Source: Chloroflexota bacterium (GTDB lineage: Bacteria; Chloroflexota; Limnocylindria; Limnocylindrales; CSP1-4). Taken from it: a stretch of DNA of 39,173 bases. The DNA lies in the NCBI GenBank assembly GCA_015478725.1, contig JADMIG010000023.1, forward strand, positions 1-39,173, in the 5' to 3' direction. Below, one piece after another: positions 1 to 39,173 of the stretch. Below the pieces are notes generated by a model. That model had not been told where the DNA came from. It saw only the letters and a list, made by a program, of their open reading frames with translations, and did no database searches. Each line of letters starts with the position of its first letter. The first letter of the stretch is position 1. A program made the position numbers and the translations under genes.

Positions 1-903
1 GCGGACGTCCGGCGGGTCCTCGGCCTGGCCGCGGCCCTGCCGGGGCTCCAGCGGTTCGACCTCACGACGAACTTCCGCTCCCCCGCGCCGGTCGTGGAGC
101 GGGCCGTCCGTCTCGTCGCCCACAACCGGGAGCGCTTCCCGAAGGTCGTGACGGCCCGACCGGACGCGGCCGGACGGCTCATCCTCGCACCCGACCCGGC
201 GGACGAGCCGGTCCGCGTGGGCCGCATCATTGACTCGTGGCCCACCGATGACGGGACGACGGCAATCCTCGCCCGGACGAACCGCGAGCTCCTGCCCGCG
301 CTCATGGTCGCCCTCGACCGGGACCTTCCGTTCCGGGCGGAACGACTCGAGACGCCGCTCGACGACGAGCGTCTCGATGCGCTCCTCGACGAGCTCGTCG
401 AGACGGACGAACGCGTGCCGCTCCTCATCCGCGTCGGGTCGATCCGAGACCGCGAACGATCACGCGAGGCGGATGGCGGGAGACTCGCCGACGCGCTGCT
501 CGCGGCAGCACCGCCGTACACGAGCGGCTCGTCGTTCGCTGCCGCCGTCCGCCACCGCCGCGACCGCCTCGTCGCTCTCCGCCGCGACGACGCGCGCCTC
601 ACCCTCGCCACGGCGCACGCGACGAAGGGTCTCGAGTTCGACGACGTGGCGGTCGTCGGGATGGAGGCCGCCCGATTCCCGAGCGCGCGGGCGATCGCGG
701 AGGCGGCCGATCCGGTCCGCGCCCTCGAGGAGGAGCGACGCCTCGCGTATGTCGCCTGGACGCGGGCGCGGCGCTCCCTGACGATCAGCTACGACCCCGG
801 ATCCCCGTCGCCGTTCCTCAGCGAGGCGTTCGGCGAGCTACCGGATGGCAGCCCGGTCAGCCTTCCGCGCCGTCCGCCGCCGCGCCCCCGCCGAGGCGGA
901 TGA
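1..903 (+). CDS. UvrD/Rep-family DNA helicase, C-terminal part (5' truncated by window edge)
   Basis: The reading frame is open from base 1, so the N-terminal half with Walker A lies outside the window. What remains is the second motor domain of a superfamily 1A ATP-dependent 3'-5' DNA helicase. Motif IV is seen as LTTNFRSP (about bases 61-84), motif V as TAHATKGLEFDDVAVVG (about 610-660), and motif VI as EEERRLAYVAWTRARRSL (about 730-780), which carries the arginine finger. The protein ends shortly after motif VI with a basic, proline-rich tail, so it is a compact helicase. It could be UvrD/PcrA or a stand-alone UvrD-like enzyme; the missing half is needed to tell. The last 47 bases overlap the 3' end of the convergent membrane-protein gene. 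Confidence 0.9.
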   Translation, partial: ADVRRVLGLAAALPGLQRFDLTTNFRSPAPVVERAVRLVAHNRERFPKVVTARPDAAGRLILAPDPADEPVRVGRIIDSWPTDDGTTAILARTNRELLPALMVALDRDLPFRAERLETPLDDERLDALLDELVETDERVPLLIRVGSIRDRERSREADGGRLADALLAAAPPYTSGSSFAAAVRHRRDRLVALRRDDARLTLATAHATKGLEFDDVAVVGMEAARFPSARAIAEAADPVRALEEERRLAYVAWTRARRSLTISYDPGSPSPFLSEAFGELPDGSPVSLPRRPPPRPRRGG

Positions 904-1507
904 CGAACCGCGTGAAGAGCGCCGCCCCGGTGAGGCCGAAGAGCGCGAGGCTGAGCTCGATGATCGGCCAGGCCCACGGGTTCACGTTCCCGGCTCCGTC
1001 GCTCGCCGACAGTGCGCCGGGGATCCAGCCGAACCCGCCGATCGCGTTCCACGAGTCGACCTGGTCGTGTGCCTCCAGACCGAAGATCTGGGGAACGATG
1101 TAGAGGATCGAGGCGATCACGAGCAGGGCGCTCACCCGCTGGAAGGCCCGCGGATCGTCATCCGAGTCGCGGGTGAGCTTGATCGTCAGCGCCCAGAAGA
1201 GCACGACGGTCGCGAGCGGTGCCGTGATCGGCAGGCCGAGTCCGATGTAGAGGTTCGGCATGAGGAAGACGGTGCTGAGCGCGAGGGTGATGACCATGAG
1301 GCCGTCGCGGATGAGCACATACGACAACCACCAGACATCGCCCCCGAACCGCAGGGTGAGCGTGCCGAGAAAGCGCACGATGTACGGTCGGGCGAAATGG
1401 AGCACGAGGGTGAATGCCCAGAGGATCGGCAGGATGGCGGCGATCGAGAGGACGAGCCAGGCGGAGCCGCCCGTCGTCAGGGCGGTGGCGAGCTGGTCGG
1501 CGGTCAT
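857..1507 (-). CDS. Polytopic membrane protein B, paralogue of its upstream neighbour; family not recognised
   Basis: This 216-residue protein has about five hydrophobic segments. Near its N terminus it carries LVLHFARPYIV, then LRFGGDVWWLSYVLIRD, and later LPIT and LYIVPQIFGL. The same landmarks occur in the same order in the gene just upstream, so the two are tandem paralogues that probably form a heterodimer. The ATG at 1507 overlaps the stop of the upstream gene (ATGA), which fixes the start and implies translational coupling. No CxxC or CxxCH motif is visible. One His in the first membrane segment, and an Arg-Asp pair after the WW motif, are shared by both paralogues. I do not recognise the family. 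Position in an operon with an iron-sulfur flavoprotein suggests, by inference only, a membrane partner for electron transfer. Confidence 0.8.
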   Translation of the reverse strand: MTADQLATALTTGGSAWLVLSIAAILPILWAFTLVLHFARPYIVRFLGTLTLRFGGDVWWLSYVLIRDGLMVITLALSTVFLMPNLYIGLGLPITAPLATVVLFWALTIKLTRDSDDDPRAFQRVSALLVIASILYIVPQIFGLEAHDQVDSWNAIGGFGWIPGALSASDGAGNVNPWAWPIIELSLALFGLTGAALFTRFVIRLGGGAAADGAEG

Positions 1508-2136
1508 CGCGCGTCCTCCCCGGTCGTCCCGGCGGTCGGCCGCCGGACGGATGTCTGGCGGAGGTTGTAGGTGACGGCGACGAGGGCGAGGATGCCCACG
1601 AGGATCGCCGAGAGGTAGGCGAGCGGGAACGCCCAGGTCGGGTTCTGCGAGGTCACGAAGATCGCAGCAAGCTGGTTGCCGGCATCGGTCCCGACGGTCG
1701 TCACCTGGACGCCGAGGAGGTAGGGGACGATGTACAGGCTCGCCCCGATCCCGAGGAGGAAAGTCTGGATCCGGAACCAGCGGAGATCCGCGTCGCCCCG
1801 GGTCATGAGCTTGATGAGGAGGACGGCGAACGCGCTCACGGCCGCCAGGCCGCCGGTGATCGGCAGGTTCTGCTTTCCGATGACGTCCGGGTAGAAGAAG
1901 ATGAAGCTGCCGAGGAAGACCTGGACGACGAGGAGATCGCGGAGCGCCACGTAGACGATCCACCACAGGTCCGCGCCGAGCCGGAGGCTGAACTTCCGGA
2001 GGTTCGCGACCATGTACGGCCGAGCGAGATGGAGTGCCACGACGAGGAGCCAGAGCACGACCAGCGCCGCCGCGATCGTCCCCTCGACGAAGCTCTCTCC
2101 CGCGGCGAAGAACCCCGAGACCTGATCCGGTGTCAC
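1504..2136 (-). CDS. Polytopic membrane protein A, paralogue of its downstream neighbour; family not recognised
   Basis: This 210-residue protein has about five predicted membrane segments. Landmarks are VALHLARPYMV, LRLGADLWWIVYVALRD, LPIT and LYIVPYLLGV, all matched in the downstream paralogue. I chose the GTG at 2136 because it overlaps the stop of the flavoprotein gene (GTGA) and has a clean AGGAGG six bases upstream. A longer frame reaching 2244 lies inside the flavoprotein gene and is not needed. The conserved His in helix 1 and the conserved WW...RD stretch are candidate functional residues. No known quinone or haem motif can be claimed. The three-gene operon suggests that A and B anchor or accept electrons from the flavoprotein; this is inference. 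Confidence 0.82.
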   Translation of the reverse strand: MTPDQVSGFFAAGESFVEGTIAAALVVLWLLVVALHLARPYMVANLRKFSLRLGADLWWIVYVALRDLLVVQVFLGSFIFFYPDVIGKQNLPITGGLAAVSAFAVLLIKLMTRGDADLRWFRIQTFLLGIGASLYIVPYLLGVQVTTVGTDAGNQLAAIFVTSQNPTWAFPLAYLSAILVGILALVAVTYNLRQTSVRRPTAGTTGEDAR

Positions 2137-4067
2137 CGAGCACCTCCTGTCACGGGCGCGCCGATCGACGCACCTCCCTGTCCCATCGTCACTGCCATGT
2201 CCGGCCGGGGACCGCGGCCGGCGATCACCGTGACCGTCGGACAACCCGCGATCACGTCACACCGGAAGCACCGCGCCGCCTCGTGGCGAGCGGTCGCCTC
2301 GTCGAAGCCGAGCTGGTTCGCCCGGAAGGTGTCCACGGCGACGGCCGGCAGCGGTGCACGTGCCCGCGGCCGGACGCCGAGGTCGAGCTCGAGCCGCCGC
2401 TCGCGGGCCGTCGCGTGACGGACGACGCGCAGGATCTCCGCCTCTGGATCCGCGGCTCCGGAGAGGTAACCGTGGATCGATGCGGCGGCGTGCCGTCCGG
2501 CGGCGACCGCGTCGATGATCGTCTTCGGGCCGGAGACGACGTCGCCGCCGGCGAAGACGCCCGGGCGGCCCGTCGCGAACGTCCCCGGGTCCGCGACGAT
2601 CCCCGCCCAGTCGCTGATCCCGATCCCCGCGCCCTCCGGGAGGATCGACGGGTCGGGCTCTTCGCCGACCGCGACGAGGATGGTCGACACCGGGAACTCG
2701 ATCTCGCCGCCGGGGATCGGTTCGAAGACGACCCGACCGCGTTCCAGGCGCTCGGTCGCCCGCTGACGGAGGCCGCGGACCGCGATCGCCCGACCGTCCG
2801 TCCCGAGGACCTTCGTCACGGCGATCGCCTCGACGATCTCGATCCCCTCGCGCTCGGCCGCCTCGACCTCCTCGGGCTGGGCCGGCATCTCCGCCCGACC
2901 GCGCCGGTAGAGGACGGTGACGGTCTCCGCGCCGCTCCGCTGCGCCGACCGTGCCGCGTCCATCGCGGTGCTCCCGCCGCCGACGACGACGACCGGTCCC
3001 GCGAGCCGCGGTCCGGCGCCAAGGTTGACGTCGCGGAGGAAGCGGGTCGCCGGGATGACCCCGGCGAGATCGTCGCCCGGGACATCGAGACGACGGCTCT
3101 TCGAGGCTCCGGTCGCGAGGAAGACCGCGCGATAACCGTCCGACTCGAGGCTCGCCAGGGATAGATCCCGCCCCATGGCCTGGTCGAGCCGGAGCTCGAC
3201 GCCGAGGCTGAGGATCCGGTCGATCTCCGCCCGCAGGACCTCCCGCGGCAACCGGTACTCGGGGATGCCGATCGCCATCATGCCTCCCGGCACGGGCATC
3301 GCCTCGAAGACGGTCACCGGGTAGCCGAGGCGGGCGAGGTAGTACGCCGCCGACATGCCGGCCGGTCCGCCACCCACGATCGCGACCGGGGTGGACCGGC
3401 GCATGGCCGGCGGGGCCGCGGTGGGCAGCTGGCCGTGCTCGACGGCGAACCGCTTGAGGGTCCGGATGGCGATCGCCTCGTCGAGGGTGCCGCGGCGGCA
3501 GGCGGCCTCGCACGGCGCCGTGCAGATCCAGCCGCAGACGGACGGGAATGGGTTCACCTCGGCGCTCACCGCGTATGCGTCGTCGTAGCGGCCCGCGGCG
3601 ATCATGCCGACGTAGCGGCCGGCGTCCGTTCCCGCCGGGCAGGCGACCTGGCAGGGCGCTCGATCGTCCACCGCCGGATCGTGCGAGCGGGTGGTGAACG
3701 CGCCACCCCAGGGGGTCGGATGGTCGGGCTTGAGCACCTCGCGGGTCACCGCCGAGAGCGGGATCCAGGCGTCCCCCGCCGCCCGTGCCGCCGGGCGCTC
3801 GATGGGACCCTGCCGCGGCGCGAGTGACGTGGGGCCTGCAGCCGTCGCGAGCGTGATGACGTGGACCGGACACTCGTCGACGCAGACGTGACAACCGACG
3901 CACTCGCCGACCTGGACCGGGTGCTCCATGAGCCACGGGATCGGAGCCAGGCCTTCGACGCCGGTCCGCTCCGGTCGGGTCATGTCAAGGGCTTCCACGG
4001 GACACACGTCCATGCAGATGCCGCAGTTGATGCAGTTCCCGTGGTCAATGTCGATCCGGTAGCCCAT
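2133..4067 (-). CDS. Two-[4Fe-4S] ferredoxin domain fused to GltD-type NAD(P)H/FAD oxidoreductase
   Basis: This 644-residue cytoplasmic flavoprotein should move electrons between NAD(P)H and iron-sulfur carriers. An N-terminal ferredoxin domain has two CxxCxxCxxxCP clusters (Cys12/15/18/22 and Cys56/59/62/66). A glutamate-synthase small-subunit-type cysteine region follows (CQVACPAG, then VCGWICTAPCEAAC). Next come the FAD-binding VAIVGGGPAGMSAAYYLARL, the NAD(P)-binding VVVVGGGSTAMDAARSAQRS and the FAD-contacting GVFAGGDVVSGPKTIIDAV. Further cysteines lie near the C terminus (RCFRCDVIAGC). The start at 4067 is chosen because GGAGG lies five bases before it and the ferredoxin begins at once; a 19-residue longer frame has no such signal. 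It is the first gene of an operon with two paralogous membrane proteins. No GltB-type large subunit is nearby, so glutamate synthase is unlikely. Confidence 0.9.
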   Translation of the reverse strand: MGYRIDIDHGNCINCGICMDVCPVEALDMTRPERTGVEGLAPIPWLMEHPVQVGECVGCHVCVDECPVHVITLATAAGPTSLAPRQGPIERPAARAAGDAWIPLSAVTREVLKPDHPTPWGGAFTTRSHDPAVDDRAPCQVACPAGTDAGRYVGMIAAGRYDDAYAVSAEVNPFPSVCGWICTAPCEAACRRGTLDEAIAIRTLKRFAVEHGQLPTAAPPAMRRSTPVAIVGGGPAGMSAAYYLARLGYPVTVFEAMPVPGGMMAIGIPEYRLPREVLRAEIDRILSLGVELRLDQAMGRDLSLASLESDGYRAVFLATGASKSRRLDVPGDDLAGVIPATRFLRDVNLGAGPRLAGPVVVVGGGSTAMDAARSAQRSGAETVTVLYRRGRAEMPAQPEEVEAAEREGIEIVEAIAVTKVLGTDGRAIAVRGLRQRATERLERGRVVFEPIPGGEIEFPVSTILVAVGEEPDPSILPEGAGIGISDWAGIVADPGTFATGRPGVFAGGDVVSGPKTIIDAVAAGRHAAASIHGYLSGAADPEAEILRVVRHATARERRLELDLGVRPRARAPLPAVAVDTFRANQLGFDEATARHEAARCFRCDVIAGCPTVTVIAGRGPRPDMAVTMGQGGASIGAPVTGGAR

Positions 4068-4229
4068 CGTCTCCTCCGACCGGTTGATCTTCGGACTGTG
4101 GCGGATGGGCCATCGGCGGGGCATGGGCCGACCGTCCCGGATCGAGGGGCCGCTCGGCCCGCCCGTGGATGGGGAACGGGACGGTGCCGACGCCCGAGCG
4201 ATCGCCCGATCGATCGGGAGCGGTGGATC

Positions 4230-4583
4230 TCAGGCGCGGCGGTCGTGCACGGCGAGCACGCGCCCGAGCGCGTCGAGGGCGTCGCGGAACGGGAGGGTCA
4301 GCTCATCCGGCAGGGCGTCACGGATCGAGTCCTTCGGCCCGAACGCCGCCCGCGCCCGGGCGGCGGTCCTCCGCAGCGCGGCCGGCGCCTCGTCACGAAG
4401 CCGGTCCGGCAGCGGCGAGAGGAACCGCGCCCAACGCTCCGAACCGGAAGCCCTGGCCGCCGCGAGGAGCCGATCGGCGTGACGAGCGGCGGCGAGCGCC
4501 GCCGCATCGATCTCGGGCAGCTCGTGGCGAGCTGGCCCGCCGCTCGCCCGAGGCACCGTCACGCAGAACTCCGGGCGACGCAC
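4230..4583 (-). CDS. Small hypothetical protein
   Basis: This 117-residue, Ala/Arg/Leu-rich protein is predicted to be largely helical, with no membrane segment and no motif I recognise. It follows the DUF6941 gene on the same strand after 27 bases, so the two may be cotranscribed. It starts at a GTG with no obvious Shine-Dalgarno sequence. In DNA this GC-rich, spurious frames of this length are common. I keep it because there is no competing gene here and its amino-acid composition looks protein-like. Whether it is a real gene is uncertain. Confidence 0.45.
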   Translation of the reverse strand: MRRPEFCVTVPRASGGPARHELPEIDAAALAAARHADRLLAAARASGSERWARFLSPLPDRLRDEAPAALRRTAARARAAFGPKDSIRDALPDELTLPFRDALDALGRVLAVHDRRA

Positions 4584-4610
4584 CGGCAGCGCCGACGGAC
4601 CATCGCGGCG

Positions 4611-5090
4611 TCAGGCGTCGAAGCGACGGCTCGTCGTGGGATCCGGCCGCGGCAGCGATCCGGACCCGGCAGGCCCGGCTCCGCTCCCCTCCTCCGTCCG
4701 GGCGATCGCGAGCGGGAGCCGCTTCCGTTCCGATCCGTTGATGAGGACCCGGAACGAGTACTCGCCGGGCGCGGGGAAGGTGAGATTCCAGAGATCGACC
4801 GCGAACGTGACCGTCGTGTCGTGGCCGTCACCCCCGGCGAACGCGACGTTCGCGATGGCGGGCGGTGCGACCTCCGCGCCGTCCGGACCGAGGCAGACGA
4901 TCCGGACCTCATGCTCGTGACCGAACTCCGGGACCGTGATCGAGAGCGAGACGACGAGGGCGACGTGCGGGTGACGGAGGGGGAACCCCGGACCGCCGAT
5001 CCGGCTGATCCCGCCACCGAGGACATGGAACTTCTGGCCGGGGGTCGTGTCCGCCGCATCGGCGAGGAAGGCGAAGTCGATGTCGGGCAT
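4611..5090 (-). CDS. DUF6941-family protein
   Basis: This 159-residue soluble protein begins MPDIDFAFLADAA and continues with QKFHVLGGGISRIGG and FPLRHPHVALVV. That pattern matches the DUF6941 family as I recall it from Actinomycetota and Chloroflexota. The body is beta-rich, and a GEYSFRVLINGSE segment suggests an immunoglobulin-like or jelly-roll fold. The C-terminal 25 residues are low-complexity. The function of the family is unknown to me. The ATG at 5090 is preceded after exactly six bases by TACCAT, a good -10 hexamer, so the transcript is probably leaderless and the start well supported. The gene is separated from uvrA by only 22 bases but seems to have its own promoter. Confidence 0.8.
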   Translation of the reverse strand: MPDIDFAFLADAADTTPGQKFHVLGGGISRIGGPGFPLRHPHVALVVSLSITVPEFGHEHEVRIVCLGPDGAEVAPPAIANVAFAGGDGHDTTVTFAVDLWNLTFPAPGEYSFRVLINGSERKRLPLAIARTEEGSGAGPAGSGSLPRPDPTTSRRFDA

Positions 5091-5096
5091 GGACCG

Positions 5097-5102
5097 ATGG
5101 TA
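5097..5102 (-). promoter_or_regulatory. Putative -10 box (TACCAT) of leaderless DUF6941 gene
   Basis: TACCAT, read on the minus strand, lies six bases before the ATG at 5090. The same hexamer-to-start distance is seen at uvrA, uvrB and the DUF5674 gene. No convincing -35 element is visible. Confidence 0.5.
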
Positions 5103-5112
5103 CCGGACGCGC

Positions 5113-8097
5113 TCAGCGCGCGGCCGCGGCGACGGCTACGATCGCTCCGGCGCGCCGCGACGAGCCGGCGAACGTCACATCGGAGAGGGGCACGAGTGGC
5201 TCACCGCGCAGGACGCGGGCGAGATATTCGCCGGTCGCCGAGCCCTCCGTCGCGGCGATCTCCTCGGGCGTTCCGGTGGCGATGATCCGGCCGCCGCGGA
5301 GGCCACCCTCCGGGCCGAGATCGATGATCCGGTCGGCGGTCTTGATGACGTCGAGATTGTGCTCGATGACGATCACGGTGTTGCCGCCGTCCACCAGCCG
5401 ATGGAGGACCTCGAGCAGCTTCTCGACGTCGGCGAAGTGGAGGCCGGTCGTCGGCTCGTCGAGGACGTAGAGGGTTCGCCCGGTCGCCCGTCGTGACAGC
5501 TCGGTGGCGAGCTTCACCCGCTGCGCCTCGCCGCCGGACAGCGTGGTCGCCGGCTGGCCCAGGTGGACGTACCCGAGGCCCACGTCATCGAGCGTCCTGA
5601 GCCGGGACGCGACCGCCGGGACAGCGGCGAAGACGTCGAGCGCCTCGGCGATCGTCATCTCGAGCACGTCCGCGATCGAGCGGCCCTTGTAGTGGATCTC
5701 GAGCGCCTCGCGGTTGTAGCGGCGCCCGCCGCACACCTCGCACGGGACATAGACGTCCGGCAGGAACTGCATCTCGATCTTGAGGATCCCGTCACCCTTG
5801 CAGTTCTCGCAGCGACCGCCCTTGACGTTGAAGCTGAACCGTCCCGGGCCATAGCCGCGGACCCGCGATTCCGGGACACCGGCGAACAGTTCGCGGATGG
5901 GCGCGAAGAGCCCGGTGTACGTCGCGGGATTGCTCCGCGGCGTCCGGCCGATCGGGCTCTGGTCGATCTCGATGATCTTGTCGATGTGCTCCATCCCCTC
6001 GACCCGGTCATGGGCGCCCGGCTCATCGCGAGCGCCGTTGAGGTCCCGGGCGAGGGCACGGTAGAGGACGTCCGTGACGAGCGTGCTCTTGCCCGAGCCG
6101 GAGACGCCAGTGACGGCCACGAAGCAGCCGAGCGGGAACTCCGCGTCGACGCCACGGAGATTGTGTTCGCGCGCGCCGCGGACGGCGAGGACGTGCCCGT
6201 TCCCCGTCCGTCGCCGGGTCGGGATCGGGACGGAGCGGTCGCCGCGAAGGTAGGCGCCGGTGATCGAGCGAGGCTCCCCGAGCAGCGATTCGAGCGGGCC
6301 GTTCGCGACGATCTCGCCACCGTGCTCCCCGGCACCGGGTCCGATGTCGAGGATCCAGTCGGCGGTCCGGATCGTCTCCTCGTCGTGCTCGACGACCAGG
6401 ACAGTGTTGCCGAGGTCGCGCAGCCGGGTCAGGGTCGCGATGAGCTTGGCGTTGTCCCGCTGGTGGAGGCCGATGGACGGTTCGTCGAGGATGTAGAGGA
6501 CGCCCATGAGCGTCGTCCCGATCTGCGTCGCCAGGCGGATCCGCTGCGCCTCGCCACCGGACAGCGTGACGCTCGTCCGGTCCACGGTCAGGTAGTCGAG
6601 GCCGACGTCGACGAGGAAGCCGAGGCGGGCGGTGATCTCCTTGAGGACGAGCCGGGCGATCGTCCGCTCGCGGTCGGAGATGCGATCCGGCAGCACGGCG
6701 ACCCAGGCGAGGGCGTCGAGCACCGACAGCGCCGCCACATCGCTGATGTTCCGGCCGCCGATGCGGACCGCCAGGGCCCCCGGCTGGAGCTTCTTCCCAT
6801 CGCAGGTCGGACACGGCCGGCTCACCATGAACTTCTCGAGCTCGGTCTTGATGTACTCGGACTCCGTCTCCCGGTAGCGGCGCTCGAGATGGTTGACGAG
6901 ACCCTCGAAGGTCGCCGTGTAGGTGTTCTCGCCCCGCTCGTGGCGATAGCCGATGACGACCCGCTCGTCGCGCGGGGCGTGGAGGAGATACTCGAGCGCC
7001 TCCGGCGGAAGGTCGCGGACCGGCACCTCGTAGTCCCAGCCGTGGGCACGGCAGATCGCCTCGATGATCCGCGATCGCCACGACTCTTCCATCGGGAGGC
7101 GGGCCCAGGGCGCAAGCGCGCCGTCGCGGAGGCTGCGGTCCCGATCCGGGATGAGGCGACCCGGGTCCACCTCGAGCCGCGTTCCAAGCCCGGTGCAGGC
7201 CGGACATGCACCATGCGGCGAGTTGAAGCTGAAGCTCCGCGGCTCGAGCTCCTCCATCGTGTAGCCGTCGTAGGGGCAGGTGAACCGCTCCGAGTAACGG
7301 CGCTCCGTGAACGGCGGCTCCTCGCCGTCCCGTGGCACGGGGGCGACGACGACGACGCCTTCACCGAGACGGAGCGCCGTCTCGATGCTGTCCGCCAGTC
7401 GGGCTGCATCCGGATCCGTCGGCGATCCTTCCGCGCCATCCTTCGACGGGTCGGGCGAGACGTGGCGGACGACGTAGCGGTCGACCACGACCTCGATCGA
7501 GTGACGCTTGTACCGGTCGAGCGGCTTCACCTCCGTCAGGTCCATGAGCTCGCCGTCCACCCGCACCCGGACGAAGCCCTGCCGGCGGGCGCTCTCGAAG
7601 ACGCGGTCGCCCTCCGTCTTCCGATCCTTGACGAGCGGTCCGAGGACGAGGAGTCGCGTGCCGTCCGGCAGGGCGAGCACCTGATCGACGATCTGCTGGA
7701 CCGTCTGACGCTCGATCTCGTGGCCGTTCGGACAGAACGGATGCCCGATCCGCGCGAACAGGAGCCGGAGGTGATCGTAGATCTCCGTGACCGTGCCGAC
7801 GGTCGAGCGCGGGTTCCGGCTGGAGCCCTTCTGGTCGATCGAGATCGCCGGCGAGAGCCCGTCGATCTGGTCGACGTCCGGCTTCTCCATCTGACCGAGG
7901 AACTGCCGCGCATACGCGCTGAGACTCTCGACGTACCGGCGCTGACCCTCGGCGTAGATCGTGTCGAACGCGAGGCTCGACTTGCCGCTGCCGGAGAGGC
8001 CGGTGATGACGACGAGCCGATCGCGCGGGAAGGCGACCGTGACGTCCTTGAGGTTGTGTTCGCGTGCGCCGTGCACGACGATCTGATCCTGGGGCAC
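5113..8097 (-). CDS. uvrA: UvrA, excinuclease ABC subunit A
   Basis: This 994-residue protein is the damage-recognition ATPase of nucleotide excision repair, which loads UvrB on DNA. Two ABC ATPase units are visible: Walker [10 protein letters not shown] near residues 33-41 with signature [12 protein letters not shown], and Walker [10 protein letters not shown] near residue 660 with [12 protein letters not shown]. The C-terminal zinc module is intact (CENCKGDG ... [10 protein letters not shown]). The first zinc module is not canonical: [15 protein letters not shown] has one Cys where CxxC is usual, although CPACTGLG is kept. The GTG at 8097 follows a TAGACT hexamer by six bases, so translation is probably leaderless. 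Length is near the usual 940-1000 residues. uvrB lies just upstream on the same strand. Confidence 0.97.
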
Positions 8098-8103
8098 GGC
8101 CCT

Positions 8104-8109
8104 AGTCTA
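8104..8109 (-). promoter_or_regulatory. Putative -10 box (TAGACT) of leaderless uvrA
   Basis: TAGACT on the minus strand ends six bases before the GTG of uvrA, and no Shine-Dalgarno sequence is present. It lies in the 72-base gap between uvrB and uvrA. No SOS-box-like palindrome is evident to me. Confidence 0.5.
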
Positions 8110-8169
8110 CGGCAGACCCGGCGGATAGAACAGACGTGCGATTCTGCTTCGCACCCTGACCGTCACCGG

Positions 8170-10539
8170 TCAGCGCCGCCGGCGGTGCGGCGATCGGGTC
8201 CCCGTCCGGTGGATGACATTCGGGGTCACCGTCCGATCCCACGTCGGCCGGTCGAGCCAGCGGGCCTGCCATCCCGCGTCCTCGTCGTGCTCGTCGCGGA
8301 TCCCCGGGAGCCAGTCGGCCGCGGTGCCGTCGCCCGCCGACCCGTCCTCCGTGGCGGCATCGCCCTCGCCGCCCGTCGGCCCGAGCGTCGTGGCCGGCTC
8401 CTCGGCCGCCGGCAGGACCGTGACGGACGTCACCTCGAGCCGCGCAGCCGGACGGGATGCGGTCGAACCGGGCCTCGTCCCGCGAGCGGGTCCGCGGACC
8501 ACCCGCTCGACCGCCCGGGCGACCTGCGCCGAGGCATCCTCCTCGAGGACCCGGAGCCGGATCGACTGGATCTCGTCGCGGAGGGCCACGGCGCGCTCGA
8601 ACTCGAGCTGCTTCGCCGCCGACTTCATCTCGGCCTCCATCTGGGCGATGAGCCGCTCGACCTGGGCGCGGGTCGTCGCCGGGAGCTCGCCCGGCGCATG
8701 GGGCGACGAGCCCGGTCGGTAGACCTCCGTCCGCTCGGCGACGGCATGGAGCCGCTCGTTGATGTCGTGGATCTCCTTGCTGATCGTCGTCGGCTCGATC
8801 CCGTGCTCCCGGTTGTACGCCTCCTGGATCGCGCGACGGCGGTCCGTCTCGTCGATGGCCGCGCGCATCGAATCGGTGATCCTGTCGGCGTACATGACGA
8901 CCCCGCCGGCCGTGTTCCGGGCAGCCCGACCGATCATCTGGATGAGCGACCACGAGCTTCGGAGGAAGCCCTCCTTGTCCGCGTCGAGGATCGCGACCAG
9001 GGTGACCTCCGGTAGATCGAGGCCCTCACGGAGGAGGTTGATGCCGACGAGGACGTCGAACACGCCGAGCCGGAGGTCGCGGAGGATCTGGACGCGTTCG
9101 AGCGTGTCGACCTCGCTGTGGAGATACTGGACCTTGATCCCGAGCTCGCGGAGATAGTCGGCGAGGTCCTCCGCCATCTTCTTCGTGAGCGTCGTCACGA
9201 GCGCCCGCTCGCCGCGTTCGGCTCTCGCCCGGATCTCCTCGAGGAGATCGTCGATCTGGCCGTCGGTCGGCCGGACCACGATCCGGGGGTCGACGACGCC
9301 GGTCGGCCTGATGAGCTGTTCGACGACCCGTTCGCTCCGTTCGAGCTCGTACGGCCCGGGCGTCGCGCTCATGTAGATGACCTGGTTGATGCTCGACTCG
9401 AACTCCTCGAAGGTGAGCGGCCGGTTGTCGAGCGCGGACGGCAGCCGGAAGCCGAAGTCGACGAGGATCTCCTTGCGCGTCCGATCGTTCTTGTACATGC
9501 CGACCACCTGCGGGATCGACATGTGGCTCTCGTCGACGACGAGGAGCCAGTCCGGTGGGAAGTAGTCAAGGAGCGTCCACGGCCGGCTGCCGGCGGACCG
9601 TCGCGACAGGTGTCGCGAGTAGTTCTCGACGCCCGAGCAGTAGCCGAGCTCGCGCATCATCTCGAGGTCGAATGTCGTCCGCTGCCGGAGTCGCGCGCCC
9701 TCGAGGATCCGGCCCGCCGCCTCCATCTCGCCGACGCGTGTCTCCATCTCCGCCTCGATGTCGACGAGGGCCTCGCCGAGCTTGTCCGCCGGGGTGACGA
9801 AGTGGGTGGCGGGATAGACGTTGATCTCCTTCCGTTCCGCGAGGAGCTCGCCGGTGAGCGGATCGAGTTCGCTGATCCGCTCCACCTCGTCACCGAAGAA
9901 CTCGACCCGCACGAGTCGGTCCTCGGAGGCCGGCTGGAGCTCGAGCGTGTCGCCTCGAACGCGGAACCGGGCGCGCTGGATCGTGGCGTCGTTGCGCTGG
10001 TACTGGAGGTCGACGAGGTGGCGGAGCACCGCGTCGCGCCGATACTGACCGCCGACCCGGAGGCGGAGGACCGTCGCGCCGTAGTCCACCGGGGCGCCGA
10101 GACCGTAGATGCAGCTGACGGAGGCGACGATGATGACGTCCCGTCGCTCGAAGAGGGCGTGGGTCGCCGCGTGGCGCAGCTTGTCGATCTCGTCGTTGCG
10201 GCTCGAATCCTTCTCGATGTACGTGTCCGAGCGCGGGAGGTACGCCTCCGGCTGGTAGTAGTCGAAGTAGCTGACGAAGTACTCGACGGCGTTGTTCGGG
10301 AAGAACTCGCGGAACTCCGCGTAGAGCTGGGCGGCGAGCGTCTTGTTGTGGGCGAGCACGAGCGTGGGCCGCTTGTGGCGGGCGATCGCCTGAGCCACGG
10401 TGAACGTCTTCCCCGTCCCCGTGGCCCCCAGCAGCGTCTGGTGGCGAAGGCCTCGTCCGAGCCCGTCGACGAGCCGTTCGATGGCGGCTGGTTGGTCGCC
10501 GGTCGGGACGAAATCCGCGACGAGCTGGAAATCGGGCAC
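8170..10539 (-). CDS. uvrB: UvrB, excinuclease ABC subunit B, with long C-terminal extension
   Basis: UvrB is the helicase-like damage-verification subunit of nucleotide excision repair. Walker A is GATGTGKT. The diagnostic beta-hairpin region is [20 protein letters not shown], and helicase motifs continue through QMIGRAARN. The UVR domain that contacts UvrA/UvrC follows ([20 protein letters not shown]). After it come about 120 extra low-complexity, acidic then basic residues ending SPHRRRR, so the protein is 789 rather than about 670 residues. The GTG at 10539 gives the usual N terminus ([19 protein letters not shown]) and lies six bases after TATCGT. An upstream in-frame GTG at 10563 is less likely. 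Confidence 0.96.
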
Positions 10540-10545
10540 GGTCGA

Positions 10546-10551
10546 ACGATA
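10546..10551 (-). promoter_or_regulatory. Putative -10 box (TATCGT) of leaderless uvrB
   Basis: TATCGT on the minus strand lies six bases before the preferred uvrB GTG at 10539. It sits inside the alternative longer frame, which argues for the shorter start. Confidence 0.45.
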
Positions 10552-10626
10552 CCACTGCGGCACCCTCCGCTTGCGAACGGGCGTTCTATCTTCTGGCCCG
10601 GCCGCAGGCCCGCAGGGTCGGCGGAC

Positions 10627-11277
10627 TCAGCGCCCCGGCGCCGCCAGCGCCTCCACGAACGCCGCCTCGACCGTCGCACGGACGGCCGCCGTCTCCCCCG
10701 ACGTGTCGATCCGCCGCGTCGCGACCGGCACGAGGCGCTCGACGAGCCCGCGCTGTGACCGGATCCGCCGTTCCGCATCCGGCGCCGGGGTGCCGCGACC
10801 CGAGAGCCGCGCCCGCTGGCTGGCCTCGTCGCACTCGATGAGCCAGACCTCGTCACAGTCGGCCGCAAGTCCGCTGTCAAGGAGACCGATCGCCTCGACG
10901 ACGACCGCCGGCGCGCCCGCGGCGTCCGCGGCGTCGAGTGCGGCGGCGATCCGCGGGCGGACGGCCGGCCGGACGATCGCCTCCAGATCGCGAAGGGCCG
11001 CCGGTTCGGCGAAGACGACGCGGGCGAGGGCGGACCGATCCACCCCGCCGTCGGCAGATTCGACCGCGCCGCCGAAGCGTTCGAGGATCGCTCGCTCGAT
11101 CGGCGTGCCCGGCCCCGACACGGCACGAGCGACGGCATCCGCGTCGATGACGACCGCACCGAGGTCGCCGAGCCAGCGTCCGATCGTCGACTTGCCGCAC
11201 CCGATCGGTCCGCTCAGGCCGATGCGCACGGCACGCGGCGCCGACGGATGCGATCCGCCACGGCGCGAGACGGTCAC
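10627..11277 (-). CDS. coaE: CoaE, dephospho-CoA kinase
   Basis: This 216-residue P-loop kinase phosphorylates the 3'-OH of dephospho-CoA, the last step of coenzyme A synthesis. Walker A is GLSGPIGCGKSTIGRWL. The CoaE landmark VVIDADAVAR follows, then VVVEAIGLLDSGL and a lid region with RLSGRGTP. Length is as expected. The GTG at 11277 overlaps the stop of the ABC-F gene (GTGA). The first 15 or so residues before VRIGLSG are extra, so an internal GTG there is a possible alternative start. It is the last gene of the polA-mutM-ABC-F-coaE chain. Linkage of coaE to polA and mutM is common in bacteria. Confidence 0.93.
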   Translation of the reverse strand: MTVSRRGGSHPSAPRAVRIGLSGPIGCGKSTIGRWLGDLGAVVIDADAVARAVSGPGTPIERAILERFGGAVESADGGVDRSALARVVFAEPAALRDLEAIVRPAVRPRIAAALDAADAAGAPAVVVEAIGLLDSGLAADCDEVWLIECDEASQRARLSGRGTPAPDAERRIRSQRGLVERLVPVATRRIDTSGETAAVRATVEAAFVEALAAPGR

Positions 11278-13331
11278 GGCGCGCGCTCCTCGAGCTCGAG
11301 CCACGCCTCCTCCGCGGCGGCGAGTGTCGACTCGACATCGGCGAGCTCCGAGGCGATCCGGCGGAGCTCGACGAAGTTCGCCTGGACGGACGGATCGCTC
11401 ATCGCGAGCTCGAGGTGGCCCTTCCGGAGGCCCAGCCGCGTGAGGTCGCCGTCGATCGTCGATCGCTCTCGCCGGTATCGATCCTTCGACAGGCGCGACC
11501 GGATCGGCCTGCGGACCGGGGGCGCGGCCGGGACTGCCGCCGCGGACGCGCGGGAGGGGCCGGATTCCGCTGCCGATCGCTCCCGCGCGGCTGACCCGCG
11601 CAGGGGGGGCACGGCCCGACCGCCGTGGAGGCGCCGCTCCTCGGCCGCGGCCGCATCGCGGATCGTCCACCCCTCGCTCGCCGCCACGCGCCAGGCACGG
11701 TATCCACCGTCGAACGACACGGCCAGGCCATCGCCGACCACCCACAGCCGGTCGCAGATGGTCTCGAGCAACCGTCGATCGTGGCTCACGACGAGGATCG
11801 TCGCGGGCGAGTCGGCGAGGAATGACTCGATCGCCTCCCGAGCCGGGATGTCGAGATGGTTGGTCGGCTCGTCGAGGAGGAGGAGGTTCGATGGCATGAT
11901 CCCGAGGAGGGCGAGCTCGAGCCGGGACCGCTCACCACCGGAGAGCGTGCGGACCTCCTTGAACACGTCCTCGTCGCGGAACAGGAACCGGGCGAGGTAA
12001 CCGCGTGCCTCGCCGGCCGTGACGGGCAGTGCGTCGAGCAGCGCTTCGAGGACGGTGGCGCCGGGGATGGCCGCCTCGCGGAGCTGGGCAAGGTAGCCGA
12101 GCTGCGTCGCGTGGCCGAGGGCGAGGCCCCCGTCGAGGGGCGGCAGGTCGCCGGCGATCGTCCGGAGCAGCGTCGTCTTGCCGGCCCCGTTCGGGCCGAC
12201 GATACCGATCCGTTCCCCTCGCGACGCGCTGAGCCACGGGGCGCGGGCGATCTCGACGGGCGCGCTTCCCTCGGTCCCGCGATCCTCGCCCGCGAGGCCA
12301 TCCCCGCTCCGCGATGGGAGATACCCGACGACGAGTCCCTCGATGGTCAGAGCGGTCTCGCCGGACCGGCGCGGGCCGGCACCCGCGAGCGCGGTCGCCG
12401 GGATCCGGAGGCGCTTTCCGGTCCGCGGCGCATCCACCCGTGCCTCCTCGAGCCGCCCGAGGCGCGCCTCGTGCTCATGCATCTTGCTGAACTTCCGATG
12501 GCTCCGGTAGCGCTGGACGAGCTCACGCTCGCGTTCGATGTCCGACGCCTGACTCGCCACGTCCTTCGCCGCGCGCTCGTCGCGTTCGATGCGCTGGCGG
12601 TGGTAGGTGGACCAGTCGCCGCGGAACACCGTGAGGCGGCGATCTCGAAGCTCCCAGACCCGCGACACGGTCGCGTCGAGGAACGCCCGATCGTGCGACG
12701 CGACGAGGATCGCCCCGGAGCGCCGCCGAAGGTGCTCCTCGAGCCACTCGAGCGCCGCGATATCGAGGTGGTTCGTGGGTTCGTCGAGCAGCAGCAGGTC
12801 CGGATCAGCCACGACGAGGCGAGCGAGCGTCGCACGGGTCTGCTGGCCGCCGGACATCGCCACCGGCGGCCGCTCCCAGTCCGATCGGGCGAAGCCGAGG
12901 CCCGAGAGCGCCTCGTCGACACGCTGATCGAGCGTGTAGCCGCCGAGGGCCTCGTATGTGTGCTGGAGGTGCTCGTAGGCCGTCTCCGTCACCCGGTGAT
13001 CGAGCTCCATGGCCCGGATCTCCCGTTCCATCCGTTCGAGATGAGCGGCCCCGGATCGGACCGCGGTGCGGATGTCGGGGGCGGCCATGAACGCGGCGTC
13101 GAAGTGCGACTCCTGGAGGAGGAACCCGAGCGCAAGGCCGCGCCGCCGGTGGACCTCGCCGTGGTCCGGTTCGTCGACCCCGGCGGCGATCCGGAGGAGC
13201 GTCGTCTTGCCGGCCCCGTTCGGACCGACGAGGCCGATCCGATCGCCGACGGCGATGGCAGCGCTCACCTCGTCGAGGATCGTGAACGTCCCGATCTCGC
13301 GGCCGACGGCGGACAGGCGGAGGAGCGACAT
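11274..13331 (-). CDS. ABC-F family ATPase (translation/ribosome-associated type)
   Basis: This 685-residue soluble protein has two ABC ATPase domains and no membrane segments. Both Walker A motifs read VGPNGAGKTTLLR. Signatures are MSGGQQTRATLARL and LSGGERSRLELALL, and both Walker B regions are LLLLDEPTNHLDI. An Arg/Glu-rich linker lies between the domains (about residues 230-330). The C terminus is a basic region followed by a coiled-coil-like tail (RRIASELADVESTLAAAEEA), typical of Uup/EttA-like ABC-F proteins. These act on the ribosome or resolve stalled translation, and some give antibiotic protection; which subclass this is cannot be told by eye. The ATG at 13331 overlaps the mutM stop (ATGA). 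Confidence 0.93.
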   Translation of the reverse strand: MSLLRLSAVGREIGTFTILDEVSAAIAVGDRIGLVGPNGAGKTTLLRIAAGVDEPDHGEVHRRRGLALGFLLQESHFDAAFMAAPDIRTAVRSGAAHLERMEREIRAMELDHRVTETAYEHLQHTYEALGGYTLDQRVDEALSGLGFARSDWERPPVAMSGGQQTRATLARLVVADPDLLLLDEPTNHLDIAALEWLEEHLRRRSGAILVASHDRAFLDATVSRVWELRDRRLTVFRGDWSTYHRQRIERDERAAKDVASQASDIERERELVQRYRSHRKFSKMHEHEARLGRLEEARVDAPRTGKRLRIPATALAGAGPRRSGETALTIEGLVVGYLPSRSGDGLAGEDRGTEGSAPVEIARAPWLSASRGERIGIVGPNGAGKTTLLRTIAGDLPPLDGGLALGHATQLGYLAQLREAAIPGATVLEALLDALPVTAGEARGYLARFLFRDEDVFKEVRTLSGGERSRLELALLGIMPSNLLLLDEPTNHLDIPAREAIESFLADSPATILVVSHDRRLLETICDRLWVVGDGLAVSFDGGYRAWRVAASEGWTIRDAAAAEERRLHGGRAVPPLRGSAARERSAAESGPSRASAAAVPAAPPVRRPIRSRLSKDRYRRERSTIDGDLTRLGLRKGHLELAMSDPSVQANFVELRRIASELADVESTLAAAEEAWLELEERAP

Positions 13332-14401
13332 CAGGGTTCCGCTCCCACGACCCGGCGCGCCGCGGCGCGCCGGGTGGCTGCCGCCCGTCGGGTCCGTTCG
13401 GTCCGCGCCCGCGCAGCCACCGCCCGCGCCTCTGCGCCGCTGAGCCCGAGCGGCACGGCATCGACCATCCCTCCGAGGTCGGTCCACCGGCCTCCCGAGC
13501 GATGACGGTGACCCGTCATGCCACGGAGCATGGCGCCCGCGCCCGCCTGGTCGACCGCCGGCAGTCGCTGGCACCACGAGCAGAAGTGCGTCGCCCGCCC
13601 CCCGACGACGATCCGGCGGATGTCGCGACCGCAGCGGGGACATGGCTCACCCGTCCGCTGGTACGCGACGAGGCGCTCCTGCATGCTCCCGTCCCCGTCC
13701 GGCGCGGTGTAATCGTCGATCGACGATCCGCGCCGTACGATCGCCTCGGCGAGGATCGCCCGGATCGCCGCGTGGAGGCGCCGCTCGTCTGCCGGGCGGA
13801 GCGACGATGCGCGCCGGAGCGGATGGAGTCGCGCCGTCCAGAGCGCCTCGTCCGCGTAGATGTTGCCGATCCCGGCCACGAACGACTGGTCGAGGAGGAG
13901 GGGCTTGAGCCGGCCGCGCCGCGCCCGGACGAGCCGGCGGAACCGGGCGACCGTGAACGACGGGTCGAGCGGTTCCGGACCAAGTCCCGCGAGCGCTCCG
14001 CCACCACCCTCGACGAGCGCACCGGTCTGCGGATCCCGATGGTGGACGCCCACCCGACCGAACTTGCGGATGTCGCGGAACCGGATCTCACGACCGTCCG
14101 CGAGCTCGAGCACGAGGCGGACATGCGGGTCGTCCGGGGCGACCGCCGGCACGACGAAGAGCTGGCCCGTCATCCTGAGATGGACGGACAGGACGACACC
14201 CCCGGCGAGCTCCACGAGGACGAGCTTCGCCCGTCGGCCGACGGCCTCGATGCGGCGGCCGACGACGGCCGCGGCGAAGACCTCCGCATCGCTGCCTCGG
14301 AGCGTGCGCGGCCAGGACGAGCGGACGCCGCCGATCGTCGCGCCCACGATCCGCGGCCCGAGATCGCGGGCGATCGTCTCGACCTCCGGAAGCTCAGGCA
14401 T
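13331..14401 (-). CDS. mutM: MutM/Fpg, formamidopyrimidine-DNA glycosylase, with basic C-terminal tail
   Basis: This bifunctional glycosylase/AP lyase removes 8-oxoguanine and FaPy lesions. The N terminus MPELPEVETIARDLG gives the catalytic Pro2 and Glu3, and Lys59 lies in GRRAKLVLVEL. The helix-two-turn-helix region contains QSFVAGIGNIYADEALW. The zinc finger is CPRCGRDI ... THFCSWCQR. About 77 further residues follow the finger, ending in an Arg/Ala-rich stretch. The family usually stops right after the finger (about 270-290 residues), whereas this protein has 356. The tail may be a DNA-binding extension or read-through of a lost stop. The start overlaps the polA stop by eight bases. Confidence 0.95.
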   Translation of the reverse strand: MPELPEVETIARDLGPRIVGATIGGVRSSWPRTLRGSDAEVFAAAVVGRRIEAVGRRAKLVLVELAGGVVLSVHLRMTGQLFVVPAVAPDDPHVRLVLELADGREIRFRDIRKFGRVGVHHRDPQTGALVEGGGGALAGLGPEPLDPSFTVARFRRLVRARRGRLKPLLLDQSFVAGIGNIYADEALWTARLHPLRRASSLRPADERRLHAAIRAILAEAIVRRGSSIDDYTAPDGDGSMQERLVAYQRTGEPCPRCGRDIRRIVVGGRATHFCSWCQRLPAVDQAGAGAMLRGMTGHRHRSGGRWTDLGGMVDAVPLGLSGAEARAVAARARTERTRRAAATRRAAARRVVGAEP

Positions 14402-17339
14402 CGACGGGCGCCATCGCCTCCCAGTCGTCGCCGACCTTGATGTCGACGGTGAGCGGCACGTCGAGTGGCATCGCGCCCTCCATCGCCTCGCGGAGGACCG
14501 GCACGAGCGAGGTGACCTCCTCGCGCGGGACCTCGAGAAGGAGCTCGTCGTGGACCTGCAGGATGAGGCGGGCCGCGGATCCGCCCTCGCGGAGTCGGTC
14601 GGCGAGGCGGATCATGGCGAGCTTGATGATGTCGGCGGCGGTCCCCTGGATCGGCATGTTGATCGCCATCCGCTCGCCCGCGGCACGGAGCGTCGGGTTC
14701 CGGGCGGCGAGCTCGGGGATGTGTCGCTTGCGGCCGAGGAGGGTCGTGACGTAGCCCCGCTCGCGGGCCTGCTCCTTGATCGCGAGCATGTAGTAGCTGA
14801 TCCCGGAATACGTCGCGAAGTAGGTGTTGATGAACGCCTGCGCCTCGTCCCGCGAGATCCCCGCCCGGCTCGACAGACCGAAGTCGCTCATCCCGTAGGC
14901 GATCCCGAAGTTCACCATCTTCGCCATCGACCGCTCATCCACGGTCACGTCGGCGGGATCCTTGTGGAGGACGCGGGCGGCGGTGTCGCGGTGGATGTCC
15001 GCCCCCCGGGCGAACGCTTCCCGGAGGTGCTCGTCGCCGCTGACGTGGGCGAGGATCCGGAGTTCGATCTGGGAATAGTCGGCGGCCACGAGGACGCGAT
15101 CCGGCGAGCCCGCGACGAACGCCGCCCGGATGCGGCGGCCGAGCGGCGTCCGGATGGGGATGTTCTGGAGGTTCGGGTCGGACGACGAGAGCCTGCCGGT
15201 CGCCGCGACCGCCTGGTGAAAGGTCGTGTGGAGCCGCCCGTCGAGCGGGTCGATGAGCGACGGAAGGGCCTCGACGTACGTCGATCGGAGCTTCGTGTAG
15301 ATCCGCCATTCGAGCAGCTTGTCGACCATCGGATGGGCCGCCCGAAGGTCCTCGAGGACCGACGCGTCGGTCGAGTAGCCCGTCTTCGTACGCCTGCCCC
15401 TGGGCAACCCGAGATCGCCGAACAGGACCTGCTCGAGCTGCTTCGGGCTGCCGAGGTTGAACTCGTGGCCGACGTCGAGGTAGATCTCCGCCTCGAGACG
15501 CGCGATCTCCGTCGCGAACTCGTCGGCGAGGGCCGCAAGACGGTCGCGGTCGAGCGCGACGCCAACGGCCTCCATCGCCGCGAGGATCGGGACGAGCGGC
15601 AGCTCGATGTCGCGGAACAGCCGATCGAGCCCCTGCCGAGCGAGGTCGGCCTCGAGCGGTCCTCGGGCCGCGATCGCAGACAGCGCCTCCAGCCCGGCGC
15701 GCGCGGCCGGAGCGAGCTCCGCTGACGGCGGAAGGATGAGGTCGAGACGCTCCGCGACGACGTCGGCGATCGTCTGGCTCCGCAGGCTGGCGTTGAGGAG
15801 ATACGCGGCGATCTGCGTGTCGAACACCACGGCTCCGGCCCGGCGCCTCTCCTCGTCCGTCGAGCCGGCGACGAGGAGCGACTTCACTTCGTGGCCGACG
15901 AGCGGTGTGCCGGTCTCCTCGAGCAGGCGGCGCAGGGCACTCGATGCCGCGGCTCCCTCGGTGGCCACGACGCGCCCGTCGGCGCCGGCGACGGCGAGGG
16001 CGAGCGGCGTCTTCCGATACGGCCGGGCATCGTCGAGGACGATCGCGACGCCGACGGCTGGTTGCGTCGCGAGCCATGGCCCGAGCCCCGCCACGGCGTC
16101 CGCATCGACGATCGCGATCCGCCCCGGATCGGCGATCGCGCCCCGGAGCGCGTCGCCGGGAGCCTCCGGGGAGATCGCCTCGAGGGACGCCGCATCGACG
16201 ATCCGTCGGACGGTCGCCACACTCGTCGCCGCTGCCGCGCCGCCGCCGAGGGCGTCGAAATCGAGCGACAGCTGCAGGCCGGGCCCCTCGCCGAGGAGCG
16301 AGCGGTTGCGTCCGGGCGAGCCGCCCGCCGAACCCGCGGTCGATCCGGAGGCGGCCCCCGTGCCGGCGCGGTCCGGCCCCCAGCCCGCAGGCCTGCCGGC
16401 CACCTGGGCGGCCGGGAAGGAACCGTCCGCGGTCGTCGCCCGGAGCGCCTGGACGGTCTCGTCGGCTCGTTCGCCCGAGAGTGCCGGGAGGCGTTCGATG
16501 AGCGTCCGGAACTCGTATTCGCGGAACAGCCGGATGACGGTCTCGCGGTCGTAGTCGCCGAGGCGCGCCGCGTCGAGGTCGAGGGACACGGGCAGGTCGC
16601 GGACGATCCGCATCAGCTCGCGCGACTCGAGCACCCGGTCGCGTGCCGTGAGGAGCGCTGCGCGGAGTTTCTCCGGGGTCACCTCGTCGATCCGCTCGTA
16701 GAGCGCGTCGAGGTCGCCGTGTGTGGCGATGAGCCTCGCCGCGGTCTTCTCGCCGACGCCGGGAACGCCGGGCACGTTGTCGGTCGAATCGCCCTTGAGC
16801 GCCTTGAAGTCGACGATCTGGGACGGCCGCAGGCCATAGCGCTCCTCGATCCTCGGCGGGTCGTAGATGACCGTGTTCTGGACGCCGGATCGGGTCGTCA
16901 TGAGCCGCGTCCGGTCCGTGACGAGCTGGAGCATGTCCAGGTCGCCGGTGACGACCGTCGTGTCGAGGCCCCGCCGCTCCGCCTCCACGGTGAGCGTGCC
17001 GATGACGTCGTCCGCCTCGTAACCGGCCATCTCGTAGACGGGGATCCGCAGGGCGGCGACAACCTCGCGGACCTTCGGGAACTGGTCCCGGAGATCGTCC
17101 GGCATCCGCTGGCGGTTCGCCTTGTACTCGGCGAACCGCTCGTGGCGGAACGTCGGGCCGGAGAGATCGAAGGCCACCGCGACGTAGTCCGGGCGGATGT
17201 CCGCGAAGCCCCGAAGGACGATGCTGCAGAAGCCGAAGACCGCGTTGACGAGCTCGCCGCGCGAGGTCGTGAGCGGCGGCAGGGCGAAATATCCGCGGTA
17301 GATGAGCCCGTTGCCGTCGAGCAGCATCAGGCGGTCCAT
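14394..17339 (-). CDS. polA: DNA polymerase I, proofreading domain apparently inactive
   Basis: Pol I fills repair gaps and removes Okazaki primers. This 981-residue protein has the 5'-nuclease domain at the N terminus (LLDGNGLIYRGYFA, GYEADDVIGTLTVEAERRGL, VTGDLDMLQLV). A middle domain lacks the DxE metal site of a 3'-5' exonuclease; the equivalent stretch reads VGVAIVLDDARPYRKTPLAL. The polymerase domain has motif A VAADYSQIELRILAH (near residue 752), motif B RSMAKMVNFGIAYGMSD (near 801-818) and motif C QVHDELLLEVP (near 925-935). A low-complexity Ala/Gly/Ser insert lies around residues 300-350. The ATG at 17339 gives the expected N terminus; the frame upstream is not protein-like. It heads the polA-mutM-ABC-F-coaE operon. 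Confidence 0.97.
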   Translation of the reverse strand: MDRLMLLDGNGLIYRGYFALPPLTTSRGELVNAVFGFCSIVLRGFADIRPDYVAVAFDLSGPTFRHERFAEYKANRQRMPDDLRDQFPKVREVVAALRIPVYEMAGYEADDVIGTLTVEAERRGLDTTVVTGDLDMLQLVTDRTRLMTTRSGVQNTVIYDPPRIEERYGLRPSQIVDFKALKGDSTDNVPGVPGVGEKTAARLIATHGDLDALYERIDEVTPEKLRAALLTARDRVLESRELMRIVRDLPVSLDLDAARLGDYDRETVIRLFREYEFRTLIERLPALSGERADETVQALRATTADGSFPAAQVAGRPAGWGPDRAGTGAASGSTAGSAGGSPGRNRSLLGEGPGLQLSLDFDALGGGAAAATSVATVRRIVDAASLEAISPEAPGDALRGAIADPGRIAIVDADAVAGLGPWLATQPAVGVAIVLDDARPYRKTPLALAVAGADGRVVATEGAAASSALRRLLEETGTPLVGHEVKSLLVAGSTDEERRRAGAVVFDTQIAAYLLNASLRSQTIADVVAERLDLILPPSAELAPAARAGLEALSAIAARGPLEADLARQGLDRLFRDIELPLVPILAAMEAVGVALDRDRLAALADEFATEIARLEAEIYLDVGHEFNLGSPKQLEQVLFGDLGLPRGRRTKTGYSTDASVLEDLRAAHPMVDKLLEWRIYTKLRSTYVEALPSLIDPLDGRLHTTFHQAVAATGRLSSSDPNLQNIPIRTPLGRRIRAAFVAGSPDRVLVAADYSQIELRILAHVSGDEHLREAFARGADIHRDTAARVLHKDPADVTVDERSMAKMVNFGIAYGMSDFGLSSRAGISRDEAQAFINTYFATYSGISYYMLAIKEQARERGYVTTLLGRKRHIPELAARNPTLRAAGERMAINMPIQGTAADIIKLAMIRLADRLREGGSAARLILQVHDELLLEVPREEVTSLVPVLREAMEGAMPLDVPLTVDIKVGDDWEAMAPVDA

Positions 17340-17383
17340 CGGCAGGCCTCGGGATGGATCGGACGTCGTGGGTTCGTCCGGCC

Positions 17384-17389
17384 AGTGTA
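17384..17389 (-). promoter_or_regulatory. Putative -10 box (TACACT) of the polA operon
   Basis: TACACT on the minus strand would give a 5' UTR of roughly 40 bases before the polA ATG. The region 17340-17501 is otherwise the divergent promoter space between polA and the DUF4242 gene. Confidence 0.35.
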
Positions 17390-17501
17390 GCCGGCAGCCG
17401 GGTCGCGTCCGGCGACGTGAGACCTGGGCTCCCGCTTGCACCGCGGAGTACCGTTGGTGTCCTGGACGGGGGCCCGCACGATCGCAGGAAGGACCCACGG
17501 C

Positions 17502-17750
17502 ATGCCGAAATTCATGGACGTCCATCGCAGCATGAAGGGCATCACGCCAGAGGCGCTGAAGGAAGCGCACCAGGCAGATCTGGACATCCAGGGCGATGAA
17601 GGAGTCGACTTCCAGCGAGCCTGGGCCGATCCGGACAGCGGCATGGTCTTCTGCCTGGCCGAGGCGCCGAGCGCTGACGCCGTCCGACGCGTCCACGAGC
17701 GGGCTGGACACCCAGCCGACGACGTCTACGCAGTCCCCGTGGAGGTCTGA
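17502..17750 (+). CDS. SCO4226-like nickel-binding / DUF4242 protein
   Basis: This 82-residue protein begins MPKFMDVHRSMKGITPEAL and ends ERAGHPADDVYAVPVEV, with GMVFCLAEAPSADAVRR in between. It matches the small ferredoxin-like-fold family DUF4242, whose Streptomyces member SCO4226 binds nickel. Candidate metal ligands are the His of MDVH and the Cys of VFCL. The start at 17502 is preceded by AGGAAGGA at a good distance. A longer frame from 17436 runs through the intergenic region and is not supported. A TACCGT hexamer at 17449-17454 could be its -10 box. It converges with the anti-sigma gene, with eight bases between the two stop codons. Confidence 0.87.
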   Translation: MPKFMDVHRSMKGITPEALKEAHQADLDIQGDEGVDFQRAWADPDSGMVFCLAEAPSADAVRRVHERAGHPADDVYAVPVEV

Positions 17751-17764
17751 CTCGCTGATCAGAC
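17745..17764. terminator. Short hairpin spanning both stop codons of a convergent pair
   Basis: GTCTGA (17745-17750) is the inverse complement of TCAGAC (17759-17764), with an eight-base loop. The two arms contain the TGA of the DUF4242 gene and the TGA of the anti-sigma gene. It could serve as a weak bidirectional terminator, but there is no U-tract and the stem is only six base pairs. Confidence 0.3.
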
Positions 17765-18586
17765 GGTCGCGCGTCTCCGTATGACCGTGCCGACCAGCAC
17801 GAGGAGGAGCCCGGCCAGCACGAGGACGCCCGACGCGACAGCCACGATCGCGCCCCAGTCCGGCGGGCGCACGGCGACGACACTGCCCGGAACCGGCTGC
17901 GAACCGGCGATCCCCCGCGACGCCGCCGCCTCGGGCACGGTCGCCGCGGAAGCCGCCGGAGCGCTCTTCGACGTCGGCACGGCGCTCGCGGCCGCGACGG
18001 GCCCACCCGGCACGGCGACGCCCGGGCGCGGTGGACTGGGTTCGACCGCGGCGCCGAGCGCGGGCGCCAGGGCGTCCGTCGGCATCGAGGGTACCGCCGC
18101 TGCGGCCGAGCCGGCGGCCCCCGCCCGATTCGTCGTCACGCCGCCCGTCGTCCCGAGGAACGTCGACCCGACGCCGGGGATCGTGGAGAAGAGCAGGCCC
18201 GCGAGACCGAGGGTCGCGAGCCCGACGCCGACCGGCCGCAGTGGCCAGCCGCCCCGGGCCAGGCCTCCGAGCATCCACCAGTGGTGGGAGCGGCGGAGTC
18301 GAGCGGCATCCGTCGTCGAGAGACGGAAGTCCCGCTCGCGCGGCGGCACCGGGAGCACGCTCGTCGCGATCGCGATCGAGCGGAGATCGGCGGCGAGCAG
18401 TGCGCAGTCCGGGCAGCCATCCACGAGCGCCGCGGCGGCGGCCAGATCGACGCCGGTGAGGTCGTCCGCGGCGTACGCCGCTATGACGATCCCGTCGTGG
18501 CGGTCGTGGGGACCGAGCGTACCCATGGGTCGGGAGGATCGGCTGCGCTCGCCGTGGTCGTCGCGGCTCGTCATCGGGTCGTGCAT
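17759..18586 (-). CDS. Putative anti-sigma factor, membrane-anchored, with degenerate zinc motif
   Basis: This 275-residue protein is encoded 16 bases after the ECF sigma gene on the same strand, the standard place for a cognate anti-sigma factor. The N-terminal cytoplasmic part has a CPDC pair within ALVDGCPDCALLAADLR. This resembles the HxxxCxxC core of zinc-associated anti-sigma (ZAS) domains, but the preceding His is missing. Further on is DFRLSTTDAARLRR. There are two hydrophobic segments, near residues 120-140 (VGVGLATLGLAGLLF) and at the C terminus (VLVLAGLLLVLVGTVIRRR). They flank an Ala/Pro/Ser-rich stretch likely outside the membrane. The family call rests mainly on context. The start could be ATG 18586 or 18574, and no Shine-Dalgarno sequence is seen. 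Confidence 0.7.
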   Translation of the reverse strand: MHDPMTSRDDHGERSRSSRPMGTLGPHDRHDGIVIAAYAADDLTGVDLAAAAALVDGCPDCALLAADLRSIAIATSVLPVPPRERDFRLSTTDAARLRRSHHWWMLGGLARGGWPLRPVGVGLATLGLAGLLFSTIPGVGSTFLGTTGGVTTNRAGAAGSAAAAVPSMPTDALAPALGAAVEPSPPRPGVAVPGGPVAAASAVPTSKSAPAASAATVPEAAASRGIAGSQPVPGSVVAVRPPDWGAIVAVASGVLVLAGLLLVLVGTVIRRRATV

Positions 18587-18602
18587 CGTCGGTTGGACGG
18601 CT

Positions 18603-19244
18603 TCATCCGCGGAACAGTTCCATGCGCCCCTCGAGGATGCCCCGGAGCGCGAGCCGGCCGCGGTGGATCCGCGACTTCACCGTGCCGAGCGAGACGCCGG
18701 TCATGGCGGCGATCTCGTGGTAGTCGAATCCCTGCACGTCGAAGAGGACGATCGCCGTCCGCTGGTCCGGGCCGATGCGTGACATCGCCTCCGCGAGCGC
18801 CCTCGATCGCTCGGCCAGCACGACGAGTCGCTCCGGATCCGCCTCCGGCCCCGTCGGTGGCTGCCACGAATCGTCCTCGAGCTCCGGGTACGGCTGGCTC
18901 GGTCGGCGCTTCCGGAGGCGCTGGGCGTCCATCGCGGCGTTCACGCAGATCCGGCTGAGCCAGCTCCGGACGCTCCCGCCGCGGAACGCGGCGAGGTTGC
19001 GGTAGGCCGAGAAGAACGCCTCCTGCACCGCGTCCGCGGCCTGGTCCGGATCCGGCACCATGCGGACGACGAGCGCCCAGAGCTGATCCTGGTAGCACGT
19101 CACGAGATCGTTGAACGCCTCGAGGTCGCCGTCGCGGGCACGCTCGATGAGGATGCGGTCGCGACGCTGGATCGGATCCTCGACCGTCGCCGAACCCTCG
19201 GCATCGGGGACCGCACCGGCGGCGGCGGGGCGAGGGTCGTCCAC
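18603..19244 (-). CDS. ECF-family RNA polymerase sigma factor
   Basis: This 213-residue sigma-70-like regulator would direct RNA polymerase to a stress or envelope regulon. Region 2 runs from ARDGDLEAFNDLV through ADAVQEAFFSAYRNLAAF to SWLSRICVNAAMDAQR, and it contacts the -10 element and core enzyme. Region 4 is the helix-turn-helix GFDYHEIAAMTGVSLGTVKS with IHRGRLALRG after it. There is no region 1 or 3, as expected for ECF factors. I prefer GTG 19244: AGGAG lies about ten bases before it and a TAGATT hexamer lies at 19286-19291. The frame is open up to ATG 19349, so a longer protein is possible. The next gene is its likely anti-sigma factor. Confidence 0.93.
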   Translation of the reverse strand: MDDPRPAAAGAVPDAEGSATVEDPIQRRDRILIERARDGDLEAFNDLVTCYQDQLWALVVRMVPDPDQAADAVQEAFFSAYRNLAAFRGGSVRSWLSRICVNAAMDAQRLRKRRPSQPYPELEDDSWQPPTGPEADPERLVVLAERSRALAEAMSRIGPDQRTAIVLFDVQGFDYHEIAAMTGVSLGTVKSRIHRGRLALRGILEGRMELFRG

Positions 19245-19285
19245 GGACGGGCGGCTCCTGCGGGCGGCAGGGATGAGGCGGACCG

Positions 19286-19291
19286 AATCTA
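19286..19291 (-). promoter_or_regulatory. Putative -10 box (TAGATT) of the sigma/anti-sigma operon
   Basis: TAGATT on the minus strand lies about 40 bases before the GTG at 19244, inside the longer alternative frame. If it is a real promoter, the shorter start is correct. Confidence 0.35.
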
Positions 19292-19355
19292 GCATGGGGT
19301 GGGACCCGGGACGCTCCTTGCAGCGCGCCGGTTCCGGGCCCTCCGTCATCCTCGA

Positions 19356-20267
19356 TCAGTCGGCGTCCAGAAGCTCGACCACGGGCGCCATCGCCTCGAG
19401 CGCGGCCAGTGTCGGTGGCCAGACCAGGACTTCGACAAGGGTGAAGCCACCGGCACGGAACGCCCGGAGGCCAGCGGCGATCTCCTCGGCCGAGCCACGC
19501 AAGGGTGCGCCGAACACCTCGGCCGAGCCGGTGACTGACGTCGGCTCCACGACGATGCCGGCTGACTTGCCGATCGTCGCGGGATCGCGGCCGACCTCGA
19601 GGCAGGCTGCCTCGAGTGCCGCGAGGCGCGGCCCGAACTCCTCGAAGTCGCTCCGCTCCTCGACGTACCAGCTCCAGATGTCGGCATGGAGCGCGGCCAG
19701 ACGAAGCATCTTCGGACCCTTGGCGCCGATCATGATCGGGATCCGGCCGGGGCGAGGTCCGACCGGTCGGTGCTCCAGATCGCGCGCTGCGTGGAAAGCC
19801 CCCTCGAAGTCCGCCCGACCCTGTCGCAGGAGCGGGACGATGATCTCGACCGCCTCCGCGAACCGGCCGAAGACATGGTCCTCGGGCAACCCGAAGGCAT
19901 GCGCCTGGTGACCGGCGTGCCCCGAGCCGAGGCCGAACACGAAGCGGCCCCCGCTGATCTCATCGAGCGTCTCGACGGCCTTCGCGGTGATCCCGGGATT
20001 CCGGTGGAGTGCGGAGAGGATCCATGTGCCGACCTTCACCCGCGAGGTCGCGGCCGCCACCGCGCCAGTCATCGCGACGCACTCCCACCACCCCTGCGTC
20101 TTGCCGTCCGGCGGGCGCCACAAGAGTTCGTCGGCCGTCCAGACCGTATCGAACCCGATCTCCTCGGCCCGCTGCGCGAGCTCACGGATCTCGACCCATC
20201 GCGGGGTCGCGCCGTCGACGAAGGGCTCTCCCATCGGGAGCACGAGACCGATCTCGAGCGTTCGCAT
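19356..20267 (-). CDS. LLM-class (luciferase-like) F420-dependent oxidoreductase
   Basis: This 303-residue TIM-barrel flavin/F420 enzyme begins MRTLEIGLVLPMGEP. It carries EIGFDTVWTADELLWRPP, VKVGTWILSALHRNPGITAK, GGRFVFGLGSGHAG and IPIMIGAKGPKMLRLAA, all typical of LLM-class proteins that use F420 or FMN. The substrate cannot be inferred. The ATG at 20267 is well supported by GGAGG four bases upstream, and a TAGACT -10 hexamer lies 30 bases further up. The frame is open for another 41 codons through the promoter and into tRNA-Leu, which is not coding. The gene ends six bases before the first possible start of the sigma-factor frame. Confidence 0.9.
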   Translation of the reverse strand: MRTLEIGLVLPMGEPFVDGATPRWVEIRELAQRAEEIGFDTVWTADELLWRPPDGKTQGWWECVAMTGAVAAATSRVKVGTWILSALHRNPGITAKAVETLDEISGGRFVFGLGSGHAGHQAHAFGLPEDHVFGRFAEAVEIIVPLLRQGRADFEGAFHAARDLEHRPVGPRPGRIPIMIGAKGPKMLRLAALHADIWSWYVEERSDFEEFGPRLAALEAACLEVGRDPATIGKSAGIVVEPTSVTGSAEVFGAPLRGSAEEIAAGLRAFRAGGFTLVEVLVWPPTLAALEAMAPVVELLDAD

Positions 20268-20298
20268 GGAACCTCCGGCGAGCATGTGGGTGACGCCG

Positions 20299-20304
20299 AG
20301 TCTA
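20299..20304 (-). promoter_or_regulatory. Putative -10 box (TAGACT) of the LLM oxidoreductase gene
   Basis: TAGACT on the minus strand sits about 31 bases before the ATG at 20267, with a GGAGG ribosome-binding site in between. It is divergent from the tRNA promoter. Confidence 0.4.
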
Positions 20305-20317
20305 GCCACCCGCCGCC

Positions 20318-20323
20318 TACACT
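20318..20323 (+). promoter_or_regulatory. Putative -10 box (TACACT) of tRNA-Leu
   Basis: TACACT ends nine bases before the mature 5' end of the tRNA, leaving room for a very short 5' leader. No recognisable -35 element is present. Confidence 0.45.
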
Positions 20324-20332
20324 TGCACTCGG

Positions 20333-20418
20333 CCCGGAGTGGCGGAATGGCATACGCAGCCGACTCAAAATCGGCCGCCCGCAAGGGCATGAGGGTTCGA
20401 CTCCCTCCTCCGGGACCA
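20333..20418 (+). tRNA. tRNA-Leu (anticodon CAA)
   Basis: This is an 86-base class II tRNA with an encoded CCA end. The acceptor stem is CCCGGAG/CTCCGGG, followed by TG at positions 8-9 and a D arm with GGCGGAATGGCATACGC. The anticodon stem GCCGA/TCGGC closes a CTCAAAA loop with anticodon CAA (reads UUG). A long variable arm (CCGCCCGCAAGGGCATG region) marks a type II tRNA. The T stem GAGGG/CCCTC holds the TTCGACT loop. A73 is followed by CCA. UUG should be a rare codon in a genome this GC-rich. Confidence 0.95.
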
Positions 20419-20438
20419 AATCGCCGGGCGGACCGGCT

Positions 20439-21128
20439 TCAGCGGCCGTCGAAGGCGAGGACGGCCGGCAACGTGCGGGCGAGGATCGTGACGTCGAGCC
20501 GGAGTGACCAGCCGTCGATATAGGCGAGGTCGAGGCGGACCCAGCGGTCGACATCGTCGTCGTTGCGGGCGCTCACCTGCCACAGCCCGGTCAGGCCCGG
20601 CTTCACGCACAGCCGGCGGCGCTGCCACGGCTCGTACGCAGCCACCTCGGCTGGCAGCGCCGGCCGAGGCCCGACGAGGCTCATCTCGCCGCCGAGGATG
20701 TTCCAGAGCTGCGGGAGCTCGTCGAGGCTGGAGCGACGGAGGAACCGGCCGGTCCTCGTGAGTCGGGGGTCGTCGGTCAGCTTGAATCCCGGACCGCGGA
20801 CCTCGTTCCGCGGAGCCACCTCGCCGAGCCGCCCCTCCGCGTCGTGGACCATCGTTCGGAACTTCCAGATGGTGAGCGCTGCGCCGTCACGTCCGACGCG
20901 CCGCTGGCGGAAGAGCACCGGCCGTCCGTCGACGATGGCGACGACGACTGCGACGAGAGCGAAGAGCGGCGCGAGCACGACGAGAGCCGCCGCCGCGCCG
21001 ACGACATCGATGAGCCGCTTGACCGCGACGGCGGCCGACCGGCCCGCGACGCGGCTCTGGTCGTCGGTCGGCGCTTCGTGCGAACGGTGGGAGAACCGAA
21101 GCCGCGGACGAGACGTTATCTCCGTCAT
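20439..21128 (-). CDS. Short undecaprenyl-phosphate sugar-1-phosphate transferase (bacterial sugar transferase family)
   Basis: This 229-residue membrane-associated enzyme transfers a sugar phosphate from a nucleotide sugar to undecaprenyl phosphate, the first step of exopolysaccharide or O-antigen repeat synthesis. One hydrophobic segment (GAAAALVVLAPLFALVAVVV) is followed by the catalytic core: GRPVLFRQRRVGRDG, WKFRTMVHDAE, LTRTGRFLRRSSLDELPQLW, GEMSLVGPRPALP and KPGLTGLWQVSARND. It lacks the four N-terminal membrane helices of WcaJ/WbaP-type enzymes, so it is the small monotopic form. The sugar is unknown. The start at 21128 lies only two bases from the start of the divergent nucleotidyltransferase gene. 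It should prime the glycan built by the plus-strand operon. Confidence 0.92.
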   Translation of the reverse strand: MTEITSRPRLRFSHRSHEAPTDDQSRVAGRSAAVAVKRLIDVVGAAAALVVLAPLFALVAVVVAIVDGRPVLFRQRRVGRDGAALTIWKFRTMVHDAEGRLGEVAPRNEVRGPGFKLTDDPRLTRTGRFLRRSSLDELPQLWNILGGEMSLVGPRPALPAEVAAYEPWQRRRLCVKPGLTGLWQVSARNDDDVDRWVRLDLAYIDGWSLRLDVTILARTLPAVLAFDGR

Positions 21129-21130
21129 CG

Positions 21131-22084
21131 ATGCTGCTCGCCGACCGGCCACGCACCGCCGCCCCTGCATCGCGATCGACCCGGCGCCCCACGTCGGTGC
21201 TCGATCCGGTCGAACGCGCCGCCCTCGAGGCGATCGTCTACGCCGACGTCTTCGACTGGCCGCTCACGCCGCTCGAGGTTCATCGCTACCTCCCCATCCC
21301 GGCTGCTGCCGCCGCCGTCGCAGCGGCGCTCGCCGCCCTCGCGGCCGCCAGCGTGGTCGTGACCCGCGACGATCTCGTCATGCTCGCCGGGCGCGAGTCG
21401 CTCGCCGACGAGCGTCGGCGACGGGCGGCCGCGTCGGAACGCCTGTGGCGGGCGGCGGCGGCGTACGGACGGGTCGTCGCATCTCTCCCGTGGGTACGCC
21501 TCGTTGCGGTGACCGGTTCCCTCGCCGTCGGCGCCGCGTCAGATGACGCGGATATCGATCTCCTCGTCGTCGCGACGGACGAGCGGCTCTGGCTCACCCG
21601 GGCCCTCACGATCGCGGTCGTCCGGGCCGCGGCCGGCCGCGACGTGACGCTCTGTCCGAACTACTTCCTCGCCCGCTCCGCCGTTGCGCTTCCCGAGCGC
21701 GACCGGTTCACGGCCCACGAGCTCGCCCAGATGGTCCCGATCGCGGGCGCCGAGGCGTATCGGACGCTCCTCGACCGGAACCCCTGGTACCGCGAGTTCC
21801 TTCCCAACCACCCGGGCCAGGTACTGACGGTCGACGCGGACCGCACACGGCCGATCGCGCCTTCGATCCGGCGGGTCGCCGAGCGGGCGTTTCGCGGCCG
21901 ACTGGGTGACGGCCTCGAGCGATGGGAGATGGCGCGCAAGATCCGCCGCCTGACGGCGGGGCCGGCGTCGGGCGAGGTCCGGTTCGGCCCGGCGGTCTGC
22001 AAGGGCCATGTCACGGAGCACCGCCGCCGTGCGCTGGCGTCGTTCGACGAGCGCCTCGACGCCGTCCTCGGGAGGCTCGGATGA
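21131..22084 (+). CDS. Nucleotidyltransferase-fold protein with N-terminal winged-helix-like region
   Basis: This 317-residue protein has a helical N-terminal region (ERAALEAIVYADVFDWPLTP, then LEVHRYLPI) that looks like a winged-helix domain. A minimal nucleotidyltransferase motif follows: VTGSLAVGAASDDADIDLLV, with GS and the DxD metal-binding pair. The substrate is unknown. From memory, proteins of this kind occur beside B12/radical-SAM genes in Chloroflexota and candidate-phylum genomes. The stop overlaps the next start (ATGA). ATG 21131 is used here. GTG 21197 is an alternative that would start just before the winged-helix region and leave more room for a promoter. It is the first gene of the nine-gene glycan operon. 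Confidence 0.78.
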   Translation: MLLADRPRTAAPASRSTRRPTSVLDPVERAALEAIVYADVFDWPLTPLEVHRYLPIPAAAAAVAAALAALAAASVVVTRDDLVMLAGRESLADERRRRAAASERLWRAAAAYGRVVASLPWVRLVAVTGSLAVGAASDDADIDLLVVATDERLWLTRALTIAVVRAAAGRDVTLCPNYFLARSAVALPERDRFTAHELAQMVPIAGAEAYRTLLDRNPWYREFLPNHPGQVLTVDADRTRPIAPSIRRVAERAFRGRLGDGLERWEMARKIRRLTAGPASGEVRFGPAVCKGHVTEHRRRALASFDERLDAVLGRLG

Positions 22085-23580
22085 GCCGCGTCCTGCTCGG
22101 CCAGTCGTACTACCTCCACTTCGACCCCAAGCTCCAGCGGGCGATGCAGCCGTACCCACCGCTCGGGACGCTGTACGCGGCGAGCGAACTCCGACGGCAC
22201 GGCCACGAGGTCGCCGTCTTCGATGCGATGCTCGAGCCGGACGAGGCGGGCTGGGGCGGCGCTCTCGAGCGGTACCAACCGGAGGTCGCCGTCCTCTTTG
22301 AGGACAACTTCAACTACCTCTCGAAGATGTGCCTCCTCCGGATGCGAGACGCAGGCTTCCGGATGCTCGACATGGCGCGGCGCCACGGGGCGACGACGAT
22401 CGTCTGCGGGAGCGATGCGACGGACAACGCCGAGCGCTACCTCGACCATGGCGCCGATGTCGTCATCCTCGGCGAGGGCGAGGTGACGCTCGCCGAGCTG
22501 CTCGGGCGGCTCGACGCACGGGGGGGCGCACGGCCTCCTGTACCGCTCGCTCCGCTCGATCCGTTCCATCCGCTCGAGGCGACGGTCGGGATCGCCGTTC
22601 GCGGCGAGGGCGGCACGGTCGTGTCGACCGGCCGACGGGAGAACCTGCGGGATCTCGATGCGCTCCCCTTCCCCGCCCGCGACCTCATCGATGTGGAGCG
22701 ATATCGGGCGGCATGGACACGGCACGGGCGATTCTCGATGAACGTCTCGACCACCCGTGGCTGCCCGTTCCATTGCAACTGGTGCGCGAAGCCGATCTGG
22801 GGCCAGCGCTATGCCGTCCGCAGTCCCGAGAACGTCGTCGCCGAGCTCGTCGAGCTCCGCGACCGGTACCACCCCGACCACATCTCCTTCGTCGACGACA
22901 TCTTCGGACTCCGGCCCGGCTGGCTCCGGACGTTCGCCGAGCTGGTCCGGGTGCACGACGTCCGGCGACCATTCAAGTGCCTGAGCCGGGCCGACCTGCT
23001 GCTCCGCGACGGCGAGATCGAAGCCCTCCGGGATGCTGGCTGCGAGATGGTCTGGATAGGCGCGGAGTCGGGATCGCAGTCGGTCCTCGACGCGATGGAC
23101 AAGGGGACGAGGGTCGAGCAGATCGTCGAGGCGGCGCAGCGGCTGCGGACGGCCGGTATCCGCGTCGGGTTCTTCCTCCAGTTCGGGTACCCGGGCGAGC
23201 GCCGCGAGGACATCGAGGCGACGCGACGACTCGTCCGCGAGTGCCTTCCGGACGATATCGGGATCTCGGTCTCGTATCCCCTCCCGGGGACGCCGTTCTA
23301 CGAACGTGTTCGGGCCGACCTGGGATCGAAGCGGAACTGGGATCGATCGGACGACCTCGCGATGCTCTACCGCGGTCCGTACTCGACGCGGTTCTACCGC
23401 CGGCTCCACGGCGTGGTCCACAAGGAGTTCCGGCTTCGGCGTCCGGTCTCACGTCCGCGAGAGCGGCTCGGTCGGCTGCGGGACCTGGCAACCCTCCCGA
23501 TCGATCGGCTCGTCCTCGCCGGGATGCAGCGACTCGAACGCGGCCTCGCGGATCGCGATCGGGTGGAGGCCGGGGCGTGA
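22081..23580 (+). CDS. B12-binding-domain radical SAM enzyme
   Basis: This 499-residue enzyme belongs to the cobalamin-binding radical SAM superfamily. The N-terminal Rossmann-like B12 region (residues 1-150) includes YPPLGTLYAASELRRHGHEV and ends near HGADVVILGEGEVTL. The radical SAM barrel begins with STTRGCPFHCNWCAKPIWG, giving the CxxxCxxC cluster (Cys228, Cys232, Cys235). ISFVDDIFGL and GAESGSQSVLDAMDKGT follow. No classical DxHxxG B12 motif is visible, so cofactor binding may be base-off or lost. Such enzymes methylate unactivated carbons or rearrange carbon skeletons. Here the likely substrate is a lipid or sugar of the glycan pathway, which is inference. It overlaps both neighbours by four bases. 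Confidence 0.9.
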   Translation: MSRVLLGQSYYLHFDPKLQRAMQPYPPLGTLYAASELRRHGHEVAVFDAMLEPDEAGWGGALERYQPEVAVLFEDNFNYLSKMCLLRMRDAGFRMLDMARRHGATTIVCGSDATDNAERYLDHGADVVILGEGEVTLAELLGRLDARGGARPPVPLAPLDPFHPLEATVGIAVRGEGGTVVSTGRRENLRDLDALPFPARDLIDVERYRAAWTRHGRFSMNVSTTRGCPFHCNWCAKPIWGQRYAVRSPENVVAELVELRDRYHPDHISFVDDIFGLRPGWLRTFAELVRVHDVRRPFKCLSRADLLLRDGEIEALRDAGCEMVWIGAESGSQSVLDAMDKGTRVEQIVEAAQRLRTAGIRVGFFLQFGYPGERREDIEATRRLVRECLPDDIGISVSYPLPGTPFYERVRADLGSKRNWDRSDDLAMLYRGPYSTRFYRRLHGVVHKEFRLRRPVSRPRERLGRLRDLATLPIDRLVLAGMQRLERGLADRDRVEAGA

Positions 23581-24422
23581 CGATCGACACGGGTGATCGG
23601 CTCCGCACCATCGCGGACGCGTTCTCCCTCACCGCGCGCCGCTACGACGAATTCGGGTCGGACCACCCCCACCTCACCCGGATGCGGGGCAAGGTGTACG
23701 CCCACCTCGAGCGGGTCGTGCCTGCCGGTGCCCGCATCCTCGAGCTCAACGCCGGTACCGGGACGGACGCGGTCGAGCTCGCCCGGCGCGGCTACCGGGT
23801 CCACGCGACGGACATCTCCCCCGGCATGCTCGCGCGGCTCCGCGACAAGGTGGAGCGCCTCGGACTCGGCGACCGGGTGTCGAGCGAAGAACGGTCCTTC
23901 CTCGACCTCGAGGCCGTGGCCGGTGGTCCATGGGACGCCGTCTTCTCCGACCTCGGCGGACTCAACTGCACGCCCGACCCTCGCCCGGTCGTGGCCGGAG
24001 TCGACCGGATCCTCCGACCGGGCGGGGTCGTGCTCTGGGTCGTCATGCCGCCGATCTGCCTCTGGGAGCTCGGCCTCGTCATGCGCGGACAGGCCCGACT
24101 CGCGGTCCGCCGGCTCGCGCGCGGCGGGTCGCGGGCGCACCTCGAGGGCCGGTACTTCGACGTCCACTACTTCACGCCGCAGCAGGTGGTCGCGGCGTTC
24201 GGCGACTCGTACGAGGTCCTCGGGGTCGAGGGGCTGTCCGTCGTCACGCCGACCGCCGAGAGCCGCAATCTCGCGATCCGCCACCCGCGCGTGTATCGGG
24301 CGCTCGCCGCCGTGGACGACGCGGTGTCGGGGCATCGGCCGTTCTCCGGCTGGGGCGATTTCTTCATCGTCTCCCTCCGCCGGCGGACGACCGCCGGCCG
24401 ACCGCCTGGGAGCGCACCATGA
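23577..24422 (+). CDS. SAM-dependent class I methyltransferase
   Basis: This 281-residue Rossmann-fold methyltransferase has motif I ILELNAGTGTDAVELARRG (near residues 52-70), then GYRVHATDISPGMLARL and FSDLGGLNCT. The post-core IDRILRPGGVVLWVVMPP is typical of the family. The N terminus has TARRYDEFGSDHPHLTRMR, common in methyltransferases next to polyketide or glycan genes. The C-terminal third contains a possible membrane-proximal patch (ICLWELGLVMRGQARLAV). The acceptor is unknown. The GTG at 23577 overlaps the radical-SAM stop (GTGA), and the stop overlaps the flippase start (ATGA). Confidence 0.88.
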   Translation: MTIDTGDRLRTIADAFSLTARRYDEFGSDHPHLTRMRGKVYAHLERVVPAGARILELNAGTGTDAVELARRGYRVHATDISPGMLARLRDKVERLGLGDRVSSEERSFLDLEAVAGGPWDAVFSDLGGLNCTPDPRPVVAGVDRILRPGGVVLWVVMPPICLWELGLVMRGQARLAVRRLARGGSRAHLEGRYFDVHYFTPQQVVAAFGDSYEVLGVEGLSVVTPTAESRNLAIRHPRVYRALAAVDDAVSGHRPFSGWGDFFIVSLRRRTTAGRPPGSAP

Positions 24423-25738
24423 GCGTGGGCGGTCGCAGCGGCCCCCTTGGACGCATCGGCCGCGAGACGGCCGTGCTGCTCGTGACGCGCGTCGTCGCGC
24501 AGGCCCTCCTCGTCGTCGCCACCGTGCTCCTCGCCATGCGACTCGGGCCGGCGGGCTTCGGCCGCTACGCGGTCATCGCCTCGGCCGTGCTCGTCGCGAA
24601 TATCGTCACGACCTTCGGCACGGACATGGTCCTCATCCGGGAGCTGGCAGGCGGACGCCATTCCATCCGTCCGATCGATGCTCTCGCCGTCCAGCTCGTC
24701 GCGACCGTCCCGGCGATCGCCCTTCTCGCGATCGGTGCGCCGCTCCTCGGGCAGGGCGATCCGGACGCGGTGGCCGCCCTCCGCATCGCATCGCTGTCGC
24801 TCGTCCCGGCGGCCCTGTTCAGTGTCGCCAGCGCCGGTCTTCGCGGCGCTCGCCGGCCCGGTCGATACGCCGCCCTCGGGATCGCGACGGCCGCGCTCCA
24901 GCTCGCGGCCGTCGCGACCTTCGCCGGGCCCGGCGTCAGCCTCGTCACCGTCGCCTGGATCGTCGTCGGCGTCGGGTCCGCCACCGGCGTCCTCGCATGG
25001 GGGACCGCCGCGGCGACGATCGGCGACTTCCGCCGGCCGGGTCGCTTCTCGACGACGGCCGTGTGGTCCACGGCCCGGGCGAGTGCGCCCGTGGGCGCCC
25101 TCGCGCTGCTCGGCGTCGCCTGCCAGCGCGCCGCCCTGTTCGGCGTCGCGCTCCTCGCCGGGCCGCTCGCAGCCGGGTGGTTCGCCGCCGCATCGCGGAT
25201 CGTCGATACCTCGAAGACCGGCCACGTCGCCCTCTATACGACCCTCTACCCGATGCTCGCCGAGGCGAACGAGACCCGGCCGTCGGGAGCGGCCGACGTC
25301 CGTGCGCTCCAGCGAGCGCGGGACCGCTCGATCGTCGCCGCGGGCGGCATCTCCGCCTTGCTCATCGTCGGCGGGCCACTCATCGTCGACCGCTTGTTCG
25401 GCGCGTCGTTCGCACCGGCGGCGTTCGGACTCGGCGTCCTCGCCCTCGCCCTCGTCCCGTCGGCGATCGCGAGCCACCGGACGATCGAACTCCTCGCGGT
25501 CGGCGCGGAGTCGATGGTCGGTCGGGCGCTCCTCGCGAGCCTCGCGACGCTCATCGTCCTGCTTGCCGCGTTCGTCCCGATCGTGGGCTGGATCGGGGCG
25601 GCGTGGGCGGTCGTCGGTGCCGAGTCCGTCAACGCCGGCCTGCTCGTCCGAGTCCGCGTTTCGCCGAGCGCGCTGGCCGAACGGCGTGCCGGCACGTGGG
25701 GGGCGCCCGTCGGATCGCTCGAGGGAGGATCCGGGTGA
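24419..25738 (+). CDS. Polysaccharide flippase / Wzx-like membrane transporter
   Basis: This 439-residue protein has about 12 to 14 hydrophobic segments and the MOP/MATE-superfamily pattern. It begins GRETAVLLVTRVVAQALLVV and LLAMRLGPAGFGRYAVIASA, followed by an Arg-Glu-Leu turn (MVLIRELAGGRHS). These are typical of oligosaccharide flippases that move lipid-linked repeat units across the inner membrane. In the middle, AAGWFAAASRIVDTSK resembles the repeat-domain start. It would export the unit begun by the sugar transferase at 20439-21128. The ATG overlaps the methyltransferase stop, and its own stop overlaps the phosphorylase start. Confidence 0.88.
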   Translation: MSVGGRSGPLGRIGRETAVLLVTRVVAQALLVVATVLLAMRLGPAGFGRYAVIASAVLVANIVTTFGTDMVLIRELAGGRHSIRPIDALAVQLVATVPAIALLAIGAPLLGQGDPDAVAALRIASLSLVPAALFSVASAGLRGARRPGRYAALGIATAALQLAAVATFAGPGVSLVTVAWIVVGVGSATGVLAWGTAAATIGDFRRPGRFSTTAVWSTARASAPVGALALLGVACQRAALFGVALLAGPLAAGWFAAASRIVDTSKTGHVALYTTLYPMLAEANETRPSGAADVRALQRARDRSIVAAGGISALLIVGGPLIVDRLFGASFAPAAFGLGVLALALVPSAIASHRTIELLAVGAESMVGRALLASLATLIVLLAAFVPIVGWIGAAWAVVGAESVNAGLLVRVRVSPSALAERRAGTWGAPVGSLEGGSG

Positions 25739-26511
25739 GCTACCCGAACCTGCCGGACAAACACCGCTTCGCCGGGATCGTCGCCCCCGCTGAGATGCTC
25801 GCCCATCGGCGACGCGGCGGCGGCCTCAGGATCGACGACCCGCCGGTCGGGTTCGTGATCTGCCTCCAGCGGGGACTCCCCGAGCGGATGCGATGGCGCG
25901 TCCGGATCCGCCGCCTCGGCCGGCTCATGGGCGACCTGTACGCCGTTCGCGCGACGGGCGGTCGGGTGGGCGTCCTGACCGGGTTCGGCCTCGGAGCGCC
26001 GATCGTCGCCGCCCAGGCCGAGGAGCTCATCGCCCTCGGCGCGACGCGCCTCATCTCGATCGCACTCGCTGGCGGAATCGCCGCGGACCTCGAGCCCGGG
26101 GCGGTCGTCGTCGCGACCTCCGCGATCCGTGACGAAGGGACGTCGCATCACTATCTCGCGCCAGGACGGGTGATCGAGGGCGATCCGGGGCTCACCGAAG
26201 CGCTCGCCGGCGCCCTCGCCCGGCGCGGAGCAACCGTTCGGTCCGGAGCCGTCTGGTCCACCGACGCGCCGTATCGGGAGACCCGCGAGGAGGTGGCGGC
26301 CTACGCGGCAGACGGCGTCCTCGCCGTGGACATGGAGCTCGCCGCGCTCTTCGCGGTAGCCCGATCGCGAGGTGTCCGGGCGGCCGGGGTACTCGTCGTC
26401 GGTGACAGCCTCGCCGAGGGACGCTGGCGGCCGCCGGAGCAGCTCGACGGCATGGAGCGCTCGCTCGAGCGGGCGTATCGGGCGGCCATCGAGGTCCTCG
26501 ATGGCGACTGA
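25735..26511 (+). CDS. Nucleoside phosphorylase family protein (PNP/UDP phosphorylase superfamily)
   Basis: This 258-residue enzyme should split a nucleoside with phosphate. Family landmarks are VGVLTGFGLGAPIVAAQAEE, then the ALAGGIAADLEPGAVVV turn. The base/sugar site segment is IRDEGTSHHYLAPG, and MELAALFAVARSRGVRAAGV supplies the conserved Met-Glu of the ribose site. The N-terminal 45 residues (NLPDKHRFAGIVAPAEMLA) are typical of the uridine-phosphorylase-like branch. A phosphorylase inside a glycan operon is odd. It might act on the product of the radical-SAM enzyme, as HpnG does on adenosylhopane, or recycle 5'-deoxyadenosine or methylthioadenosine; both are inference. The GTG overlaps the flippase stop. 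Confidence 0.85.
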   Translation: MSYPNLPDKHRFAGIVAPAEMLAHRRRGGGLRIDDPPVGFVICLQRGLPERMRWRVRIRRLGRLMGDLYAVRATGGRVGVLTGFGLGAPIVAAQAEELIALGATRLISIALAGGIAADLEPGAVVVATSAIRDEGTSHHYLAPGRVIEGDPGLTEALAGALARRGATVRSGAVWSTDAPYRETREEVAAYAADGVLAVDMELAALFAVARSRGVRAAGVLVVGDSLAEGRWRPPEQLDGMERSLERAYRAAIEVLDGD

Positions 26512-27283
26512 CATCCCGCCCCCGTGGCGGCCGGCGACACCCGTTCCGATCCCCGCCTGGCCCGCGATCTACGACCGGGTCCGCGCACTCGAGGGCCGAC
26601 GCTACCCGGACGCGCTCGTCGCGCGACTCCCGGCGGTCCCGACGGACGATCCGTTCCGCGAGGAGTGGCGGCAGCGGACGGACTCGGCCGACCGCCTCAT
26701 CCGCCATCTCGACCGCCTGGCTCGACCGCTCGTCGTCCTAGAGATCGGCTGCGGGAACGGCTGGCTTGCGGCCCGGATCGCCCGGATCGACGGGAGTCGG
26801 GTCGTCGGCCGCGACGTCAACGCGGCCGAGATCGCGCAGGCCCGTCGGGTCTTCGGCGCGGTCCCGAACCTCTCCTTCGTCGAGGGCGACGCGGTCGCCG
26901 CACCGTCCCCGCTCGAGCGCCCCACCGCGATCGTCCTCGCGAGCGTCATCCAGTACGTCGAGGACGTTCCCTCCCTCCTCCGCCGGCTCGACGGGTGGCT
27001 CGCCTCGGGCGGCGAGATCCACCTCCTCGACAGCCCGCTGTACGGACCGGGGACGGTGGATGAGGCACGGCGCCGGTCGGACGCGTACTACCGGAGCCTC
27101 GGAGTCCCGGCGATGGCGGCGGTCTATCGCCATCACACCCGAGCCGTCTTCGCCGGCCTCAGGGCGGACGTCCTCCACGACCCACGGGCTCTCCGGGTCC
27201 GGCTGGGCCGCCGGCTGGCGCGTCGCCCAACCTCGCCGTTCCCATGGATCCGCATCCGCGGCCTCGACCGTTCGGCTCGATGA
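26501..27283 (+). CDS. SAM-dependent class I methyltransferase (second)
   Basis: This 260-residue protein has motif I VLEIGCGNGWLAARIARI near residue 78, then SRVVGRDVNAAEIAQARRVF, NLSFVEGDAVAA and ASVIQYVEDVPSLLRRLD. These are clear landmarks of a Rossmann methyltransferase. The N terminus is proline-rich and the C terminus basic. The acceptor is unknown, but a sugar or lipid of the glycan pathway is likely from position. It overlaps the phosphorylase gene by 11 bases and the GT4 gene by four (ATGA). Confidence 0.88.
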   Translation: MATDIPPPWRPATPVPIPAWPAIYDRVRALEGRRYPDALVARLPAVPTDDPFREEWRQRTDSADRLIRHLDRLARPLVVLEIGCGNGWLAARIARIDGSRVVGRDVNAAEIAQARRVFGAVPNLSFVEGDAVAAPSPLERPTAIVLASVIQYVEDVPSLLRRLDGWLASGGEIHLLDSPLYGPGTVDEARRRSDAYYRSLGVPAMAAVYRHHTRAVFAGLRADVLHDPRALRVRLGRRLARRPTSPFPWIRIRGLDRSAR

Positions 27284-28464
27284 TCGGCACCCTGCATCCG
27301 GCGGACGAGCCGACGGTCGCGATCGTCCACGACTACTTCACCCAGCGCGGCGGTGCCGAGCGCGTGGCGGAACGCCTGGCCGGCCTCTTCCCCGCCGCGC
27401 CGGTCTATGCCTCCGTCGTCGACGCGGCCGCCCTTCCGCGCTCGCTCGCCGGGGGTCGCGTCCGGACGACCGCCCTCCAGCGCTCGCGTGCGGCGGGTCT
27501 CCCGCTCCGCGCCATCGCTCCGTTCCTTGTCCCGGCCTTCGCTCGGCTCGACCTCGGCGGGCCGGACGTCGTCATCTCGAGCTCTTCGGCATTCGCCCAT
27601 CATGTTCGAACGCCGTCGACCGCGATCCACCTCTGCTACTGCCATACGCCGCCGCGGTTCGTCTGGCGTCCGGACGAGTACTTCCACGGCGAGCCGCTCC
27701 AGCGGCTCGCCCTCCGGCCCGGCCTCGCGGTCGTCAGGCGGCTGGACATCCGCGCCGCCCGGAACGTCGATGTGTACATCGCGAACTCGAGAGCCACGGC
27801 GGCGCGGATCGCCGAGGCCTACGGCCGGCGCGCCATCGTCATCCCGCCGCCGATCGAGACCTGGCGCTTCCGTCCATCCACCGAACGGACCGGCCGATTC
27901 CTCGTCGTCTCCCGCCTTCGTCCCCACAAGCGGATCGACCTCGCGATCGAGGCGGCCGGGAGAACCGGGCTCCCGCTCGACATCGTCGGCGAGGGCCCGG
28001 ACGAGTCGCGCCTCCGGCGGCTGGCCGGGCCGACCGTCCGATTCCTCGGCTGGTTGCCTCCCGCCGAGGTCGCCGACGCGATGGCCCGCTGCACCGGGCT
28101 CGTGGTGCCCGCCGGCGAGGACTTCGGGATGACGATCGCCGAGGTGCAGGCGGCCGGTCGCCCACCGATCGCCTTCGCCGAGGGCGGAGCGCTCGAGATC
28201 GTCCGTGACGGGGTGACCGGGTTCCTCGTCCGGGAGCCGACGGCCGTCGCCGTCGGCGAGGCCATGCTCCGTGCCGGTAGGATCTCGCTCGATCCCGATC
28301 CGCTCGTCCGCTCGGCCCGACGGTTCGACGCCCATCGTTTCGACGCGGCGATCCGCGCGGTCGTCGCCGACGCGATCGAGGCGCGCCGCCCGATGTGTCA
28401 CCAGCCGATCGAGCTCGGATCGACGGCCACCGGGTCGCCGCCGGCCGCTCGTCGGGCATCGTGA
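27280..28464 (+). CDS. GT4-family glycosyltransferase
   Basis: This 394-residue GT-B glycosyltransferase has an N-terminal acceptor domain with VAIVHDYFTQRGGAERVAER and ISSSSAFAHHVRTP. The LCYCHTPPRFVWRPDEYFHG segment is typical of GT4 mannosyl- or rhamnosyltransferase-like proteins. The C-terminal donor domain has RFLVVSRLRPHKRIDLAIEA, FLGWLPPAEVADAMARC and the catalytic EDFGMTIAEVQAAG. It probably adds a sugar to the lipid-linked unit on the cytoplasmic face. The ATG at 27280 overlaps the methyltransferase stop; a frame from 27244 is open but has no such support. Confidence 0.9.
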   Translation: MIGTLHPADEPTVAIVHDYFTQRGGAERVAERLAGLFPAAPVYASVVDAAALPRSLAGGRVRTTALQRSRAAGLPLRAIAPFLVPAFARLDLGGPDVVISSSSAFAHHVRTPSTAIHLCYCHTPPRFVWRPDEYFHGEPLQRLALRPGLAVVRRLDIRAARNVDVYIANSRATAARIAEAYGRRAIVIPPPIETWRFRPSTERTGRFLVVSRLRPHKRIDLAIEAAGRTGLPLDIVGEGPDESRLRRLAGPTVRFLGWLPPAEVADAMARCTGLVVPAGEDFGMTIAEVQAAGRPPIAFAEGGALEIVRDGVTGFLVREPTAVAVGEAMLRAGRISLDPDPLVRSARRFDAHRFDAAIRAVVADAIEARRPMCHQPIELGSTATGSPPAARRAS

Positions 28465-29861
28465 CGGCCGAGTCCCGCGCCCGGGTCGCGGACGCGGTCG
28501 CCCGGATCGCGTTCGGCGCGCTCATCGTCCTCAGTCCGTTCCGGGCGCGGATCGTGCTCCTCGCGCGACCCGATCCGCCCGTCTACGGCGACTTCACCGA
28601 CCTGCTCGTCACCTGGAGCGACCTGGCGCTCGCGCTCGTGCTCGTCGCCTGGCTTGTGAGCCTCGTCGCCCGGCCCCGTCGCATCGCCCTCGGTCCGCGG
28701 TTCCTCGCCTGGCCGGTCGCCGGACTTGTCATCGTCGCCTGGCTCGGCGTGCCGTTCTCGGGCGACCCCGTCGTCGCGGCCGACAACGCGGTCCGCCTCG
28801 TCGCGCTCGTCGCCCTCGCGGCGTTCGTGGTGAACGAGATCACCGACCTCTCGCGGATCCGCCTGCCGCTCATCCTCATGATCGGCTCGCAGGCCGTCGT
28901 GGCGATCGGCCAGTTCGTCGGCCAGCGATCGCTCGGCTTCGGCGGCCTCGGCGAGCACCTCCTTGCGCCGGACCTCGGCGTCAGTGTCGTCACTGCTGCC
29001 GACGGCACGCGCTACCTGCGCGGCTACGGCCTGGCAGATCATCCGAACATCCTCGGTGGACTGCTCGCGGTGGGGCTGCTGCTCCTCATCGGGATCGGAG
29101 CCTCGAGCTCGGGTCGGAGGACGGCTGCGAGCGTCGCTACCGGCGCCGCAGCGGCAGCCGTGGTCGGGATCGGCGTCGCGGCGCTCTTCGTGACTTTCTC
29201 CCGGGCCGCCTGGCTCGGCGCGGCTGTCGGGCTCGCTCTCCTCGTGGCGATGCTCCTGTCGATCGGCGGTCGGATCGCGCTCCGCAGCGTCGGCGCCGCG
29301 GTCCTCGTCGGAGCGGTCGTCGTCGCGCCGTTCATCGGGCCGGCGCTGCCGGTCCTTGCAGCCCGGACCGACCTCGGCCCGCCGATCGCCACCGAGGTCC
29401 GATCGATCGACGAGCGAGCCGCGCTGGCCGAGGCGGCGAACGCCATCTTCATCGCCCACCCGGTCCTCGGGGTCGGGATCGGGACGCTCCCGACAGCGAT
29501 GCGCGCCGCCGACCCGGCCTTCGCCTGGAACTACCAGCCGGCCAGCGTCGTCGTCCTCGACGTCGCGGCCGAGACGGGGCTCTTCGGGGCGCTCTGCTAC
29601 CTTGCGATCCTCGTCGGTCCGTGGCTCGCCCTCGTCCGCCGTCGCGGTCGCTGGACGAGGACCCTTGCCGCGACCTCCGCGGCGCTCGCCGCCATCGAGA
29701 TCGTCGGCCTGTTCGACTACTACCCGTGGACGTACGCCGCGGGGCGGATCTGGACATGGGCGCTCCTCGGACTGTGGGTCGTCGCGTACCGGAGCGCGGG
29801 CACCGTCGCCGAGGCGCGACCCGCCTCCCGACCGATCCAGGCCACCGTTCGTGCTGCCTGA
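28461..29861 (+). CDS. O-antigen ligase / Wzy-like polymerase membrane protein
   Basis: This 466-residue protein has about 10 to 12 hydrophobic segments. It carries the Wzy_C/O-antigen-ligase pattern: RGYGLADHPNILGGLLAVG, then FVTFSRAAWLGAAVGLA, and a periplasmic loop with FIAHPVLGVGIGTLPTAMRA. The C terminus contains GLFDYYPWTY in a late loop, as often seen in these proteins. It would polymerise or ligate exported glycan units outside the membrane. Which of the two it does cannot be read from sequence. The GTG overlaps the GT4 stop (GTGA), and its own end overlaps the next gene by 11 bases. Confidence 0.88.
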   Translation: MTAESRARVADAVARIAFGALIVLSPFRARIVLLARPDPPVYGDFTDLLVTWSDLALALVLVAWLVSLVARPRRIALGPRFLAWPVAGLVIVAWLGVPFSGDPVVAADNAVRLVALVALAAFVVNEITDLSRIRLPLILMIGSQAVVAIGQFVGQRSLGFGGLGEHLLAPDLGVSVVTAADGTRYLRGYGLADHPNILGGLLAVGLLLLIGIGASSSGRRTAASVATGAAAAAVVGIGVAALFVTFSRAAWLGAAVGLALLVAMLLSIGGRIALRSVGAAVLVGAVVVAPFIGPALPVLAARTDLGPPIATEVRSIDERAALAEAANAIFIAHPVLGVGIGTLPTAMRAADPAFAWNYQPASVVVLDVAAETGLFGALCYLAILVGPWLALVRRRGRWTRTLAATSAALAAIEIVGLFDYYPWTYAAGRIWTWALLGLWVVAYRSAGTVAEARPASRPIQATVRAA

Positions 29862-31350
29862 GATCCTCTTCGTGCCGGTCCTCGCGGCGTATCTCGCGAT
29901 CCTCGTCGCGCTGTTCGCCCATGGCCTCAACTTCCTGTACCTCGCGAAGACGGCGATACAGACCTCTGCGGCCCGCCCGCCCGCCGTCACCCCGGAGACG
30001 TGGCCGCTGGTGACCGTCCAGCTCCCCGTCTACAACGAGCTGTATGTCGCGGAGCGGCTCATCGATGCGGTCGCCGCGCTGTCCTACCCGCGAGGGCGAC
30101 TCGAGGTCCAGGTCCTCGACGACTCGACCGACGAGACGGCGACGCTCGTGGCCGCCGCGGTCCGCCGCTGGCGCCTCCGCGGGCTCGACATCCATCACGT
30201 CCGCCGCGAGCGGCGCACCGGGTACAAGGCCGGCGCGCTCGCTGCCGGACTCCGCCTCGCGACCGGGGAGCTCATCGCGATTTTCGACGCTGACTTCGTC
30301 CCGGGGCCCGACTTCCTCGTCTCGACCGTCGCGGTCCTCTGCGCCGACCCCGGACTCGCATTCGTCCAGGCGCGCTGGGGACACACGAACCGCGAGTACT
30401 CGCTCCTCACCCGCCTCCAGGCACTCGCCATCGACGGCCATTTCGCGGTGGAGCAGGCGGGCCGCTGGGCCGGAGGCCAGTGGTTCAACTTCAACGGGAC
30501 GGCAGGCGTGTGGCGACGCGCCGCCCTCGAGGACGCAGGCGGCTGGGAGACGGACACCCTCACGGAGGATCTCGACATCTCGTATCGCGCGTTCCTCGCC
30601 GGCTGGCGGGCTGCGTATGTGCGGGCCGTCGAGGCGCCAGCCGAACTGCCCGTGAGCTTCAACGCCTATCGCCGCCAGCAGCACCGCTGGGCGCGCGGGA
30701 GCTTCGAATGTGCGCTCAAGCACCTGCCGGCGATCTGGCACGGTCCGGCGCCGCTCGGCCGGAAGGTCTCGGCGACCCTCCACCTCACCGGCTACTCGAT
30801 CCACCTCCTCCTCCTCGCGCTCTCGCTCCTCTACCCGCTCCTTCTCATCGTCTCGGTCCGCCATCCAGTCGTCTTCTCGCTGTTCGGGATCATGAGCGTC
30901 TTCAACCTCACGACCCTCGCTCCGACCCTCCTCTTCACCATCGGCCAGCGCCAGCTCGGCCGCCGCTGGATCGCCGAGATCCCGACGATTCTCCTCCTCA
31001 GCGCCCTCGGCGCGGGGATGATGGTGAACACCGCGCGGGCCGCCTGGCAGGCGCTCGGCGGTCGGCCTGCCGCATTCGAACGGACGCCGAAATTCGGCGT
31101 CCGGCGGCGGCACGAGGATTGGCGACGACTCCGCTACCAGCTGGGGGTCGACCGCATCGTCGTCCTCGAGGTCGCGCTCGTGGCGCTCAACCTCGCCACC
31201 TGCCGCGCAGCGCTCGAGCACGGGTCGTGGGCGATCGCGCTGTACACGGCGATCTTTGCCGGCGGTCTCGGCGCGGCTGTCGCCCTGACGATCGGGCAGA
31301 CCTTGCGGAGCACCTGGGCCGCTCGCAGCGCGAGCGCCGCCCGAGCCTAG
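29851..31350 (+). CDS. Processive GT2-family glycosyltransferase (cellulose-synthase/CslA-like)
   Basis: This 499-residue integral membrane enzyme has one N-terminal membrane segment, a cytoplasmic GT-A domain and about four C-terminal segments. Catalytic landmarks are LPVYNELYVAERLIDAV, QVLDDSTDET (near residue 88), FDADFVPGPDF (near 145), LTEDLDISYRA (near 240) and YRRQQHRWARG, the QxxRW motif of processive synthases (near 275). The closest described relatives by pattern are glucomannan/beta-mannan synthase-like GT2 proteins; no PilZ domain is present. The GTG at 29851 is inside the previous gene's end. The TAG stop overlaps the dnaE stop codon on the other strand within one CTAG. Confidence 0.92.
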   Translation: MLPEILFVPVLAAYLAILVALFAHGLNFLYLAKTAIQTSAARPPAVTPETWPLVTVQLPVYNELYVAERLIDAVAALSYPRGRLEVQVLDDSTDETATLVAAAVRRWRLRGLDIHHVRRERRTGYKAGALAAGLRLATGELIAIFDADFVPGPDFLVSTVAVLCADPGLAFVQARWGHTNREYSLLTRLQALAIDGHFAVEQAGRWAGGQWFNFNGTAGVWRRAALEDAGGWETDTLTEDLDISYRAFLAGWRAAYVRAVEAPAELPVSFNAYRRQQHRWARGSFECALKHLPAIWHGPAPLGRKVSATLHLTGYSIHLLLLALSLLYPLLLIVSVRHPVVFSLFGIMSVFNLTTLAPTLLFTIGQRQLGRRWIAEIPTILLLSALGAGMMVNTARAAWQALGGRPAAFERTPKFGVRRRHEDWRRLRYQLGVDRIVVLEVALVALNLATCRAALEHGSWAIALYTAIFAGGLGAAVALTIGQTLRSTWAARSASAARA

Positions 31351-34300
31351 GCGAGGCTGAGCTCGACGACACCGTCGCCGAGCCGGCGGTCGAGCTCGGC
31401 GAGAAGCTCGGCGTCGTAGGCGACCCGCGTCCGGAGCTCCATCGGGAGCGCCGTCCTGCCGCCACCCTGAGGGAGGTGGAGGACGACCGGCGTGCCGCCG
31501 GGCCGCGCCCGCAGCAGCGCCCGCACCTCCTCCATCGCGCCGACGAGCCGATCCGTCCCGGCCGCCTGGCGAAACCGAACGTGGAGGATCCCGCCGGGCC
31601 GTGCGTCCACCGGGCGCGTCGGCGCGGTGTTCGCCGCGAGGGCCCGGTCGCGGGCCTCGTCGGGCAGCGGCGGCTCGTCGTCGCGATCGCCCCCGACGAC
31701 GGCGAGATCCTCGGGCTCGCTGTATGTGGGAACGGACGGTCCGGGCTCGAACGCCGACGGCACGGGCGCAGCCTCCGCTCGTGCCTCCGGTCGGAGGGGC
31801 GAGACACGCGACACGCCCGGACTGATCCCCGACCCGGACGACGCATCCGCGGCCACCGGTCGAGGCCCGGATCCGTTGCCGCGCTCCGGCGTCCGCCGCC
31901 CGTTCGCGCCGTCCCTCACCTCACTCGATCGGCGTCCCGGGCCTCGACTCCGCTCGCCGGCCGCGACCTGCCGGGCGAACGCGTCGGGCCCCGCCACGAC
32001 GGCCAGGTCCCAATCCACGACGAGGTCGGCGAGCAGGCTCACCTCCTCGCCGCGGTGGTCGATCCTCCCGGCGACGAGGAGGATCGCACCCTCCGACCAG
32101 GACCGCGCGGTCTCCTCCCACGTCCTGGGGAAGACGACGATCTCGATCGACCCCTGGACGTCCTCCAGGGAGACGATCGCCATCGTCGCCTTCGCCTTCG
32201 TCACGACCATCCGGATCCCGGTGACGATGCCGCCGACGACGATGCGCTGCCCGTCGAGCGTCTCGTCCCGCAGGTCGCCGGAGTACGCGGTCGCGAATCG
32301 ACCGACCGCCTCGGCAACCTCGCCCATCGGGTGCTCGGAGAGATAGAGGCCGAGGAGCTCCTTCTCCCAGCGGAGCCGTTCGCGGATCGGCGTCTCGGCG
32401 GTCCTCGGGAGCGCCGCCTCGAGCGTCGCCGCATCCGCCGCCCCAAGCTCGAAGAGCGACGTCTGGCCGGTAGCCCGATCGTGCTGGGTCGCCTGGGCCG
32501 CCGCCACCGCGTCGTCGAGGCCGAGGAGGATCTGGGCCGGATGGCCGAACGAGGCGAGCGCACCGACTTTGGCGAGCGACTCGAGGACCTTGCGGTTGGC
32601 GAGCCGAAGATCGATCCGCGTGCAGAGGTCCGTCAGCGATCGGAACGGTCCGCCGGCCTCCCGTGCCGCCACGATCGACTCGATGGCGCCCTGACCGACG
32701 TTCTTCACGGCGAGGAGACCGAACCGGATCCCGGCACTCTCCACGGTGAACTCGAGGTCCGACCGATGGATGTCTGGCACGCGCACCTCGATGCCGAGCC
32801 GACGGCACTCGGCGATCGCCGCCGCGACTTTCTCCTCGTTGGAGCGGACCGCGGTCAGGACGCTCGTCATGTACTCGACCGTGAAGTTCGCCTTGAGGTA
32901 GGCCGTCTGGTAGGCGATGAGCCCGTAGCACGTCGCGTGCGCCTTGTTGAAGCCGTACCGCTCGAACGGCTCGAAGGCGGTGAAGACCGCGTCGATCGTC
33001 GCCGGGCTCACGCCGCGCTCCCCTGCCTGGCGGACGAACCGCTCGCGCATCGATCGGAGGACCGTCGACTTCTTCTTGCGGATCGCGTAGCCGAGCGTGT
33101 CGGCCTCCGGGCCGGAGAAGCCGCCGAGGGCGACCGCCGCGGCCATGATGTCCTCCTGGTAGACGAAGATCCCGTACGTCTTCGCGAGGTACGGCTCGAG
33201 GAGCGGATGGAGATACGTCACCGGCTCCTGGCCGTGCTTGCGCCGGATGTAGGCGGGGATATTGTCCATCGGGCCCGGCCGGTAGAGCGCCACCATCGCT
33301 GCCAGGTCGTAGACCGACGTCGGTCGCAGCTCACGGATGTAGCGCCGCATGCCCGCCGACTCGAGTTGGAAGATGCCCGTCGTCTCGCCGGAGGCGAGGA
33401 GGTCGAAGGTCTTCCCGTCGTCGAGCGGGATGTGGTCGAGGTCGATGGCGACCCCTCGCTCGGCCCGGATGAGCTCGACGGCCTGGCGGAGGATCGTGAG
33501 GTTCGAGAGACCGAGGAAGTCGAACTTGAGCAGTCCGAGGGATTCGACGCCGTGCATCTCGTACTGGGTCATGAGCCCGTCGGAGTTCGTCGCCTTCTGC
33601 AATGGCATGAGCTCGGTGAGCGGCTCGCGACTGATGACCACGCCGGCGGCGTGGGTCGAGGCGTTGCGGGCGACGCCCTCCAGCTGCTGCGCGAGGTCGA
33701 CGAGCCGGCCCACCTGCGGATCGGCATCGACGAGTTCGCGGAAGACGGGTGCCGACTCGAGCGCATCTGCAAGCCGGATGCCGAGCTGGTTGGGGACGGC
33801 CTTGGCGATCCGGTCGACCTCGCCGTAGCTCATCCCGAGGACGCGACCGACGTCGCGGATCGCCGCCCTGGCGAGCATCGTCCCGAACGTGATGATCTGG
33901 GCGACGTGATCCTGGCCGTATTTTCGCCCGACGTAGGCGATGACCTCCTCGCGGCGGCCGTCCTCGAAGTCGACGTCGATGTCCGGCATCGTCACCCGGT
34001 CCGGGTTGAGGAATCGCTCGAACGGCAGCTGGTAGAGGATCGGATCGACCGGCGTGATGCCGAGGGTGTAGGTGACGATCGAGCCCGGCGCACTCCCGCG
34101 GCAGGTCGTCTGGATCCCCTCGTCGCGGGCGAACCGGATGAAGTCGGCCACGATGAGGAAGTAGCCCGCGTAGCCCATCTTCAGGATGACGTCGAGCTCG
34201 TAGTCGAGCCGGGCCTGGAGCTCCGGCGTCACCGCTTCGTAGCGTCGCGCAAGGCCCCGCTGGCACTCGGCGCGCAGCCATGTCTCCGCGCTCTCGCCAT

Positions 34301-35183
34301 CGGGGACCGGGAAATGGGGGATGCGCAGCTGCCCGAGCGGCAGCTCAAGGTTGGTCATCTCGGCGATGCGCCGGGTGTTGAGGAGCGCCTCCCGCTGGTC
34401 GGGGAACAGCGCCGCCATCCGGGCAGCCGACTTGAGCCAGAAATCGTTCGTCTCGAACTTCATCCGGCCCGGCGAATCGAGGTTGTTGCCGGTGCCCACG
34501 CACAGGAGGACGTCGTGGGCCTCGTGCTGCTGCTCACGAACGTAGTGCAGGTCGTTGGTCACGACCAGCGGCAGGCCTGCCTCCGGTGCGAGCCGGAGGA
34601 GCTGCTCGTTGAGGCGCCGCTGCTCCGCGAGGCCGTGGTCCTGGAGCTCGAGGTAGAAATTGTCCTTGCCGAAGATGTCGCCGTACTCGCCGGCCAGCGT
34701 GCGAGCGGACTCCCAGTCGTCGACCTCGAGGGAGCGGGCGATCTCGCCGTTGAGACAGGCCGAGAGCCCGATCAGGCCCTCGCTGTACCTCGCGAGATGC
34801 TCCCGGTCGATCCGGGGCTTGTAGTAGTAGCCGTCGATGTGCGCGTCCGTGATGAGCCGGCAGAGGTTGCGGTAGCCCGTCAGGTCCTTCGCGAGGAGGA
34901 TGAGATGGAACGGCTGGGCATCGGCCTTGCCTTCCTTGTCGCGCATCCCCCGCCGGGCGACGTAGGCCTCCACCCCGATGATCGGCTTGATGCCCCTGGC
35001 CACGGCCGCCTGATGGAAGGCCACCGCCCCATAGAGGGCACCGTGATCGGTCAGCGCGATCGAATCCATCCCGTGCGCGGCCGCCGCATCCACGATGTCG
35101 CCGATCCGACCGAGCCCGTCGAGCAGGCTGAATTCCGAATGGACGTGGAGGTGCGTGAAGTCGTTCGGGGCGATGGTCGTCAC
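31347..35183 (-). CDS. dnaE: DNA polymerase III alpha subunit
   Basis: This 1278-residue protein is the replicative polymerase. The PHP domain opens with DFTHLHVHSEFSLLDG (residues 9-24) and keeps the HxH pair and TDHGALYG. The catalytic aspartates are in PDIDVDFEDGRREEV (Asp401, Asp403), and the third lies in LLKFDFLGLSNLTIL. The OB-fold (about residues 975-1045) contains VVGGIVTGIRMVVTKAK and VQGSIEIVVFPRTW. A low-complexity linker of about 100 residues leads to a small C-terminal domain (HVRFRQAAGTDRLVGAMEEV). The start is GTG 35183 with no Shine-Dalgarno sequence. A TACCAT hexamer nine bases upstream suggests (near-)leaderless transcription. The promoter and first codons are repeated three times further upstream. 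Confidence 0.97.
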   Translation of the reverse strand: MTTIAPNDFTHLHVHSEFSLLDGLGRIGDIVDAAAAHGMDSIALTDHGALYGAVAFHQAAVARGIKPIIGVEAYVARRGMRDKEGKADAQPFHLILLAKDLTGYRNLCRLITDAHIDGYYYKPRIDREHLARYSEGLIGLSACLNGEIARSLEVDDWESARTLAGEYGDIFGKDNFYLELQDHGLAEQRRLNEQLLRLAPEAGLPLVVTNDLHYVREQQHEAHDVLLCVGTGNNLDSPGRMKFETNDFWLKSAARMAALFPDQREALLNTRRIAEMTNLELPLGQLRIPHFPVPDGESAETWLRAECQRGLARRYEAVTPELQARLDYELDVILKMGYAGYFLIVADFIRFARDEGIQTTCRGSAPGSIVTYTLGITPVDPILYQLPFERFLNPDRVTMPDIDVDFEDGRREEVIAYVGRKYGQDHVAQIITFGTMLARAAIRDVGRVLGMSYGEVDRIAKAVPNQLGIRLADALESAPVFRELVDADPQVGRLVDLAQQLEGVARNASTHAAGVVISREPLTELMPLQKATNSDGLMTQYEMHGVESLGLLKFDFLGLSNLTILRQAVELIRAERGVAIDLDHIPLDDGKTFDLLASGETTGIFQLESAGMRRYIRELRPTSVYDLAAMVALYRPGPMDNIPAYIRRKHGQEPVTYLHPLLEPYLAKTYGIFVYQEDIMAAAVALGGFSGPEADTLGYAIRKKKSTVLRSMRERFVRQAGERGVSPATIDAVFTAFEPFERYGFNKAHATCYGLIAYQTAYLKANFTVEYMTSVLTAVRSNEEKVAAAIAECRRLGIEVRVPDIHRSDLEFTVESAGIRFGLLAVKNVGQGAIESIVAAREAGGPFRSLTDLCTRIDLRLANRKVLESLAKVGALASFGHPAQILLGLDDAVAAAQATQHDRATGQTSLFELGAADAATLEAALPRTAETPIRERLRWEKELLGLYLSEHPMGEVAEAVGRFATAYSGDLRDETLDGQRIVVGGIVTGIRMVVTKAKATMAIVSLEDVQGSIEIVVFPRTWEETARSWSEGAILLVAGRIDHRGEEVSLLADLVVDWDLAVVAGPDAFARQVAAGERSRGPGRRSSEVRDGANGRRTPERGNGSGPRPVAADASSGSGISPGVSRVSPLRPEARAEAAPVPSAFEPGPSVPTYSEPEDLAVVGGDRDDEPPLPDEARDRALAANTAPTRPVDARPGGILHVRFRQAAGTDRLVGAMEEVRALLRARPGGTPVVLHLPQGGGRTALPMELRTRVAYDAELLAELDRRLGDGVVELSLA

Positions 35184-35200
35184 GGGAGGTCAATGGTAGC
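35131..35200. repeat. Repeat copy 1: native dnaE promoter and first codons
   Basis: This is the presumed parent of a dispersed direct repeat. On the minus strand it holds the -10-like TACCAT, nine bases, the dnaE GTG and about 17 codons. The best-matching core with the other copies is 35150-35200. Beyond it, copies 2 and 4 show an insertion (around TCAATAGC) and then match again at the GAATTC/GAGTTC end. Confidence 0.85.
35193..35198 (-). promoter_or_regulatory. Putative -10 box (TACCAT) of dnaE
   Basis: TACCAT on the minus strand is nine bases from the dnaE GTG. The mRNA between them reads TGACCTCCC, which has no purine-rich ribosome-binding site, so a leaderless or near-leaderless transcript is likely. 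The hexamer is preserved in repeat copies 2 and 4. Confidence 0.5.
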
Positions 35201-35507
35201 CCGGCGACGGGCGGGCCGATGGTCGCCCATCTTCTCGAGTAGGCGGCGTTCATCGCTTCGAAGTCGCTCATCCGCCCCAGAAGACGTTCACGTGAACGAC
35301 GTGTCCAAGGTCGGATCCGACCGACGAGGGCATCACCTCGAAACTGTCGAGGATCTGCCTGGTCTGCGACCCTACATCCTCGCCAGCGAGACGACCCGTC
35401 GCCGGATCGACGCCCGCAGTCCCGCCGATCGTGATGAAGCGCTCCACCTTGGCGATGTGGCTGTACGGACCGATGGGAGCCGGCGTGCCAGCTGGCGGGC
35501 TTCGTGG
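35196..35507 (-). pseudogene. RidA/YjgF-family remnant (frameshifted, 3' end lost)
   Basis: This is the gene-poor stretch between the ketopantoate reductase-like gene and dnaE. Reading the minus strand from 35507 gives PPAGTPAPIGPYSHIAK, then FITIGGTAGVDPATGRLAGE and VGSQTRQILDSFE. Next come GSDLGHVVHVNVF and a stop. After a frame change near 35275-35285 the reading continues MSDFEAMNAAYSRRW and PPVAGLP. This order matches RidA (reactive imine deaminase) proteins (PYS, SG-x-DP-TG, Q-T-x-x-L, VxVNVF, DFxxMNxxY, VAxLP). No start codon precedes the first motif in frame, there is at least one frameshift, and the protein would end at the dnaE promoter. I take it as a decayed gene. A sequencing error could explain the frameshift but not the missing start and lost end. 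Confidence 0.65.
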
Positions 35508-36443
35508 TCAGTGGCCGGTCGCCGCCCGGTTGCGCTCCGCCCAGGGCCGCAGGATCGCGTAGATCGCCTCACAGGTCGGGACCGTCAGGCCGACTGCTCG
35601 GGCGCGGGTGGTGACGATCCCGTGGAGCGCCTCGAGCTCCATCCGTCGTCCGTGCACGAGATCGTGGTAGAGAGACGAGTACGAGTCGGCGGCGAGCCCG
35701 GCGGCCAGGGCGAGCTGACGATCGACCAGGTCGGCCGCGAGGTCGACGCCATCGGTTCTCGCGAGCGCCGTGACCTCTTCGAGGATCGAGCGGAACATCC
35801 TCCACGCCGCCGGATCGTCGCGGATCGGTCCGATCGGAAGGCGGACGGCTGCAGTCATCCCGGCAACCGCACAGATGAAGGAGAACTTCGACCAGAGATG
35901 GGCGCGGATGTCCGGGGTCATCTCCGCGTCGACGCCGCCCGCGACGAATACGTCGAGGATCCGTCGCGCGCGGTCGCTCGGGTGGCCGTCGAGCTCGCCG
36001 AACACGATCCGGTTCGCGGTCCCCGTCTGTTCGATGACGCCGGGCGCGGCGAGGGCGACGAAGACGAATGCCGCCCCACCCATGACGTGCCCCGGGCCGA
36101 TCACCGCCTCGATCCGGTCCTCGTTGTCGATGCCGTTCTGGAGCGAGAGGACGGACGTCTCCGGGCGAAGGAGAGGGCCGAGGCGGCCGGCCGCCTCGGC
36201 GGTGTCGTACGACTTGACGCAGAAGAGGACGAGGTCGACAGGTCCCACTTCCGATGGGTCGGCGACGGTCGCGAGACGAAGCTCAAGGTCGCCAAGCTGG
36301 CTCCGGACCTTGATGCCCTCAATACGCAGGGCCGCGAGCTGTGCCCCGCGGGCAATGAGGGTGACGTCCGTCCCTCCCGCCGCCAAACGCGCACCGAAGT
36401 AACCGCCGAGCGCACCCGCACCGTAGACCGCGACTTTGATCAC
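35508..36443 (-). CDS. Ketopantoate reductase-family (ApbA/PanE-like) protein
   Basis: This 311-residue NADPH-dependent reductase has a Rossmann motif at the N terminus (VAVYGAGALGGYFGARLAAG). DLVLFCVKSYDTAEAAGRL and LSLQNGIDNEDRI follow. The C-terminal helical domain has WSKFSFICAVAGMTAAVRLP, including the conserved catalytic-type Lys, and SSLYHDLVHGRRMELEALHG. PanE makes pantoate for CoA, but many family members act on other 2-oxo acids, so I give no symbol. The GTG at 36443 overlaps the stop of a 31-residue leader ORF (GTGA). That leader starts in repeat copy 2, so the gene probably uses the duplicated dnaE promoter. Confidence 0.88.
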   Translation of the reverse strand: MIKVAVYGAGALGGYFGARLAAGGTDVTLIARGAQLAALRIEGIKVRSQLGDLELRLATVADPSEVGPVDLVLFCVKSYDTAEAAGRLGPLLRPETSVLSLQNGIDNEDRIEAVIGPGHVMGGAAFVFVALAAPGVIEQTGTANRIVFGELDGHPSDRARRILDVFVAGGVDAEMTPDIRAHLWSKFSFICAVAGMTAAVRLPIGPIRDDPAAWRMFRSILEEVTALARTDGVDLAADLVDRQLALAAGLAADSYSSLYHDLVHGRRMELEALHGIVTTRARAVGLTVPTCEAIYAILRPWAERNRAATGH

Positions 36444-36535
36444 CACATACAGACCGTGGCATGGAATCGCAGATGCAAACTCGGAGTTATTGACAGGTGG
36501 AGCTGCGAAGGATCGTTCGGGGCGATGGTCGTCAC
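36440..36535 (-). CDS. Leader ORF 1 (31 residues), DnaE-like N terminus, coupled to the ketopantoate reductase-like gene
   Basis: Starting at the GTG equivalent to the dnaE start in repeat copy 2, this frame encodes VTTIAPNDPSQLHLSITPSL and 11 more residues. Its TGA overlaps the GTG of the next gene by four bases. The first eight residues are identical to DnaE. The start is nine bases from a TACCAT box, as in dnaE. Translation is not proven. The exact coupling, which also appears at leader ORF 3, argues for it. Confidence 0.45.
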   Translation of the reverse strand: MTTIAPNDPSQLHLSITPSLHLRFHATVCMW

Positions 36536-36552
36536 GGGAGGTCAATGGTAGC
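36478..36552. repeat. Repeat copy 2: duplicated dnaE promoter/leader
   Basis: This 75-base copy runs from AACTCGGAG to AATGGTAGC on the plus strand, and differs from copy 4 at only about six positions. Weaker similarity to copy 4 extends about 25 bases further, to about 36577. It sits directly upstream of the ketopantoate reductase-like gene, in the same orientation as copy 1 at dnaE. Confidence 0.85.
36545..36550 (-). promoter_or_regulatory. Putative duplicated -10 box (TACCAT) for leader ORF 1 and the ketopantoate reductase-like gene
   Basis: Identical in sequence and spacing (nine bases to GTG 36535) to the -10 box of dnaE, and carried in by repeat copy 2. Confidence 0.45.
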
Positions 36553-36631
36553 GGCGCGACCAAGCCGGGGCTGACGCCGCAGGAAGCGCACCGCGGCTGG
36601 GAACGTCGCCACAGGTGGATCGGTGGACTCG

Positions 36632-37216
36632 CTAGCGCGCGGCTCGCAACATGGAAACGACGGGCGGGCATGCTCCAGCCTGGGCCTGGCCGGTGACCTT
36701 GAATCCGTAACGCTCATAGAACGAGATGCTCCGGGGATTTGGGGTATCGAGATACACCGGCAGATGATCCTCGTCGACGACCGTGAGGCAATGCCTCATC
36801 AATTCGCCGCCAAGGCCCCTGCCTTGCACGGCCCCGTCGACGCCGAACCATGCCAGGTACCAATGCGGGAATCTCGGGTGTGCGTCATCCATCTGGCCGA
36901 GCATGGAAAAGGTGTCCTCGTGCTTGGCGGGCGCGACCGTCTCCGTGAGCACGGCGACGATGGCACTGCCGTCCACCTCCACCCGCGGAGGCAGCCAGAT
37001 GGCGACCGCCGAAAACTCGCCGAGCTGCCAGACCGTCTCGTGAGTGAACGCCTTGCCCCCGAACGCCGCCAGGAATTCGGGGAAGTGCGTCAGATACTGC
37101 CGCGCTTCCGGATACAGCCAACGCTCGACTGGGTCGGCGGCGAATGCCAGGACGAGGACGTCGAGGGCCCTCTGCTGCTCGTCCTCACGCACGGACAAGA
37201 ATTGAGTTGCGCTCAT
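36632..37216 (-). CDS. GNAT-family N-acetyltransferase (first)
   Basis: This 194-residue protein has the acetyl-CoA-binding motif VDGAVQGRGLGGELMRHCL followed by LPVYLDTPNPRSISFYERYG, a classic GNAT C-terminal half. The N-terminal half has DVLVLAFAADPVERWLYPEA and AVAIWLPPRVEVDG. The acetyl acceptor is unknown. It resembles the next acetyltransferase upstream in layout, so the two belong to one subfamily. The ATG at 37216 is preceded by AGGGAAGG at a good distance and lies 16 bases after the stop of leader ORF 2. Codon use here (for example CAAT, CATC and TCAA runs) is less GC-biased than in the core genes, which suggests transfer. Confidence 0.9.
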   Translation of the reverse strand: MSATQFLSVREDEQQRALDVLVLAFAADPVERWLYPEARQYLTHFPEFLAAFGGKAFTHETVWQLGEFSAVAIWLPPRVEVDGSAIVAVLTETVAPAKHEDTFSMLGQMDDAHPRFPHWYLAWFGVDGAVQGRGLGGELMRHCLTVVDEDHLPVYLDTPNPRSISFYERYGFKVTGQAQAGACPPVVSMLRAAR

Positions 37217-37232
37217 GTCGCCTTCCCTGCGG

Positions 37233-37304
37233 TCAGTCCGCGCTCGAAGTCCCAGCTATTGACCGGTCGAGCTGCACGAAGTCGTTCGGGGCCAGGGGGC
37301 TCAT
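37233..37304 (-). CDS. Leader ORF 2 (23 residues), DnaE-leader-like, between the two GNAT genes
   Basis: The frame encodes MSPLAPNDFVQLDRSIAGTS and three more residues. It shares APNDF.QL..SIA with leader ORF 3 and APNDF with DnaE. Its ATG overlaps the TGA of the upstream acetyltransferase gene (ATGA), and it ends 16 bases before the next acetyltransferase start. The promoter half of the repeat has been lost here, so it can only be expressed from the upstream gene's transcript. Whether it is translated is inference. Confidence 0.4.
   Translation of the reverse strand: MSPLAPNDFVQLDRSIAGTSSAD
37247..37304. repeat. Repeat copy 3: diverged, promoter part missing
   Basis: CAGCTATTGACCGGTCGAGC and CGAAGTCGTTCGGGGCC on the plus strand match copies 2 and 4. 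The sequence then departs where the others carry the start codon and -10 box. It lies between the two acetyltransferase genes. Confidence 0.75.
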
Positions 37305-37957
37305 CGGCCTTCGACCCGTGTCGAGGCCTGTGGCAGACGCCACATCGTCGAAATCGGGGCGTCGTCGAGCACGGACCGGAAGCCACCGAGCCGCCTGAAG
37401 CCGGCGCGCTCATACCGGTGATCGTTGCCGGGGTTCGTTGACTCGAGGTAAGCCGGCACGCCTGCTGCGTCCCATCGCGCCAGGTCCTCCGCCAGGAGGC
37501 GCTGGCCGATGCCCTGGCCCCGATGGTCGGGATGGGTCGCCAACAGGCTCAGGTAGGCGTGCGCCTCGTCGTGCGGGTGGTTCGCGGCGAAACGCTCCCA
37601 TAGGTCGAACATCGCGCGTACTGCGGCCGGCTCGAGCGTCGCCTTGACCAACTGCTCGAGCGCCTCCTCGCCAGCGTTCGACAGCTCGATCCCGTCGGGT
37701 GGGACCCAGACCGAAACGGCCGACGCATCGTCGGTCATGAACACGGTCGAGTAGCTGAGCGCACCCTCGACGTACAGCTGCCAGTAGGCCGCGTGGTGGA
37801 CCGTTGCGCCATCAGGTCTCGCGAGCGCCACGCTCCAAACGGGATCGTGAAGGAACGCCAGCGTCAGCGTCTCGGTCACCAGACCGACGTCGTCGAGCGT
37901 CGCCGGACGGGAGGCCATCGGGGCATTTTCCCCGAGGACCGTGGATCTCGTCATCAT
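37301..37957 (-). CDS. GNAT-family N-acetyltransferase (second)
   Basis: This 218-residue protein has the acetyl-CoA-binding segment LATHPDHRGQGIGQRLLAED and then PAYLESTNPGNDHRYERAGF, matching the layout of the downstream paralogue. The N-terminal part has TETLTLAFLHDPVWSVALAR and AVSVWVPPDGIELS. The acceptor is unknown. ATG 37957 is used because it overlaps the stop of leader ORF 3 (ATGA). ATG 37918 (MASRPATLDDVG) is also plausible and would start just before the GNAT fold. Its stop overlaps the start of leader ORF 2. Confidence 0.9.
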   Translation of the reverse strand: MMTRSTVLGENAPMASRPATLDDVGLVTETLTLAFLHDPVWSVALARPDGATVHHAAYWQLYVEGALSYSTVFMTDDASAVSVWVPPDGIELSNAGEEALEQLVKATLEPAAVRAMFDLWERFAANHPHDEAHAYLSLLATHPDHRGQGIGQRLLAEDLARWDAAGVPAYLESTNPGNDHRYERAGFRRLGGFRSVLDDAPISTMWRLPQASTRVEGR

Positions 37958-38124
37958 TCGGCCGGCGAACCACCGACCGACGCCTCGACTACCCGAGCGC
38001 GCGGTCTTGCAAGCTGACGCGTCAACGGGACGCCACCTGCACCAAGTCGCGGTGTGTCCGTGCGCGAACTCGGAGCTATTGACACGTGGAGCTGCGTGAA
38101 GTCGTTCGGGGCGATGGTCGTCAC
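37954..38124 (-). CDS. Leader ORF 3 (56 residues), DnaE-like N terminus, coupled to the second GNAT gene
   Basis: From the GTG in repeat copy 4 the frame encodes VTTIAPNDFTQLHVSIAPSS and 36 more, largely basic residues. The first ten are identical to DnaE (VTTIAPNDFT). The TGA at 37954-37956 overlaps the ATG at 37957. The GTG is nine bases from a TACCAT box. Conservation of the leader, box and coupling suggests real expression. The C-terminal part is unlike the other leaders. Confidence 0.42.
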   Translation of the reverse strand: MTTIAPNDFTQLHVSIAPSSRTDTPRLGAGGVPLTRQLARPRARVVEASVGGSPAE

Positions 38125-38141
38125 GGGAGGCCAATGGTAGC
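38067..38141. repeat. Repeat copy 4: duplicated dnaE promoter/leader
   Basis: This 75-base copy runs from AACTCGGAGC to AATGGTAGC on the plus strand. The 35-base core around the start codon is almost identical to dnaE. Weaker similarity to copy 2 continues to about 38165. It faces the second acetyltransferase gene and is divergent from the DUF5674 gene. Confidence 0.85.
38134..38139 (-). promoter_or_regulatory. Putative duplicated -10 box (TACCAT) for leader ORF 3 and the GNAT genes
   Basis: Same hexamer and same nine-base distance to the GTG as at dnaE. It would drive leader ORF 3, the second acetyltransferase, leader ORF 2 and the first acetyltransferase as one transcript. Confidence 0.45.
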
Positions 38142-38201
38142 CGCGCCACGCCAGCCGCTGCCGACACGCGCTCCGAGGTGGACTCCCGGGGCCGTTGCCA
38201 G

Positions 38202-38207
38202 TACGCT
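38202..38207 (+). promoter_or_regulatory. Putative -10 box (TACGCT) of leaderless DUF5674 gene
   Basis: TACGCT ends six bases before the ATG at 38214, the same distance as at uvrA, uvrB and the DUF6941 gene. No Shine-Dalgarno sequence is present. Confidence 0.5.
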
Positions 38208-38213
38208 CGACTC

Positions 38214-38594
38214 ATGGGACAGGACGAACCACGGGAGCCCACGCCCGCCATGCAGATCGTGCGGGAGACCATCGCGCTGTCCGCTCTCGAGCGAATGGCC
38301 GAGGGCATGTTCGAGAACCTCGTGAAGGCGGTCGTTGACATCGAGCAGGGCATCATGGCGGTCGGGGGTGAGATGCACGCCGACGAGGAGGCTCTGCTCC
38401 TCGACGAAGGCTCGCCGCAACCCACTCTCTGGGGGATCAACCTCTACCCGGCGCAGTTCGGCAGCGCGAGGTTCATCGAGTTCGACTCTGTGATCAACAT
38501 CCGCCCGCGGCAGGGCAACCGAACACGCTCGGTCGACGACGCGGCGGTGCGCGCGGCGGTCACGTCGATCGTCGCGCGAATGGTGGTCCGATGA
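38214..38594 (+). CDS. DUF5674-family protein
   Basis: This 126-residue soluble protein reads MQIVRETIALSALERMAEGM near the start. It then carries NLVKAVVDIEQGIMAVGGEM, HADEEALLLDEGSPQPTLWG and IEFDSVINIRPRQGNRTR. This matches DUF5674 as I remember it, found in scattered bacteria and candidate phyla and of unknown function. The strongly conserved HADEEALLL and NIRP.QGNR stretches look like functional sites. The ATG at 38214 is six bases after a TACGCT box; the frame is open 12 codons further but with no start signal. The stop overlaps the next gene (ATGA). Confidence 0.82.
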   Translation: MGQDEPREPTPAMQIVRETIALSALERMAEGMFENLVKAVVDIEQGIMAVGGEMHADEEALLLDEGSPQPTLWGINLYPAQFGSARFIEFDSVINIRPRQGNRTRSVDDAAVRAAVTSIVARMVVR

Positions 38595-38923
38595 CGATGC
38601 ACGCTGGCCTGGCGAGCGGTCGCTGGTGGACGCTCACGCTCGCGGAGCAGCTCGGCAACGCTGGCGCCGACGTCGGCCGGGCAGTCCGGGCCAGGCAGGA
38701 AGGCGACGAGGGCCGCTTCGAAGCGGCCCTCGATCGCGCGTTGGAGCTGCTCGATCTGACCCTTGCGGACCCTCGCTGGAGCGGCCCTCGCCTTCGTGAG
38801 ATCGCACGCACGCGCGAGGTCGTGTGCGACTTCCTCGTCGGGGACAACCTCTACCGATCGACTCCGGAGTTGCTCGACGCCTACTTCCTCGCCTTCGCCC
38901 TCGCGGCTCGGCGCGACAGGTAA
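38591..38923 (+). CDS. Small conserved hypothetical protein, partner of DUF5674
   Basis: This 110-residue, mainly helical protein contains TLAEQLGNAGADVGRAVRAR, ALDRALELLDLTLADPR, LREIARTREVVCDFLVGDNL and LLDAYFLAFALAARR. I recall a small uncharacterised family with this pattern (WTxLSxxEQxxNxGSEVxRA ... ALELLDLT ... REVxCDFLxxDN) that often travels with DUF5674. The four-base overlap (ATGA) implies coupled synthesis, so the two may form a complex. The function is unknown to me. A toxin-antitoxin pair is conceivable but unsupported. Confidence 0.78.
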   Translation: MTMHAGLASGRWWTLTLAEQLGNAGADVGRAVRARQEGDEGRFEAALDRALELLDLTLADPRWSGPRLREIARTREVVCDFLVGDNLYRSTPELLDAYFLAFALAARRDR

Positions 38924-39173
38924 CTCCGGCCGGCGCCGACGCACGCGCCCGCGCTGGCTGTGATTGCCGGACACGTCGTCGACGAGGACGCCCATCGGAT
39001 CGAGCCCTCCGTCCCAGGGTTCCGGCAGATGGCCATCAGGCGGGCACTGGTCTGCATGTCGGTGACGGGTGGCCCTCACCCGGGCATCTGGCAGGATCCA
39101 CGCGCCGGCCTGGCCCGATCCACGCTCAGGTCTGCCAGCGCCGCGTGGGGAGTCGGTGACCAACGCCCGCCTG
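38924..39173. other. Terminal 250 bases with no supported gene
   Basis: Frames are open on both strands here, as expected in GC-rich DNA. None shows a recognisable motif or a good start signal. A plus-strand frame from GTG 38960 runs to the window edge and could be the start of a gene, but I cannot support it. Confidence 0.4.

Follow-up and report, generated by a model that had tools for sequence, protein, structure and literature searches.

Serial insertion of accessory gene cassettes into the start of dnaE as the probable origin of short leader-like reading frames in uncultured Chloroflexota

SCC elements target the 3′ end of rlmH and encode Ccr recombinases. Successive insertions at this one site leave direct repeats, as is seen in composite SCC islands (PMC5964201). 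Other integrative elements enter the 5′ coding end of a gene that stays expressed, with the incoming DNA bringing a promoter and an N-terminus, and tandem insertion of such elements is known at dusA (PMC8409611). The promoter of a host gene is likewise provided by inserted DNA where prophage HK022 lies beside torS (PMC6814406). In integron arrays, including clusters of attC sites without an integrase, accessory genes are arrayed with related repeats between them and a promoter nearby (PMC8618304, PMC7923331). This article describes arrays of accessory genes upstream of dnaE, the gene for the alpha subunit of DNA polymerase III, in Chloroflexota and considers how they compare with these systems.

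The window, by which is meant the whole stretch of 39,173 nucleotides analysed (contig JADMIG010000023.1 of assembly GCA_015478725.1), carries dnaE on the minus strand at 31347-35183, the PHP domain of the protein starting at residue 11. The present dnaE promoter and 5′ codons (35130-35208, minus strand; -10 box TACCAT at 35198-35193) form the functional copy of a repeat that recurs upstream in truncated copies, here termed relics, each of which includes a right-hand portion, the arm, that does not belong to dnaE. Moving away from dnaE, and still on the minus strand, there follow a RidA-family remnant (35230-35480; PF01042, 1.6e-13), which is the last part of the cargo before dnaE, and a ketopantoate reductase-like gene with a GTG start (35508-36443). 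Next come relic A (36472-36560), with a -10 box TACCAT at 36550-36545, a dnaE-like start and an arm at 36505-36472, and the GNAT acetyltransferase A gene (36632-37216), which has its own Shine-Dalgarno sequence, GGGAAGG, at 37227-37221. Relic B (37229-37303; arm 37274-37239) has the dnaE-like codons without the promoter half and is followed by the gene of a further GNAT protein, acetyltransferase B (37301-37957), and by relic C (38059-38149; -10 box TACCAT at 38139-38134, arm 38094-38059), the farthest from dnaE. Beyond relic C, on the plus strand, lie a DUF5674 gene (38214-38594) and, paired with it, the gene of an uncharacterised 110-amino-acid protein (38591-38923).

An earlier note on this DNA had drawn attention to three short minus-strand frames of 31, 23 and 56 codons sharing the core APND[FP]xQLxxSI, and these are present as claimed. 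Leader ORF 1 runs from GTG at 36535 to TGA at 36440 (VTTIAPNDPSQLHLSITPSLHLRFHATVCMW) and begins within relic A, leader ORF 2 from ATG at 37304 to TGA at 37233 (MSPLAPNDFVQLDRSIAGTSSAD), and leader ORF 3 from GTG at 38124 to TGA at 37954 (beginning VTTIAPNDFTQLHVSIAPSS). Two of the three do begin VTTIAPND as DnaE does (VTTIAPNDFTHLHVHSEF, start at 35183), and the stop of leader ORF 1 does lie over the GTG start of the ketopantoate reductase-like gene (GTGA, 36443-36440). In leader ORF 3 the usual stop is gone and the ATGA at its end overlaps the first possible start of acetyltransferase B; the overlap described there is therefore present, but the start itself is uncertain, with ATG codons at 37957, 37954 and 37918 as candidates. 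Leader ORF 2 ends without overlap, leaving a gap of 16 nt that holds the Shine-Dalgarno sequence before the ATG of acetyltransferase A at 37216. At its start, the ATG of leader ORF 2 shares bases with the stop of acetyltransferase B, which lies upstream (ATGA, 37304-37301), an arrangement by which a captured gene may formerly have been coupled to dnaE. The likeness of the leaders is one of DNA and not of peptide alone: a search of the whole genome with relic C returned relic C itself, relic A (5e-25), dnaE (7e-22) and relic B (5e-11), and nothing else. The three leader ORFs are real, far beyond chance, and are first and foremost dnaE starts severed from the body of the gene rather than leader peptides. 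That they might be old dnaE 5′ ends pushed away by insertions had escaped the earlier note.

Relatives of the window genome, referred to here by G numbers, were searched with a sequence model of the repeat (nhmmer) and with BLAST, which recovered 22 relics in 11 genomes from two families. All have the same arm, and in almost every one the left half is recognisably dnaE. Ten of these genomes belong to the same family (the window genome, G015, G016, G051, G064, G066, G074, G078, G119, and G120), and G156 is the sole relic genome from another family of the class. Every array that shares a contig with dnaE is situated upstream of it and on the same strand (8 of 8: the window genome, G064, G066, G074, G078, G119, G120, and G156); the relics of G015, G016, and G051 are on contigs unlinked to dnaE, all genomes being fragmented assemblies. 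Other genomes carry dnaE alone, and G001, a congener of the window genome, has no relic upstream of dnaE within its short contig. The arm was not recognised in other organisms when an exact 19-mer was scanned against 84,980 species genomes, the matches being three Chloroflexota contigs of the relic kind and one chance match in Acidobacteria. Two other candidates were set aside, namely 24 viral contigs with a chance match to a 16-mer only, and an occurrence of CCCCGAACGACTTC in contig C33 of the window genome, which falls within unrelated coding sequence.

In a relic, a -10 box, a start codon and about ten dnaE codons are followed by the arm of about 36 bp and then by a cargo gene, giving units of about 0.7-6 kb and arrays of up to four relics. 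The left half of the repeat is the 5′ end of dnaE (GGCTACCATTGACCTCCCGTGACGACCATCGCCCCGAACGACTTCACGCA), and in relics A and C it already begins at the -10 region, ahead of the start codon. The arm has the consensus CAGCTCCACSTGTCAATAGGTGGGAGTTYRCGCAC, with AGCTCCGAG for AGGTGGGAG in some copies, and contains the inverted repeat CCACCT-GTCAAT-AGGTGG. Homology of the relics to dnaE stops at codon 11, where the PHP domain starts; the first ten DnaE residues differ among relatives and are evidently exchangeable. Over the 22 copies, the arm averages 0.60-0.66 in pairwise identity and the flanks 0.28, with a drop to 0.30 about 30 nt past the start of the arm's right half, which constitutes a sharp border. 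A leader peptide under selection was considered and rejected, as several arms have frame-breaking indels (-1 in G074, +1 in G066, -7 in G016) and arm substitutions alter amino acids with no sign of peptide constraint; an RNA structure or riboswitch was also rejected, there being no Rfam match and no covarying fold.

An empty site is preserved in the array-free genome G073, in which the DUF5674 gene and its 110-amino-acid partner are immediately upstream of dnaE. This pair is 86% identical over 793 bp between the window and G073 (the 110-amino-acid protein gene being 93% identical), and in the window an array of about 3 kb lies between it and dnaE. Because this shared neighbour adjoins dnaE in G073 and relic C in the window, relic C marks the former start of dnaE. 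DUF5674 is sporadic (14 of 107 genomes), and the block shared with G073 may therefore itself have been transferred. A second comparison concerns relic 10454 of G064, which together with about 100 bp upstream matches the dnaE promoter and start of its congener G074 (85.5% over 138 bp), where that promoter is still in use; the relic is of a type unlike the present dnaE start of G064, and the homology stops just past TTCACGCA, where the arm begins. In the third, the dnaE body of G156 is 90% identical to that of its congener G158 from about codon 8 onward, and the G156 promoter and first codons (GCTACCATTGACCTCCCGTGACGACC) show a perfect 26-bp match to relic A of the window genome. The foreign stretch amounts to only about 7 codons with native dnaE right behind, and a start of the G158 type (GTGACCCAGCGACC) now heads the first ORF of the G156 array. 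It follows from the G156/G158 and G064/G074 comparisons that insertion gives dnaE a new start and strands the previous one upstream. All three cases argue for insertion into dnaE over duplication of a leader.

The cargo is made up of accessory genes, encoding GNAT acetyltransferases, a ketopantoate reductase with a RidA remnant, SnoaL-like proteins, an ABC transporter, a cation-efflux-like protein, a DUF1326 protein with a PpoB2 protein, cyclase-ATPase regulators, a PIN protein and, on the opposite strand, a prolipoprotein diacylglyceryl transferase. The ORF that opens the G156 array (L115 4768-5265) had no confident family in Pfam or NCBIfam, and an IS1/IS240-like transposase is found within a G156 cassette. 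Cassettes are shared between genera: that of acetyltransferase A is present in the window, G074, and G064 with 90-92% DNA identity, the common block starting at the arm's right end (GAGTTCGAGCG). It lies behind a relic in two genera and, in G064, beside an apparent arm remnant; the sole close homologue of acetyltransferase A without a relic (77%) is in G015 (contig C175). Cassette order has also changed, with a hydrolase, a relic and a SnoaL gene in G015 and SnoaL followed by the hydrolase in G051.

The leaders are thus probably displaced dnaE 5′ ends, left by cassettes that were inserted serially into the dnaE start. Cassettes would enter dnaE one by one, at the junction of the PHP domain with the ten or so replaceable codons ahead of it. 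A unit, once inserted, would comprise the shared arm (CAGCTCCACSTGTCAATAGGTGGGAGTTYRCGCAC), then the cargo, and then a new dnaE start, usually with its own promoter, so that dnaE would be neither disrupted nor silenced; the former promoter and start would stay behind upstream, fused to the arm, as a relic. From there the relic could serve as promoter for the cargo, giving a near-leaderless transcript that carries a short ORF for a truncated DnaE; such an ORF would be unavoidable under a relic promoter, as it begins as DnaE and continues through the arm. Directly shown are the relic anatomy and position, the empty site, the replaced dnaE starts and a cassette shared across genera. Site-specific recombination, presumably at an arm/dnaE core and by an enzyme supplied in trans, is suggested by the inverted repeat, the abrupt border and the number of different cargos. 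No recombinase could be tied to the arrays: nine matches to the phage integrase family occur in the genome, none of them on the window contig, and no phage integrase was recognised among the array ORFs that were read or given to Pfam. A dedicated gene-capture system with a mechanism other than that of integrons is put forward tentatively, as a candidate that falls short of being probable: a trans-acting recombinase would bring cassettes without an integrase to the dnaE start, with the CCACCT-GTCAAT-AGGTGG arm as its site, and exchange the promoter and N-terminus of dnaE each time.

With regard to expression, 20 of 24 dnaE genes and 13 of 17 tested relics have TACCAT or a similar sequence placed 6-10 nt ahead of the start codon, an arrangement that predicts a leaderless transcript. 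The earlier suggestion that the repeat carries a promoter is borne out to this extent, and many captured genes stand behind a dnaE-type promoter and start codon; relic promoters would, as proposed, drive the cargo behind them. A further proposal held that the repeat is a translation-entry module, the leader ORF delivering ribosomes to captured genes through a stop/start overlap. Termination-reinitiation at such overlaps is experimentally established elsewhere (PMC6728339), no Shine-Dalgarno sequence is evident at the ketopantoate reductase start, and overlaps exist as GTGA (36443-36440) and ATGA (37957-37954) in the window and TTGA in G074. These are, however, the only three noted among 22 relics, and those at 36440 and 37954 exist because the usual leader stop has been lost in relics A and C; in about 10 of the 22, the leader stops at a fixed codon shortly past the arm, after sequences like ...SSRTKA and often tens of nucleotides ahead of the cargo gene. 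Frameshifted leaders with no effect on the downstream gene had been named in advance as grounds for abandoning the proposal, and acetyltransferase A provides them: its protein is 89-90% identical to the G064 and G074 counterparts, and its leader stops 16 nt upstream in the window, is frameshifted in G074 and is missing in G064, so that the conserved overlap of a termination-reinitiation pair is lacking here. Because this leader varies while the gene and its Shine-Dalgarno sequence GGGAAGG are kept in all three genomes, coupling is not the general principle. Some cargo is moreover antisense, and given also the broken frames in several arms, a translation-entry module is improbable; putative leader coupling is probably incidental, and most plausible for the ketopantoate reductase.

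The main rival to recombination by a dedicated enzyme is homologous recombination, in which exchange at the roughly 50-bp repeats of the dnaE 5′ end and within the body of the gene would bring in DNA of relatives, the arm being a legacy of one ancestral insertion. It would account for the absence of an integrase beside any array, and it is in keeping with repeats of 50-68 bp that are about 94-98% alike in several genomes and with one cassette common to related genera. Relic C, expected to be the oldest, is hardly diverged and in fact the least diverged from the present dnaE, so that room has to be left for gene conversion or for recombination among the repeats; its near-identity means that the repeats are young or swap sequence with one another. 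The likeness of the new dnaE start to a relic in G066 (68 bp at 94%) and G078 (59 bp at 95%) also fits duplication in place. Inheritance alone, however, does not give an arm joined to many unrelated cargos at a sharp border, and the shortness of the foreign dnaE stretch in G156 also speaks against homologous recombination, which is on the whole unlikely. Far less probable still is a reading of the arrays as integron cassettes forming an attC cluster without an integrase. The repeats do separate accessory genes (GNATs, SnoaL-like, PIN) as integrons do, and the arm has its inverted repeat, but a pyrimidine follows GTT in 21 of 22 arms, against the GTTRRRY core; the RYYYAAC/GTTRRRY cores and conserved hairpin of attC were not found, the repeat has no covarying fold, and its left half is dnaE itself. 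The integron integrase (TIGR02249) was over the cut-off in 0 of 61 genomes, and integrons are excluded as far as tested. An artefact of assembly or binning, or chance similarity, might be suspected in genomes that are all fragmented, but recurrence of the same structure within single contigs, in 11 genomes and with E-values to 1e-26, rules this out, part of the 11 having been traced to different isolates and projects.

If cassettes do insert serially into dnaE, an essential replicative polymerase gene would be serving uncultured Chloroflexota as both the landing site and the promoter source for accessory genes, and replacement of the polymerase promoter and first codons at each event would tie gene capture to the control of a replication gene. 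The search for a recombinase, and for further cassettes in soil and groundwater metagenomes, can start from a definite site and sequence. There is also a caution, in that short conserved "leader peptides" may be insertion scars and not regulators. Searches of the open-access literature brought up no account of cassettes or islands targeting dnaE, nor of comparable arrays without an integrase.

Each of the systems introduced above resembles the dnaE arrays in part. Composite SCC islands at rlmH share with them the direct repeats left by successive insertions at one site (PMC5964201). Prophage HK022 shares the supply of a host gene promoter by inserted DNA but is a single prophage at a regulatory gene with its own integrase (PMC6814406). 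Integron arrays and integrase-free attC clusters (PMC8618304, PMC7923331) are alike in their accessory genes, intervening repeats and nearby promoter, whereas the dnaE arrays are without the attC core, its conserved fold and the integron integrase; their repeat copies the start of a host gene, there is usually a promoter for each unit, and the arrays end on dnaE. Most similar are the integrative elements that target 5′ gene ends (PMC8409611): the 5′ end of a fixed target gene is split, as comparison with G073 reveals with a break after codon 10, the target stays expressed, and a promoter and N-terminus arrive with the incoming DNA, as seen in G156 versus G158 and in the G064 relic versus G074 dnaE, with tandem insertion at dusA as a parallel. 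Those elements are large and encode their own integrase, whereas none is seen in the dnaE units of about 0.7-6 kb, which here build arrays of up to four relics on a replicative polymerase gene.

Upstream of the array of dnaE relics and cargo cassettes, the window carries on its plus strand a DUF5674 gene and a gene for 110 amino acids that belongs to no known family (38214-38923), and this pair shares 86% DNA identity with the pair that adjoins the array-free dnaE of the related genome G073. Within the family, DUF5674 has a patchy distribution, occurring in 14 of 107 genomes, yet the pair is closer in sequence to its G073 counterpart than dnaE is; the two genes were probably transferred together as one block.

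In G156, a genome of another family, the first array ORF (L115 4768-5265), a small gene of unknown family, opens with the dnaE-type start GTGACCCAGCGACCC of that genome's own family, and it appears that the small gene captured a dnaE start in frame. Within the cyclase-ATPase cassette of the same genome lie two genes, one for an IS1/IS240-like transposase and one for a DNA methylase-like protein (L115 7039-9550), which apparently split the cassette. A relic's short ORF, or leader, in G066 (minus strand, L078 from 1972 downwards) runs in frame into GNAT-like sequence (..VTWKPMALVIETERLTLR..), and may represent a natural DnaE-leader fusion; a Pfam search with one fragment of this read-through returned no match.

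In the relics at L074 13551, L074 14477, and L027 5908, the palindromic part of the arm, the non-dnaE right half of the relic, is flanked on both sides by GA(C/G)TTCACGCA or a near copy. This direct repeat possibly belongs to a putative recombination site.
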